A stretch of 51,739 nucleotides of DNA from Planctomycetota bacterium (lineage in GTDB: Bacteria > Planctomycetota > MHYJ01 > JACPRB01): assembly GCA_035574235.1 (NCBI GenBank), contig DATLZA010000184.1, positions 1 to 51,739 on the forward strand, in the 5' to 3' direction. The translations under genes and the position numbers were made by a program. Under the pieces are notes generated by a model. It saw only the letters and a program-made list of their open reading frames with translations, did no database searches and had not been told where the DNA came from. The first letter of the stretch is position 1; each line of letters opens with the position of its first letter. Shown here piece after piece: positions 1-51,739 of this stretch.

Positions 1-78
1 GGAGTCCGACGGGTAGACCGTATGGCCCCGCTGCCGGAAGAATTCGAGATAGCGTTCCCGGATTTCGTCGATCTTCAT
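1..78 (-). CDS. alaS: Alanyl-tRNA synthetase, N-terminal fragment (cut by window edge)
   Basis: Only the first 26 codons lie in the window; the gene reads leftward off position 1. The translation MKIDEIRERYLEFFRQRGHT followed by VYPSDS matches the highly conserved AlaRS start (xxxEIRxxYLxFFxxxGHxxxxS). The enzyme charges tRNA-Ala in the cytoplasm. The start is ATG at 76-78, about 10 nt after a strong sigma70-type promoter. recA lies upstream on the same strand with one small ORF between; recA and alaS are neighbours in many bacteria, which supports the call. The rest of the protein cannot be assessed. Confidence 0.85.
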   Translation of the reverse strand, partial: MKIDEIRERYLEFFRQRGHTVYPSDS

Positions 79-93
79 CGTCGGGGGCGGTGG

Positions 94-122
94 ATTATCG
101 GAGGCCTTCGAAGGCGTGTCAA
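94..122 (-). promoter_or_regulatory. Putative sigma70 promoter of alaS
   Basis: On the minus strand a -35 box TTGACA (117-122) and a -10 box GATAAT (94-99) are separated by 17 nt. Transcription would start near 87, giving a leader of about 10 nt before the alaS ATG. Both boxes are near consensus in otherwise GC-rich DNA. Confidence 0.65.
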
Positions 123-144
123 GGGCGAAGGGCCGCGCCGCGGT

Positions 145-390
145 TCAGGCCGTTCGGGGGCGCCGGCGCGTCCGGGAAAGAGGCGAAACCTTCACGATGT
201 GGATCAGGCTGTACCAGACGACGTATTCGGCGATGCCGTTGCGGGGACGAAAGGCGACGGCGATGTGCGAACGGGCCACCAGGACCATTTCCGGGTGGCG
301 CACCTCCACACGTTCCCCGCTGGTGAGCAGAAGGCGGAAGGGGACAAAGGGGCGCCGTTCCAGGATCTTCTTGAGCTCTTCCGGGCGCAT
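145..390 (-). CDS. Small conserved-type hypothetical protein, 81 aa
   Basis: A short soluble protein beginning MRPEELKKIL and containing the stretch RPFVPFRLLLTSGERVEV, then IAEYVVWYSLIHIVKV. Small proteins with this RPFxPFRxxLxxG(E/R)xxxVxHPE pattern occur in planctomycete-like genomes without a known role; I recognise the pattern but know no function. I chose ATG 388-390 over an upstream in-frame start because GGGAGGG lies about 9 nt before it. The C-terminus is a basic tail (RTRRRPRT). It sits between recA and alaS on the same strand, 90 nt after the recA stop. Confidence 0.6.
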   Translation of the reverse strand: MRPEELKKILERRPFVPFRLLLTSGERVEVRHPEMVLVARSHIAVAFRPRNGIAEYVVWYSLIHIVKVSPLSRTRRRPRTA

Positions 391-480
391 CGGGCATACC
401 CTCCCTGCGGGGCGGCCTCGTCGTCGGAGAGGGGGAATGGGGAACGGGGCTGGACCCCGTTCCCCCAAGAAGGCCACCGC

Positions 481-1602
481 TTACTTTCGAGCGGGCTTCT
501 TTTCGTCGTCGTGCTTTTCGGTCCGGGCCGGCGGTTTGGCTTCAGAAGCCGCGCCGGAAGGGGCTGCCGTGGCGCCCGGGGCCCGCCGGGGCTCCACGCC
601 GAGCTTGGCGCGGATCTCGTTTTCGATCCTGAGCGCCAGATCGGGCCGGGCCCGAAGCATCTGCCGGCACTTTTCGCGGCCGTTATCGAGCTTCTCCCCT
701 TTGAAGGAGTACCACCCGCCGGAGCGTTCCAGCACCTGGTGCTCTTCGCCGAGATCCAGGAGATCGCCCTCGTAGGAAATGCCGCTGGCGAAGAGCATGT
801 CGAACTCCGCTTTCTTGAAGGGCGGGGCGATCTTGTTCTTGACGATGTGCGCCTTCACGCGGGTGCCGATTTCGGCCTCGCCGTCCTTGAGGTGGCCGAT
901 GCGGCGAACGTCGATGCGGACGCTGGAGTAGAACTTGAGCGCCCGGCCGCCCGGCGTCGTTTCGGGGTTCCCGAACATGACTCCGACCTTCTCGCGGATC
1001 TGGTTGATGAAGATGAGAGCGGTCTTCGATTTGGCGACGCTGGCGGTGAGTTTGCGGAGCGCCTGGCTCATGAGGCGTGCCTGGAGACCCACGTGCTGGT
1101 CGCCCATCTCGCCTTCGAGCTCCGCGCGCGGCACCAGCGCGGCGACGGAGTCGATGACGATGACGTCGAGACCCGAGGAGCGGACCATCATGTCGGCGAT
1201 CTCGAGGGCCTGCTCGCCGCTGTCGGGCTGGTTGAGGAGGAGCTCCTCGAGGTTGACGCCGAGCTTGGCGGCGTAGGCCGGGTCCAGCGCGTGCTCCGCA
1301 TCGATGAAGAGGGCCGTCCCGCCCGCCTTCTGGGCGTTGGCGATGACGGTGAGACAGAGGGTCGTCTTGCCGGAGCCTTCGGGGCCGAAGACCTCCGTGA
1401 CGCGCCCGCGGGGAATGCCTTTGCCCCCAAGCGCCAGATCGAGCGCGAGCGATCCCGTGGTGATCCCTTCGACGTCCAGCCGGGTATCCGCCCCCAGCCG
1501 CATGATGGAACCCCGGCCGAACTGTTTTTCGATTTGCGCCAGGGCCGTCTTCAGGGCTTCCGCGCGGCGCTCATCGCGAGGGGCCGGGATTTGGACGGGC
1601 AT
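481..1602 (-). CDS. recA: Recombinase RecA
   Basis: ATP-dependent DNA strand-exchange protein for homologous recombination and SOS induction. The protein has 373 aa, near the usual 340-360 plus a longer tail. Diagnostic motifs: [10 protein letters not shown] near the N-terminus, Walker [10 protein letters not shown], the stretch [11 protein letters not shown], Walker [14 protein letters not shown], loop L1 [20 protein letters not shown] and loop L2 [22 protein letters not shown]. The C-terminal 45 residues are a low-complexity Ala/Pro/Lys tail. ATG 1600-1602 is preceded by AAGGAGAGAG. A second in-frame ATG at 1630-1632 also has a Shine-Dalgarno-like GGAGGAG, but it overlaps a predicted -10 box, so the inner start is preferred. 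Confidence 0.95.
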
Positions 1603-1630
1603 CACTCTCTCCTTTCCCAAGACTGGCGTC

Positions 1631-1659
1631 ATTACACTCTCCTCCAATAAGGCCGTCAA
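1631..1659 (-). promoter_or_regulatory. Putative recA promoter
   Basis: Minus-strand TTGACG (1654-1659), a 17-nt spacer, then TGTAAT (1631-1636). The -10 box overlaps the upstream candidate ATG (1630-1632). A transcript would therefore begin near 1624 and supply only the start at 1602 with its own Shine-Dalgarno sequence. Confidence 0.5.
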
Positions 1660-1725
1660 GCAATACGCAAGGAACATGCCACGGAGCCGCCCTCGACCTG
1701 CCGGGCGCTCCAGGCCCGCTGCGCA

Positions 1726-1738
1726 TTACGTTTCGTAA
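1726..1738. promoter_or_regulatory. Short palindrome upstream of recA, possible operator
   Basis: TTACG-TTT-CGTAA is a perfect inverted repeat about 70 nt upstream of the predicted recA -35 box. It could be a repressor (LexA-like) site, but it matches no SOS box I know well and could be chance. Confidence 0.25.
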
Positions 1739-1910
1739 CGCGGGTAACGCCGGGCCTCCTTGCCCGATGGGAGTATCGCCCTCTGATGTGTCGAATTAGG
1801 TCTCATAGGGAGCGTCGCGCCGGAGCGAGGGAACCGTACGCGCAGAGAGAATGATGAAGGGGGCGTCTTGCCGCGATCTGAAGGGTGGGCGCGAGGGACC
1901 AGAACGAATT

Positions 1911-1942
1911 TAAAATAAAGCGCCCCGACGACGGGTCGGGGC
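1911..1942 (-). terminator. Rho-independent terminator for the sigma54 regulator gene
   Basis: Perfect 8-bp stem GCCCCGAC (1922-1929) / GTCGGGGC (1935-1942) with a 5-nt loop. Read on the minus strand it is followed by a T-rich stretch (CTTTATTTTAAA). It lies about 220 nt past the stop of the 2163-4040 gene. Confidence 0.65.
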
Positions 1943-2162
1943 AGTTGGAGCGGGATCTAATTTTTGCGCAAGTGCGCACTGCTAGCTAAGCAAGGGTCAT
2001 GCCAGCTAAAAACCTGCAAAAAAACGCTAATTTCGGCGGTGTCACTCCTCAAACCGCCAATTTAAGTTGTCAGCTTGGGTTTTATGTTTTAAGTGCATGA
2101 TTTACAATGTGTTAAAGTGTCATCTTTTGTTGTCTGTTAATGGGGTCTTGAGCGATATTTTG

Positions 2163-4040
2163 TCACTTCGCCGGGGGTGGTTCGGGAATAACAGGCTCCG
2201 CCTCGAGCGTGTCCGAAACTCGACTGATCCCGTGTTTCTTGATGAGGTTCTGAAGGTGTTGGCGAGAGATTCCGAGCGCCCTGGCTGTGTGGGTCACGTT
2301 AAACTCATGGAGCGCAAGGGCTTGGGTGATGTAGCTTTTCTCCCAGTGGTCCCGGGCTTCCTCAAGACTTCGGAACGCTCCTGCGGCGCCCGCCAGGTTG
2401 AGGTCCTCAATAGAAATGTAAAGGTTATTCGTTAAGATGACCGCCTGCTCGACCCGGTGCTTGAGCTCACGGACGTTGCCCTCCCACCGGTGGGCTTTGA
2501 GCGCCGCCCGCGCTTCTTCGCTGAAGCTCTTGATGGACCGGCCGGCCGCGGCGGCGGCTTCCCGGAGGAAATGTTCCGCCAGAAGTATCACGTCGTCGCC
2601 CCGTTCCCGAAGGGGCGGCAACACCACCGACACCACATTCAACCGGAAATAAAGGTCCTGCCGGAACTTCCCCTGACGCACCATCTCTTCCAGGTTCCGG
2701 TTCGTCGCCGCCACGAGGCGTACGTCGATGGGCACGGGCTCAAGACCCCCCACCCGATGAATCACCCTCTGTTCGAGGGCCCGCAGGAGCTTCACCTGGA
2801 GGTTGAGCGATAGTTCCCCGATCTCGTCCAGAAACACCGTCCCGCCCTGCGCCATTTCGAGCTTGCCGGGCTTCTGGGACGTGGCGCCGGTGAAGGCCCC
2901 CTTCTCGTAACCGAAAAGCTCGCTTTCCAGAAGCGTCTCCGGAATCGCCGCGCAGTCGATCACCACAAAGGGGGCCGCCGAACGCGGCGAAAGGTCGTGC
3001 AGAACGTGCGCGATGGCCTCCTTTCCGGTGCCGCTCTCGCCCAGAACGAGAACCGTGGCGTCCGTGGGGGCGACCTTGCGGACCGTCTCGTAGAGCGCCT
3101 TCATCGCGGGACACTCGCCGATGAGGTGTTTGCGCCGCTCCAGGGCCGCCCGCAGAACGGCGTTTTCCCGCTCCAGGGCCAGGCGGCGCTCCTCGACCCG
3201 CTGCTGGGCTTCCTGCGCGGCCCGCACGTTCTCCATCGTGAGGGCCAGATAGTTCGTCACCGCCTCGAAGATCGCCAGATCCGTCGCGCTGTACTCGCGC
3301 GCCTTGGCGTGGCTGTCCACGTAGAGCACGCCCAGGAGCCGCTCGCCGACCTTCAGCGGCGCGCACATCACCGTCCGCAGGTGGTAAAGCTCCACGCTCT
3401 CCGAGCGCACCTCCTCCGCCGTTTCCGTGTCGAGAACGAAGATCGAGCGGCGCCGCTCGTAGACCTGCTGCGGGATCGATCGGCTGATCCCCACGAGCTC
3501 CCCGAGCGGCCGGCGCGCCTGATCCCGCGCCACCAGCGGCTTGAGACGCCCCCCGGCATCCGGCACGAAAAGCACGCCCCGCTCCGCCTGCGCGATCTCG
3601 ACCGCGTCGTCCACGACGTCGCGCAGGAACGCGTCCAGATCCTGACAGGAGGCGGCATTGACCACCGTCTGCAGGAGGAGCCGCACGTTTCGGTCCTCCA
3701 GCGGCAGCCGGAGCGCTCCCGGATCCGGAAGCCGCGGAACCGGCTTGGAGGGTTCCCCGGCCCGGAAGACGATCGTGGCCTGACCCACGGTGATGACGTC
3801 TCCATCGGCCAGATCTTTCTCCGAGACGCGCTCGCCGTTGACGAAGGTCCCGTTGGAGGAGTTGCCGTCGATCAGCCGGTACCCTCCCTGCGGAGAGCGC
3901 ATGAGCCGGCAGTGCTGCCGGCTGGCCTGCTCGGTCATGAGTTTGACGTGATTTTGGCGCGAGCGGCCGATGAGCACCTCCGGCCCCGTGATCGGGACGG
4001 TGCGCTCGGACCCCGATTCCCGCACGACGAGGTAGGGCAT
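2163..4040 (-). CDS. FHA-GAF-AAA+ sigma54-dependent transcription activator
   Basis: An enhancer-binding protein that opens RNA polymerase-sigma54 promoters by ATP hydrolysis. Order of domains in 625 aa: FHA phosphothreonine-binding domain (about 1-93; [22 protein letters not shown]), a GAF sensor domain (about 115-275), a short coiled coil, the AAA+ core (about 310-550) with Walker A GESGTGKE, the sigma54-contact motif GAFTGA and Walker [13 protein letters not shown], then a Fis-type helix-turn-helix ([20 protein letters not shown]). There is no response-regulator receiver domain, so the input is probably a phosphorylated protein (FHA) and/or a small ligand (GAF). It has its own promoter (4064-4093) and a downstream terminator. 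The target genes are unknown. Confidence 0.9.
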
Positions 4041-4063
4041 AAGCGACGCGGAGGACTCCCGTC

Positions 4064-4093
4064 ATTATATCGGGACCGGCGAACGACCGTCAA
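4064..4093 (-). promoter_or_regulatory. Putative sigma70 promoter of the sigma54 regulator gene
   Basis: Minus-strand TTGACG (4088-4093), an 18-nt spacer, and a perfect TATAAT (4064-4069). The start point would be near 4057, about 17 nt before the ATG at 4040. The -35 box lies inside the 3' end of the HAD gene. Confidence 0.65.
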
Positions 4094-4787
4094 CGCAGGC
4101 CGGAAGCTCGGCGACGCTCCGGAGGCGGCGGACGGGCTTGTCCCCGTGGGTGTCCCCGGGATCCAGAAGCACCGGCCGCACGCCCGCCGCACGCGCCCCG
4201 ACGACGTCGATGTGGTAGAAGTCGCCCACGTGGACCGCCCGCCCCGGCGACGCACGAAGGCGTTCGAGCGCCAGGCGGAAAATCCGCGGATCGGGCTTTT
4301 CGATTCCTTCCTCGTGGGAATCGACGACGAGATCGAAGTACGGCAGGAGGCCCACCTGGGCGAGCTTGCGGCGGACCGTGCCGTTGGAGTTGGAAATCAC
4401 CGCCAGGCGGAACCGCCGCCGGAGCCGGTCGAGCGCGGGGGGCACCTCCGGCGGGACGACCTCCCAGAGGTTCGCGCGGGCGTGCCGGGCTTCGAGGATC
4501 CCGAGCGCCCGCCGGAGGCGCCCGGAGTCGCGCAGGCCCCACTCCCTGAGGATCGCGGCGAAGTAGAGCGCCCAGCGCGTCCGGTCCGTGCTTCCCCGGA
4601 TCACCGCGGGATCGTCCACGATCCTCCGCGCGCGGTGTTCCGCGCGCCAAAGCTCCGCCGGCTCCGCGCGCAGCCCCAGGCGGGCGAGCGTTTCCGCCAC
4701 GACCTCCATGTTCACGTAGACGAGAGTGTTGCCCGCATCGAAAAAGAGATGCGTGATCTCGGCGGGGCGGGCCGGTCGGGCGGGCAT
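4065..4787 (-). CDS. HAD-superfamily hydrolase
   Basis: A 240-aa haloacid-dehalogenase-like phosphatase of the subfamily with a helical cap. Motif I is FFDAGNTLV (nucleophile Asp; the usual second Asp of DxD is replaced, as in the DAGNT variants of the family). Motif II is VISNSNG, motif III is the Lys in GIEKPDPRIF, and motif IV is HVGDFYHIDVVGA. The substrate cannot be read from sequence; a small phosphate ester is likely. ATG 4785-4787 begins 4 nt after the stop of the upstream gene, which points to co-translation. Confidence 0.8.
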   Translation of the reverse strand: MPARPARPAEITHLFFDAGNTLVYVNMEVVAETLARLGLRAEPAELWRAEHRARRIVDDPAVIRGSTDRTRWALYFAAILREWGLRDSGRLRRALGILEARHARANLWEVVPPEVPPALDRLRRRFRLAVISNSNGTVRRKLAQVGLLPYFDLVVDSHEEGIEKPDPRIFRLALERLRASPGRAVHVGDFYHIDVVGARAAGVRPVLLDPGDTHGDKPVRRLRSVAELPACVDGRSPVPI

Positions 4788-4791
4788 GCGG

Positions 4792-5592
4792 TCACTCCGT
4801 GGGAGGCGGCTCCAGCTCGAACGAGAAGCGCCCCCGGGCGTGCGCGGCGGCGAGCCGGCGGCCGAGCTCGGGGTCCCGCGCCGAGCCGGCCAGGTACCGC
4901 ACCTTCCACCCCGACGGGAGCGTCCGGCGCCGGCATACGCCTTCAAGCGTGCGCAGGAGCTGCTGCGCGCGCCCTTCGTCGAAGGCGCCCTGGAGGTGGA
5001 GCATTTCGTAGACCACCTGTTCGCCTTCCCGGTAGAGATCGAAGAGGGTCCGGACGGCGTCCATGCCGCGCCGAGGAACGCGGTGGACGAACGGCTCGAT
5101 CCGCCCCGCCCGCACCACGGCGGCGTCGGTCCGTGCCGCCTCGCGGCCTCCGCCGCCGGCGCCCACCTCCTCGGCGAAAAGGTACACGTAGTCCGCCGGG
5201 ATCCCTTCCGCGCGGAGCTTCCGGTAAAGAATTTCTTCGACGTCCCGGTATTCGGGCAGCGCGAACGAGGCGCCCGGCTCGAAGATCTCCGGCGGCTCCT
5301 GGATGCGCTCGACTTCGCGTCCCCAGGCGTAACGGATCAGGCGGTACGCGAGCGTGTTTCCCGCCAGGCCGTACCAGAGGGCGGTCGCTTCCAGGGCGCG
5401 GGAGAGAAGCTGCGCGGCTTCCGGCGCCGGGGCGTTGTCGGCCGCCAGCACGGCCAGCCAGGGTCCCGGCGTCCGCGCGACGATGAACGAGGGCGGACGC
5501 TCGCCGCCCCCCGCGAGGTACGCCGCCAGGACCTCCCCGGCGTCCTTCTCGTCCGGATAGCGCACGAAGATCTGGGAGACGTTGATGCTCAC
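4792..5592 (-). CDS. Hypothetical protein, 266 aa
   Basis: I do not recognise this protein. It begins MSINVSQIFVRYPDEKDAGEV and has no signal peptide or membrane segment, so it is probably cytoplasmic. It is rich in charged residues and contains two acidic/aromatic stretches (PEYRDVEEILYRKLRAEGI and ADYVYLFAEEVG). The stop lies 4 nt before the HAD hydrolase start, so the two probably form one transcript. Nothing in the sequence shows a catalytic motif. Confidence 0.6.
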   Translation of the reverse strand: MSINVSQIFVRYPDEKDAGEVLAAYLAGGGERPPSFIVARTPGPWLAVLAADNAPAPEAAQLLSRALEATALWYGLAGNTLAYRLIRYAWGREVERIQEPPEIFEPGASFALPEYRDVEEILYRKLRAEGIPADYVYLFAEEVGAGGGGREAARTDAAVVRAGRIEPFVHRVPRRGMDAVRTLFDLYREGEQVVYEMLHLQGAFDEGRAQQLLRTLEGVCRRRTLPSGWKVRYLAGSARDPELGRRLAAAHARGRFSFELEPPPTE

Positions 5593-5623
5593 GACGCCAC
5601 TATAGGCGGCGGGGGGCGGCCGA

Positions 5624-5863
5624 TCAACGACGCCCTTCCGGCGCCGGGCGAAACTCCGCGCGCCACACGCCCGGACCGTCGCGGACGATCTCGCACGTCC
5701 AGCCGTGCCGCGCCGCCAGGAAGCGAAGCTGCTCCATGGTGTCTTCGTGATCGCCGAGCACCGCGAAGGGGTTCCCCCCGGACCGCTCCTTGAGGAAGCG
5801 CTCCACCCGCAGGACCGGCATCCCGCAGGGTTCCCCCCGGATGTCCACCGTTTCGCCGCTCAC
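5624..5863 (-). CDS. TusA/YedF-family sulfur (or selenium) carrier protein
   Basis: A 79-aa TusA-like protein. It starts with GTG at 5861-5863, overlapping the YedE stop as GTGA. The family signature is an N-terminal strand, then Cys in C-P-x-P; here it reads DIRGEPCGMPVLRV, so the carrier Cys is present but the first Pro is Gly. TusA-family proteins accept persulfide sulfur from rhodaneses or cysteine desulfurases. YedF-type members occur with YedE in selenium-using genomes, and a related pair (YeeE-YeeD) works in thiosulfate uptake. The rhodanese-YedE-TusA order supports relay of imported sulfur or selenium to this Cys. Confidence 0.75.
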   Translation of the reverse strand: MSGETVDIRGEPCGMPVLRVERFLKERSGGNPFAVLGDHEDTMEQLRFLAARHGWTCEIVRDGPGVWRAEFRPAPEGRR

Positions 5864-7026
5864 GCCAGCCTCCGCAACACGGCCGCGCCCGCCCACGTTC
5901 CACCCAGGAGCCCCGCCGCGAACACCCATCCCGAAAGCGACATCGCCATCGTTCCCGAAAGAAGCGTCCCGACCGTGCAGCCGAGCGAGATCATCGCGCC
6001 GAATCCGGTCAGCGCTCCTCCCGCAAGGGCCAGCAGGCACGTTCTCGGCCGGGGCCGACGGATCCGGAACTCGCCCGCCAGAAGCGCCCCGACGAGGGAT
6101 CCCCCCACGAGCGCCAGGACGAAAAGTCCGTTGTCGGTCAGGAGCGTCTCTCCCACGACGGCGCGGCAGCCGGCCATCTCCTCCAGGCCGAGGAGCCGGT
6201 CGGGGACGATTCCGAATTTCCCTCCGGCCCAGCGGGCCACGGTCCCCAGCTGGGAGGTGACTCCCAGCGGAACCGTTCGGAGGTAAACGACGGCGCCGAG
6301 GATGCCGATCACCGCGCCTCCGACGACGGGCGGCCAGCCGTCGCGAAAGATTTTTCGGAGAACGCCCGCCAGAGTCGGCGTTTCGGACGTCCGGGGCGGA
6401 GGGGCGGGGAACTTCCAGAGGAGCGCGGCCGCGATTCCGGCCAGCGCGGCGAGCTGAAGGGTCAGCGCGCCCGCGTAGCCGAGTTTCTGGGGCAGCCACA
6501 CGACCGGCGCGGCGGCGGCCGATCGCAGGTAGAAGAAGTTCCACGACGCCAATCCCGCCACGAATCCCGCCAGCGTTCCGGCCAGCGCCACGGGAGCCGC
6601 GAGCGATCCCTCCCCCAGGCGGTACAGCTGTCCGCTGATGCAGCCTCCGGCCAGGACCATGCCGATCCCGAAGGCCGCGCCGCCGACGAGCAGGTGCCAT
6701 CCCGCCGGGGCCACGTGGGTCTGCCGGGGAACATAGCCGCCCGAAGGATCCGGAACCCACGCGCCGAAGACCACGGCATATCCGGCGGTTCCCGCGGCCA
6801 GGGCGGCCAGGAGGCCCATCGCGCGGCGCCGGTCCGCGGCCAGGAACAGATCCCGGAAGGCGGAGGCCATGCAGAAGCGCGACCGTTGAAGCACGAACCC
6901 GAAGGCCGCGCCCGCCAGGACCGTGAACGAGCGCTCCCGCTCGCGCGTCGTGCCGGCGCCGTAAAGCCCGTAGGCGCCGCCCAGGATCGCCGCCGCGGCG
7001 CCCGCCGCGGCCACCCACCGGATCAT
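5860..7026 (-). CDS. YeeE/YedE-family membrane transporter (thiosulfate or selenium compound)
   Basis: A 388-aa inner-membrane protein with many hydrophobic segments and the conserved cysteine motifs of the family: GFVLQRSRFCMASAFRD near residue 45, AGGCISGQLYRLGEG near 125, and SLGCTVGTLLSGTM near 345. Family members carry thiosulfate through a cysteine relay (YeeE), and YedE homologues are linked to selenium use by comparative genomics. The start ATG is 6 nt after the rhodanese stop, and the stop overlaps the TusA-like start, so all three genes are translationally linked. Which ion it moves cannot be settled from sequence. Confidence 0.8.
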   Translation of the reverse strand: MIRWVAAAGAAAAILGGAYGLYGAGTTRERERSFTVLAGAAFGFVLQRSRFCMASAFRDLFLAADRRRAMGLLAALAAGTAGYAVVFGAWVPDPSGGYVPRQTHVAPAGWHLLVGGAAFGIGMVLAGGCISGQLYRLGEGSLAAPVALAGTLAGFVAGLASWNFFYLRSAAAAPVVWLPQKLGYAGALTLQLAALAGIAAALLWKFPAPPPRTSETPTLAGVLRKIFRDGWPPVVGGAVIGILGAVVYLRTVPLGVTSQLGTVARWAGGKFGIVPDRLLGLEEMAGCRAVVGETLLTDNGLFVLALVGGSLVGALLAGEFRIRRPRPRTCLLALAGGALTGFGAMISLGCTVGTLLSGTMAMSLSGWVFAAGLLGGTWAGAAVLRRLA

Positions 7027-7032
7027 CGACGA

Positions 7033-7932
7033 TTACTTTCCGGTCCAGACCGTCCCGGCTTTGTTCTCGATGGGCACGCCGACGGCGTTTCCGTACTCCG
7101 TCCAGGAGCCGTCGTAATTGCGGGCGTCGTAGCCCAGGAGGAACTTCAGAACGAACCAGGTGTGGCTGGAGCGCTCGCCGATGCGGCAGTACGTGATGAC
7201 GGGCTTCGAGCCGTCCACGCCCGCCTCCGCGTAAAGCCGGCGCAGCTCCTCCACGCTCTTGAACGTCCCGTCCTCCTGGACCGCCTTGGACCAGGGGACG
7301 TTGCGCGAGCCGGGAATGCACCCCGCGCGGATGGCCAGCTCCTGAATTCCCGGGGGGGCGAAGACTTTGCCCACATGCTCGTCCGGAGAGCGCACGTCCA
7401 CGAGCACCGCGGGCTCTTCGTTCCGGACGGCCTTGAGGACGTCGGAGAGCCGGGCGCGCAGCGCGAGGTTCGCGGCGCGCGGCTTGAAGGTTCCGGGAGC
7501 AAAGGAGGGGACCGTTGTGTCGAGGGGGCGCTTCTCGAGCTCCCATTTCTTGCGACCGCCGTTCATGAGCTTGACCTTGGGATGCCCGTACATCGTGAAG
7601 ATCCAGTATCCCCAGCAGGCGAACCAGTTGTTGTTGTCTCCGTAGAGGACGACCGTCGTGTCCTCGTGAATGCCGGCCTTGCGGCAGAGTTCCTCGAAGC
7701 GCTCGGGAGAGACGATGTCGCGGCCGACGGGGTCGCAGAGCTCGCTATGCCACTTGAGGCCCCAGGCGCCCGGGATGTGGCCGCGCTCGTAGACGCCCGG
7801 GTCCACGCTGACCTCGAGGACGCGGACCTTGTCGTCGCGCAGGTTCTTGTACACCCATTCGGTGGTGACGAGCGCGTCCTGCGCGGCGGCCGCCGGGGCG
7901 GCGGCCGCAAGAAGCGCGAGGGTCAGGCGCAT
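7033..7932 (-). CDS. Exported two-domain rhodanese (thiosulfate/3-mercaptopyruvate sulfurtransferase type)
   Basis: A 299-aa protein with an N-terminal signal peptide (MRLTLALLAAAAPAAAAQ), so it probably acts outside the cytoplasmic membrane. Two rhodanese domains follow. The first, inactive-type domain contains GHIPGAWGLKWHSEL. The second carries VDVRSPDEH and the active loop YCRIGERSSHTWFV with the catalytic Cys. It could release sulfane sulfur (or selenium) for the YedE transporter encoded 6 nt downstream. ATG 7930-7932 is preceded by AAGGAG. Length fits the tandem-domain SseA/rhodanese class. Confidence 0.85.
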   Translation of the reverse strand: MRLTLALLAAAAPAAAAQDALVTTEWVYKNLRDDKVRVLEVSVDPGVYERGHIPGAWGLKWHSELCDPVGRDIVSPERFEELCRKAGIHEDTTVVLYGDNNNWFACWGYWIFTMYGHPKVKLMNGGRKKWELEKRPLDTTVPSFAPGTFKPRAANLALRARLSDVLKAVRNEEPAVLVDVRSPDEHVGKVFAPPGIQELAIRAGCIPGSRNVPWSKAVQEDGTFKSVEELRRLYAEAGVDGSKPVITYCRIGERSSHTWFVLKFLLGYDARNYDGSWTEYGNAVGVPIENKAGTVWTGK

Positions 7933-7945
7933 CGGAAGGCTCCTT

Positions 7946-8935
7946 TTATTTTCGGTTCCGGACCCAATCCTGCCACGCCCGGCGTCCCTTCTCCGTATCC
8001 GAACCCCGCCAGTACGCGGCGTCGAATCCCAGGTTCGCGCCGGCCAGGCGCTCCAGGCCGGCGGCGATCCGGACGCGCACCTCCGGGTCGCCGTCCTTGA
8101 GGATCTCGACGAGATCCGCCGCGGCTCCCGCGGAGGCCAGTTCCGCCAGAAGCGTCGCCGCGCGCCGGCGGCGATCGGTGTCCAGGGGCCCCGGCGGGGC
8201 CTTGAGATGCTCGGCGAGGTAGGGGGCGGCGTTCGATCCGGTCGCCCGCACGACTTCTTCCGCCCGGGCGAAGCGCGTGCCGCCGAGCAGGCGCAGGAGC
8301 GTCTGAAACCGCTCGCGCATCTCGGGGTGGCGCGGGTCGCGTGCCAGGAGGAGCTCATGGAGCCAGGCCGAGGCCAGGGCCGGCTCTTCGCACGGGTCCG
8401 GGGTGTTGAGCTGGCCGTCGAAGAGGTAGCAGACGTATCCCGGCGTGAGCTTCTGGGTGTAGCGCCGGGAGACGACGCTGATGACGCCGTCCAGGCAGGT
8501 GATCTGAGTGACGGTCCGGCCGGGCGTTTTTTCGGGAGGCTCGTCGGGAGCTCGCTCCCGGAAGGAGATTTCGACCAGGCCGGAAGTCATTTCCATGGGG
8601 GAAAACCGCGTCTTGATCGAAAACGCCGGTCCGTCGGGCACTCGGATCTGGAAGCGGCCCTTGGCGAGTTCGATCCTTCGGACGGAAAGCTGGAGTTCCG
8701 TGTTCTCGTCCACGCGCAGCTCGGTCCCGTCGGGGCATTCGAAGACGGCCTTGGAGCGGGCGGGCGTGCGGATCCAGGAGCCGGGAGGAATCGTCTGGCC
8801 GGGGGCTAAAGGAGCGTAGGCAGCCTCCGCCGTGGGGCGCGTTTCAACGGGACCGATCGCGGTTCCGAGTTTGGCGGCGGGGGTTCCCTCGACCTGGAGC
8901 GTCGCGGCCGCCAGGGCGGTCAGAAGCCATCCCAT
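7946..8935 (-). CDS. FecR-like protein with HEAT-type repeats, exported
   Basis: 329 aa beginning MGWLLTALAAATLQVEG, a likely signal sequence. Residues about 30-170 resemble a FecR/LPS-sensing beta domain (TPARSKAVFECPDGTELRVDENTELQ pattern). The C-terminal 150 residues are helical repeats (APYLAEHLKAPPG, LVEILKDGDPEVRVRIAAGL), typical of HEAT repeats used for binding partners. It has its own promoter on the minus strand and lies 13 nt upstream of the rhodanese gene, so it may head that operon. The function is unknown; a periplasmic scaffold or sensor is possible. Confidence 0.7.
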   Translation of the reverse strand: MGWLLTALAAATLQVEGTPAAKLGTAIGPVETRPTAEAAYAPLAPGQTIPPGSWIRTPARSKAVFECPDGTELRVDENTELQLSVRRIELAKGRFQIRVPDGPAFSIKTRFSPMEMTSGLVEISFRERAPDEPPEKTPGRTVTQITCLDGVISVVSRRYTQKLTPGYVCYLFDGQLNTPDPCEEPALASAWLHELLLARDPRHPEMRERFQTLLRLLGGTRFARAEEVVRATGSNAAPYLAEHLKAPPGPLDTDRRRRAATLLAELASAGAAADLVEILKDGDPEVRVRIAAGLERLAGANLGFDAAYWRGSDTEKGRRAWQDWVRNRK

Positions 8936-8973
8936 GGAGCGTTCTCCCTGAAACGGAAGGGCGAGTGGGACCC

Positions 8974-9003
8974 AATATACCCTTGCTTTCGCGGCAAGGT
9001 CAA
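8974..9003 (-). promoter_or_regulatory. Putative promoter of the FecR/rhodanese/YedE/TusA operon
   Basis: Minus-strand TTGACC (8998-9003), an 18-nt spacer, and TATATT (8974-8979), about 38 nt before the ATG at 8935. It may drive 8935 through 5624, since the gaps in that run are 13 nt or shorter. Confidence 0.55.
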
Positions 9004-9055
9004 GGAGGCCGGCCGATGCTGGCGTCGCCGGAAGCGGGTGGTACACTGAACCTCC

Positions 9056-10000
9056 ATGCCGACGGCGCTGGTGACGGGAGCCACGGGGTTCGTGGGATCG
9101 CACCTCGTGGACCGGCTGCTGGACCGCGGCTGGCGCGTGACGGCGGTTCTGCGTCCCGGGAGCCGGCCGCGCTGGCTGGACGGCCGGCCTTTCGAACGCC
9201 TGACGGTGGATTTCCGCGGCCCCTTCGAGCTTCCGCCCGCGGATGTTGTCTTCCACGTGGCCGGCGTCATCCGGGCGGACTCTTACGCCGCGTATCTCGA
9301 GGGAAACCGGGACCTGGCGCGCCGGGTCTTCGAGGCGTCTCGGGCGGGCCGTTTCGTGCACGTCAGCTCCCTGGCGGCGGCCGGCCCCGGGGAGAATCTC
9401 GACGAGGAAAGGCCGTGCGCTCCCATTTCCCACTACGGGCGGTCCAAATGGGAAGGGGAGCGGGAGGTCTGGAGCCGCCGCGAGCGGATGCCGGTCACGA
9501 TCGTGAGGCCGTGCGCGGTGTACGGTCCGCGGGACATGGCGTTTCTGGAGCTTTTCCGGACGGTCGCGCGCGGGGTGCGCCCCGAGGTGGGCGGGCCCAA
9601 GCGGATCAGCCTCGTGCACGTGGCGGATCTTGTCGAAGGTCTGATTCGCGCCGCGGAGGCTCCGGAGGCGGCCAACGAGATTTTCTACCTGGCGCACCCG
9701 GAGCCGCTGGCGGTCTCCGGGTTTCTGGATCTCGTCGAGGAGGGGCTGGGCCGTCGCGGACTGCGCGTGGCGGTTCCCGACCGCGTAGTGCGCTTCCTCG
9801 GCGCGGTCGTGGAAGACGGGGCGCGATGGGCGGGACTGCGGCCCGTTTTCGGACGGGACAAGGCCCTCGAGATGACGCAGCCGGCCTGGACGTGCAATCC
9901 CGGGAAGGCCGACCGCCTGCTCGGCTGGCGCGCGCGGATCGATCCGGCGCAAGGGTTGCGGACGACGCTCGCCTGGTACCGCGAGCACGGGCTTCTGTGA
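9056..10000 (+). CDS. NAD(P)-dependent epimerase/dehydratase (extended SDR)
   Basis: A 314-aa extended short-chain dehydrogenase. The N-terminus has the dinucleotide motif TGATGFVGSHL. The active site is the Ser in HVSSLAA together with YGRSKWEGE (YxxxK). The motif VVFHVAGVIR takes the place of the usual NNAG-type strand, and the C-terminal half forms the substrate lobe. Such enzymes act on nucleotide sugars, sterol-like compounds or flavonoid-type substrates; RPCAVYGPRD is typical of the family. The substrate is not readable. It is a single gene, divergent from the FecR operon. Confidence 0.85.
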   Translation: MPTALVTGATGFVGSHLVDRLLDRGWRVTAVLRPGSRPRWLDGRPFERLTVDFRGPFELPPADVVFHVAGVIRADSYAAYLEGNRDLARRVFEASRAGRFVHVSSLAAAGPGENLDEERPCAPISHYGRSKWEGEREVWSRRERMPVTIVRPCAVYGPRDMAFLELFRTVARGVRPEVGGPKRISLVHVADLVEGLIRAAEAPEAANEIFYLAHPEPLAVSGFLDLVEEGLGRRGLRVAVPDRVVRFLGAVVEDGARWAGLRPVFGRDKALEMTQPAWTCNPGKADRLLGWRARIDPAQGLRTTLAWYREHGLL

Positions 10001-10007
10001 GCGCGGC

Positions 10008-10036
10008 TTGACTTGAACGAAACGCGGTGTTAGACT
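10008..10036 (+). promoter_or_regulatory. Putative promoter of the L7/L12-like gene
   Basis: TTGACT (10008-10013), a 17-nt spacer, and TAGACT (10031-10036), with AAGGAG before the ATG at 10099. Confidence 0.55.
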
Positions 10037-10098
10037 CCGCGCTTGACACCCGACGGGGCTGAGCGAAGCATCTCCTCTTTCTGTAAGGAGCGCGCACC

Positions 10099-11136
10099 AT
10101 GGCCGAGGTCGGCGAATTCAGCCTGATCGTCACCGAGGTGGACGCGGGGAACCTTCCCGAGGCCGCCCGCCAGTTCGCCCGCGCCTTCTCCCTGGATGAG
10201 ACGATCGCCACCCAGATCTGCAAGAGCGCTCCCATCATCTTCGCCCAGAAGCTGACCAAGGCCGAAGTGAAGGCGATCACGCCCACCCTGACGGAGCTGT
10301 CGAAGACGGGGATGGAGTTCCGCGTGACCGCCCGCGTCGCGGCCAAGCTTCCCAAGCTCAACTGGCCGGTCCGGCCCCAGTTCACCGCCGGCGGCATTCC
10401 GGGAACGAACGGCCTGGCGTTCGAGTGGGAAAACAACGCCTTCGTCTGTCCGAGCTGCGGCGAAACGTTCCTCTTCCGCCGCCTGGGAAAGCTCGCTCTG
10501 GCCGAGCCTCCGGCCGCCGTTCCGAGCAACGGTCCGGTGGCCGAAGTCAAGGCTATGACCCGCGCCTCGGAGCCGGCGCGCGCCGCCGTCGGCGCGGGCG
10601 CGTCCCGCTACGATGCGTCGGCCGCCGCCCCGCGCGTCGAGGGCGTCGAGGGCGTCCAGCCGCTGGCGGGCGAGGGAGAGTCGCTCGACCTGCCCGAAAC
10701 CGCTCCTGTCGAGGACATCAAACTCGAGGATTTCCCGGAGGCGCCCGCCGCGGAGCCGTCGGCCGCTCCGGCGGAACCCATGGATCTCCTGCCGGAGGCC
10801 CCCTCGGAACCGCTCGACGCCGCCGCCGAAACCGCCCCGGCGGAGGAACTTCCGGCCGCCCCCGAGCCGGCGGAGCCCCTGGCCGAGACCGAGGCCCCGG
10901 CCGAATCGGGCGATCTCTACAACGTCTTCCTCTCGAAGATCACCGACACCTCCAAGCGCGACAAGGCGGCCGAGCTCATCGCCAAGGTGAAGGGGTGCTC
11001 GACGGCCGAGGCCAAGGAGCTGACGACGCGCCTGGTCATTCCGCTGGCCAAGAACGTCCCCAAGGAAAAGGCCGAGGACATCCTGAACCAGTTTAAGAAG
11101 CTCAAGATCTTCGGCCGCATGACGAAGGTCAAGTAG
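10099..11136 (+). CDS. Two-domain protein resembling ribosomal L7/L12 C-terminal domains, with a zinc-type CxxC
   Basis: A 345-aa protein without membrane segments. Residues about 5-75 (SLIVTEVDAGNLPEAARQF to KTGMEFRVTARV) and about 275-345 (FLSKITDTSKRDKAAELIAK to KKLKIFGRMTKVK) both look like the L7/L12 C-terminal / ClpS-type fold: a strand, a helix pair and a final strand. Between them lie CPSCGETF, half of a zinc ribbon, and a long Ala/Pro/Glu-rich disordered linker (about 140-270). A strong Shine-Dalgarno (AAGGAG) and promoter suggest good expression. It faces a convergent ClpS-like/Rieske operon. The role is unknown; a protein-binding adaptor is my inference. Confidence 0.65.
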   Translation: MAEVGEFSLIVTEVDAGNLPEAARQFARAFSLDETIATQICKSAPIIFAQKLTKAEVKAITPTLTELSKTGMEFRVTARVAAKLPKLNWPVRPQFTAGGIPGTNGLAFEWENNAFVCPSCGETFLFRRLGKLALAEPPAAVPSNGPVAEVKAMTRASEPARAAVGAGASRYDASAAAPRVEGVEGVQPLAGEGESLDLPETAPVEDIKLEDFPEAPAAEPSAAPAEPMDLLPEAPSEPLDAAAETAPAEELPAAPEPAEPLAETEAPAESGDLYNVFLSKITDTSKRDKAAELIAKVKGCSTAEAKELTTRLVIPLAKNVPKEKAEDILNQFKKLKIFGRMTKVK

Positions 11137-11144
11137 GCGAGCCT

Positions 11145-11507
11145 TCAGGCTTCGTCCCGCGACGGGGCCGGAGCCGGCGGCGGAGGCGGCGGGAGGGGAC
11201 GCGTCCCCACGTAGATTTGCCCTTCTTCGACCTTGACCGGGAAGCAGCGCACCCGGATCCTCGGATCTCCCTGATACGCCCCGGTCGTCACGTCGTACTC
11301 CCAGCCGTGCAACCCGCACCGCACGTACTTTCCTCGGAGCGCGCCGCGCGAAAGGGGATAATGCTGGTGCGTGCACGAGTCGCGCGTGGCGAAGAGCATG
11401 CCTTTCACGTTGTAGAGGACCACCTCTTCGCCTTCCACGCGGACGGCCAGCATGCCGCCCGGCGGGACGTCCGCCAGCGCCGCCACGCGGACGAAGCCCT
11501 CCTCCAT
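11145..11507 (-). CDS. Rieske [2Fe-2S] ferredoxin-like protein
   Basis: A 120-aa small soluble protein with the Rieske cluster ligands in the order C-T-H (DSCTHQHYPLSRG) and C-x2-H (RCGLHGWEYDV), spaced as in the nitrite-reductase small subunit / dioxygenase ferredoxin group. It carries electrons through a 2Fe-2S cluster. The last 20 residues are a Pro/Ala tail. It starts 3 nt after the ClpS-like stop, so the two are co-translated. No oxygenase partner is encoded nearby, so its redox partner is unknown. Confidence 0.85.
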   Translation of the reverse strand: MEEGFVRVAALADVPPGGMLAVRVEGEEVVLYNVKGMLFATRDSCTHQHYPLSRGALRGKYVRCGLHGWEYDVTTGAYQGDPRIRVRCFPVKVEEGQIYVGTRPLPPPPPPAPAPSRDEA

Positions 11508-11510
11508 GCT

Positions 11511-11831
11511 TTACGTCTCCGCGGGTTCGAGGACCGCCGACATCGAGCCCGCGCATCGGGGCACCCGCCAGTCGGGTCCGTAGGCGTGGATCTGGTCGCG
11601 CTTGAACTCCGCCTGTTCCAGGGAACCGGTGAAGACGGCGCAGCGTCCGGTCGTGTCCACCTCGCGGGCCATGCGGTAGGCCGTCTCGCGCCCGTATCCG
11701 AAGAGGCGCCCCAGCATCTCGATGACGTACTCGTACGTGTGGTCCGAGTCGTCCAGGAGAATCACGTGATACGGCGGCTGGAGCCGCGTCTCCTGCGACG
11801 CCCCGAGGTCCGGGAGAATCTCCGTGGGCAT
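11511..11831 (-). CDS. ClpS-like ATP-dependent protease adaptor
   Basis: A 106-aa protein with the ClpS core: YHVILLDDSDHTYEYVIEML corresponds to the ClpS (V/I)xLxNDDxTPxxFV segment, followed by TAYRMAREVDTTGRCAVFTGSLEQAEFK, which matches the A..H..G.a....y..E.AE stretch. ClpS binds N-degron substrates and hands them to ClpA/ClpC-ClpP. The substrate loop differs from the E. coli type (DSDHTYEY), and the N-terminal extension lacks a typical ClpA-binding tail, so specificity may differ. I chose ATG 11829-11831 because the region before it lacks conserved sequence. Confidence 0.75.
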   Translation of the reverse strand: MPTEILPDLGASQETRLQPPYHVILLDDSDHTYEYVIEMLGRLFGYGRETAYRMAREVDTTGRCAVFTGSLEQAEFKRDQIHAYGPDWRVPRCAGSMSAVLEPAET

Positions 11832-11901
11832 GGACGTCCCCGGCCGATCCTGCAACCGAAAGGCGAGAATACCCGATCCGCCGCGGCGGCTCAACGCCCG
11901 G

Positions 11902-12375
11902 CTACTTGGCTTCGGCCGGCGGCGGCGGGGAAGGCACGCCCTTGTAGCCCCACTTGACGACGAAGAAGGTAAGCGGCTTGGACCCGGTGTTCGTGATTCC
12001 GTGCGGATCCCAGGGCGCGGTGTAGACGACGTCGCCTTTCCGCGCCGGATGGTCCTTGCCGTTGATGTGCCAGGTCCCCTCGCCTTCCACGAGCACCAGA
12101 AACTCCTCTTCCGCGTGCCGGTGGGGCGGATGGTTCGTCTGTCCGGGCTTGAGCGTCACGTGGCCCACCAGGCAGTCCTTCACGCCGTGCGTCTCCGCGG
12201 CGGTGTGGATGAGGCGCGCCTCGCCCCAGTCGAAGGACTTGGCTTCGGTCCGCTCGAGCGTCCAGAGGCTCGTCGGAATCGGTCCCGCGGGAGCGGGAGA
12301 GGACGCCGGAAGGACCAGACCCGCCGCGCCGAAACCGGCGCCCACGAGAAGGACCGGGAGGACGAAACGCTTCAT
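11902..12375 (-). CDS. Exported cupin-domain protein
   Basis: A 157-aa protein with a signal or anchor sequence (MKRFVLPVLLVGAGFGAAGLV) followed by a single cupin barrel. Cupin motif 1 is HPPHRHAEEEFLVLVEGEG (two His, Glu, then Gly) and motif 2 is DPHGITNTG, which can bind one metal ion. Proteins of this kind are small-molecule sensors or isomerase/oxygenase-like enzymes; the substrate is not evident. ATG 12373-12375 follows AAGGAG by about 8 nt. A minus-strand TATAAC (12410-12415) could be its -10 box. Confidence 0.8.
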   Translation of the reverse strand: MKRFVLPVLLVGAGFGAAGLVLPASSPAPAGPIPTSLWTLERTEAKSFDWGEARLIHTAAETHGVKDCLVGHVTLKPGQTNHPPHRHAEEEFLVLVEGEGTWHINGKDHPARKGDVVYTAPWDPHGITNTGSKPLTFFVVKWGYKGVPSPPPPAEAK

Positions 12376-12451
12376 GGCCGCGCTCCTTTGCAATGGACGG
12401 AACGCGACGGTTATACCATCGCGGGCGACCGGGGGGAAGAATCCGGAGGAT

Positions 12452-13249
12452 TCAGCGCAGGACCGCCGCGGCCGTGGTCGAGGGACACCAGTACTTTTCG
12501 ATGTGCTCCACGATGAGCTCGGTGCCGCGGTCGTGGCTGACGAACGGCCGCCGGCGGGGGTTGTAGAGGCTGTCGGTAAGGTCCCGCACGAGCACGACGT
12601 CGAATCCCAGCAGCACGAGCTGCCGAATCGCGAACGAGCGCCCCAGGACGCACATGTTCGTGTGGACGCCCGTCATGAAGACATGGCGGACGCCCCGTTG
12701 CGCGAAGAGGTTGTAGACCTCCTGGCCGCGGTCGGTGACGGCATCCTCGGGGGCGATGTCGATCGCGGCGATCTGGCGGGTCCAGGGAGGGGGCTTCGTG
12801 ACCACGGGGCAGGGAGGATCGTCGTCGCAACCGTTGTCCGAGTCGTCCACCGGGAAGGGGCCTTCCCGGGACGGGTCGTAGCGGCGGGCCTGGATGGGGA
12901 CCGGCGGCCTGGCCTCGGGCGCTTCCCGGGCGCGCCGCCGCGGGGGCGTTCCTTCGTAAAACGCCACGACGTCGCTCGGGGCGTGGACGATCAGCGCGCC
13001 GCGGGCCCGGGCGGCCCTCACGAAGGCGTCCACGCGGGGGGCCAGCTCCGCTGTTCTCCGGGCGGCGCTGCGGCACCAGTGGTTGTCCCACATGTCGCAG
13101 ACGATGACCGCCGTTTCGGACGCCTTCCATTCCCGCGGCATCCGCTCGGCGCCGCGGCGGGCTTCGAAGCGGAACATTCCGGGCTCTCCGGCCGGAGCGG
13201 AAGCGCAACCGGCCAGCAGCGCCAGCGCGGCGCGGGCGTAATTCGGCAT
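12452..13249 (-). CDS. Isochorismatase-like hydrolase, lipoprotein
   Basis: A 265-aa member of the cysteine hydrolase (isochorismatase/nicotinamidase) superfamily. The N-terminus has a lipobox (LLAGC), so it is probably a membrane-anchored exported enzyme. The catalytic Asp is in AVIVCDMWDNHW. The catalytic Cys is in FMTGVHTNMCVLGRSFAIRQL. An insertion of about 60 residues (WTRQIAAIDIAPEDAV region and the preceding Asp-rich loop DDSDNGCDDDP) separates them. Substrates in this family are usually amides. It is transcribed divergently from the permease at 13332, with an 82-nt gap. Confidence 0.8.
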   Translation of the reverse strand: MPNYARAALALLAGCASAPAGEPGMFRFEARRGAERMPREWKASETAVIVCDMWDNHWCRSAARRTAELAPRVDAFVRAARARGALIVHAPSDVVAFYEGTPPRRRAREAPEARPPVPIQARRYDPSREGPFPVDDSDNGCDDDPPCPVVTKPPPWTRQIAAIDIAPEDAVTDRGQEVYNLFAQRGVRHVFMTGVHTNMCVLGRSFAIRQLVLLGFDVVLVRDLTDSLYNPRRRPFVSHDRGTELIVEHIEKYWCPSTTAAAVLR

Positions 13250-13331
13250 GTTCGGGCCCTCCCTAGGATTACGTTCCCGCCCCGGCCGGAGTTCGTTGCC
13301 CGTTTCCGACCGGCGTGGTACGTTCGTGCCC

Positions 13332-14678
13332 ATGCACGAGCCCGACCGGGGCGACCTCCGCCGCGTGATCGGCTTCTGGGGCGGAACGGCCCTCATCGTC
13401 GGGATCACGATCGGCAGCGGCATCTTCCGCAAGCCCTACACGCTCGCGCGCGACGTCGGCGATCCGCTCGTCATTCTGGCCTTCTGGGCGGGCTTCGGGC
13501 TGGTGAGCCTCTGCGGGGCGCTGGCTCTGGCGGAGCTGAGCTCGCTTCTGCCCCGGACGGGCGGCGTCTACGTCTACCTCCGGGCGGCCTACGGCGACGC
13601 GGTCGCGTTCGTTTTCGGCTGGCTCTACCTTCTCGTGACGACGCCTGCCACGATCGGCGCCCTGGCGACCTTTTTCACGGAGCTCCTGCTCGGCTTTCTG
13701 GGCCGCCCGCCCGGCAGCCTTCCCCCCGCCGTTCCTTCCGTCCTGGCCGCGGGCGTCATCGCCCTTCTCGCGGCGGCCAACCTGCTCGGCGCCCGTTTCG
13801 GCACGGCCATCCAGGGGCTCTTCACCTTGGTCAAGGTCGCCGCCCTCGCGGCCCTGACGCTGGCCTGCTTCGCGACCGCGACGGGGTCCCTCGGGAACCT
13901 CGCGCCGTCGGGCCGCGCCGTGGGCTGGGCCGCCCTCGGGAGCGGCGCGGCGAGCGTCATCTGGGCCTATGACGGCTGGATCGCCGTCAGCATGATCGCC
14001 GGCGAGGTCGTGGCTCCCGAACGCCTCATGAAACGCATCATCATCGCCGGGATCCTGGCGATCGTCGTCCTCTACGTGGCCGCCAACGTGGGTTACTTCT
14101 ACGCCATGCCGGTCGATCGGATGGTCTCCGGAGGACCGGATGTCCCCCAGCGGATCGTCGCGTCCCTCGTGGGGCCCGCCGGCGCGACGGTTCTCGGAGC
14201 CTGCATCATGGCGAGCGTCTTCGGGGCGCTCAACGGGAACGTTCTGGCCAAGCCCCGCGTGGTCTACGCCATGGCCCGCGACGGGCTCACGTTCGGTTTC
14301 CTGGGACGCGCCCACCCGCGGTGGGGAACCCCGGCGGCGGCCATCCTCCTTCAGGCCGGCATGGCCGTGGCGCTCGTCTTCATCCTGCGCGACTTCGACG
14401 CGCTGACCACCTACTTCGTCGTCGTGGAGTGGTTCGCGCTCCTTTTCGCGGTGGGGGCGGTGTTCGTCCTGCGGCGCCGGATGCCCGAGGCGCCGCGCCC
14501 CTTCCGCACGCCGGGCTATCCGTGGGTGCCGCTCTTCTTCCTGGCGGGGACCACCGCGGGCCTGGCGGCGATCGTGGCCTCCGAACTGACCGCCGGCCGG
14601 ACCGCCCCTCTCGTCGGCCTGGGCATCGCGCTGGCGGGGTTTCCGGTCTACGCGCTCTGGAAACGGCGGCCGGGATGA
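13332..14678 (+). CDS. APC-superfamily amino acid permease
   Basis: A 448-aa inner-membrane transporter with about 12 hydrophobic segments. The first segment carries the family signature GITIGSGIFRKP, and the second contains the LCGALALAELSSLLPRTGGVYVYL stretch typical of LAT-type permeases. Later motifs include WAYDGWIAVSMIAGEV in TM6 and NVLAKPRVVYAMARDGL after TM8. It probably moves amino acids by exchange or symport; the substrate is unknown. It converges on the VIT/VWA gene with a single base between stop codons. Confidence 0.88.
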   Translation: MHEPDRGDLRRVIGFWGGTALIVGITIGSGIFRKPYTLARDVGDPLVILAFWAGFGLVSLCGALALAELSSLLPRTGGVYVYLRAAYGDAVAFVFGWLYLLVTTPATIGALATFFTELLLGFLGRPPGSLPPAVPSVLAAGVIALLAAANLLGARFGTAIQGLFTLVKVAALAALTLACFATATGSLGNLAPSGRAVGWAALGSGAASVIWAYDGWIAVSMIAGEVVAPERLMKRIIIAGILAIVVLYVAANVGYFYAMPVDRMVSGGPDVPQRIVASLVGPAGATVLGACIMASVFGALNGNVLAKPRVVYAMARDGLTFGFLGRAHPRWGTPAAAILLQAGMAVALVFILRDFDALTTYFVVVEWFALLFAVGAVFVLRRRMPEAPRPFRTPGYPWVPLFFLAGTTAGLAAIVASELTAGRTAPLVGLGIALAGFPVYALWKRRPG

Positions 14679-14679
14679 G

Positions 14680-16971
14680 CTACTTCGCCGGCGCCGGCCG
14701 GAAAAGCGCGTCCAGATCCTCGTCGGGGATCGTCTCCGCGCCCCCGGGATCCACGACGAGCGCCTTGCCGGGCGCCGTCACATAGATCACCGACGTTCCG
14801 AGTCGAAGCGCTTCCGCCAGGTCCGGCCGCTTTTCGAGCAGCCGGAAATACGACGCTCCGGCGAAGCGAAGGCGCGTGACCGCGTGCTCCGCCTCGAAGC
14901 GCTCGTCGACCCAGAATCCGCGGTAGAAGAGGAATCGCGTTCCGGCGGCCCGCTGCGCCTGGACGCGCAGAGGCTCACCTGCCGATTCGGCCTGCTTGAG
15001 CTTGAGCAGAGCGTCGGCCGTCTCGACCGCGGTTCGGCCGCTCTTTTCCTTGAAGCCGTCGGAGAGCGCCCGGGCGGCCTCCGCCGCTTCCCGCCGGAGC
15101 CTTTCGTCCTGTTCCGGCTCCGAAGTCGCGCGGGCGCCGCTGCCGACGAACTGATTCACGAGCGCCTTGCCCTTCGGTTCTTCCGCGACGGACGCCGCAG
15201 CGGGGCGGGACCGGTCCGTCACCGGCCCGCGCCCGTCCTCCAGGATCAGCGCGCTCGTGTAGGGCGTGGGGATGCCGTATTCGCGGGAGAGCCGCACGAC
15301 GTCCTGGAGGAGCTCCGGCGACTCGCCGTGGCGCCGGATCGTATCGAGGAGGTGACCCACGCGGCGCATCGCCCAGACGCGGGCGACGAAGGAATGCCGC
15401 GTTTCCTCCGCGGGGAAGGAGGCTTCTCCGTCGAAGACGAGCGCCGTCTCGTTCAGCCGCCCCGCCAGCCGCACGGCCGTGTCTCCCGCCCCCGCATATC
15501 GGCCCGCCAGAATCAGCGTGGATCCCGCGTAAAGGTCGGGGAGCGTCCGGGGATAGACGTCCACGAACTGGACTCCGTCCCCGAGCGGTCCGACCTCCAG
15601 ATTCGCCAGGACCGGCCGCGCCGTCCGCGCGAAGAAGGCGGAGACCTTCGCCTCGATGTCTTCTTCCGGACGGACGTACTCGGACAGGCCGGCCCCGATT
15701 TCGGCCATTCCGTCCAGCAGATGCGTGTCCACGTCGTAGCCCACGCCCCAGGTGAACACCCGCAGCGACGCCCCGGCGGGACCCGACCTCGCCCGCTTCA
15801 GCCGTCCCAGGATCTCGCCGGGGTCGCGGGTGGAACCCACCGTGGGTTTTCCGTCCGTCAGGAAGACCACAGAGCACGGCCGGGACGGGTCGCGGGGAAA
15901 GGCCAGCGCCGCCTCCAGAGCGTCGGCGATGTTGGTGCCCCCCTCGACGAAGAGAGCGTCAATCCAGGCGAGCGCCGCCTCGCGGCCCTCGCGGGCGCCG
16001 ACCCACTCGCGCTTCCATGCCTCCACGCCCGTCGAGAACCGCAGGATCGCGAAGCGGTCCCCGTCTCCGAGGGTTCGGAGGCCGTGCTTGAGGGCGTTGC
16101 GCGCCTGCTGGATCTTCGGGCCCGCCATGCTGCCCGAGGTATCGAGGACGAAAATGAAATCCCGTTCGACGACGCGGGAGGCTTCCGCGCGCCACCGCGG
16201 GGCGATCAGGAGCAGGAAGTAGCCCGGTTCCCGGGGATCCGGCCGGTGGGTCAGGACGTGAAAGGAGAGTTCCTTCTCGCTTATCGAATAGTAGAGCTGG
16301 AAGGACCGCGCTCGCGGGCCGCGGGGTTCGCGGAAGGCGACCCGCGCTTCCCGGTCCCCGGACCGGACGATCTCCACCGGATGAGTGGGGCTGTAAAGGG
16401 TCAGGATCGGAAGGGGGCATCGCAGCGCGATCTCCATCGAAAAGGAGCCCGTTTCCGAAGCCGCGTCGCGGGGCCCCGCCGGGAGCGGATAGACGTACGT
16501 CGTCAGTCCATCGTGGGAAGACAGGACCTGATCGAACCGGAGCGTGATCCGCTGGCGTCCCTGCGCCGGAATGGGGAACAGGCTCATGCGGAAAAGATTC
16601 CCGCCCAGGTATTCGAGGAGTCCCGGATCCTGGACTCGGGAGACGATCTGCTGATAGATCCTCCGCGCCTCGTCGCGCTCGAGGAGATCGCCGGCCTTTT
16701 CCTGCCCGTTGACCAGCATCGTGAAGCGGTTGATCGCGGCGCCGGGGGGGATGGGGAAAACGTACTGCGCCTCGAGGGGCCGGTCCGTGTGGTTGACGAA
16801 GATCTGTTCCACTTCGGTCGTGGCCACGGGGTGGTGGATCTCCACCCGCACGTGGTGCCGTTCCAGGGCCAGCGGCGGAATCTTCGGATCCTCCGGAATG
16901 ACGATTCCCTGCGCCGCCGCGGATCCGGCGGCGGCCAGCAGAAGGAACGCCGACATCGCCGAGCGCTTCAT
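14680..16971 (-). CDS. VIT and von Willebrand A domain protein, exported
   Basis: A 763-aa protein with a signal peptide (MKRSAMSAFLLLAAAGSAAA). An inter-alpha-trypsin-inhibitor (VIT) domain spans about 25-150 (HHPVATTEVEQIFVNHTDRPLEAQYVFP pattern). A vWA domain at about 270-440 has the MIDAS motif DTSGSM and downstream TDGKPT. The C-terminal third is helical with REYGIPTPYTSALI, as in other VIT-VWA proteins. Such proteins bind ligands through a divalent metal and may be surface or periplasmic adhesion factors. ATG 16969-16971 follows GGGAGGT. It is divergent from the selenoprotein gene at 17109. Confidence 0.88.
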   Translation of the reverse strand: MKRSAMSAFLLLAAAGSAAAQGIVIPEDPKIPPLALERHHVRVEIHHPVATTEVEQIFVNHTDRPLEAQYVFPIPPGAAINRFTMLVNGQEKAGDLLERDEARRIYQQIVSRVQDPGLLEYLGGNLFRMSLFPIPAQGRQRITLRFDQVLSSHDGLTTYVYPLPAGPRDAASETGSFSMEIALRCPLPILTLYSPTHPVEIVRSGDREARVAFREPRGPRARSFQLYYSISEKELSFHVLTHRPDPREPGYFLLLIAPRWRAEASRVVERDFIFVLDTSGSMAGPKIQQARNALKHGLRTLGDGDRFAILRFSTGVEAWKREWVGAREGREAALAWIDALFVEGGTNIADALEAALAFPRDPSRPCSVVFLTDGKPTVGSTRDPGEILGRLKRARSGPAGASLRVFTWGVGYDVDTHLLDGMAEIGAGLSEYVRPEEDIEAKVSAFFARTARPVLANLEVGPLGDGVQFVDVYPRTLPDLYAGSTLILAGRYAGAGDTAVRLAGRLNETALVFDGEASFPAEETRHSFVARVWAMRRVGHLLDTIRRHGESPELLQDVVRLSREYGIPTPYTSALILEDGRGPVTDRSRPAAASVAEEPKGKALVNQFVGSGARATSEPEQDERLRREAAEAARALSDGFKEKSGRTAVETADALLKLKQAESAGEPLRVQAQRAAGTRFLFYRGFWVDERFEAEHAVTRLRFAGASYFRLLEKRPDLAEALRLGTSVIYVTAPGKALVVDPGGAETIPDEDLDALFRPAPAK

Positions 16972-17108
16972 GGCCGACCTCCCGTTTCTCACGGCCCTTC
17001 GACGCCGGGGCGGGGCGGGCGGTTCCGAAAAAGGGACCGTGCTTTTCGGGAACCGCGGGCGCGATCCTTGCGTCCAAGGAGCGAAGAGCGCGACGAAGGA
17101 GGTGGTCC

Positions 17109-18065
17109 ATGAAGCGGGCGGCCATGGCGATTCTGGGGGCGGCGCTGGCGGCGGGCGTGGCCGGCGCGCGCGATGAAGAGGGCGCATCCTGCGGTCGCTG
17201 CGGGGGGCGGACCTACGGCACGGCGGTCGTGTGGGAGGACAGTCCCTCGGAAGCGGCGCGAAAGGCCAAAGCGGAAGGGAAGCTTGTCTTTCTTCTTCAC
17301 GTCTCCGGGAACTTCGAGGACCCGCGCTTCACCTGAAACAACGCCCAGGCGTTCCGGGTGAACGCTCTGGCGAATCCCGAGGTCGGATCCTATCTCGGCC
17401 GTCATTTCGCGGCGGGTTTCCAGAAGGTCGCCACCTTCCGCATCGTCGGCGGCCAGAAGCAGGGGGGCAACGTGGCCGCCTACTTCTGCGCGCCGGACGG
17501 CCGCGTCCTTCACGCGGTGGCCGGACCGGTGGGGGCCAAGGAGCTTCTGCGCGAGGCGCGCTGGGTGGTGGACACGGCGCGAGCTGCCGTCGAGGAGGCG
17601 TCCCGCACGGGGACGCCCTTCAAGGTCCTCTTCCGCCGCCGGCACGCGGAGCGGCTCCGGGCGGAATACAGGCTCGCCGTCCAGCCGGTGGAATTCGATC
17701 CCGTCGACCCGCCGGCGGAGGGTCCTCTCACGTGGCGCGATCCGTCAGGGCGTCCTCTGGCGCCGGTTCTTCCCCCGCCTCCGGTGGACGGTCCGGACGT
17801 GTCGATCCGCCTGGCGGCCCTGGTTTCCGAAGATGCGGCCAAGGCCAAGGGGGTGGCCCGATGCGCCCCCGCTCCGGTCCAGACCCACGCCCCGCGCGTC
17901 CATCGGCTCCTGGCGGCGTACGCTCTGCTTCCTCTCGAGCGCCTCTACGGGACCGTGTTCGAGCAGATTCTGGGCGAGCGGGTGACGACGCAGCCCGTGA
18001 TCGTCGTCGGAGGGCGAAAGACCGACGTGTGCCTGCGGTGTCCGGCGCCGGCGGAGGCGAAGTAG
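17109..18065 (+). CDS. Uncharacterised thioredoxin-fold selenoprotein (in-frame TGA = selenocysteine)
   Basis: Read through the TGA at 17334-17336, this is one 318-aa protein with Sec at residue 76. It starts with ATG after AAGGAGGTG and has a signal peptide (MKRAAMAILGAALAAGVAGA), then CGRCGG, then EAARKAKAEGKLVFLLHVSGN, which looks like the start of a thioredoxin-like domain. The Sec context is R-F-T-U-N-N-A, so no resolving Cys stands at +3. The reading frame stays open and coherent after it (YFCAPDGRVLHAVAGPVGA), then a more basic C-terminal region ends with CLRCPAPAEAK. A hairpin at 17345-17370 fits a bacterial SECIS. A standard caller would report a 75-aa fragment and a separate protein from a GTG at 17358. 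Function is probably periplasmic redox; this is an inference. Confidence 0.85.
17345..17370 (+). promoter_or_regulatory. Candidate bacterial SECIS hairpin, selenoprotein 1
   Basis: Stem GCGTTC (17349-17354) / GAACGC (17360-17365) closes the 5-nt loop CGGGT (17355-17359). It is extended by CCAG (17345-17348) / CTGG (17367-17370) with one bulged T (17366), giving 10 bp in all. The loop begins 18 nt after the TGA, and a G is the second loop base. These features match the published bacterial SECIS pattern (small apical loop with an early G, 16-37 nt after UGA). Confidence 0.75.
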
Positions 18066-18068
18066 ACC

Positions 18069-18962
18069 TCAGGGGAGCTTCTTGAAAAGCGCGACGCCCA
18101 GGGCCGCCGGAAGCACCAGGGCGGCGACCGCCAGACCTTCGTCGTGGAACCCGGCGGAGAGAAGGTAGATCGCGTCGAGGAGAATGATCCCTCCCACGCC
18201 GTCGCGCACGAGGAGCATCACTCCGTCGCGGTTCACGGCGCCGCGGGCCCTCCAGGAGAGGCCGGCGACGAGGATGAGGAGGACCAGCCAGCGGGCGGGA
18301 GAGGCGGCGCCCGAAATTCCGGGCCCGAGAAGCGCCGCCCAGGCGGCGGCGACTCCCATGGCGGCCACCGCCAGATAGATCGCCGGAGCCCGGATTTCCT
18401 TTCTGTCCTCCTGGCGGGAGATCGCGGTGAGGGCGGTGACGTACACGAAGCTCGTCGCCGCGAAGTGGAACGTTTCGCGCGGCGCGGCCAGTTCCTTGAG
18501 ATCCGCCGCGGCGGCGGCCGCGCCCATGAGAAAATTGAGCGCGCGGATCGAGCCCATCACCCACGAAGCCCGCAGGAAGAAGTCGTAGAGCACGACGGCG
18601 CCGGCGGCGGCGGCCCAGACGAGGATGCGGGGGGCGGCGCCCCGGCCCGGCGCCAGGATCGCCGCGAGCGCGGAAACCGCCAGCGCCCCGAGCGCCGCCG
18701 CGCGCGCCGCGGACGGCGAAAGCCGTCCCGAGGGCAGGACCCGCCGGGGGGCCGCCGCCCGGTCGCGCTCGAGATCGGCCAGATCGTTGGCCGCCATTCC
18801 GAAGGCGTAGAGCGCCGCCGAGGCCGCCGCCAGGAGCGCCAGCGTCCATCCGTTCGGGCTGAGCGAACCGAGCCCCACCAGATACCCGGCGGCGCTGTCG
18901 GCCACCGCGGTGAAGACGAACGGCAGCCGGTAGAGCTTCAGAAGGGCGAGGAAGGTCTTCAT
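18069..18962 (-). CDS. UbiA-family prenyltransferase
   Basis: A 297-aa integral membrane protein with about 8-9 hydrophobic segments. The first Asp-rich motif NDLADLERD (N-D-x-x-D-x-x-x-D) is the hallmark prenyl-diphosphate/Mg2+ site, followed by AAPRRVLPSGRLS. The second Asp-type motif is weaker (RQEDRKE). Family members attach isoprenoid chains to aromatic or other acceptors (quinones, tetraether lipids, haem O, chlorophyll); the acceptor here is unknown. The ATG overlaps the stop of the deacylase gene (ATGA), so translation is coupled. It converges on the selenoprotein gene with a 3-nt gap. Confidence 0.85.
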   Translation of the reverse strand: MKTFLALLKLYRLPFVFTAVADSAAGYLVGLGSLSPNGWTLALLAAASAALYAFGMAANDLADLERDRAAAPRRVLPSGRLSPSAARAAALGALAVSALAAILAPGRGAAPRILVWAAAAGAVVLYDFFLRASWVMGSIRALNFLMGAAAAAADLKELAAPRETFHFAATSFVYVTALTAISRQEDRKEIRAPAIYLAVAAMGVAAAWAALLGPGISGAASPARWLVLLILVAGLSWRARGAVNRDGVMLLVRDGVGGIILLDAIYLLSAGFHDEGLAVAALVLPAALGVALFKKLP

Positions 18963-20428
18963 TCCCGAATCGGCGCCCGGAGCGGCCGCCCCGGGGAGAC
19001 GCCGGTCTGAAGCTTGCCGTCGCGGACGACCGGGACGCCGGCCACGAGAACATGCCGGATGCCCTCGGGCGGGCGGCCCGGATCCTCGAGGGTCGCGCGG
19101 TCGATGACGGTCGCGGGGTCGAAGACCACGAGATCCGCGTCGGCGCCCGCCTGGAGGCGGCCTTTGCGCCGGAAGACCGGAGCGTGGCGCTCCAGCCTGC
19201 GGGCGGGAAGGAGCGTGCTTTTCCGGACGGCGTCCATCAGGCTCAGGGTCTTCTCTTCTCGAACGTAGCGTCCCAGAAGGCGCGCGTAGGTGCCCGCATT
19301 GCGCGGGTGGCCGCGGCCGTTCTGGGCCAGACCGTCGCTGGCGACGAGGACGAGGGGATGGGCCACCGCGGCCCGGACGGCGTCCTCCGGGATGGAGTGG
19401 ATGGCGACGAGGCCCCCCTGGGCGCGATACCGGGCGAACGTCTCCGGGGTGAGGCGCTCGCCGGTGGCCACCCATTGGACGTCGGGGTAATCGATCTCGA
19501 GTTCCGCGCGCCAGTCGCCGTCGAAGACGCCGGAGTTGAGGTTCGTCATGCCGAAGGTGTAGGGATAGCATTCGGTCGTGACGTCCAGCCCGCGGGCGCG
19601 GGCCTCCGCGAGGATTTCGAGGTGGCGCGCGGTGAGGCGGCCGCTCGTGGAATGGAGGTGCACGACATGGAGGGGCGCGCCGGTCACGAACGCGGCGGAG
19701 ATCGCTTCCTGAAGCGCGGCGGTGCTGCTGGCGGGCTCGCGGCGGCCGTTGTGGCGCATATGGACATGGCAGGAGGCGCCGAACGCCGCCGCGGCGCGGA
19801 AGGCTTCGAGGATCTCCCAGCGCGAAGCCGCCCCCGTGTACTGGATGCCGAACCCCACGGCGACCGCTCCGCGCCGCAGTCCCCGCTCGATCCGGCGCCG
19901 GATCTCGGCCACCTGGTCGTCCGAGGCGGCCACCGTGTTGGCCCGCGCCGAGGAGGGAGGAAGAAACGCGGGGGAATCGCCCATCACTTCCATCCGCACG
20001 GGAATGTGGCCGATCGAAACGCCGTAATGAATCAGGGAGCGGCCCGCGCGGTCGGCGTACCAGCGGTCCACGTCCGCCGTCCCGACCTCCAGCTCGAGGG
20101 CCGAAGTGACGCCGTCGGCCGCCTTGCGCGCCTGGTTGGCCAGATCCGCCTCGACCGAGGCGACGTCGCCATGGGAGTGCAGATCGATGAAGCCGGGGGC
20201 GACGACGAGCCCGCGGGCGTCGATTTCGACCCCGCCGCGCAGGGGGTGCGGGCTCACGGCGGCGATCGTACCGCCGCGGATTCCGACGTGGCGGACGGCG
20301 TCCAGGCCGGTTTCCGGATCGAGGGCGCGTCCTCCGGACACAACGAGATCGAAGGGTTCCCCGGATTCCGGTCCCGCGCATCCCGCCCAGAGGAGGACCG
20401 TCCAGAGGGCTCGCCGCATGCGGGCCAT
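18959..20428 (-). CDS. N-acyl-D-amino-acid deacylase / D-aminoacylase family amidohydrolase, lipoprotein
   Basis: About 489 aa. The N-terminus MARMRRALWTVLLWAGCAG has a lipobox-like LLWAGC, suggesting an exported lipoprotein. The amidohydrolase signature is VVAPGFIDLHSHGD (H-x-H metal ligands). Further metal or substrate motifs are HVHMRHNG, PLHVVHLHSTSG, TTECYPYTFG and LVASDGLAQNG. Family members split N-acyl-D-amino acids or act on dipeptide-like amides. The start could be ATG 20428 or 20419; neither has a strong Shine-Dalgarno. The divergent neighbours RidA and a D-threonine-aldolase-like enzyme suggest a D-amino-acid salvage theme. Confidence 0.82.
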   Translation of the reverse strand: MARMRRALWTVLLWAGCAGPESGEPFDLVVSGGRALDPETGLDAVRHVGIRGGTIAAVSPHPLRGGVEIDARGLVVAPGFIDLHSHGDVASVEADLANQARKAADGVTSALELEVGTADVDRWYADRAGRSLIHYGVSIGHIPVRMEVMGDSPAFLPPSSARANTVAASDDQVAEIRRRIERGLRRGAVAVGFGIQYTGAASRWEILEAFRAAAAFGASCHVHMRHNGRREPASSTAALQEAISAAFVTGAPLHVVHLHSTSGRLTARHLEILAEARARGLDVTTECYPYTFGMTNLNSGVFDGDWRAELEIDYPDVQWVATGERLTPETFARYRAQGGLVAIHSIPEDAVRAAVAHPLVLVASDGLAQNGRGHPRNAGTYARLLGRYVREEKTLSLMDAVRKSTLLPARRLERHAPVFRRKGRLQAGADADLVVFDPATVIDRATLEDPGRPPEGIRHVLVAGVPVVRDGKLQTGVSPGRPLRAPIRE

Positions 20429-20501
20429 TGTAGGTAGCGCGTGACAGGGGCGCCAGCGTTTGATAGAAGGGCACGGAGATTCGGAACGCTCGGAGGGCAC
20501 G

Positions 20502-20879
20502 ATGAGGACTCCCGTCCTGACCGACCGGGCTCCCAAGCCCGTGGGGCCGTATTCCCAGGCGATCGTCAGCGGCGACCTGATCTTCGTCTCCGGTCAGGGA
20601 CCCCTGGATCCGGCGACCGGGAAGTACACGCCCGGGGACGTGCGCGCGGAGACGCGCCGGACGCTCGAGAACATCAAGGCGATCCTCGAGGCGGCCGGCT
20701 CGTCGCTCGACAAGGTCGTCAAGTGCAACGTCTATCTCCGGGACATCAGGGATTTCGCGGCGATGAACGAGGTATACGCCGCGTTTTTCTCCGCGCCGGC
20801 GCCGGCGCGGACCACGATCCAGGCGGGGGCGCTGCCCCTGGGGATCTCGGTCGAGATCGAGTGCATTGCGCGCCGGTGA
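20502..20879 (+). CDS. RidA-family enamine/imine deaminase
   Basis: A 125-aa protein of the YjgF/YER057c/UK114 family. It has the family motifs APKPVGPYSQAIVSGDLIFVSGQ near the N-terminus, KVVKCNVYLRDIRDFAAMNEVY in the middle, and RTTIQAGALPLGISVEIECIA at the C-terminus, with the conserved Arg that binds the substrate carboxylate. It hydrolyses reactive 2-aminoacrylate and related imines formed by PLP enzymes. The next gene encodes a PLP enzyme acting on D-hydroxy-amino acids, a natural partner. ATG 20502 follows GGAGGGC. Confidence 0.92.
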   Translation: MRTPVLTDRAPKPVGPYSQAIVSGDLIFVSGQGPLDPATGKYTPGDVRAETRRTLENIKAILEAAGSSLDKVVKCNVYLRDIRDFAAMNEVYAAFFSAPAPARTTIQAGALPLGISVEIECIARR

Positions 20880-20893
20880 CGGAGGGCGCGCCG

Positions 20894-21913
20894 ATGGACG
20901 CCCTGGACCTGGACACCCCGGCGCTCTACGTCGACCTCGACGCGCTGGAGCGCAACATCCGGCGCATGCAGGCGCAGTGCCGCGCCTGGGGCGTGGCGCT
21001 CCGGCCGCACGTCAAGACCCACAAGGTGCCGGAGATCGCCCGGATGCAGCTCGAGGCCGGGGCGGTGGGGATCACCGTCGCCAAGGTGGGGGAGGCGGAG
21101 GTTCTCCCGGGAGACGACGTTCTCATCGCCTATCCCCTGGCGCCCGCCAAGGCGGAGCGGGCGCGCGAACTCGCCCGGCAGGGACGGCGGGTGACGGTGG
21201 CCGTCGATTCGGTGGAGGCGGCCGAGGCGGCGGGGGATCTGCCGGCGCTCGTGGAGGTCGATGTGGGGGTGGGGCGATGCGGGGTGCAGGACGCGGAGAG
21301 TCTCGTGCGCGTGGCGCGGGCCTGCCGGCGGTTCGAGGGGCTTTTTTACTGGCCCTCCTGGCTCGATGACGAAGGCTTCCGGCGCGCGGCGGCGAAGATC
21401 GAGCAGGGGCTCGAGGCGCTCGGCCGGGCGGGCCTCCGGGCGCGGGTGGTCTCCGGGGGCTCGACGCCCGGGGCGTCCCGCACGCTTCTGGTGCCGCAGA
21501 CCACGGAGATTCGTCCGGGGACGTACGTCTTCTACGACGCCAACAGCATCGTCGCCGGATGCGCGTCGGTTTCCGACTGCGCGCTTCGGGTGCTCGTCAC
21601 CGTGGTGAGCACCGCCGTGCCCGGTCAATGCGTCATCGACGGAGGGTCCAAGACGTTTTCGAGCGATCCGACGAAGGACCGGGGGACGTTCGGCCTTTTT
21701 CCCGACCGGCCGGAGTGGACGATGGGGAAGATGAACGAAGAGCACGGGTACGTGCGGCTGGGCGGCGGCGCGCCGCCCCGGGTGGGGGAGAAAGTGTGGG
21801 TGATTCCGAGTCACGTCTGCGCCACGGTGAACCTGCACGACGAGATCTGGTACGGCCGCGGCGGGCGGGTCGAAGGGAAGTGGGCGGTGGCCGCCCGCGG
21901 CAAGATCCGCTGA
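20894..21913 (+). CDS. D-threonine aldolase / D-serine ammonia-lyase-like PLP enzyme
   Basis: A 339-aa fold-type III PLP protein. The N-terminal alanine-racemase barrel begins DLDTPALYVDLDALERNIRRMQ, and RPHVKTHKVPEIARMQ carries the PLP lysine. The C-terminal beta domain has the metal ligands PSHVCATVNLHDEIW (His and Cys), typical of D-threonine aldolase and eukaryotic-type D-serine dehydratase. It cleaves or dehydrates D-3-hydroxy amino acids. It lies 14 nt after RidA and 1 nt before the APH-like kinase, so it is in a three-gene operon. Confidence 0.85.
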   Translation: MDALDLDTPALYVDLDALERNIRRMQAQCRAWGVALRPHVKTHKVPEIARMQLEAGAVGITVAKVGEAEVLPGDDVLIAYPLAPAKAERARELARQGRRVTVAVDSVEAAEAAGDLPALVEVDVGVGRCGVQDAESLVRVARACRRFEGLFYWPSWLDDEGFRRAAAKIEQGLEALGRAGLRARVVSGGSTPGASRTLLVPQTTEIRPGTYVFYDANSIVAGCASVSDCALRVLVTVVSTAVPGQCVIDGGSKTFSSDPTKDRGTFGLFPDRPEWTMGKMNEEHGYVRLGGGAPPRVGEKVWVIPSHVCATVNLHDEIWYGRGGRVEGKWAVAARGKIR

Positions 21914-21914
21914 C

Positions 21915-22748
21915 ATGAAGGTCCTTTCAGGCGGCGTGAGCGGCGACGTGGTGCTCACGGACGAGGGCCACGTGCGCAAGCAGTTCCTCCCGCGCCTCAA
22001 GGTGGCGATGGAGTGGACGAGCGACCCGCGCCGCGTCTTCCGGGAGATCGAAAGTCTGCGCGCCTGGTCCCGGATCGTGGGGCCCGAGTCCGTCCCGCGC
22101 GTCCTTTCGGTCGAGCCCGAGGCGTTCGCCTACACGATGGAGTACGCCGAGGGGCCCAGCTGGAAGGACCTCCTCATGGCGGGGGACGTGCGCCGCTCGA
22201 TCGCCCACGAGCTCGGGCGCCGCCTGGCGCTCGTGCATCGCCGCCCCGACGAGGAGGCGCGCCGGGCCCTGGCGGGGCCCGGGTACTTTTACGAGCTTCG
22301 GGTGGAGCCCTACTACGAGACGGTTCGCCGCGTCCATCCGGACCTTCCGATCCGCGCGGACTTCCGGTCCGAGACGCTCGTGCACGGCGACTACAGCCCG
22401 AAGAACGTCCTCGTTCACGCGGGCGGCCTGTGGGTGCTCGACCACGAGGTGGCCCACTGGGGGGATCCCGCGTTCGATCTGGCGTTCATGCTCAATCATC
22501 TTCTGATCAAGTCCTTCGTCTTCGCGGACGCGCGGTACCGGGACGCGGCGCGGGCGTTCGTGGACGCCTACGGGCCCGGCCCGGAGCTGGAAGCCCGGAC
22601 GATGGCCCACGTGGCGGTGCTCATGCTCGCCCGCGTGGACGGCAAGTCGCCGCTGGCGTATCTCGATGAAGATCAGCGGCGGCGCCTGCGCGCGCTGGCG
22701 CGCCGGCGGATCCTGGAGCCGGTCGAACGTCTGGAGCGGTACTTCTGA
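21915..22748 (+). CDS. APH-like small-molecule kinase
   Basis: A 277-aa protein kinase-like fold protein. The N-lobe starts MKVLSGGVSGDVVLTDEGHVRKQFL, with an ATP-binding Lys. The catalytic loop is LVHGDYSPKNVLVH (H-G-D-x5-N), and the metal-binding loop is VLDHEVAHWGDPAFDLA (a variant DFG with Asp-His-Glu). Aminoglycoside phosphotransferase family members phosphorylate sugars, choline, homoserine or antibiotics. In this operon the natural substrate may be a sugar or amino alcohol. The start is 1 nt past the previous stop. Confidence 0.82.
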   Translation: MKVLSGGVSGDVVLTDEGHVRKQFLPRLKVAMEWTSDPRRVFREIESLRAWSRIVGPESVPRVLSVEPEAFAYTMEYAEGPSWKDLLMAGDVRRSIAHELGRRLALVHRRPDEEARRALAGPGYFYELRVEPYYETVRRVHPDLPIRADFRSETLVHGDYSPKNVLVHAGGLWVLDHEVAHWGDPAFDLAFMLNHLLIKSFVFADARYRDAARAFVDAYGPGPELEARTMAHVAVLMLARVDGKSPLAYLDEDQRRRLRALARRRILEPVERLERYF

Positions 22749-22821
22749 AGTCCGCCTTCAGAGCTCCGGGGCCGACGGAAGGCATGGAACCCCGGACGCG
22801 GGCTCCGTTATATTGATGTAG

Positions 22822-23853
22822 ATGATGACGCCGCTCGCCTGGTTGGCCCTGTCGCTGGCGGTCTGCAACATCCCGGTCTTCCGCTACGCCCTCGAGCGCT
22901 GGCGGGCCTCCCCTTACGAGGCGATCGTCTTTCGGCGAGGGCCTCTCGGAGAGGCGGAGCGCGCCTTCCTCCGGGAGATTCGCCGTTCGAACGCCAATAT
23001 TGACCTCCGGGAAGTCGATCTGGCCGGCTCTCCGGAGGAGAACGACGCGGCGCTCTGGAAGGCTCAGGGAGATCGGCCCCTGCCGTGGGTGGTCGTGCGT
23101 TTTCCAAACGCCGGGCCGGCCTTCCCTCCCGCCTGGACGGGCCCCCTGGCCGATCTGCGTTCGAACGGCCTGCTCGACTCCCCGGCGCGCCGCGAAGCGG
23201 CCCGTCGCCTTCTGTCCGGAGATTCCGCCGTATGGGTGCTCCTCGAGTCCGGACGGAAGGAGGCCGACGACGCCGCGGCGGCGCGGCTTCGGGCGGAACT
23301 CGACCGCCTCGAGAAGGTGCTGAAACTTCCCGTTCCGGTAGAGGACGATCCGCCTCTGCTCTCGGAAGTTCCCCTCAAGATCGCGTTTTCCATCCTCCGG
23401 ATCGCTCCTTCCGAGGACCGCGAGCGCGCGTTCGCGGGGCTTTTGCGGGCCGCCGAGCCGGAACTGGCGAAAGTCGACGAACCCGTCGCGATCCCCGTCT
23501 TCGGCCGCGGCCGGGCCCTCTGGCCGCTTTGGGGAAAGGACCTTTCCCCGGAAGGGATCGAGGAAGCCGCGAAATTTCTCACCGGGGCGTGCTCCTGCCA
23601 GGTGAAGGAACTCAACCCGGGCGTGGACCTTCTCTTCGAGGTGGACTGGGAGTCCTCCCTCGCGGGCGTCGCGCCGGAAGAGCCGCCTCCGCCGCCCCCT
23701 CCGGTTCTGGGAACGCGCCGTCCGGCCGAGGAATCCCCGCCGCCGGCGCGGCCTTCCGGATCGTCGCGCGCCCTTCTCTGGGTCGGAGCGGGGCTCGCGG
23801 CTCTCCTGGCGGTGGGGACGGGCCTGCGGCTGTTCGGTCGTTCCACTTCCTGA
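22822..23853 (+). CDS. Hypothetical membrane-anchored protein, 343 aa
   Basis: An N-terminal hydrophobic segment (MMTPLAWLALSLAVCNIPVF) and a C-terminal transmembrane helix (ALLWVGAGLAALLAVGTGL) flank a soluble domain of about 270 residues. The segment before the last helix is a Pro-rich linker (PEEPPPPPPPVLG). The soluble part contains AVWVLLESGRKEADDAAAARL and GRGRALWPLWGKDLSPEGIEEAAKFLTG. Proteins of this layout occur in planctomycete-like genomes, often next to large PQQ-propeller proteins, but I know no function. A TATATT at 22809-22814 lies just 7 nt before the ATG, so the transcript may be nearly leaderless. It is 10 nt upstream of the PQQ gene. Confidence 0.6.
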   Translation: MMTPLAWLALSLAVCNIPVFRYALERWRASPYEAIVFRRGPLGEAERAFLREIRRSNANIDLREVDLAGSPEENDAALWKAQGDRPLPWVVVRFPNAGPAFPPAWTGPLADLRSNGLLDSPARREAARRLLSGDSAVWVLLESGRKEADDAAAARLRAELDRLEKVLKLPVPVEDDPPLLSEVPLKIAFSILRIAPSEDRERAFAGLLRAAEPELAKVDEPVAIPVFGRGRALWPLWGKDLSPEGIEEAAKFLTGACSCQVKELNPGVDLLFEVDWESSLAGVAPEEPPPPPPPVLGTRRPAEESPPPARPSGSSRALLWVGAGLAALLAVGTGLRLFGRSTS

Positions 23854-23863
23854 AGGAGGGCGC

Positions 23864-26800
23864 GTGCGGACGCTGCTTCTCGCGCTTGTTCCCCTGGCGG
23901 GTCCGGTCGCTCAGGGGGACGACGACTGGCCGATGTGGCGCCGGGATCCGGAGCGCACCGGAAGCTCTCCCGCCGCGCTGCCCCATCCCCTGCGCCTTCA
24001 GTGGGTCCGCGAACTTCCGCCGCCTCGACCCGCCTGGCCCGATCAGACGCGCCTGCCCTTCGACGCCGTCGATGAGCCCGTTGTGGCCGGAGGCACCCTT
24101 TTCGTGGGTTCCTCCCGCACGGACCGGCTTTTCGCCTTCGACGTCCGCACCGGCGCGCTCCGATGGAGCTTCTTCGCCGACGGACCCGTGCGGTTTCCGG
24201 CCGCCGTCTGGGAAGGGCGCGTCTATTTCGTTTCCGACGACGGCCGGCTCCGATGCCTGGACGCCGAACGCGGCGCCCTCCTCTGGAGCGTGCGCGGCGG
24301 GCCGTCCGATCGCCGGGTTCTCGGACACGAGCGGCTGGTGTCCTCGTGGCCGGCCCGGGGCGCCCCCGTGGTCGCCGACGGCGTGGTCTACTTCGCCGCC
24401 GGCATCTGGCCGTTCATGGGCACCTTTCTGCATGCCGTGGACGCCCGCACGGGCCGGGTGCTCTGGACCAACGACGGCGACGGCGCGCTCTATATCCCCC
24501 AGCCGCACAACGCCGATGCCTTCGCGGGCGTGGCGCCCCAGGGGCCGCTGGCGGTCTCCGGGGAATGGCTCCTCGTCCCCGGCGGACGTTCGGTTCCGGC
24601 CTGCTACGACCGGCGCACCGGCCGGCTGGTCCACTTTCGCCTCGCCGAGGGCAACCGCAAGGGGGGATTCGACGTGACCGCCGCCGGGCGGGTGTATTTC
24701 TGCGGCGGCTCGATGTTCGACCGCGAAAGCGGTCTCTGGGTGGCCGATCTGGGAAGACCTCTCGTCGCGGCGGACGGCGACGTCTGGTGGGCGGACCGCA
24801 AGGAAGGGTTGCGCCGCCTGGCCCTTCCTTCCGCGATCGAAATCGTCGAGACGAAAGACCGCCGGGGGCGGACGGTGCGGCGTGCCCGGGCGCGCCTGGA
24901 ACGGCCCGACGAATTCGACGGCCCGCGGGTGGAGGCCCTTCTCCGGGCCGGGCCGCGCCTCTATGCGGGAACGGAGGGTCGTCTCTACGCGGTCGATCTC
25001 GAGGACCCCGAACGCCGCGTCTGGGAGGCGCCGATCGAAGGAGCCCCGCTGTCCCTCGCCGCCGCCGGCGGGCGCCTGTTCGCCGCGACGAAGGAGGGAA
25101 GGATCTATTGCTTCGGCGCGGAAAACCGGCCGCCCGCGGTCCATCCTTGGAGGGCGGAGCCGCTCGGAGAAACGCCCGCCGGCGATCGCGCCCGCCGGAT
25201 TCTTCAGGGAGCCGGCGTCCGCGAGGGGTATGCGGCCGTGTGGGGGCTGGGCGACGGCGATCTCGTCGTGGAACTCGTGCGGCAAAGCGGCCTTCGCATC
25301 CTTGCGGTGGATCCCGATCCCGTCCGCGTCGCCGCCTTCCGCGGGCGTCTGGCGGCGGCGGGACTCTACGGCGATCGGGTCGAGGCCCATGTGGGCGATC
25401 CTTGCGAGTTTCCCTGGCCGCCTTACGGGGCGGATCTGGCGGTGGCCGACGAGGCCCTCGCTGCGGGAACGGCGATCGACGGTCGCTTCGCCGAAGCGCT
25501 TTTCCGCCTCCTGCGTCCCTATGGCGGAACGGCCTCCTTCCCGGCGGACGCGCCGGCCGCCGAAGCGTTCTCGCGCTTCGTGCGGACGGGCGAGCTTCGG
25601 GAGCGGGAAGCGGAGGGCCGGCGGATCTTCGTTCGCGGCCCCCTGCCCGGCGCGGCCGACTGGACGCACGAGCATGCCGATGCGGCCAACACGCGGGTTT
25701 CCCGCGATCGGATCGTGAAGGCGCCGCTGGGGCTTCTCTGGTTCGGCGGGCCGTCGAACGAGGGGATCCTCCCCCGGCACGGGCACGGCCCCCAGCCGCA
25801 GGTGATCGAGGGACGGCTTCTGATCGAGGGCGTGGACAAACTCCGCGCGCTGGACATCTACACGGGCCGCCTGCTCTGGGAAGCGCCGCTCCCCGGCGTG
25901 GGAAAGTTCTTCGACAACACCCTTCACCAGCCCGGAGCCAACGCCAGCGGTACGAACTTCATCTCGACCCGCGACGGGATCTACGTGGCGTACGGGAGAT
26001 CCTGCGTGAAGCTCGATCCGGCGACCGGCGCCCGGATCGGCGAGTTCACGCTCCCTCCCGGCCCCCACGCCAAGGATCCGCCTCTCTGGGGCTACATTAA
26101 CGTCGTCGGCGATTACCTCATCGGGGGGGCGGAGCCTCTGGGCGGCCATGAGGCGCTCCGCGGGAAGACGCCCGAGGGAGGGGACGATCCCGACGACGAC
26201 GATGACGACCTTTTCATGCGCCGGCTTCTGCATGCGCTGGGCGACCAGGACGCGATGTCGTCCAGCCGCCGCCTCGCGGTCCTGGACCGGTTTACGGGAA
26301 AGCCGCTCTGGACCGCCGAGGCGCGCAGCGGATTCCGGCACAACGCCGTCTGCGCCGGAGGCGGGCGGCTCTACGCGATCGACCGTCTTTCCGGAATGCA
26401 GGCGGCGCGCCTGAAGAGGGACGGAGCGCCCGAGCCTCCGCCGCCGCGCCTCGTGGTCTTCGACCTGGCGACGGGGCGCGTGCTCTGGGAGACGGAAGAG
26501 AAGGTTTTCGGCACGTGGCTGAGTTACTCGGAGGAGCACGACGTTCTTGTCGAAGCCGGCCGCGTGGCGCGCGATACGCTCAAGGACGAGCCGCGCGGGA
26601 TGCGCGCCCGCCGCGGGGCGGACGGCCGGGTGCTGTGGGAACGGAGGGAATATTCGGGTCCCGCCATGATCCGCGGGGGTACGGTGTTCATGGCCGATCG
26701 CGCGTGCGATCTGCGGACGGGCGAGCCGCTGAAGCGGGTTCATCCGGTGACGCTCGAAAGCGTCCCCTGGACGTGGACGCGCAACTACGGGTGCAACACG

Positions 26801-27715
26801 CCGATGGCCTCGGAGCACCTGCTGACCTTCCGGTCGGGAGCCGCGGGGTATTTCGATCTGGCGCGCGACGGCGGCACGGGGAATCTGGGCGGATTCCGCT
26901 CCGGCTGCACGAACAACCTCGTCGTGGCCGGCGGGCTTCTCGTCGCGCCCGACTACACGCGCACCTGCACCTGCAGCTACCAGAACCAGGGGTCTCTCGC
27001 GCTCGTGCCGATGCCGGAGAACGAAATGTGGACGTTCTTCGGTTCGACCGACCTGCGCGGACGCGTGAGGCGGCTGGGGTTGAACTTCGGAGCTCCCGGC
27101 GACCGGAAGGCGGACGACGGGACCCTCTGGCTGGAGTGGCCCTCCGTGGCGGGGAAGTCCCCGGCCGTCCAGGTGCGCGTTGAGCCCGAGGAGGCGTCTT
27201 CCTTCCGCCGGCATTCTTCCGCGATGGGGGGCGAGGGTCCCGCCTGGGTGGTCGCTTCCGGCCTGGAGGGCCTGGAGTCCGTGACGGTCACGCTCGACCC
27301 GGCCGCCCGGGAGGAGCGTCCTTACACGGTCCGGCTTTTCTTTGCGGAGCCCGGGGACCGGGCGCCCGGCGAGCGGATCTTCGACGTGGCGCTGCAGGGA
27401 CGGCCGGCGCTGGCCGGGTTCGACGTGGTTCGCGAGGCCGGAGGGCCCCGCCGGGGCGTGGTGCGGGAGTTTCGCGGCGTGAAGGCGGCGCGGGAGCTTG
27501 CGGTGGAGTTCCGGGCGCGGGAAGGGCGTCCCCTCCTGTGCGGCCTGGAGGTGATCGAAGAAGGGGCGCCGCTTCTCAAGCCGGCCGAGGGCGCGCAGGG
27601 CGCCGCGCCGGCGGCGGAGCCGGCCGGCAGCCCCTGGGGGGCGGCGATGGGCGCCGGGATCGTGGCGCTCCTGACGGGGGCGGCGTGGGGGGCGGGGAGA
27701 ATCCGGGGCCGATGA
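23864..27715 (+). CDS. Giant PQQ-type beta-propeller protein with an inserted methyltransferase-like domain
   Basis: 1283 aa, starting with GTG after GAAGGAGG, with a signal peptide. The N-terminal 430 residues are a BamB/PQQ-like propeller (repeats such as LFAFDVRTGALRWSFF, LHAVDARTGRVLWTND). Residues about 440-580 look like a SAM-methyltransferase Rossmann domain (VWGLGDGDLVVELVRQSG, RILAVDPDPVRVAAFRGRL), then a second propeller (LRALDIYTGRLLWEAPL, RLVVFDLATGRVLWETE). The region about 1100-1250 resembles a carbohydrate-binding beta domain, and a C-terminal transmembrane helix anchors it. Whether the methyltransferase part is active is unclear. The stop overlaps the permease start (ATGA). 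Confidence 0.75.
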   Translation: MRTLLLALVPLAGPVAQGDDDWPMWRRDPERTGSSPAALPHPLRLQWVRELPPPRPAWPDQTRLPFDAVDEPVVAGGTLFVGSSRTDRLFAFDVRTGALRWSFFADGPVRFPAAVWEGRVYFVSDDGRLRCLDAERGALLWSVRGGPSDRRVLGHERLVSSWPARGAPVVADGVVYFAAGIWPFMGTFLHAVDARTGRVLWTNDGDGALYIPQPHNADAFAGVAPQGPLAVSGEWLLVPGGRSVPACYDRRTGRLVHFRLAEGNRKGGFDVTAAGRVYFCGGSMFDRESGLWVADLGRPLVAADGDVWWADRKEGLRRLALPSAIEIVETKDRRGRTVRRARARLERPDEFDGPRVEALLRAGPRLYAGTEGRLYAVDLEDPERRVWEAPIEGAPLSLAAAGGRLFAATKEGRIYCFGAENRPPAVHPWRAEPLGETPAGDRARRILQGAGVREGYAAVWGLGDGDLVVELVRQSGLRILAVDPDPVRVAAFRGRLAAAGLYGDRVEAHVGDPCEFPWPPYGADLAVADEALAAGTAIDGRFAEALFRLLRPYGGTASFPADAPAAEAFSRFVRTGELREREAEGRRIFVRGPLPGAADWTHEHADAANTRVSRDRIVKAPLGLLWFGGPSNEGILPRHGHGPQPQVIEGRLLIEGVDKLRALDIYTGRLLWEAPLPGVGKFFDNTLHQPGANASGTNFISTRDGIYVAYGRSCVKLDPATGARIGEFTLPPGPHAKDPPLWGYINVVGDYLIGGAEPLGGHEALRGKTPEGGDDPDDDDDDLFMRRLLHALGDQDAMSSSRRLAVLDRFTGKPLWTAEARSGFRHNAVCAGGGRLYAIDRLSGMQAARLKRDGAPEPPPPRLVVFDLATGRVLWETEEKVFGTWLSYSEEHDVLVEAGRVARDTLKDEPRGMRARRGADGRVLWERREYSGPAMIRGGTVFMADRACDLRTGEPLKRVHPVTLESVPWTWTRNYGCNTPMASEHLLTFRSGAAGYFDLARDGGTGNLGGFRSGCTNNLVVAGGLLVAPDYTRTCTCSYQNQGSLALVPMPENEMWTFFGSTDLRGRVRRLGLNFGAPGDRKADDGTLWLEWPSVAGKSPAVQVRVEPEEASSFRRHSSAMGGEGPAWVVASGLEGLESVTVTLDPAAREERPYTVRLFFAEPGDRAPGERIFDVALQGRPALAGFDVVREAGGPRRGVVREFRGVKAARELAVEFRAREGRPLLCGLEVIEEGAPLLKPAEGAQGAAPAAEPAGSPWGAAMGAGIVALLTGAAWGAGRIRGR

Positions 27716-28488
27716 ACGGCGAGCGCCCCTTCTGGATCGGGCTGAGTCTCCTGGGCGGATCGTACGTCGTGCTCGTCGGGGCGATGATCGCGGCGGACGC
27801 GGCCTTCATCCGGTGGGGCGATCTCGGCGCGGTCTTTCGGAGCCCGGAGATCCGGTACGCGACGATCCTGAGCCTGGTTTCCTCGACCGCCAGCGCCGCG
27901 GCGTCGCTGGCGGTGGGCATCCCGCTGGGTTATCTTTTGGCGCGGACGTCGTTTCCGGGCAAGCGCTGGGTGGACGCCATCGTGGACATTCCGGTGGTGC
28001 TTCCGCCGCTCGTTGTGGGGCTGAGCCTGCTTATTCTCTTCCGGGCGGTGCCCGGGGTGGCCTACTCGGTGCCGAGCGTCATTCTGGCGCAGTTCGCGGT
28101 GGCGGCGGCCTTCGCGGTGCGGACGCTGCGGGTGACCTTCGAGGAGATCAGCCCGCGGGCGGAGCAGGTGGCCATGACCCTGGGCTGCACGCGGGCGCAG
28201 GCGTTCCGGAAGGTGGCCCTGCGGGAAGCCCGTCGGGGGATCCTGGCGGCGGCGACGCTGGCATGGGCGCGTTCGTTCGGGGAGTTCGGGCCGGTTCTCG
28301 TCTTCGCGGGCGCCACGCGCCTTCGGACGGAGGTGCTGTCGACCACGGTTTTCCTGGAGCTTTCGATCGGGGAGCTCAACCGCGCGGTGGCCGTATCGCT
28401 TTTCATGGTGGTCGTCTCGCTCGCGGTCATCGTGTGGGTGCGCCGCCTCGGGGCCGAGGGGATGTTCGCCCGGGGGATGCGCCCGTGA
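27712..28488 (+). CDS. ABC transporter permease, molybdate/sulfate type (ModB/CysW-like)
   Basis: A 258-aa inner-membrane permease with about six transmembrane segments. The EAA loop that contacts the ATPase reads AMTLGCTRAQAFRKVALREAR. The stretch VVLPPLVVGLSLLILF is typical of ModB and related oxyanion permeases. No periplasmic binding protein (ModA) is encoded next to it in this window. The downstream MoaD and MoeB suggest molybdate as substrate, though sulfate or tungstate are possible. The ATG overlaps the stop of the propeller gene. Confidence 0.82.
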   Translation: MNGERPFWIGLSLLGGSYVVLVGAMIAADAAFIRWGDLGAVFRSPEIRYATILSLVSSTASAAASLAVGIPLGYLLARTSFPGKRWVDAIVDIPVVLPPLVVGLSLLILFRAVPGVAYSVPSVILAQFAVAAAFAVRTLRVTFEEISPRAEQVAMTLGCTRAQAFRKVALREARRGILAAATLAWARSFGEFGPVLVFAGATRLRTEVLSTTVFLELSIGELNRAVAVSLFMVVVSLAVIVWVRRLGAEGMFARGMRP

Positions 28489-29159
28489 TTTCGGTGGAGG
28501 GGCTGCGCGTCCGGGCCGGAGCGTTTCTCCTGGAGGGCGTGAATCTCGAGGTTCCGGAAGGGGGCTACGGGGTTCTCATGGGCCGCACCGGCGGCGGAAA
28601 GACGACGCTTCTGGAAACGATCTGCGGTCTGCGGCGGCCGGAAGCCGGAAGGATCGTCCTGGGGGGGCGCGACGTGACGGGGCTTCCTCCCGCGGAGCGG
28701 GGCGTGGGGTACGTGCCCCAGGATCGGGCGCTCTTTTCGACCTTCACGGTTCGGGAGCACTTGGCCTTCGCGCTGCGGCTTCGCGGGAGGCCGGAGGTCG
28801 AGATCGACCGCCGCGTGGTCGAGCTGGCGGGGCGGCTCGGTCTGGAAAGGCTGCTCGACCGCCGGCCGGCGGGACTGAGCGGCGGCGAGGCGCAGCGGGT
28901 GGCGCTGGGCCGCGCGCTGGCGGCGGCGCCGCGGGTTCTGATCCTGGACGAGCCTCTGACGGCGCTCGACGAGGAGACGCGGGAGGAGATGTTCGCTCTT
29001 CTCGAGGAGGTCCGCCGCGGGATGGGCGTGACGACGCTTCACGTCACGCACAGCCGGAGGGAGGCGCTGCGGCTGGGAGACCGGCTGTTCGTCCTGGAGG
29101 CCGGGCGCGTGAGGCCGATGGGGCGGGAGGCGCTGGAACGGGAGGAGGCGTCCGCATGA
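28485..29159 (+). CDS. ABC transporter ATP-binding protein, oxyanion type (ModC-like core)
   Basis: A 224-aa nucleotide-binding subunit. It has Walker A GRTGGGKTT, Q-loop VGYVPQDRALF, signature LSGGEAQRVALGRAL, Walker B VLILDEPLTALD and H-loop LHVTHSRREA. It lacks the C-terminal TOBE/Mop domain of full-length ModC. It starts with GTG overlapping the permease stop (GTGA) and its own stop overlaps the MoaD start, so the three are tightly coupled. It powers uptake through the upstream permease. Confidence 0.88.
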   Translation: MISVEGLRVRAGAFLLEGVNLEVPEGGYGVLMGRTGGGKTTLLETICGLRRPEAGRIVLGGRDVTGLPPAERGVGYVPQDRALFSTFTVREHLAFALRLRGRPEVEIDRRVVELAGRLGLERLLDRRPAGLSGGEAQRVALGRALAAAPRVLILDEPLTALDEETREEMFALLEEVRRGMGVTTLHVTHSRREALRLGDRLFVLEAGRVRPMGREALEREEASA

Positions 29160-29428
29160 AGCTGACGGTGCGGTACGGGGCCCAGGCTCGCGAGGCGGCC
29201 GGGCGGGAAGGAGAAGTGGTGGATCTTCCGGGCCCCGCCACGGTCGCGCGTCTCCTGACCCATTTGGCCGAGCGCCACGGGGACCGGCTCCGGGCGCTGC
29301 TCCTGCGGCCGGACGGGACGCTCCATCCCTCGGTGCTGGTGGCGGTGGGAGACGAGCAGGCGCGGCCGGGGGATGCGCTTTCGGACGGACAGACCGTGTG
29401 GGTTTCCACGCCGATTTCGGGCGGGTAG
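29156..29428 (+). CDS. moaD: MoaD/ThiS-like sulfur carrier protein
   Basis: 90 aa with the beta-grasp fold pattern and the essential C-terminal Gly-Gly (VSTPISGG). MoaD is activated at this end by MoeB-type adenylation and then carries a thiocarboxylate for molybdopterin synthesis. The adjacent MoeB-like gene and molybdate-type transporter support MoaD over ThiS. No MoaE or other MPT genes lie in the window. The ATG overlaps the preceding stop (ATGA). Confidence 0.8.
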   Translation: MKLTVRYGAQAREAAGREGEVVDLPGPATVARLLTHLAERHGDRLRALLLRPDGTLHPSVLVAVGDEQARPGDALSDGQTVWVSTPISGG

Positions 29429-29440
29429 GGGAGAGCGGGG

Positions 29441-30175
29441 ATGGGACCCGACGATCGGGCGATCTACGAGTGGCAGCTCGACATCCCCGGCTTCGGCGAG
29501 CGGGGCCAGGAGGCGCTTCGACGTGCGACCGTTCTGGTTTCCCGCGTGGGGGGCGTCGGCGGCGCGGCGGCGTACTACCTGGCGGCGGCCGGCGTGGGAC
29601 GGCTCGTCCTGGCGCATGAAGGGGTGGTGCGTCCGAGCGATCTCAACCGGCAGATCCTGATGACGGCGGAGGGTGTGGGACGTTCGCGGGTGGAGTCCGC
29701 CGCGCGGCGCCTGCGGGAACTCAACCCGCGCCTGGAGATCGTGGCGGTGGGAGAGAACGTGGGGGAGGAAAACGCGGCGCGTCTGGCGGCGCGGGCGGAC
29801 CTCATCGTGGACGCGGCGCCGCTCTTTCGGGAGCGGTTTCTCCTCAACCGCGAAGCGGTGCGGCAGGGCAAGCCTCTCGTCGAGTGCGCCATGTACGCGC
29901 TCGAGGTTCAGGTGACGACGATCCTGCCCGGCCGGACGCCGTGCCTTCGGTGCCTCTATCCGGAGGAGCCTCCCGGCTGGAAGCGGCGCTTTCCGGTCTT
30001 CGGGGCCGCGGCGGGGGTGGCCGGCACGCTCGGCGCCATGGAAGCCATCAAGGTGCTTTCCGGCCTGGGCGAACCCCTGGCGGGGCGGCTCCTGGTGGGC
30101 GACCTGCGGTCGATGGAGTTTCGGACGGTGCGCCTGCGGCGGGATCCCGCATGCCCGGAGTGCGCGGCCCGGTAA
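29441..30175 (+). CDS. moeB: HesA/MoeB/ThiF-family adenylyltransferase
   Basis: A 244-aa E1-like enzyme that adenylates the C-terminal Gly of MoaD. It shows the nucleotide-binding loop SRVGGVGGAAAYYLAAAGVG, then DLNRQIL, and the zinc-binding pairs CLRC and CPEC near the end. No rhodanese domain is fused (the MoeBR type is excluded). It stands 12 nt after MoaD and acts on it in molybdopterin synthesis. A ThiF role with a thiamin carrier is the alternative. Confidence 0.85.
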   Translation: MGPDDRAIYEWQLDIPGFGERGQEALRRATVLVSRVGGVGGAAAYYLAAAGVGRLVLAHEGVVRPSDLNRQILMTAEGVGRSRVESAARRLRELNPRLEIVAVGENVGEENAARLAARADLIVDAAPLFRERFLLNREAVRQGKPLVECAMYALEVQVTTILPGRTPCLRCLYPEEPPGWKRRFPVFGAAAGVAGTLGAMEAIKVLSGLGEPLAGRLLVGDLRSMEFRTVRLRRDPACPECAAR

Positions 30176-30219
30176 CGCGGCATCCCTCCGGCGGCTCCTC
30201 AAGCGGGAGAGATTCCGCT

Positions 30220-30921
30220 GTGCGGCGCTTCCTGATTGCGGGGAGGATCCGGGGCCGCGGCGCGGCGCTCCGGCGCCTCGAGGAGGCCGTCCGGCGCTGG
30301 CGGCCGGACGCGGTCCTCTTCGTGGGCGATGTTCTTCCGCCCGCCTCGCGGCGGGAACGTTCCCGCGAGGAGGCGGAGTTTCTCGAGCGATTCTTCCAGA
30401 CGGCAGGACGCCTGCCGGCGCGGACGGTGGCGATTCCGGGACCTTCGGACGCGCCGCTGGGGACGTTTCTGCGCCTGGGCATGAACGCCGAGGTCGAGTA
30501 CCCGGGGGTTCGCCTGGCGCACGCCTCGTTTCTGGCGCAGGGCGATTGGGCGGTGGCGGGCATCGGCGGGGAGCTGACCCCGTCGGAGGACGCCGGCGCG
30601 CCCGTCGTGCGCCAGTCGCACACGACGGCGGAGTATTTCCTGCGCCCTCTCTGGAACTCGAAGCCTTCGCTCAAGGTGCTTCTTTTGGCGGTGCCGCCCA
30701 CGGGCCGGCTGGGCGGGACCGAGGGGAACCCGATCGTGTCGGAGCTTCTTCACACGGGCCATCCGCACCTCTGCGCCGTGGGAGGGCCTCAGGAGGCGCG
30801 CGGCGTCGAGCGCGTGGTCCGCACCACGGTCGTCAACCCCGGCGAGCTGGCCGAGGGTTCGGCCGCATGGGTGGACCTGAATCGGCCGGCGGGCGAGCGG
30901 GTCCGGATCCTGGACCTCTGA
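30220..30921 (+). CDS. Metallophosphoesterase-like protein with degraded metal sites
   Basis: A 233-aa protein of the calcineurin-like phosphoesterase fold, starting with GTG after GGGAGAG. The strand order and spacing are those of the family, but the metal-binding motifs are changed: D-x-H at the start reads LIAGRIRGRG, GDxx is kept as VLFVGDVLPP, GNHE reads IPGPSDAP, and the final GHxH reads AVGGPQEA. VNPGELAEG keeps the family NPGS-like loop. It is therefore probably not a normal two-metal phosphatase. It follows MoeB by 44 nt in the same direction. Confidence 0.6.
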   Translation: MRRFLIAGRIRGRGAALRRLEEAVRRWRPDAVLFVGDVLPPASRRERSREEAEFLERFFQTAGRLPARTVAIPGPSDAPLGTFLRLGMNAEVEYPGVRLAHASFLAQGDWAVAGIGGELTPSEDAGAPVVRQSHTTAEYFLRPLWNSKPSLKVLLLAVPPTGRLGGTEGNPIVSELLHTGHPHLCAVGGPQEARGVERVVRTTVVNPGELAEGSAAWVDLNRPAGERVRILDL

Positions 30922-30933
30922 CGCGGCGGAGCG

Positions 30934-31494
30934 TCAGCGGCTGTAGGTTCCGATGAGGGCTCCGGTTCCCAGGACGTGTCCCTCCAGCGCGCGCAGGAGC
31001 TGAGGCTTTCGGAAGCCGGGGCCCAGTTCGAGGGGGGCGTCCAGCGCGTACAGCCGGAAGTGGTAGTGGTGCGTGCCGTGGCCGCGCGGCGGAGCCGGCC
31101 CGTCGTAGCCGATCTCGCCGAAATCGTTGGCGCCCTGGACCGATCCGGGAAGTGCGGGCGGGCGGCCTTCCTTGGAGATCCCTTCCGGAAGAGAGGTCAA
31201 CGGCCGTTCGTCGATCGCCGCGGGGATGTTGGCGATGAGCCAGTGGACGAAGGGTTCCTCGCCCGGAGCGTCGGGATCCTCGCAGAGGAGGGCGAAGGCC
31301 CGCGTGCCGCGCGGCACGCGCGTCCAGCTCAGAGACGGCGACCGGTTGGCTCCGTCGCGGGCGTGTTCGGAGGGCATGCGCTGGCCGTTCCCGAAGGCGC
31401 TGCTGGTGACGTCGAGGATTTCGACGGCGCGGCCCCCTCCGCGCGCGGCGGGTTCGCGGACCTCGCTGGGGGGTTTTTCGGGGTTGATCTTCAT
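30934..31494 (-). CDS. YbhB/YbcL-type PEBP family protein
   Basis: 186 aa. It contains the phosphatidylethanolamine-binding-protein motifs CEDPDAPGEEPFVHWLIANIP and PPRGHGTHHYHFRLYALD, and a C-terminal segment LEGHVLGTGALIGTYSR typical of the bacterial YbhB/YbcL branch. The conserved pocket could bind phosphate-like or lipid ligands; bacterial members have no settled function. ATG 31492-31494 is chosen because no conserved sequence precedes it. A perfect minus-strand TATAAT (31555-31560) lies about 60 nt upstream. Confidence 0.88.
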   Translation of the reverse strand: MKINPEKPPSEVREPAARGGGRAVEILDVTSSAFGNGQRMPSEHARDGANRSPSLSWTRVPRGTRAFALLCEDPDAPGEEPFVHWLIANIPAAIDERPLTSLPEGISKEGRPPALPGSVQGANDFGEIGYDGPAPPRGHGTHHYHFRLYALDAPLELGPGFRKPQLLRALEGHVLGTGALIGTYSR

Positions 31495-32002
31495 GGCTGA
31501 ACCTCGCACGACCGGCGGTCCGTCCGCGCCCCCGGCGCGGTGACGCCGCCTTCCATTATACCGCCGAATCCCGCCGGTCCGGCGGTCGAACGCTTTCCTT
31601 CGGGCGCCGCCCCGGGCCTGGGCGGCCGGGGCGCCGGACGGCATTGTGGGGAACGAAGCTCTCGGGGAATCGATCGTCCATCACGAAGAGCGAATCGCGG
31701 GCGCCCGTCCCCCTTCGGGATGCGCGGTTTCGCCTCGCACGCGGACATGGTTTTCTCAATAACCGAGCCGTGAGGGGCGCGGTCCGTTATCGGGAAGGGA
31801 CGCCGGGCCCGCCGGAGCCGCAGGTCCGACAAAGCAAAGCGCGGGCGGGGCCGGTTCGCTCATGATGGGATCGGATTCCGCTTCTCCGGAGCAAGAGGCC
31901 CTCCTTCGGGAGAGGCGGAACCGGCATCGGGCGTTACGGAAGTCGAAGTGTGGGGGGCGTTCCCTCCCCGGGGGAAGGAACGCCCCCCTTGGTTTGCGGG
32001 CG
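31495..32002. other. Gene-free stretch of about 500 bases
   Basis: No credible gene on either strand: the possible short ORFs have neither a ribosome binding site nor a recognisable protein. It holds the candidate PEBP -10 box (31555-31560), several GC-rich inverted repeats (for example around 31606-31645), and at the right end the strong hairpin described separately (31952-31988). Confidence 0.55.
31952..31988 (-). terminator. Strong hairpin, likely terminator of the LRR-YHS gene
   Basis: A perfect 12-bp stem GGGGGGCGTTCC (31952-31963) / GGAACGCCCCCC (31977-31988) with a 13-nt loop. It lies 14 nt past the stop of the 32003-32809 gene on the minus strand. There is no clear T run, so termination would rest on the stem. 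Confidence 0.5.
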
Positions 32003-32809
32003 TTACTTTTTCTCCGGGTCCTTGAAGCCTTCGACCTTGGAGACGAACTTTTCGGGCTCCTTTTCGAACTTGGCCTTGCAGTTGGCGCAGCAGAAGGCGA
32101 TGAGCTGATTCTTGTAGAGGAATGTGGCGTCGGCTTTGACCTCTTTGCCCGAAAGGGGACACTTCGCGTTGATCGGCTTGGCGGAGGAGCCGGCTTCCGG
32201 CTTGGGTTCCTCGCGCGGGGGCGGAAGCTTGGCCTGTTCGGCTTCCCACCCGCGGTTCACGTAGAGGCCGGGGACGGCCTTGACGAGCGCCTCGGCGCCG
32301 GCCTCGGTGACCTGGGTCTGCCAGACGAACAGGCTGCGGAGCTTCTTGAGGCCCTTGAGGTGTTCGAGTCCTTTGTCGGAGACCTTCGTGCCGTACAGGT
32401 TGAGATACCGCAGGTCGGCCAGCCCCTTGAGATGGGCGAGCCCCTCGTCTCCGATGCCGGTCCTTTCGAGGTGGAGCCGCTGGAGGTGCTTGAGGCCCGC
32501 CAGCCGGGCCAGGCCGGCGTCGGTGACCTTCGTGGCGGCAAGATTCAACCAGACCACCTGCTCGGCCACGGGGGCCAGGGCCTCCAAAGCGGCGTCTCCG
32601 ACCTGATCGGCCGCGGACCGGAAGTCCACCGTGAGGGCGTTCGTGTTGGCGGCCAGGGGCATGGCCAGAGCCCCGAGCTGGCGGAGCTTCTCGAGCGCCT
32701 GGGCGTCGGCGGCCGGGACGGTCGGCAGGCCTCCCTCGGAGCTTTCCTGGGCGGCCGGTGCGGCGGCAAGGCAGCCCCACAGGGCGGTCGCGAGCGCAAG
32801 CGTTCTCAT
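32003..32809 (-). CDS. Exported leucine-rich-repeat protein with a C-terminal YHS-like metal domain
   Basis: 268 aa. A signal peptide (MRTLALATALWGCLAAAPAAQ) is followed by three or four LRR units of the RNI/bacterial type (GLKHLQRLHLERTGIGDEGLAHL pattern, then LADLRYLNLYGTKVSDKGLEHL). The C-terminus contains INAKCPLSGKEV and FCCANCKAKFEKEPEKF, matching YHS / TRASH-like metal-binding domains found on heavy-metal proteins. The start is ATG 32807-32809, 8 nt after GGAGGA; an upstream in-frame TTG is too close to that site. It may be a periplasmic metal or protein-binding factor. Confidence 0.75.
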   Translation of the reverse strand: MRTLALATALWGCLAAAPAAQESSEGGLPTVPAADAQALEKLRQLGALAMPLAANTNALTVDFRSAADQVGDAALEALAPVAEQVVWLNLAATKVTDAGLARLAGLKHLQRLHLERTGIGDEGLAHLKGLADLRYLNLYGTKVSDKGLEHLKGLKKLRSLFVWQTQVTEAGAEALVKAVPGLYVNRGWEAEQAKLPPPREEPKPEAGSSAKPINAKCPLSGKEVKADATFLYKNQLIAFCCANCKAKFEKEPEKFVSKVEGFKDPEKK

Positions 32810-32945
32810 GAGCAAATCCTCCTCACTCTTCTCTTACGGCGCGCGGGCCGCCCCCGTCGCAGATTCCCGGCCGCCGGGCTGCAGGCGGAGCATCTCCCTC
32901 GATCCCACGGGAAAGGGAACGGCTTCCCGAGCGGGCCGGGGCCGG

Positions 32946-33203
32946 CTATTTGAGATGCTTGCTGACCAGGGCGGTCATCTCGAACATGGAAACCTGTTTC
33001 TTGCCGCCGAAGATCTCCTTGAGGGTGTCGTCGGCGTTGATCATGCGCTTGTTCTTCTGGTCTTGCAGGCCGTGCTTCTTGATGTAGGCCCAGAGCTTCT
33101 TGGCGACCTCGCTGCGGGGGAGGGGTTTCTCCCCGGTCACCTTGGCCAAAGCCGGGCTGGGCTGCAGCGGCTTCATGAACGCGCTTTCGGCCTTCTTGGG
33201 CAT
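32946..33203 (-). CDS. SWIB/MDM2-domain mini-protein
   Basis: An 85-aa protein made almost entirely of one SWIB domain: FMKPLQPSPALAKVTGEKPLPRSE, then KKLWAYIKKHGLQDQKNKRMI and NADDTLKEIFGGKKQVSMFEM. Such domains are common in eukaryotic chromatin remodelling proteins, and small free-standing copies are known in Chlamydiae and some other bacteria, including planctomycete relatives. In bacteria they may bind DNA topology factors, but the role is unproven. The start is ATG 33201-33203, just after the zinc-ribbon gene. Confidence 0.88.
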   Translation of the reverse strand: MPKKAESAFMKPLQPSPALAKVTGEKPLPRSEVAKKLWAYIKKHGLQDQKNKRMINADDTLKEIFGGKKQVSMFEMTALVSKHLK

Positions 33204-33214
33204 GGCGTTTCTCC

Positions 33215-33529
33215 CTATCTCCTCTTGGCGAAGCAATCGCTGCAGTACACGGGACGGTCGCCGCGGGGCTTAAACGGGACCTGGGCGGGCTTGCCGCACT
33301 CCGCGCAAACCGCCTGGAACATTTCCCGCCGGGCGCCGCCGCCCATGCCGCCTCCCATGCCTCCGCCCATCCCGCCGCCCCCGCCGGCGGCCTTCTTGGC
33401 GGCGCGGCACGGCGAGCAGCGCTTGGGCTCGTTGGTGAACCCGCGCTGCGCGTAGCGCTCCTGCTCGGCGGCGGTGAAGGTGAACGTCGTGCCGCACTCG
33501 ACGCACGTCAACTGCTTGTCCTGGTACAT
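33215..33529 (-). CDS. Zinc-ribbon protein with Gly/Met-rich middle
   Basis: 104 aa with two zinc-ribbon-like halves: CVECGTTF / CSPCRAAKK, and CAECGKPA / CSDCFAKRR. The middle is a low-complexity repeat of Gly-Met (GGGGGMGGGMGGGMGG). The layout is that of the CxxC-type zinc-ribbon proteins annotated in many bacteria without a known function. It stands 12 nt upstream of the SWIB gene and may share its transcript. A promoter is predicted at 33590-33618. Confidence 0.75.
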   Translation of the reverse strand: MYQDKQLTCVECGTTFTFTAAEQERYAQRGFTNEPKRCSPCRAAKKAAGGGGGMGGGMGGGMGGGARREMFQAVCAECGKPAQVPFKPRGDRPVYCSDCFAKRR

Positions 33530-33589
33530 GTCCACTCCGAAAAAGGACTCGAACCCCCCCGCCGCCCCGACGTCCGGCGGGACCCCTTG

Positions 33590-33618
33590 ATTACAATGAG
33601 GCGCGGCTCCGGAGGCAA
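33590..33618 (-). promoter_or_regulatory. Putative promoter of the zinc-ribbon/SWIB genes
   Basis: Minus-strand TTGCCT (33613-33618), 17-nt spacer, TGTAAT (33590-33595), about 60 nt before the ATG at 33529. Confidence 0.45.
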
Positions 33619-33630
33619 TCAAAATCTGAA

Positions 33631-33654
33631 GCCGCCGGCGCCTATTCCGGCGGC
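33631..33654 (-). terminator. Hairpin terminator after the coiled-coil gene
   Basis: A perfect 8-bp stem GCCGCCGG (33631-33638) / CCGGCGGC (33647-33654) with an 8-nt loop. It spans the stop codon of the 33642-34661 gene. On the minus strand it is followed by the T-rich TTCAGATTTTGATT. Confidence 0.5.
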
Positions 33655-34661
33655 GAGATGAGAGGAACCGCCTCGGCCGCCGCCCCCGCGGGAGAGGGCG
33701 CGGGCCCCTCGGGCCGGCTCGGGACGATCGCCTCGACCTCGGCCGGAACGGGCTTTTCCACCGACGTCGGGACCGGCGGGGCGGCGTCCGCCGGAACCCG
33801 CAGCCCGTCGCGCAGGCGGCGCACGCGCTCGCGAAGGCCCGTGACGAGCGTCTCCATGGCGTCCAGGCTGTGGTCGAGGTCCGCGGCCAAGCGCTCGGCG
33901 CTGTCCAGGCGCGCCAGAAGGCCTTCGGCCGCGCGGAGCCGGCCGGCGGCGGACTCGAGTTCCGACCGGTGCAGGCGTTCCAGCTCGTCCAGGCGCTTCT
34001 GAAGCTCGTCGGCCTTTTCCCGGTACGTGGACAGCGTGGCCTCGAGCGCGGCCCGCGCGGCGTCCTTCTCGCGCACGGAGCGGTCGGCGGCCTCCTGGAG
34101 GCGGGAAAGGGTTTCCGCCAGGCGCCGCCGCTCCGCCGCCTCGCGGTCGAGATGCTGGCGGCCCTCGGAGAGGGCCCGGTCCTTCTCCGCGATCCTCCGC
34201 TCCATCTCGGCTCTGAGCTCGGCCAGCGAACGCTGGTGGGTTTCGGCCAGGCGCTCGAGAGCCGCGCGGTTTTTCTCCTCCTGCTCCCGCGCGCGCTCCC
34301 GGAACGCGTCCAGGTCCGCCAGGCGGCGGGCTTCGGCGGCCTCGAGCTGCTTCTGGAGCTCCTCGAGCCGGCCGCGATAGGAGGCCAGGCTGGCGTCCAG
34401 AGCCTCCAGCGTCTTCTGCTTCTCCGCGAGAGCCCGGGCGTGGCTCTCCTCGAGCCGCCGCCGCTCTTCGCGCTCGCGTTCGAGGTCGCGCTCAAGGCGG
34501 GCGGCCCGGGCCTCGAGGTCGCGCCCGCGGGGATCGGGGGCGGCCGTGGGGGCGGCGGGGCGCAGCTCGCCGTTGCAGGCGGGGCACCGCGAGCCGCTCG
34601 CCGCGGCTTCGTCGCGGACCCGGTACATCTTTCCGCAGGCGCATTCGAGGATCATGTCCAT
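33642..34661 (-). CDS. Long coiled-coil protein with N-terminal zinc ribbon
   Basis: 339 aa. The N-terminus has a zinc ribbon, CACGKMY then RCPACNGEL, then a Pro/Ala spacer. Residues about 45-280 are a nearly unbroken coiled coil, rich in Arg, Glu, Leu and Ala (LERDLEREREERRRLEESHA and many similar heptads). The tail is Pro-rich (AAPPVPTSVEKPVPAEVE). It has no signal peptide and is probably cytoplasmic. Such proteins may act as structural filaments or scaffolds; nothing shows an enzymatic role. Start ATG 34661 or 34655. Confidence 0.7.
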   Translation of the reverse strand: MDMILECACGKMYRVRDEAAASGSRCPACNGELRPAAPTAAPDPRGRDLEARAARLERDLEREREERRRLEESHARALAEKQKTLEALDASLASYRGRLEELQKQLEAAEARRLADLDAFRERAREQEEKNRAALERLAETHQRSLAELRAEMERRIAEKDRALSEGRQHLDREAAERRRLAETLSRLQEAADRSVREKDAARAALEATLSTYREKADELQKRLDELERLHRSELESAAGRLRAAEGLLARLDSAERLAADLDHSLDAMETLVTGLRERVRRLRDGLRVPADAAPPVPTSVEKPVPAEVEAIVPSRPEGPAPSPAGAAAEAVPLISPPE

Positions 34662-34693
34662 CCCTCCTCATCCAGGCGTCGGGCACGCGGGGT

Positions 34694-35743
34694 TCACGGC
34701 ACCGGCTCGGTCTCCTCCGACGGCAGCGCCGCCCGGTGCGCGCGGGCGCTTTCAAGGACGTGCTCAAGGTAGAACGCGGCCTGACGCCGGTGCCCTTCGA
34801 CGTCGAGGGTCCAGCGTTCGGCGCGCCGGCGGCTTCGCGGCGCCGCCAGGACGAAGCCCAGCGCCAGGTCGCGCACCTCCGGTTCGCCGGGGGCCAGCTC
34901 GAGCCGGCGGGCCAGATCCTGGAGGCGCAGGAAGAGATCTCCGTGACGGGCCCGCACGCGCAGGAGCAGGCGGTCCAGCGTCGCCAGCGCGCGCGGGGCC
35001 TCCGGATCGCCCTTCGCATGCAGGAGGAGCGCGCGCTCGAGGGCCGCCCGGGCCTGATGCGGGTGCTCCGAAAGCAGACAAAGAACCTCCCAGTCCTCGA
35101 CGCGCCGGCCCTGGGCCTCGAAGACGCGCGCCAGGCGGCGCACCAGCCGCAGGTCCAGGAGGCGCTCGAGATCCACTCCCGGCGGCAGGGCCCCCCAGGC
35201 GGGAGCCGCCATCTCCTCGAGGGTCGGCACCGGGTCGGGCGTCGCCGGGGGAGGAGGGGGAGGAGGAGCGGACGGCGCGGGCGCTTCGGGCCCCTCGCCG
35301 GCCAGGGCGCGCCGGTAGCGTTCGGCGATGCGCTCCATGACGCGCAGCCGGCCGTCCGCTTCGCGCGCGGCGGTCGCGGGATCGGCCGCCCAGCGCGCCG
35401 CCGCCTCGAGGGCGGCCGGCGAGCAGGCCGCAAATCCCAGCAGGATCTCGCGGCGCTCGATCGCCTCCGGGTCAAGGAGGCTGGGAGCGAGGAACTCCTC
35501 GAGAAGTTCGACCCGCGGCGCGCGCTCGAGCCGCAACCGATGCAGCGCTTCGGCGATCTCCGGGTCGGGCCGGCTTCCCGCACAGGCCAGCGTCCGCAGG
35601 GGCAGGAGGCCCGAGGACACGAGCGCATAAGCCTCCCAGGGGCGCAGCGGCACGCCCGCCGCCTCCAGCCGTTCCCGCAGACGGCGCGCCGACCGGAGGC
35701 GCTCCAGCGCCTCGGGCTCAAGCTCCGCGTCGCCGCCGCGCAT
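34694..35743 (-). CDS. Hypothetical protein, 349 aa, Ala/Arg/Leu-rich
   Basis: I do not recognise this protein. It is strongly alpha-helical, with repeated Ala/Leu/Arg/Glu-rich segments (ALERLRSARRLRERLEAAG, LDRLLLRVRARHGDLFLRLQ), and has a Pro-rich linker in the middle (APAPSAPPPPPPPATPDPVP). No signal peptide, membrane segment or catalytic motif is visible. It may have repeat-scaffold (TPR-like) character. The start ATG at 35743 is preferred over an upstream TTG (35779). It lies 32 nt upstream of the coiled-coil gene on the same strand, so the two may be co-transcribed. Confidence 0.55.
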   Translation of the reverse strand: MRGGDAELEPEALERLRSARRLRERLEAAGVPLRPWEAYALVSSGLLPLRTLACAGSRPDPEIAEALHRLRLERAPRVELLEEFLAPSLLDPEAIERREILLGFAACSPAALEAAARWAADPATAAREADGRLRVMERIAERYRRALAGEGPEAPAPSAPPPPPPPATPDPVPTLEEMAAPAWGALPPGVDLERLLDLRLVRRLARVFEAQGRRVEDWEVLCLLSEHPHQARAALERALLLHAKGDPEAPRALATLDRLLLRVRARHGDLFLRLQDLARRLELAPGEPEVRDLALGFVLAAPRSRRRAERWTLDVEGHRRQAAFYLEHVLESARAHRAALPSEETEPVP

Positions 35744-35807
35744 GGTCGAGAGTCTCGGAAACGGGGCCGTTTCTGTCAAGCGGGAATATGGGGATCCTTA
35801 TGGGGGA

Positions 35808-35844
35808 CGCCCCCGGCGTCCTCACCTGTGTAACGCCGGGGGCG
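35808..35844 (-). terminator. Strong hairpin, likely terminator of the Calx-beta gene
   Basis: A perfect 12-bp stem CGCCCCCGGCGT (35808-35819) / ACGCCGGGGGCG (35833-35844) with a 13-nt loop, placed 28 nt past the stop of the 35873-37036 gene. It has the same stem and loop length as the hairpin at 31952-31988. Confidence 0.5.
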
Positions 35845-35872
35845 GGGCCCGCGTCTCAGGCGGAGGGTCGAG

Positions 35873-37036
35873 CTACTCGGTGACGGTCACCCGGAGGGAA
35901 GCCGTTCCGAGAACCGCGCCGCCCGTCGGGGAGGATAGAACGACGTCGAAGGTCTCGGAGCCTTCCGGGACGGCGTCGGCGAAGAGGGTGACCGTGATCG
36001 TCCGGTCGCCCCAATGGCCGTCTTCCCAGCGAAGCGTTCCGGGGGTCACCGAATAGTCCGAGCCGGCCAGGGCGGTGCCGTCCACTCCGGAGAACTCCAC
36101 GGTCACCGCGCCCTGGGTTCCGCCCGTCCGTCGGACAATCAGGGAGAGCGTGGCCGCTCCCTCGTGCACCGACACGGCGTCCACGAGGAAGCCGATCGTG
36201 CCGGGATCGTCATTGTCCAGGATGTCCACGCGGGTCTGCGACTGCGTGCCGACGAAGGATCCCGGCGAGGGCGATTCCAGATGGAGCGTGAAATGCTCCT
36301 CGCCTTCCCGGATCGGGTCGTTGACGATCTCGACGGCGATCGTCTTGGAGACTTCGCCGTCGGCGAAGGCGACGGTCAGGGGGGAGACGAAGGACGTGTC
36401 GGGCGGCGTCGTGGTGTGGTCCTGGAGCCGCACGTTCACGGTGGCCGCCCCCGCGGCGCCGCCGGAGCGGGAAATCTCCACCGGCACCTGGCCCGCGCGC
36501 TCGTCCACGAAATGCCGGCTCAGCCGGAACTGGAACGCCCCGCCCGGGCCGGCGTCGTCGTCCTGGATCGTCACCGTGGCTCCGTCGGGACCCCCGATCG
36601 TGACGCCTCCCGAGGGGGAGCCGAGGAAGACGAAGAAGTGCTCGTCCCCCTCCGGCAGCGCGTCGTTGACGAGCGGGACGGCGATGGGCTTTTCACCGCC
36701 CTCGCCGTCGGCCCAGACGATTTCATGCGGGGCGGAGGGATCGAACGCGTAGTCGGAGGGGTCCGCGCTGCCGGGATGGGCGGCCCAGAAGATGCTCACG
36801 CGCCCGCGCGTGCCGCCGACGCGGGCCACGCGCACCTCGGCGGAAGCGGCGCTCTCGGAGCCCGTGGCCGCGAGAGAGACGAACCGGATTTCGCCCGCGC
36901 CGGCGGCGGGGGGGGGAGCCCCGGGCGGTCCCGCGGGGGCGCCGTCCTCGTCGTCGTCGCTGCACCCGACCAGGGGGGCGATCGCCAGGAGCGCGCCCGC
37001 CCCGGCCGCGCGCCAGAAGCCCGAACGCATGCTCAT
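35873..37036 (-). CDS. Calx-beta domain surface lipoprotein
   Basis: 387 aa. The N-terminus is a lipoprotein signal (AIAPLVGC, then an acidic DDDED stretch). The rest is three Calx-beta repeats of about 110 residues: each has a strand set, an EGDEHF / EGEEHF / EGSETF motif and the Ca2+-type ending (TIQDDDAG, DILDNDDPG). Calx-beta domains bind Ca2+ and are common in surface adhesins. ATG 37034-37036 follows AGGAGG by 7 nt. It is divergent from the EEP gene. Confidence 0.88.
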   Translation of the reverse strand: MSMRSGFWRAAGAGALLAIAPLVGCSDDDEDGAPAGPPGAPPPAAGAGEIRFVSLAATGSESAASAEVRVARVGGTRGRVSIFWAAHPGSADPSDYAFDPSAPHEIVWADGEGGEKPIAVPLVNDALPEGDEHFFVFLGSPSGGVTIGGPDGATVTIQDDDAGPGGAFQFRLSRHFVDERAGQVPVEISRSGGAAGAATVNVRLQDHTTTPPDTSFVSPLTVAFADGEVSKTIAVEIVNDPIREGEEHFTLHLESPSPGSFVGTQSQTRVDILDNDDPGTIGFLVDAVSVHEGAATLSLIVRRTGGTQGAVTVEFSGVDGTALAGSDYSVTPGTLRWEDGHWGDRTITVTLFADAVPEGSETFDVVLSSPTGGAVLGTASLRVTVTE

Positions 37037-37181
37037 GACCTGTCCTCCTACCCGCACCGGTCCCCCTGATCCGGTGAGCCCGGGATTGTTACGGGGCGGC
37101 GGCGTAACGGCGGATCGGGCGAGGGGATCCTCTTGAGGGAAGATCCGGGCCGGCTCGAAAGGCCCTCCCCCGCGCGCCGGG

Positions 37182-37901
37182 ATGGCCACGGTCCGCTTGA
37201 TGACCTACAACGTGCACCGCTGCATCGGGCTCGACGGCCGCCACCGGCCCGAGCGGATCGCGGCGATCCTCGCGCGATTCGATCCCGACGTGGCCTGCCT
37301 TCAGGAACTGGACGTGAACCGGCCGCGGACCGGCCGCATGGACCAGCCCCGCCGGATCGCCGACGCGCTCCAGATGGATGCGCATTTCCACGGAGCCGTG
37401 CGGGTGGCCGAGGAGGAGTTCGGCGCCGCGGTTCTCAGCCGGCTTCCGATGCGGAAGGTGCGCTCGGGCCCGCTTCCGACCCTTCTGGGCATGAAGCTGG
37501 AGCCGAGGGCCGCGCTCTGGGTCGAGGTTCGGGCCCGGGGACGGCCGGTGCAGGTGCTCACGGCCCATCTGGGGCTTACGCGGGGAGAGCGCCGGGTTCA
37601 GGCGGACCTTCTCCTGGGGGAAGAATGGCTGGGCCATCCGGACTGCCGTCCGCCGCGCATCCTGTGCGGGGACTTCAACATGACGCCGCGATCGCCGGCG
37701 TGGCGGCGGCTGGCGCGGGCGCTGCGGGCCGTCGCGGGGGATCGGCCGCCGGCGACATGGCCCAGCTTCCTCCCCCTGGTGCCGCTGGACGGGGTTTTCG
37801 CGGATCCGGAAGTCGAGGTGCGCGGCGTCGAGGTGCCGTCGGATCGGTCCGTGTGGATGGCGTCGGATCATCTTCCCGTCGTGGTGGATCTTGAAATCTG
37901 A
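37182..37901 (+). CDS. Endonuclease/exonuclease/phosphatase (EEP) family protein
   Basis: A 239-aa protein with the EEP metal and catalytic motifs: TYNVHRCIG, LQELDVNRP (Glu for Mg2+), TAHLGL, CGDFNMTPRSP and SDHLPVVV (catalytic Asp-His). Substrates in the family include DNA, phosphoinositides and sphingomyelin. The next two genes (TVP38-type membrane protein and phospholipase D) overlap it, so a lipid phosphodiester substrate is more likely than DNA. This is inference from the operon. Confidence 0.85.
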   Translation: MATVRLMTYNVHRCIGLDGRHRPERIAAILARFDPDVACLQELDVNRPRTGRMDQPRRIADALQMDAHFHGAVRVAEEEFGAAVLSRLPMRKVRSGPLPTLLGMKLEPRAALWVEVRARGRPVQVLTAHLGLTRGERRVQADLLLGEEWLGHPDCRPPRILCGDFNMTPRSPAWRRLARALRAVAGDRPPATWPSFLPLVPLDGVFADPEVEVRGVEVPSDRSVWMASDHLPVVVDLEI

Positions 37902-38502
37902 CCAAGTCGTCGGCGCGGCGCGTCCGCCGTATCCCTGGACGGGGATCGCGATCTTCGCGCTGGCGGTGGCCGTGCTGGCGGCGGTGTGGAAAGGGACGCC
38001 GCTGGGGAACTGGCTCCGGCCGGAGCACGTTTCCGCATGGGCCGGATCGCTGGGGGCGCGATGGTACGCGGGGCCGCTCGCCGTGGCGGTCTTCATCGCG
38101 GGAGGCTTCATGATGGTGCCGCTTCTGGCGCTCGCGTTTGCGTGCGGGATGGTGTTCGGCGCCTGGCCGGGAGCGGCGTACGCGCTGACCGGGGCGATGG
38201 CCGGCGCGTCGGCCAGCTTCGCGGTGGGGAGGCGGCTGGGACGGGAGCGCCTGCGGCGCTTGCTCGGGGAGCGGATCCGGCGTTTCGAGGGACGCGTGGT
38301 CCGCCGCGGGATTCTGGCGGTGTTCCTGGTCCGCAAGATCCCGGCCCCTTACGGGCTGGTGAATCTCGCGGCGGGCGCCTCCGAAGTGCGGTTTCGGGAC
38401 TTTTTCCTGGGAACGCTTCTGGGCACCGGACCGGGGGTGGTGCTGCTGAGCGTTCTGGGGGATCGCTTCGCCCGGCCGGCGGTGGAGGCCGTGACGTCAT
38501 GA
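37891..38502 (+). CDS. TVP38/TMEM64 (DedA-like) membrane protein
   Basis: A 203-aa inner-membrane protein with about five hydrophobic segments. The SNARE-associated/VTT core includes AGGFMMVPLLALAFACGMVFG and the following Gly-rich segment AYALTGAMAGASASF, then FLVRKIPAPYGLVNLAAGAS. Homologues act in membrane lipid movement or scrambling. It starts with TTG inside the end of the EEP gene (11-nt overlap) and its stop overlaps the phospholipase D start (ATGA), so the three are co-translated. Confidence 0.85.
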   Translation: MKSDQVVGAARPPYPWTGIAIFALAVAVLAAVWKGTPLGNWLRPEHVSAWAGSLGARWYAGPLAVAVFIAGGFMMVPLLALAFACGMVFGAWPGAAYALTGAMAGASASFAVGRRLGRERLRRLLGERIRRFEGRVVRRGILAVFLVRKIPAPYGLVNLAAGASEVRFRDFFLGTLLGTGPGVVLLSVLGDRFARPAVEAVTS

Positions 38503-40223
38503 AGGGCCGTTTCCGCCGGATCCTCGTGCCGGGCCGGACCTGCTGGACCCTGCGGGACGTCCGCGCCTCGGGTCTCCTCGTGGACGGGCGCGCGTACTTT
38601 CGGGAGTTCTGGAAGGCCGCGCGCCGGGCGCGGCGCACGATTGCGGCGGCGGGATGGCAATTCGACAGCACGGTGGAGCTTCTGCGCGGGCCGGACCGCG
38701 CGGCGGCCGGCGGCGAGGACGTGCGGCTGCTGCCGTTCCTGGACGGCCTGTGCCGGCGCGCTCCGGAGCTGCGGATCTATCTTCTGTGCTGGGACTACAG
38801 CCCGGGATTCATGCTTCAGCGCGAATGGTTCCAGGCGCGCCTCTTCAGCCGCGGGGATCACGGGCGCCTCCGGTTCCGCTTCGACGACCGGCATGCCGTG
38901 GGGGCCAGCCACCATCAGAAGTTCGCCGTGATCGACGGCCGGCTGGCGTTCGCCGGTTCCATGGACCTCTGTCACGATCGGTGGGACGATCGGGCGCACC
39001 GGGCCGAAGATTCCGCGCGCCTTCAGCCGGGACGCGCCGACTACGGACCGTACCACGAGGTGCAGGCGTATCTGGAAGGCCCGGCGGCGGCGGAGCTGGC
39101 GGAGCTCTTCCGTGCCCGCTGGAGGAGCGCGGGCGGACCGGAGCTGGACCTTCCGCCGGCCGAGGGAGCGCCCGTTGAGGAGCCGCGTCCCAGCGTCGCG
39201 CTGGGGCCCGGTTCCGTGGGTCTCAGCCGTACCGTGGCCCGGACGCTCGTGCCGGATCAGCCCTCGATCCGCGAGATCCGGCGGCTTTACGTGGACGCGA
39301 TCGACGCCGCGGAGGAGCTGATCTACATCGAGAGCCAATACTTCGGCTCCGCCGCCGTATACCAGGCGCTCCTGCGCCGGATGGCGGACCCGCGGCGCGG
39401 CAGGCTCGATATCGTGCTGGTCTATCCCCGCGGGATGCACTCGCTGACGGAAGAGTTCTCTATGGGGGCGCTTCAATGTTCGCTCTTCCGCGGCCTCAAG
39501 CGGGCGGCGGCCCGGACGGGGCACGACCTCGGGATTTACTGGGTCGCCTCGCCGGGACCGGGCGGCGTGGAGCGGGACCGCTACATTCACTCCAAGGTGC
39601 TGGTCGTGGACGACCGTTTCCTGAGCGTGGGGTCGGCCAACACGAACAACCGGAGCATGGGGCTCGACACGGAGCTCAATGTGAGCTGGGAGGCGGAATC
39701 GCCCGGGGAGGCGGAGCGGATCGCGGCGATCCGGCGCGCGCGGGTGAACCTGCTCGTCGAGCACACGGGGCGGGGCGACGAAGCCTCGCGGCGCGCGCTG
39801 CGGCGGAGGCGGGGATTGGTGCGGACGCTGGACGCCTGGGCGGGACGGGGGCGTTCCACGCTGCGGCCGCATCCGCTGACCAGCCGGGTGGAGGAGAGCC
39901 CGATCCTGAAGCTTCTGGATCTGGATCACGTGTCGTTCGATCCCGAGCGTCCGCTCCTCGAGGAGGAAGTGTTCGAGCCGTTTCGGCCGTTCTTTTTTCC
40001 GACCCCGGCGGCTCTGTCGCGGCGCGGACGGCGTCGTGGGGGCGGGCGGGGACAGACGACGCGGGCGGGGATCCGGGCGCCGCTGGCGGTGGCGCGCGCT
40101 CCGAACCCGGTCTGGACGCTCCTGTCGCGGGCGTTCAAGCGTTCGGCGGTGGCCGCCGCGGTGATCGGGGCGGTTCTTCTGGCCGGGGCGCTCGTCTACG
40201 TGGCGATCCGGACGGCGCTGTAG
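38499..40223 (+). CDS. Phospholipase D / cardiolipin synthase family protein
   Basis: 574 aa. It has two HKD motifs: HHQKFAVIDGRLAFAGSMD near residue 140, and HSKVLVVDDRFLSVGSANTNNRSM near residue 370. In the family the two His residues cleave and re-form phosphodiester bonds of phospholipids. The C-terminus ends in a transmembrane helix (AVAAAVIGAVLLAGALVYVAI), so it is membrane bound. Together with the TVP38-like protein and the EEP enzyme it suggests phospholipid remodelling. Its 3' end overlaps the convergent gene at 40196 by 28 nt. Confidence 0.88.
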   Translation: MKGRFRRILVPGRTCWTLRDVRASGLLVDGRAYFREFWKAARRARRTIAAAGWQFDSTVELLRGPDRAAAGGEDVRLLPFLDGLCRRAPELRIYLLCWDYSPGFMLQREWFQARLFSRGDHGRLRFRFDDRHAVGASHHQKFAVIDGRLAFAGSMDLCHDRWDDRAHRAEDSARLQPGRADYGPYHEVQAYLEGPAAAELAELFRARWRSAGGPELDLPPAEGAPVEEPRPSVALGPGSVGLSRTVARTLVPDQPSIREIRRLYVDAIDAAEELIYIESQYFGSAAVYQALLRRMADPRRGRLDIVLVYPRGMHSLTEEFSMGALQCSLFRGLKRAAARTGHDLGIYWVASPGPGGVERDRYIHSKVLVVDDRFLSVGSANTNNRSMGLDTELNVSWEAESPGEAERIAAIRRARVNLLVEHTGRGDEASRRALRRRRGLVRTLDAWAGRGRSTLRPHPLTSRVEESPILKLLDLDHVSFDPERPLLEEEVFEPFRPFFFPTPAALSRRGRRRGGGRGQTTRAGIRAPLAVARAPNPVWTLLSRAFKRSAVAAAVIGAVLLAGALVYVAIRTAL

Positions 40224-40882
40224 ATTTCGGCGGCGGGGACGAGAGGAAGGCCCAGGCGCCGCGCGGCGCAGGTTCCGATCGCTTCGTCGTGCCGGTGTCC
40301 CCAGCAGCGAGGGTCGGGGGAAACGAAGCCCACGGGTTTGCGGGGCTTGCGGGCGCGGAGGGACGCGGGGGCGTGTTCGCTGAAGTAGGGTCCGGCGAAA
40401 AGGCCCCGGCGCAGCGCGTCGAAAAGCTCCTCGAGCCAGGCGCGGGATCGCGGGTGGGCGAGGTTCAGGCCGATGAGGCTTCCGTTCATGAGGGGCAGCC
40501 CCAGCGCGTCGTCGCGGGTGAGGCCGTAGGCGGCCAGGCAGAGATCGGAGGTCCAGTGGCCCAGGCGCTCGTCGCCCGCCACGAGGAGGTGGCCTTCGCA
40601 CTCGATCCGTTCGAAAAGCGCGTCGGGCGGCTCCAGGAAGCGGCAGGGCGAATCGACCCAGAGAATCGAGCGGAAGCCGGCGTGGAACGCCTCGCGGAAG
40701 GCGAAGAGCTTGAAGGCGTAGGGGGCCTCCGCGTGGGGCGGGCTTTCCGGGGGAAGTTCGTCCGTCCAGAGGCGGAGTCTTTCGGCCGGATATCCGAGGG
40801 CGGCGAGGTTGCGGGCCAGCTCCTTCTGGAGGGCCACGTAGTCGTGGGTGGCGACGTTGACGATGAGGCGGCGGGAGTTCAT
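40196..40882 (-). CDS. Hypothetical protein, possible GT-A-type glycosyltransferase
   Basis: 228 aa with no signal peptide. The layout YAFKLFAFREAFHAG / ILWVDSPCRFLEP (DxD-like acidic turn), then LPLMNGSLIGLNL and WGHRHDEAIGTCAARRLGL resembles GT-A nucleotide-sugar transferases, but no canonical DxD is present, so the call is weak. The ATG overlaps the stop of the preceding lipoprotein gene (ATGA). Confidence 0.45.
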   Translation of the reverse strand: MNSRRLIVNVATHDYVALQKELARNLAALGYPAERLRLWTDELPPESPPHAEAPYAFKLFAFREAFHAGFRSILWVDSPCRFLEPPDALFERIECEGHLLVAGDERLGHWTSDLCLAAYGLTRDDALGLPLMNGSLIGLNLAHPRSRAWLEELFDALRRGLFAGPYFSEHAPASLRARKPRKPVGFVSPDPRCWGHRHDEAIGTCAARRLGLPLVPAAEIYSAVRIAT

Positions 40883-42492
40883 CGGGCGGCGAGGGCGTCC
40901 TCCACGTGGCGCGCGAAGACTTCGAGATCCTCGTACTTGTCGAACCAGCTCGTGTACATGATGCCCACGGCGCCTCCCGTGCGGCGGGCGGTTTCGATCC
41001 AGTCGCGGGCGCGTTCGGGCATCTTGTCGTAGTAGGCCGCCAGGAGCGTCCGGTGTCCGCGCGAGGCGAACCAGCTCAGGCTTTCTTCCCGGCGGTCGAA
41101 GTACCAGTCGGCGACGATGACGTCGCGATCGAGGCCTTCCCAGGAGCCGGTCAGGTCGCCGTTGACCAGGCAGTAGTTGGGGCGGGCGTTGTGGTAGGGA
41201 TCCCACATGTCGCTCCAGACGTAGATGTCCGCGCGCGGGTCGATGTCGCGGAGGATGGAGACGCAGGAGCGGACGTTCTCGGCGAGGATGCCGGCGGGGG
41301 TAAGGGCGCGGCGGCGGCAGGACTCGTCCCAGTTGAGGACTCGGACTTCGTCGTGGGTCATGAAGAAGGCGCGGGGACGGAAGAGGCGGTGGAGGCGGCG
41401 GGCCTGGTCGCGCAGGATCTCGAGGGTCCTGGGCTCGGAGGGGCAGATCATGGTCTGTCCGTGGTCGGGCATGGAGAGGGCGTGGTAGTAGGAGACGCGA
41501 AGGCGCGTGCCGTCCGGAAGGGCGGTGCGCAGGACGGGGGGGTCGTGCCAGGCGTCGTAGGAGCGGCGTTCGAGGATTTCGACGAGGCCGGGGTCGGAGA
41601 CCGGCTCGAAATCGCGGCCTTCGACGAGGGGGCGGCCGTCCTCGGTGCGGACGGAGAGGGGCGCGCCGGGGCGGCGCAGGAGGTTGAACAGGCCGATTTC
41701 GCGCAGGCGGGGCTCGGCCCAGGACAGTTCTCCCGTTTCGCCGTCCCAGCATCCCAGGTAGAGGCGGACCTCGGAGCTGTCCAGGGAGTTGAAGAAGGCG
41801 TGGTGTTCGGTCCAGTCCTGGGTGGGGCGCACGCCGAGGAAGCGGTAGTTCAGGAGGCGGCCCTTGCCCACGGCGAGAACGCGGGGGGTCCCGCGGAACT
41901 CGCGGGTGCGGACGCGGACGGAGACATGGTATTGCCGGAACGGGCGGACGGCGACCTTCTGGACCATGCGGGCGTAGCGGCCGCGGGGGTCGCGGACGGT
42001 TCCGTCGTCGCCGACGATCGGATCCTTCCAGTCCCAGCGCGGGCGCAGCGCCACGGGCGGGTCGGGTTCCAGGCGCGCCGTGCCGCCGCGGACGACGAAG
42101 AGCGCATCGCGGACAGGAAGCCCTTCGGCGAGGTTGGGGTCCTGAGCCAGGAGGTTCTGGGAGTGTCCGATCTGGAAGAGCGCGGGGACGAGGTCCAGGC
42201 GGTGGGCGGCCGCGGCGCGCTTGACGCGTTCGAGGTGGGCGTAGTAGGCGGCGTCCATGAGGGGGAGCTTGCCGAAGTTGGGGTCTTCGAGGAGGAACGC
42301 GTTGTAGCCCGCGCGGGCGGCGCGGGCCATGAGGGATTCGAGTTTCTCGACGGCGCGCGGTTCGCGAAGGTCGAACGGGGCGTAGACCCAGCGTTCGCGC
42401 AGGCGGAGCGGGGGCGGGTCCGCCGGCGCGGGGGAGGAGCATCCGGCGGAGAGGCCCGCAAGCGCGGTCGCGAAGATTCGGAAGGCCCGCAC
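40879..42492 (-). CDS. Large exported lipoprotein, possible glycoside-hydrolase-like barrel
   Basis: About 537 aa starting with GTG at 42490-42492; a TTG farther out (42510) is also in frame. The N-terminus has a lipobox (LAGLSAGCSS). The body has alternating strand-helix segments with aromatic/acidic patches (PRAFFMTHDEVRVLNWDES, RADIYVWSDMWDPYH, VIVADWYFDRREESLSWFASRG), which look like a TIM-barrel carbohydrate enzyme, with a beta domain inserted about 165-270. No family signature is certain. It overlaps the next gene by ATGA. Confidence 0.55.
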   Translation of the reverse strand: MRAFRIFATALAGLSAGCSSPAPADPPPLRLRERWVYAPFDLREPRAVEKLESLMARAARAGYNAFLLEDPNFGKLPLMDAAYYAHLERVKRAAAAHRLDLVPALFQIGHSQNLLAQDPNLAEGLPVRDALFVVRGGTARLEPDPPVALRPRWDWKDPIVGDDGTVRDPRGRYARMVQKVAVRPFRQYHVSVRVRTREFRGTPRVLAVGKGRLLNYRFLGVRPTQDWTEHHAFFNSLDSSEVRLYLGCWDGETGELSWAEPRLREIGLFNLLRRPGAPLSVRTEDGRPLVEGRDFEPVSDPGLVEILERRSYDAWHDPPVLRTALPDGTRLRVSYYHALSMPDHGQTMICPSEPRTLEILRDQARRLHRLFRPRAFFMTHDEVRVLNWDESCRRRALTPAGILAENVRSCVSILRDIDPRADIYVWSDMWDPYHNARPNYCLVNGDLTGSWEGLDRDVIVADWYFDRREESLSWFASRGHRTLLAAYYDKMPERARDWIETARRTGGAVGIMYTSWFDKYEDLEVFARHVEDALAAR

Positions 42493-42526
42493 CGCCGGGG
42501 ATGCTACCAAAATCCGCGGCAGGGCG

Positions 42527-42958
42527 CTATCGGATCGAGACGAGCGTGATCTCGAACGAGAGGTCTTTTCCCGCGAGCGGATGGTTGGCGTCGAGCGTCA
42601 CCTCATCGTCGGTGACCCGGAGGATCGAAACGGGGAAGGCCTTGCCGGTCATCCGGTCGGTGACCTGGAGGCGCAGGCCCGGTTCCGGCTCGATGTCGGG
42701 CGGGAAGCCGGCGCGCTCGATGGCGAAGATGCGCTCGGGGCGGTAGGGTCCATAGGCCTGCGCGGCGGGGACCTTCTGCGTTTTCGTTTCTCCCGGAGTC
42801 ATGCCGACGACGGCGCTTTCGAAGCCGGGGATGACCTCGTGGTTGCCGATCGTGAACTGGATGGGATCGCGATCGCGGGAGGAGTCGAACTCGGTGCCGT
42901 CGTCGAGGCGGCCGACGTAATGGACTTGGACGGTGTCGCCGATTTTCGCGGGATTCAC
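42527..42958 (-). CDS. FKBP-type peptidyl-prolyl isomerase (SlyD-like)
   Basis: 143 aa, starting with GTG (42956-42958) after AAGGA. It has the FKBP core VQVHYVGRLDDGTEFDSS, PIQFTIGNHEVIPGFESAVVGM and an inserted chaperone flap (YGPYRPERIFAIERAGFP), then DANHPLAGKDLSFEITLV, as in SlyD/FkpB. It is cytoplasmic and speeds proline isomerisation and folding. SlyD proteins often carry a metal-binding tail that this one lacks. The divergent gene is a nickel-type transporter, but a link is only suggestive. Confidence 0.9.
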   Translation of the reverse strand: MNPAKIGDTVQVHYVGRLDDGTEFDSSRDRDPIQFTIGNHEVIPGFESAVVGMTPGETKTQKVPAAQAYGPYRPERIFAIERAGFPPDIEPEPGLRLQVTDRMTGKAFPVSILRVTDDEVTLDANHPLAGKDLSFEITLVSIR

Positions 42959-43011
42959 GGGCGGGGTCCTTAAAGTAGGGTCCTTGGGTCCGGTCCGGTG
43001 GAACCAACGGC

Positions 43012-43041
43012 ATTGTCGCCGCCTCGGGTCGATCGAGTCAA
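43012..43041 (-). promoter_or_regulatory. Putative promoter of the FKBP gene
   Basis: Minus-strand TTGACT (43036-43041), 18-nt spacer, GACAAT (43012-43017), about 53 nt before the GTG start. Confidence 0.4.
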
Positions 43042-43081
43042 GGGCTCTTTTCTCCTGCCTTGGGGAGGCGGCGCTGGTAAG

Positions 43082-43789
43082 ATGGGCGCCCTCATGACGG
43101 GGATCGCGATGCTGGCGGCCGGCGTTCTGGCCGGGGCGGCGCATGTCTTGACGGGGCCGGACCATCTGGCGGCGCTGGCGCCGCTTTCGCTCTGGGCACG
43201 GGGAGAGGCGTGGAAGGTGGGGGTTCGCTGGGGCCTGGGGCACTCGGAGGGGGGGGGGGCGTTGGCCGCCCTGGCGTTCGGGATGCGGCTGGCGCTTCCG
43301 TTGGAGGCGATCTCCGAGTGGGGCGAGCGGATCGTGGGGGCGACGCTGATTGCGCTTGGGGTGTGGGGGTTTCGCCGTCTCCTGGGCCGGCGGCTTCATG
43401 CGCACGCGCACCGCCACGGGGATGAGGAGCACGTTCACTTCCACGTTCACGCGTCCGGCGAGGACCACGACGCGCCCGGCGCGCACGTTCACCGCCACAC
43501 GGCGTTCGGGGTGGGGGTGCTGCACGGCGCGGCGGGGGCTTCGCACCTTCTGGGAGTTATTCCCGGGTTCGCGCTGCCCGGAGGAGAGGCGGCGGCGTAT
43601 CTGGCCGGGTTCGCGGCGGGGACGGTGGGGGCGATGACGCTTTTCGCGGCGGCGCTGGGCTGGGCGGCGCCGGCGCGGACGGAGCGGGGACTTCGGCTTT
43701 ACCGCTGGGCGCTGGGGGCGGCGTCGGCGGCCTGCGCGGGCGTCGGGGTTGCGTGGCTGGCGTTGTCGTGGCGGGGCGGCGGTCCTTGA
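43082..43789 (+). CDS. Nickel/cobalt-type transporter (NicO/UreH-like)
   Basis: A 235-aa inner-membrane protein with about six hydrophobic segments. The first has HVLTGPDHLAALAPLS, the His-Asp-His metal signature of this family. A later His-rich loop (HAHAHRHGDEEHVHFHVHASGEDH) is typical of metal-gating regions. The metal is probably Ni2+ or Co2+. The start ATG could be 43082 or 43094; neither has a strong Shine-Dalgarno. It diverges from the FKBP gene. Confidence 0.78.
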   Translation: MGALMTGIAMLAAGVLAGAAHVLTGPDHLAALAPLSLWARGEAWKVGVRWGLGHSEGGGALAALAFGMRLALPLEAISEWGERIVGATLIALGVWGFRRLLGRRLHAHAHRHGDEEHVHFHVHASGEDHDAPGAHVHRHTAFGVGVLHGAAGASHLLGVIPGFALPGGEAAAYLAGFAAGTVGAMTLFAAALGWAAPARTERGLRLYRWALGAASAACAGVGVAWLALSWRGGGP

Positions 43790-43813
43790 AAAATCCCCGT
43801 CGCGGTGTATTCT
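43786..43813 (+). promoter_or_regulatory. Putative promoter of tRNA-Thr
   Basis: TTGAAA (43786-43791), a 16-nt spacer, TATTCT (43808-43813), 17 nt before the mature tRNA 5' end. It overlaps the stop of the nickel transporter gene. Confidence 0.5.
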
Positions 43814-43830
43814 AATGCCCTCCCGCGCGG

Positions 43831-43905
43831 GCCGGGCTAGCTCAACGGCAGAGCACCGCTTTCGTAAAGCGGGGGTTGTGGGTTCAAATCCCATGCCCGG
43901 CTCCA
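43831..43905 (+). tRNA. tRNA-Thr(CGT)
   Basis: A complete cloverleaf. The acceptor stem GCCGGGC (43831-43837) pairs with GCCCGGC (43895-43901). The D arm is GCTC-AACGGCA-GAGC. The anticodon stem CCGCT/AGCGG holds the loop TTCGTAA with anticodon CGT, reading the ACG codon for threonine. The T arm is GTGGG-TTCAAAT-CCCAT. The discriminator base is T (43902), and the CCA end is encoded (43903-43905). Confidence 0.95.
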
Positions 43906-43938
43906 TTCCCGCCCGAAGAAGCGCTCTCGGCAAGGGCG

Positions 43939-43957
43939 ACGCCGGAGATTCCGGCGT
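43939..43957 (+). terminator. Hairpin after tRNA-Thr, possible terminator
   Basis: A perfect 8-bp stem ACGCCGGA (43939-43946) / TCCGGCGT (43950-43957) with a 3-nt loop, 34 nt past the tRNA. No T run follows. Confidence 0.35.
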
Positions 43958-43999
43958 AGATCCTTCGGGGACCGTTTCGAACGCAGGAGGACACCTGTC

Positions 44000-44641
44000 A
44001 TGATGAGAGCCGCGATCGGGCTGGTCCTGGCCCTGGCGCTTCAGGACCGATGGGAAGCCGACATCCGCGCGTTCGAGGCGCAGGACCGCGCCGCTCCGCC
44101 GGCCCCCGGCGGCGTCGTCTTCGTGGGCAGCTCCTCGATCCGCCTCTGGAATCTCCGCGAGGCGTTTCCCGATCTCCCGGTCCTCAATCGCGGCTTCGGC
44201 GGGTCCCAGATGGCCGACGCGGCGCGCTACGCGGAGCGGATCGTGATTCCCTATAAGCCCCGGGTGGTCGTCGTCTTCGCCGGGGGCAACGACATCAACG
44301 CCGGGAAATCGCCGGAGGACGTTCTGGCCGCGTTCAAGGACCTCGTGGGCAAGATTCACGCGGCGCTTCCCGAAACGCGCGTTTACTTCATCTCCCTCTT
44401 TCCGAATCTTAAGAGGGCCGCCCAGGATCCGGCGTGCCGCCGGGTCAACGAGCTCATCCGCGCGTTCGCGAAGACCGATTCCCGTCTGGGCTTCATCGAT
44501 CCCCGGCCGCGCATGGAGAACGCCGAGGGCAAGGCCCGGCCGGAGCTGCTGCGGGAGGACGGCCTCCACCTGAACGAAGAGGGCTACAAGATCTGGAACG
44601 AAGCGGTGGGACCCGTGATCCGGGCCGCGCTGGCGAAATAG
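44000..44641 (+). CDS. SGNH/GDSL-family esterase or lipase
   Basis: 213 aa with a short hydrophobic N-terminus that may be a signal peptide (MMRAAIGLVLALALQ). The catalytic Ser is in VVFVGSSSIRLW (block I), Gly in NRGFGGSQMAD, Asn in FAGGNDINAGK, and Asp-His in REDGLHLNEEGY. Family members split esters of lipids, acetylated sugars or thioesters. The start follows a good Shine-Dalgarno (AGGAGG). It is 94 nt past the tRNA gene. Confidence 0.9.
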   Translation: MMRAAIGLVLALALQDRWEADIRAFEAQDRAAPPAPGGVVFVGSSSIRLWNLREAFPDLPVLNRGFGGSQMADAARYAERIVIPYKPRVVVVFAGGNDINAGKSPEDVLAAFKDLVGKIHAALPETRVYFISLFPNLKRAAQDPACRRVNELIRAFAKTDSRLGFIDPRPRMENAEGKARPELLREDGLHLNEEGYKIWNEAVGPVIRAALAK

Positions 44642-44699
44642 GTTCCGCGGCCGCGGACTTGCCGTTGCTTCCCGGCCGGGGCGCGGTTATCCTCCTCGC

Positions 44700-45635
44700 G
44701 TGAGCCTGGTGGGCCGCTTTTTCGGCTCCCGGGACGACGTTCCCGGATGGGCCTGCTTTTTCGACGCCGAGGGGTATCGGGCGTTTTTGGCCGTTCTCGA
44801 CGCCGAAATGAAGCGCCGCGGACTGGCCTATGAGCTGGACGAGGGGATCCTGCGGTTGCCCGCCCCCGGTCCGGATCCCTCCGAGTACGGCCTGCTGAAC
44901 CTGGCCCAGCTCTGTCACGCCTCTCCCCGCGGCGAGTGGCCGTCCGTGGTGGCCCGCCACTTCGACAGCACGTTCCGCTTCTCCGAGGAATCCCGCGAGA
45001 TCGACGCCCGCGCCCGGCGCTTCGACGACGTGCGCTCCCTTCTCAAGGTGCGGCTCTACCATCCGGACTACCTGCGGCACATGGGGCCCGAGCGGCTGGT
45101 CCATCGCGTGCCCGCGCCGGGCCTGGTCGAAACGCTCGTCTACGATCTGCCTTCGTCCGTGAGCACCGTGCCTCGGGAGCACCTGGGCGCCTGGGGTCGC
45201 CCGGAGGAGGAGCTCTTCGCGCTGGGCCTGGCCAACGTGCGCGCCGAGGGGCTTCTGGAGCCGCGCCGTTTCGAGGTGGAAGGAGGGGCGGCCTTCTACG
45301 CACTGGCCGGGGACAGCTTCTTCACCGCCTCGCACGCGCTTTTCCTGCGGGAATATCTCGGGCCGGCCCCCGAGCACGGCGCGCTGGTGGCCGTGCCCCA
45401 CCGTCACGCCGTCCTTTACCACCCGATCGCGGACATGAAGGTAGTGCCCGTTCTTCAGTCCATGATCGCGGTGGCCTTCGGCATGTACCAGGAAGGCCCG
45501 GGGTCCATCCATCCGGGTCTCTTCTGGTGGCGGGACGGGAGGATGACGGATCTGCCCTCGCGCGTGCGGGCCCGGTCGATCGATTTTGCGCCGCCTGAGG
45601 AGTTCGTGGCGCTTCTCAACCGGTTGCCGGAGTAG
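44700..45635 (+). CDS. YtpQ-like (DUF1444-type) protein
   Basis: 311 aa, starting with GTG. The middle and C-terminal parts resemble the YtpQ family: [23 protein letters not shown] and [11 protein letters not shown] match the family stretch where a conserved Tyr or Ser-Pro element is followed by EELxxxAxxN. There is no signal or membrane segment. The function of the family is unknown. Its end overlaps the convergent cyclophilin gene by 20 nt. Confidence 0.55.
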
Positions 45636-46113
45636 GCCCGGAGACGGTCCGCACCTCGACGCGCAGCATCCGGTCTCCCTGGACGATGCGATCCACCACG
45701 TCCTGACCCGAGAGGACCTGCCCGAAGACCGTATGCACGCCGTCGAGGCGGGGCGTGGCGACGTGGGTGATGAAGAACTGGGATCCGCCGGTGCAGCGGC
45801 CGGACAGCCGCCGTCCGGTCTTCGGGTCGTGGCGGCACTGCCCTTTGTGGGCCATCGAAAGGGCGCCGCGGACGTGCTTGCGGTCGGGGTGGATCTCGCA
45901 TTCGATCTCGTAACCCGGTCCGCCGCGGCCCGTGCCGGTCGGATCGCCGCCCTGGATCATGAAGTCCGCGATGACGCGGTGGAACGAGACGCCGTTGTAG
46001 AAGCCGGAGTTGGCCAGCTTCTCGAAGTTGGCCACCGTTCTGGGGGCCTCCCGCTCGAAGAGTTCCAGCGTGATCGTGCCGCGTTCGGTTTCCAGAATCG
46101 CGTGTTTGGCCAT
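45616..46113 (-). CDS. Cyclophilin-type peptidyl-prolyl isomerase
   Basis: A 165-aa cytoplasmic isomerase with the cyclophilin core: [48 protein letters not shown] (active Arg and Phe/Met/Gln), GSQFFITH and [18 protein letters not shown]. The first ATG (46111-46113) begins at the conserved strand. It is divergent from the DsbD-type selenoprotein gene by 64 nt. Confidence 0.93.
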
Positions 46114-46165
46114 GGTCGGCTCCGTTGCATCGGGGGAATTCGGTTCCGTCCTTCCCCGTTCCCTA

Positions 46166-46171
46166 TATAAT
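46166..46171 (+). promoter_or_regulatory. -10 box (TATAAT) next to the seleno-DsbD start
   Basis: A perfect TATAAT lies 6 nt before the ATG at 46178, so transcription would begin at or near the start codon. The mRNA may be leaderless. No convincing -35 box is seen. Confidence 0.45.
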
Positions 46172-46177
46172 ACCGCC

Positions 46178-47959
46178 ATGTTTCTTTGGACAACGATTCT
46201 GGCTGTTGCCGCGGCGGCGCCGGCGCCGCAGGAGCCGGGAGGCTTCGCGCGAAAGAAGCCCGAAATCCGGATCGTCGCGATCCGTCCCGAGAAGAGCGAA
46301 GTCCGCGTGGGCGAAACCTTCCGGGTGTCCTTCGAGGTCGAAATCCCCAAGGGATGGTACATCTATCCGACCTATCCCACCACGACCGGAACGCCCACGA
46401 AATTCGTTTTCGAAGCGGCCGAGCCGGCGGGCAAGGTGGAGGAACCCAAGCCCAAGACCAAGCCGGCCGAGGCGGGACTGGAGGCGTACGATTACCACGA
46501 AGGGACGGTCACGTTCACGGTTCCCGTCTACCTCAAGCCGGGCCCGGCTCCCGGTCCTTTCGAAGTGAAGGGCCTGGTGGACTATCAGATCTGCTCGGCG
46601 GTCTGCATTCCCGCGCGGACGCCGTTTTCGTTCCCCATCGTCGTGGCGCAGGGCGAAGTTCAGCCGGCGGCGGGGGCCGAGGACTTCGAGCGCCGGGGCG
46701 TCTGGGCGCTGATCCTTCTCGGAATGACGGGTGGCCTGATCTCTCTGGTCATGCCCTGCACGTATCCGCTCATCCCGATCACGCTGACGTACTTTCTCAA
46801 GCAGGCGGCCGGATCGCGTTCGCACGGCATGGTCCTTTCCGGAGCGTACTCGCTGGGGATCATCCTGTCTTTTACGGGGCTCGGCTTTCTACTCACGATT
46901 CTGCTCGGAGCCGGCGGGGCGCGCGAGTTCGCCGCCAATCCGTGGGTAAACGTGGGCGTGGGGCTTCTGTTCCTCTGGTTCACCGGGTCGCTTTTCGGAT
47001 GGTACGAGATCCGGCTTCCGTTCGGACTGGAGTCCCGCCTCGCCGGAACGCCGCGGCAGGGCGTGGGCGGAGCCTTCATCCTGGGCCTGGTGTTTTCGAT
47101 CGTGACCTTCACCTGCACGATTCCGATCGCCGCGACGATCCTCACCTTGGCCGCCCAGGGGCACCGCCTTTCGGCGCTCATTGCGATGCTGGCCTATTCG
47201 GCGACGATGGCGCTTCCTTTCTTCGTGATGGGAATCTTTCCCGGGCTGCTCCGGGAGGTGCCCAGGAGCGGGGGCTGGCTGGGGACGGTGAAGACCTCGA
47301 TGGCGTTCGTGGAACTCGGGCTCGCGGTCTTTTATCTGTCCAAGGCCGATCAGTCCTGGGAGATCGGGGTCCTGAACCGCTGGGTGGTGCTCGCGCTCTA
47401 TACGGCGGTGGGGGTGGGCGTGGCGCTTTACCTGCTGCGCTTCTTCCGCGCGCGGCCGGGGTTCTTCCGGCTCGTCTCGGCGGGGCTGTTCCTGGCGCTG
47501 GGAGGCGTCATGGCCTACGGGTTCACGGGCCGGCGGCTGGGACTGCTGGAAACCATCGTGCCGCCGCCGCCCATCCACGGGACCACGCTTCCGGCCGGAC
47601 TGGAGGAGGCGAAGCGCCGGGGCAAACCTCTCTTCGTGGAATTCACCGGCGTCACCTGATCGAACTGCCTGGCGAACCGCGGGACGGTTCTGGCGGCTCC
47701 CGAGGTCGAGAAGATCCTTTCGGAGCATTACGTCGTGGCCGAGCTTTGGACGGACCGGAAAGGTCCCCGAAGCCGGGCGATGGACGAGGAAAACAACCGC
47801 CTGCTCAACGAGCGGTTCGGCGGGGCGCTGCCGCTCTATGTGATTTTCACGCCGGACGGGCGCGAAGTGGCGCGCCTGGGCGGCCGTCCGTCGGTGTCCG
47901 AATTCGTGGAGTTTCTGAAGAAAGGCCTCCCGGCCGCGGCGGGCGCAAGTAACCCTTGA
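46178..47959 (+). CDS. DsbD-type thiol:disulfide interchange selenoprotein
   Basis: Read through the TGA at 47657-47659, this is one 593-aa protein with Sec at residue 494. The N-terminus has a signal sequence and a DsbD-alpha-like domain ([28 protein letters not shown]). The centre is an 8-9-segment membrane domain with the paired Cys motifs [17 protein letters not shown] and [16 protein letters not shown]. The C-terminus is a thioredoxin-like domain: [15 protein letters not shown], so the active pair is U-S-N-C instead of C-x-x-C. The protein moves electrons from cytoplasmic thioredoxin across the membrane to periplasmic partners. A hairpin at 47674-47690 fits a bacterial SECIS. Confidence 0.9.
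47674..47690 (+). promoter_or_regulatory. Candidate bacterial SECIS hairpin, seleno-DsbD
   Basis: A perfect 6-bp stem GAACCG (47674-47679) / CGGTTC (47685-47690) closes the 5-nt loop CGGGA (47680-47684). The loop begins 20 nt after the TGA, with G as second loop base. Its CGGG(A/U) loop matches the hairpin after the TGA at 17334. Confidence 0.75.
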
Positions 47960-47983
47960 TTCCGCCCCCGGCCGTGGTACAAC
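47956..47983 (+). promoter_or_regulatory. Putative promoter of the seleno-thioredoxin gene
   Basis: TTGATT (47956-47961), 16-nt spacer, TACAAC (47978-47983), 25 nt before the ATG. The -35 box overlaps the seleno-DsbD stop. Confidence 0.4.
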
Positions 47984-48008
47984 GTGCAGCCGGAAAGGAG
48001 CATTTCTC

Positions 48009-48335
48009 ATGGCCCACCTACCCGCAGTGACCGATCAGAACTTTCAGCAGGAAGTCCTCGGCGCCCCGGCGGCGGTCGTGGACTTCTGGGCGGAGTGGTG
48101 ACCCAGCTGCGTGCGGCTCTCTCCCGTGATGGAGGAACTGGCCAAGGAGTACGGCGGCAAGGTCAAGATCGTGGCGGCCAACGTGGATGACAGCCAGGAG
48201 ACCGCCGCTCACCTGGGGGTCATGTCGATTCCCGCGATCGTCTTCTTCAAAGGAGGCAAGGAAGTTTCGCGCATCGTCGGGGCTCAGCCCAAGCAGCGCT
48301 TCAAGGACGAGATCCGCAAACAGTTCGGGGTGTAG
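48009..48335 (+). CDS. Thioredoxin selenoprotein (W-U-P-S-C active site)
   Basis: Read through the TGA at 48099-48101, this is a complete 108-aa thioredoxin with Sec at residue 31. The fold is intact: TDQNFQQEVL, PAAVVDFWAEW-U-PSC, RLSPVMEELAKEYGGKVKIV, then the cis-Pro strand MSIPAIVFFKGGKEV. The usual WCGPC becomes WUPSC, with Sec in the nucleophile position. It reduces disulfides in the cytoplasm and is the natural electron donor for the seleno-DsbD encoded 49 nt upstream. The ATG follows GGAAAGGAG. A caller that treats TGA as stop would begin the gene after residue 31. Confidence 0.92.
48120..48135 (+). promoter_or_regulatory. Candidate bacterial SECIS hairpin, seleno-thioredoxin
   Basis: Stem TCTCC (48120-48124) / GGAGG (48131-48135), with one U-G pair, closes the 6-nt loop CGTGAT (48125-48130). 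The loop begins 23 nt after the TGA and has G as second base. It is weaker than the other two hairpins but fits the same rules. Confidence 0.55.
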
Positions 48336-48344
48336 GCGTTTTTG

Positions 48345-48373
48345 TTGGCAAGGCCGGCGCACGCCGATAGAAT
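48345..48373 (+). promoter_or_regulatory. Putative promoter of the FabZ-like gene
   Basis: TTGGCA (48345-48350), 17-nt spacer, TAGAAT (48368-48373), 8 nt before the ATG at 48382. The transcript may be almost leaderless. Confidence 0.5.
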
Positions 48374-48381
48374 CCGCGCGT

Positions 48382-48861
48382 ATGCCCGGCCCTCTTCTGG
48401 CGGATCTGTCCCGCTTCGAGCCTCTCCGGCCGCTTCTGGACCGCGAGGGGGTCGCCCGCATTCTCCCGCATCGCGACGCGATGGCCCTCGTGGACGGGAT
48501 CTGTCATAACGATCCCCGCGAGATGATCGCCGTGGGGTGGAAGGACGTCCGGCCGGACGAGTTCTGGGTTTCGGGGCACTTTCCCGGCAACCCGATCCTT
48601 CCCGGGGTTCTTCTCGTCGAAGCGGCGGCCCAGGTTTCGCTGGTGGCCTACAAGACGGGCGTCCCGGAGATCGCCGACCGGCTGGTCGTCTTCGGCGGGA
48701 TCGACGGGGTGCGCTTTCGGGGCGTGGTGCGGCCGGGGGACCGCGTCTTTATCGTGGCCAAGATGCTCGAGATGTCCCGCCGGGGCGCCCGCGCGGCCAC
48801 TCAGGCCGTCGTGCGCGGAAAGCTCGTCTACGAAGGCCAGGTCCTGGCCATCGTGACGTGA
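48382..48861 (+). CDS. FabZ-like 3-hydroxyacyl-ACP dehydratase
   Basis: A 159-aa hot-dog-fold protein. It has HRDAMALVDGI near the N-terminus and the active-site stretch GHFPGNPILPGVLLVEAAAQ, in which the His and the later Glu catalyse dehydration of 3-hydroxyacyl-ACP in fatty acid synthesis. Length fits FabZ/FabA-like single-domain enzymes. It could instead act in a special lipid or polyketide route, as no other fab genes are adjacent. Confidence 0.85.
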   Translation: MPGPLLADLSRFEPLRPLLDREGVARILPHRDAMALVDGICHNDPREMIAVGWKDVRPDEFWVSGHFPGNPILPGVLLVEAAAQVSLVAYKTGVPEIADRLVVFGGIDGVRFRGVVRPGDRVFIVAKMLEMSRRGARAATQAVVRGKLVYEGQVLAIVT

Positions 48862-48874
48862 CGGTCGCCGGGGT

Positions 48875-48903
48875 TTGACGGTTCTCGCGCGTCCTTATAT
48901 AGT
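48875..48903 (+). promoter_or_regulatory. Putative promoter of the zinc-motif lipoprotein gene
   Basis: TTGACG (48875-48880), 17-nt spacer, TATAGT (48898-48903), with GGAGGG before the ATG at 48931. Confidence 0.6.
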
Positions 48904-48930
48904 GGGCGGGTGCCCTGGAGGGCGAATCGC

Positions 48931-49518
48931 ATGAGGCTCAGAGACGCCTGGCTGTGGGTGGGCGCGGCCGCGCTTTCGGCGTGCGGAGGCGGCGTCCAGG
49001 ACGGAGTGGTCCAGTTCCTCGGGCCCTCGCCGAACACCGCAAAGCAGCTCGCCCAGGACGTGCGCTCCGTCAAGACCGCCTGTCCGGGGTGCGGCCGGAC
49101 CCTGGAGCTCGGGACGGAGCGATGCCCCGACCGGAAGGGGTGCGATGCCCGCGTCCGATGGGCCAACGCCTACCGGTGCGGCTACTGCCGCGGTTCCGGC
49201 TCCTGCCAGGCGTGCTTCCTCATGGAACAGCCGGACGGGAAGTGCTTCAATTGCAAGGGGAACGGCTACATCACGTACCTCGGCAAGTCTCCTCCGTGTC
49301 CGAACTGCGCCACGGGCAAGGACGCCAAGCCCGGGGCGTGCCCGGTCTGCAAGGGATCGCGGAAGTGCGACTTCTGCGCCGGCGAGGGCAAGGTTTCGGC
49401 CGACGTTCTCAAGGAGCGAGCCGCCAAGGCTGCCGCCGCGAAGAGCGAGGAAGGAGGAGAAGCGCCGGCGGCGCCTCCCGCCGAAGCGCCCAAGGAAGAA
49501 CCGAAAAAGGAACCCTGA
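48931..49518 (+). CDS. Lipoprotein with DnaJ-type Cys-rich zinc motifs
   Basis: 195 aa. A lipobox (LSACGGG) follows MRLRDAWLWVGAAA, so it is exported and lipid anchored. The body has repeated CxxC and CxxCxGxG-like motifs (CPGCGRTL, CGYCRGSGSC, CFNCKGNGY, CPNCATG, CPVCKGSRKCDFCAGEG) resembling the zinc domain of DnaJ, with no J domain. The C-terminus is an Ala/Lys/Glu/Pro tail (APAAPPAEAPKEEPKKEP). A disulfide or zinc role fits its position near the thioredoxin genes, but this is inference. Confidence 0.75.
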   Translation: MRLRDAWLWVGAAALSACGGGVQDGVVQFLGPSPNTAKQLAQDVRSVKTACPGCGRTLELGTERCPDRKGCDARVRWANAYRCGYCRGSGSCQACFLMEQPDGKCFNCKGNGYITYLGKSPPCPNCATGKDAKPGACPVCKGSRKCDFCAGEGKVSADVLKERAAKAAAAKSEEGGEAPAAPPAEAPKEEPKKEP

Positions 49519-49524
49519 GCGTAC

Positions 49525-49540
49525 GGGGTTTCAGAACCCC
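49525..49540 (+). terminator. Hairpin after the zinc-motif lipoprotein gene
   Basis: A 6-bp stem GGGGTT (49525-49530) / AACCCC (49535-49540) with loop TCAG, just past the stop. No T run follows, so termination is uncertain. Confidence 0.35.
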
Positions 49541-49581
49541 TGGAGTCTCCCATCGTTCGCTATGCCGTCAGCCGGATCCTC

Positions 49582-49722
49582 ATGGGGTTCGGCATCTGCG
49601 TGGTCGGAGTCGGCCTTCTTGTGGGGCTTTCCTACAACAACCTGAAGGCCGAGCTGGCCTATCTGATCGCGGGGCTTCTTCTGTTCAGCGCCGGCCGTCT
49701 GGCCCAGCCCGCGGGGAAATAG
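49582..49722 (+). CDS. Small hydrophobic membrane protein, 46 aa or slightly longer
   Basis: From ATG 49582 it reads MGFGICVVGVGLLVGLSYNN then LKAELAYLIAGLLLFSAGRLAQPAGK, with two hydrophobic stretches likely to span the membrane. The frame is open upstream to the TGA that ends the lipoprotein gene, and the preceding residues (SPIVRYAVSRIL) look coherent, so a non-ATG start around 49540-49550 is possible. The function is unknown. It converges on the next gene with a 9-nt gap. Confidence 0.5.
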   Translation: MGFGICVVGVGLLVGLSYNNLKAELAYLIAGLLLFSAGRLAQPAGK

Positions 49723-49731
49723 GCGCCGCGG

Positions 49732-51739
49732 CTACTTGCGCAGGCGGACCTGGCGGAAGCTCGCTTCCACATCGGTCACGAGCGCGATCGCGCCTTCGGC
49801 CGGAGCGGCGGCGGGAAGGATGAAGACGGGCTTTCCGTCTACGAATCCGGCCACGTCCCCCGCCTCTGCGACCAGCGCCAGTTCCGTCCAGTCGTCGGAT
49901 CCGCGCGGCCGTTCCAGCGGGAAAAAGCGCACCAGGCGCGAAGTGTCTTCGACCTCCTCCAGGAGCGCGGCGCGGGAGGCGTCGGCCAGGACCAGCCGGA
50001 ATTTTCCCAGGCGGACGCCCGCGTGGAAGGACGGGGCGGCCTCGGGAACGCGGACCTGGGCGGAGAGTCCCGAGGCCCCGCGGGCGCGACCGGGGGCCGG
50101 GGCGATCGAGCGTCCCGCCGCCAGGCGCAGCTCGGCGCCCTCCAGGCGGGCGGGGGCCGGGGCGCCCCGGGCCTTGCCGTCCCAGGTCCAGGCGTCGCCG
50201 GCGGGGTCGGCGGCCAGGAAGTCCCAGAAGCCGGTGGCGCGGAGCGCCTGTCCATAGAGGCGCAACACCCGGGATTCGTCGTGCCGGCCGGGATGATGGC
50301 GGCGGAGCTCGCGGGCGTACTGCTTGACCCGCCCGGAATCGCGCGCCTCGTGGGCCCGTTCCAGGAGGAGGGTGATCACCTCCGAGGAGAGGCGGGCCGC
50401 CTCGTCGCGAATCTCCGGATCGTGGGCCCAGGCGTCCTCGAGCGCGGCGGCCGCCTTGCGGGCCTCCTCGAGCTTTCCCTGTGCCGCCTCGGCGCGGACC
50501 GCGGCCAGGTCCTCCCGCGCGCGGCGCCGGCCTTCCGCGCGCAGGCGCGCCAGCCGGGGGGCGGGGAATTCGGGGTCCAGCCGCGCCGCCTGCTCCAGCC
50601 ACCGGAGCGCCCGGGGAAGGCGCTCCGGATCCGCCGAATAGAGGAACGCCACCGCCGCCGCGCGCGCGAGCGACGCGTCCGTTTCGTAGGCCTCCTCGAG
50701 CGTGCGGCCCTGCGAGGCCGCCGCCAGGAGGACAAGGTCCTCGGGACGAAGTTCCGCGATCGACAGAGGCCGCGCGGGACGGCCCTTGGCCTGGAAAAGG
50801 TAGCCTTGGGGACCGAAGTCGATCCGGCCCGCCGCGCCGAAGGTCGCCAGCGTCACCTCGCGGCCGGAGTCGCGCAGGGTCCCCAGCCCCACGGCGACGC
50901 GGCGCAGCAGCCACTCGAGGTCGAGCGCGTCGAGCAGATCGGTCAGGATGCGGTACGGAAGCGTTTCGCCGGCCGTCCGGAGGAGATGGCCCAGGTCCGT
51001 GCGCGCGTCGGCCAGGATTTCGTAGGGAAGGCTCGATTCCGGGGCCAGGGCGAGGAATCGATCGTAGGGGACGCCCTCGGCGCGAAGCCGGTCGCGCTCG
51101 GCCGGGGGGCGGGGAGCGCGCAGGAAGTCGGCCGCTTCCCTCCAGGCGGCGCCGGCGCGGCGTTTGACGAGAAGTTCCTCGAAACGGCGGCGGACGGCTT
51201 CATACGCGCGCACGAGCGGATCCTCGAACTCGCGTTCGCGGCGGGGCAGGTCCGCCAGCAGTTCCTCCGCGCGGCGGCGCTGGGCGTCCTCGGCGTAGTC
51301 GCGCATGGATTCCAGAAGCGCGCGGGCTTCGCGGAAGGCGCCTTCGTCGAGGAGCCGGTGAACGCGACGCTCGTCCTCCTCGAACTTGCGGCGCACGAGG
51401 GCGGGGAGGCGTTCGATCTCCTCGGCGGCGCGGCGTCCGGCGGCGGTGAGGCGAAGAAGCGGCGGGGGGAAGGTTTCCAGGGCGCGCCGTCGCGCCACCG
51501 GGTCGCCGGCCGCGGGGAGGCGGGCGAGTTCCTCTTCGGCGCGACGCTCCATGAAGGCTTCGAACTCCGCGCGGGCCTTGCGGGCCCGTTCGATGAAGAC
51601 GGGATCGGCGGAGGAGGCGATGAAGGTGTCGTACTCGGTCAGGATACGTTCGTAGGAGGACGGATCGCCGCGGTGTTCCCGGTCGAACGTGAGGACCCGC
51701 TTGAGCTCGGGGCTTTCGGCGGGGGCGGCGGGGGCGGGC
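49732..51739 (-). CDS. Large hypothetical protein, 5' end outside the window
   Basis: At least 668 codons, still open at the window edge; the internal ATG at 51552 is not a safe start because coherent sequence (PELKRVLTFDREHRGDP) precedes it. The N-terminal half is strongly alpha-helical and charged (RRKFEEDERRVHRLLDEGAF pattern), perhaps TPR- or coiled-coil-like. The C-terminal 200 residues look like a beta sandwich of the concanavalin/laminin-G type (SFHAGVRLGKFRLVLADASR, SDDWTELALVAEAGDVAGFV). I do not recognise the family. Similar architectures occur with planctomycete kinase or repeat proteins. Confidence 0.6.
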   Translation of the reverse strand, partial: PAPAAPAESPELKRVLTFDREHRGDPSSYERILTEYDTFIASSADPVFIERARKARAEFEAFMERRAEEELARLPAAGDPVARRRALETFPPPLLRLTAAGRRAAEEIERLPALVRRKFEEDERRVHRLLDEGAFREARALLESMRDYAEDAQRRRAEELLADLPRREREFEDPLVRAYEAVRRRFEELLVKRRAGAAWREAADFLRAPRPPAERDRLRAEGVPYDRFLALAPESSLPYEILADARTDLGHLLRTAGETLPYRILTDLLDALDLEWLLRRVAVGLGTLRDSGREVTLATFGAAGRIDFGPQGYLFQAKGRPARPLSIAELRPEDLVLLAAASQGRTLEEAYETDASLARAAAVAFLYSADPERLPRALRWLEQAARLDPEFPAPRLARLRAEGRRRAREDLAAVRAEAAQGKLEEARKAAAALEDAWAHDPEIRDEAARLSSEVITLLLERAHEARDSGRVKQYARELRRHHPGRHDESRVLRLYGQALRATGFWDFLAADPAGDAWTWDGKARGAPAPARLEGAELRLAAGRSIAPAPGRARGASGLSAQVRVPEAAPSFHAGVRLGKFRLVLADASRAALLEEVEDTSRLVRFFPLERPRGSDDWTELALVAEAGDVAGFVDGKPVFILPAAAPAEGAIALVTDVEASFRQVRLRK

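Follow-up and report, generated by a model that had tools for sequence, protein, structure and literature searches.

Glutathione peroxidase, peroxiredoxin and iodothyronine deiodinase selenoproteins carry a lone selenocysteine (Sec) in a thioredoxin-type fold. Among the other described families with which the protein reported here can be compared, Thioredoxin_7 (PF13899) and Thioredox_DsbH/DUF255 (PF03190; 2lst, 3ira, 2kuc) have the thioredoxin fold and the N-terminal pattern W..dl..A...A...gKp in common with it, and the first Cys of their CxxC motif corresponds to its Sec site; they differ by the CxxC itself, in place of which the new family has Sec with G/A/S at position +3, and by the near-invariant Asn121 of the latter. 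VPGUxxT type 2 (NF041383), a selenoprotein of the Trx_7-like type, has its Sec in the equivalent position (hhalign probability 87), but it is distinguished by its VPGU motif and by a second domain. The Trx7/PDZ (seleno)protein NF041199 has a similar Trx_7 domain, combined however with a CxxU motif and a PDZ domain, whereas Sec-containing DsbD, whose Trx_7 domain has its Sec at the same site as in the new family, is a membrane-bound electron carrier with a UxxC dithiol. A 2026 inventory comprises 119 prokaryotic selenoprotein families (PMC13188914), and Sec machinery in planctomycete genomes has been described in PMC4807772, considered here without its supplementary candidate table.

We analysed a stretch of 51,739 nucleotides of planctomycete DNA (the window), in which a gene on the + strand (17109-18065) encodes a protein of 318 residues with Sec at codon 76. 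Searched alone against Pfam and PDB sequences, this protein (P0001) gave chance matches only, and none of the NCBIfam models matched it. The curated cut-offs of PF13899 and PF03190 were not reached, P0001 having no match to either; when 29 relatives were scanned singly, weak matches were obtained to PF13899 in 9/29 and to PF03190 in 7/29. For NF041383, the cut-off of 275 bits was not met, with no match for P0001 and weak ones in four of the 29 relatives (best 8e-6), and NF041199 matched family members at chance level only; both VPGUxxT and Trx7/PDZ were rejected as the identity of the family. Pfam matches to the glutathione peroxidase, peroxiredoxin and deiodinase families (PF00255, PF00578 and PF00837, respectively) were absent from all 29 members, and Table 1 of the 119-family inventory (PMC13188914) has no entry with the Sec motif of the family. 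No description was found in the open literature; closed papers, supplements and preprints were outside the scope of this search, and a listing as 'hypothetical' is not excluded. The proposal of an earlier note on this DNA, that the gene represents an undescribed selenoprotein family, is supported within the reach of Pfam, NCBIfam, PDB and the 2026 inventory, and our best reading is a thioredoxin-like family that is new, dominated by Sec and made up of exported mono-selenol proteins, export and activity being inferred.

Gene and Reading Frame

The open reading frame starts with the ATG at 17109, meets a TGA at 17334-17336 (codon 76) and continues for 242 sense codons up to a TAG at 18063-18065. 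A Shine-Dalgarno sequence, GAAGGAGGT, was read at about 17095-17103 (+), 5 nt ahead of the start codon, and the N-terminus, MKRAAMAILGAALAAGVAGA, looks signal-peptide-like by eye, with a putative Sec/SPI signal peptide spanning residues 1-20 (17109-17168, +) and ending at an A-G-A cleavage site, also identified by eye. The earlier note had described this same arrangement of signal peptide, Shine-Dalgarno, TGA and 242 further codons, and its coordinates are right.

In GC-rich DNA, an open frame of great length is weak evidence by itself. The frame that follows the TGA is not an accident of this kind, because it can be aligned with six other genomes (L002, L003, L004, L005, L006, L008) at 54-56% identity over 223-241 residues and the TGA is found at the identical codon in all of them (6/6). 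Toward the end of the protein, a C-terminal region LPPPPxDGPDV ... YGTVFExILGE (17727-18008, +) is conserved in the close subfamily (alignment A4).

Predicted Thioredoxin Fold and Active Site

AlphaFold was run with 95 family sequences (alignment A5). The predicted thioredoxin-fold domain covers residues 36-158 (17214-17582, +), with pLDDT mostly >90 and a core composed of a strand from 59 to 67, Sec76 and a helix from 77 to 84, to which strands 100-108, 122-127 and 132-138 and a helix from 143 to 167 are added. The top PDB matches in Foldseek were 3ira, 2lst, 7tkv, DsbD-gamma and DsbH; the E-values were modest (best 0.0056), with a probability of 1.0 to 2lst and 3ira and a TM of 0.67 by the length of 2lst. 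In profile alignments, Sec76 (17334-17336, +) stands opposite the first Cys of the CxxC in thioredoxin-fold families. AlphaFold and Foldseek thus agree on the thioredoxin fold that had been suggested for this protein, and a Thioredoxin_7/DsbH-like fold, in which helix 1 has Sec at its N-terminus, is strongly supported by the predicted model.

All 95 members share G67, the Sec/Cys and G139, while Arg83 (17355-17357, +) and Asn121 (17469-17471, +) are each present in 93/95; Asn121 immediately precedes the strand found after the cis-Pro of thioredoxins, the relation to the cis-Pro being inferred. The +3 position is G, A or S in 95/95 aligned members, and the CxxC/UxxC dithiol motif is not met: the lone Sec without a Cys at +3, pointed out by the earlier note for the window protein, is a property of that protein and of all 95 aligned members. 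None of the other Cys columns exceeds 36% of the members, nine of the 95 have no other Cys at all in the aligned span, and position -1 is occupied by T, C, L or S in almost every member. As there is neither a Cys at +3 nor a general second Cys, we infer a mono-selenol chemistry that would need an outside reductant. Of the description 'monothiol or peroxidase-like' previously given to the protein, the mono-selenol part is upheld and the peroxidase part remains an inference.

A different possibility, which we regard as unlikely without discarding it, is that Sec76 forms a selenosulfide with Cys31, in the flexible N-terminus, or with Cys127, at the end of strand 122-127, so that the protein would be an atypical two-residue thiol/selenol reductase. 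Both cysteines are invariant across seven close relatives, and Cys31 (17199-17201, +; alignment A4) is located at the edge of a probably mobile segment of low pLDDT; it is a possible resolving Cys, limited to the close subfamily. In the wider family, however, Cys127 is found in only 31/95 members, and the nine members lacking any other Cys in the aligned span also argue against a second redox residue. More doubtful still is that the lone selenol acts on a substrate that is neither peroxide nor disulfide, by metal or metalloid binding or by a deiodinase-like reductive dehalogenation. Deiodinases have a lone-Sec T-U motif, P0001 likewise has its lone Sec in '-T-U-', and a Cys is placed directly ahead of the Sec/Cys site in 23/95 members (L012, L013, L018, L021, L022 and others), but neither PF00837 nor any metal-binding family was matched in Pfam.

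Selenocysteine and Cysteine at Codon 76

From 99 related genomes, 25 matches were obtained, distributed over 13 of them and with a single TGA in almost every case, and these loci were read frame by frame and then aligned (A1); a profile search of 392 Planctomycetota genomes found the family in 87. In the 98 well-scoring Planctomycetota relatives that make up the tree set, the Sec column is occupied by TGA in 86, by Cys in 11 and by Ser in 1, which answers the check for a TGA-or-Cys column that the earlier note had set out. This count leaves out low-scoring, diverged forms, with three more Ser, one Ala and one Pro. Sec outnumbers Cys about 8 to 1 in Planctomycetota, and Sec, as read from the TGA codons, is the rule in the family and Cys the exception, although this holds for Planctomycetota only. 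A single-sequence scan of 84,980 species returned five relatives, all of them Planctomycetota, and a scan of plasmid records found no relatives of the family. The assignment of the window's genome to this phylum rests on the five nearest relatives that carry a name. The window gene represents a single branch within a large superfamily of planctomycetes, in which individual genomes hold many Sec paralogues.

The Sec column was masked when the tree was built; the distribution of Sec and Cys on it requires a single change, and the 11 Cys rows group together, nested in clades of 15 rows (99*) and 26 rows (97*) in which the remaining rows are all Sec. The direction from Sec to Cys is inferred from this nesting rather than from a secure root, because the outgroup of VPGUxxT and DsbD-gamma has long branches and leaves the rooting unstable. 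The Cys forms (L074-L084) read S[C]ANSRFFRTVLYAN, and the sister Sec members L018, L104, L112 and L114 read C[U]ANGR(F/Y)MRTVLYAN; in the Cys clade, the C-U pair of the Sec sisters has turned into S-C.

Seven verified Sec paralogues (L008, L021, L027, L097, L098, L099, L129) and one unverified were observed in genome G001. Five genomes of one genus (g10; L016, L029, L094, L095, L096) have two Sec paralogues of different branches side by side, both with TGA, which could possibly be partners. A distant member with a vicinal Cys-Sec, GRC[U]GGAYALRAGSLS, occurs in the window's own genome (L093, G000:C104). Ser at the Sec column was seen in the diverged paralogues L085, L086, L089 and L091, which are probably redox-dead and belong to genomes that also carry Sec members.

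SECIS Hairpin

According to the published rule, a bacterial SECIS (bSECIS) has a loop of 3-9 nt with a G in the first two positions, at 16-37 nt from the UGA, an upper stem of 4-16 bp and an MFE <= -7.5 (PMC13188914). The hairpin of the window (17342-17372, +) consists of a 7-bp upper stem (17348-17354/17360-17366, one G-U pair) with the apical loop CGGGU (17355-17359), a 2x2 internal loop and a 4-bp lower stem (17342-17345/17369-17372). With this loop beginning 18 nt past the UGA, the 7-bp stem and an MFE of -16.6 kcal/mol, it meets the rule. The 10-bp hairpin with a CGGGT loop that the gene had been credited with is thus real and correct in its loop, but was described loosely, in view of the interrupted stem. 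The energy of the hairpin does not rise above that of dinucleotide shuffles (z -0.75) and was rejected, as not significant, as a proof of SECIS; since the single-sequence energy is ordinary, the case rests on covariation within the family.

In the seven close relatives, the window-type hairpin is paired in 87.8% of cells, compared to 26-59% in slid versions, with just two pairs in the close subfamily showing changes on both sides. The 76 more distant Sec members have a 6-bp hairpin with a CGUGAC-type loop at a spacing of 23 nt, the loop in the window's subfamily being five nucleotides closer to the UGA. This wider-family hairpin is paired in 90.6% of cells, compared to 26-65% when slid, and cells with a double change number 48 against 15.2 +/- 2.8 in shuffles, 48 being reached in 0/500. 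A bacterial SECIS was therefore supported on both counts, the published rule being met and the pairs covarying across the family.

The full six-pair hairpin is found in 59/85 Sec genes and in 0/11 Cys genes, and the predicted SECIS is missing from all Cys members. The conserved Arg at the +7 codon is encoded by AGA/AGG in 59/85 Sec genes and by CGC in 10/11 Cys genes; we attribute the predominance of AGA/AGG in Sec genes to a codon requirement of the stem. When folding was compared with synonymous-codon shuffles, Sec genes folded better than Cys genes (mean z -0.49 and +0.78, respectively; p 1.7e-4).

Selenocysteine Machinery

The window's bin encodes selA (568 bits), selB (341 bits), a tRNA-SeC with anticodon UCA (68.9 bits, ARAGORN) and two selD (G000:C10:1530-2444 and G000:C165:30105-31013); selA, selB, selC and selD, which the earlier note had proposed to look for in the same genome, are all present. 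One of the two selD has an in-frame TGA (Sec-containing SelD) and the other does not. The bin contamination of 4.66% makes a foreign origin of the sel genes possible in principle. Across genomes of the phylum, selA was found in 46/52 of those with a strong Sec-form match vs 195/340 of the others (Fisher p 6e-6). The six Sec-form genomes without selA are bins, 67-91% complete and in 290 to 990 contigs, and selA is still present in 8/11 genomes with Cys forms.

At the level of sequence comparison, which is the only level addressed here, it is established that relatives either retain UGA at codon 76 or have Cys there instead, that the SECIS covaries and that Sec machinery is encoded. A non-selenoprotein, with the TGA explained by genuine termination, by a sequencing error or by codon reassignment, and the downstream likeness by a decayed or separate gene, finds support in the ordinary energy of the window hairpin but is practically untenable, being already contradicted by the comparison of genomes, in which the TGA is shared by 86 relatives and replaced by Cys in 11, the covarying SECIS is lost in Cys forms, the sel machinery is complete and UGA serves as a stop elsewhere (e.g., 47957-47959). 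Recoding to Trp or to another residue was ruled out by the aligned residue, which is Cys, and by the use of UGA as a stop elsewhere.

Discussion

Our results make us highly confident that the gene encodes a full-length, exported mono-selenol thioredoxin-fold selenoprotein, which would be oxidised by a peroxide or thiol substrate and would depend on an outside reductant, its export and activity being inferred. We propose that, after export to the periplasm, Sec would act as a mono-selenol nucleophile, with possible assistance from the helix dipole and from Arg83 and Asn121, both near-invariant; a peroxide or an oxidised thiol substrate would then oxidise it to a selenenic acid or to a mixed selenosulfide, and an outside thiol donor would return it to the reduced state. 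Peroxide reduction and mixed-selenosulfide exchange are our joint first choice for the activity, an assignment that could go either way in the absence of enzyme data.

DsbD proteins carry reducing power into the periplasm, and for this reason an exported selenol enzyme could plausibly be reduced by the DsbD encoded in the window, whose UxxC likewise contains an in-frame TGA; this link is inferred. The gene of this DsbD (46178-47959, +) lies ~30 kb away, has the Pfam domains DsbD_N, DsbD_TM and Thioredoxin_7, and is coding up to 47956, with a true TGA stop at 47957-47959. The in-frame TGA, at 47657-47659, is in the context FTGVT[U]SNC and is followed by a possible hairpin of ordinary energy; this DsbD is probably the second selenoprotein of the window. 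The gene described here is isolated, with a divergent VIT/VWA gene as one neighbour and a convergent minus-strand gene as the other. No conserved operon was found among relatives, the VIT/VWA neighbour being common only with the same-family genome G001.

On balance, we lean towards a phylum-scale family of exported, thioredoxin-fold mono-selenol enzymes in which Sec is ancestral and near-obligatory, paralogues have radiated within genomes, and Cys has arisen once from Sec with the loss of the SECIS. If true, this would invert the common pattern of Cys homologues being far more numerous than Sec forms. Annotation normally truncates such genes at the TGA, so that the planctomycete Sec radiation would be missing or represented by short hypothetical fragments, and most discovery pipelines seek TGA/Cys pairs, so that a nearly all-Sec family would be overlooked. 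In the nested Cys clade, the switch is accompanied by the disappearance of both the SECIS and the rare Arg codon, and the existence of sister Sec and Cys enzymes (e.g., L018/L104 vs L074-L084) would make the question of why Sec is kept directly testable.
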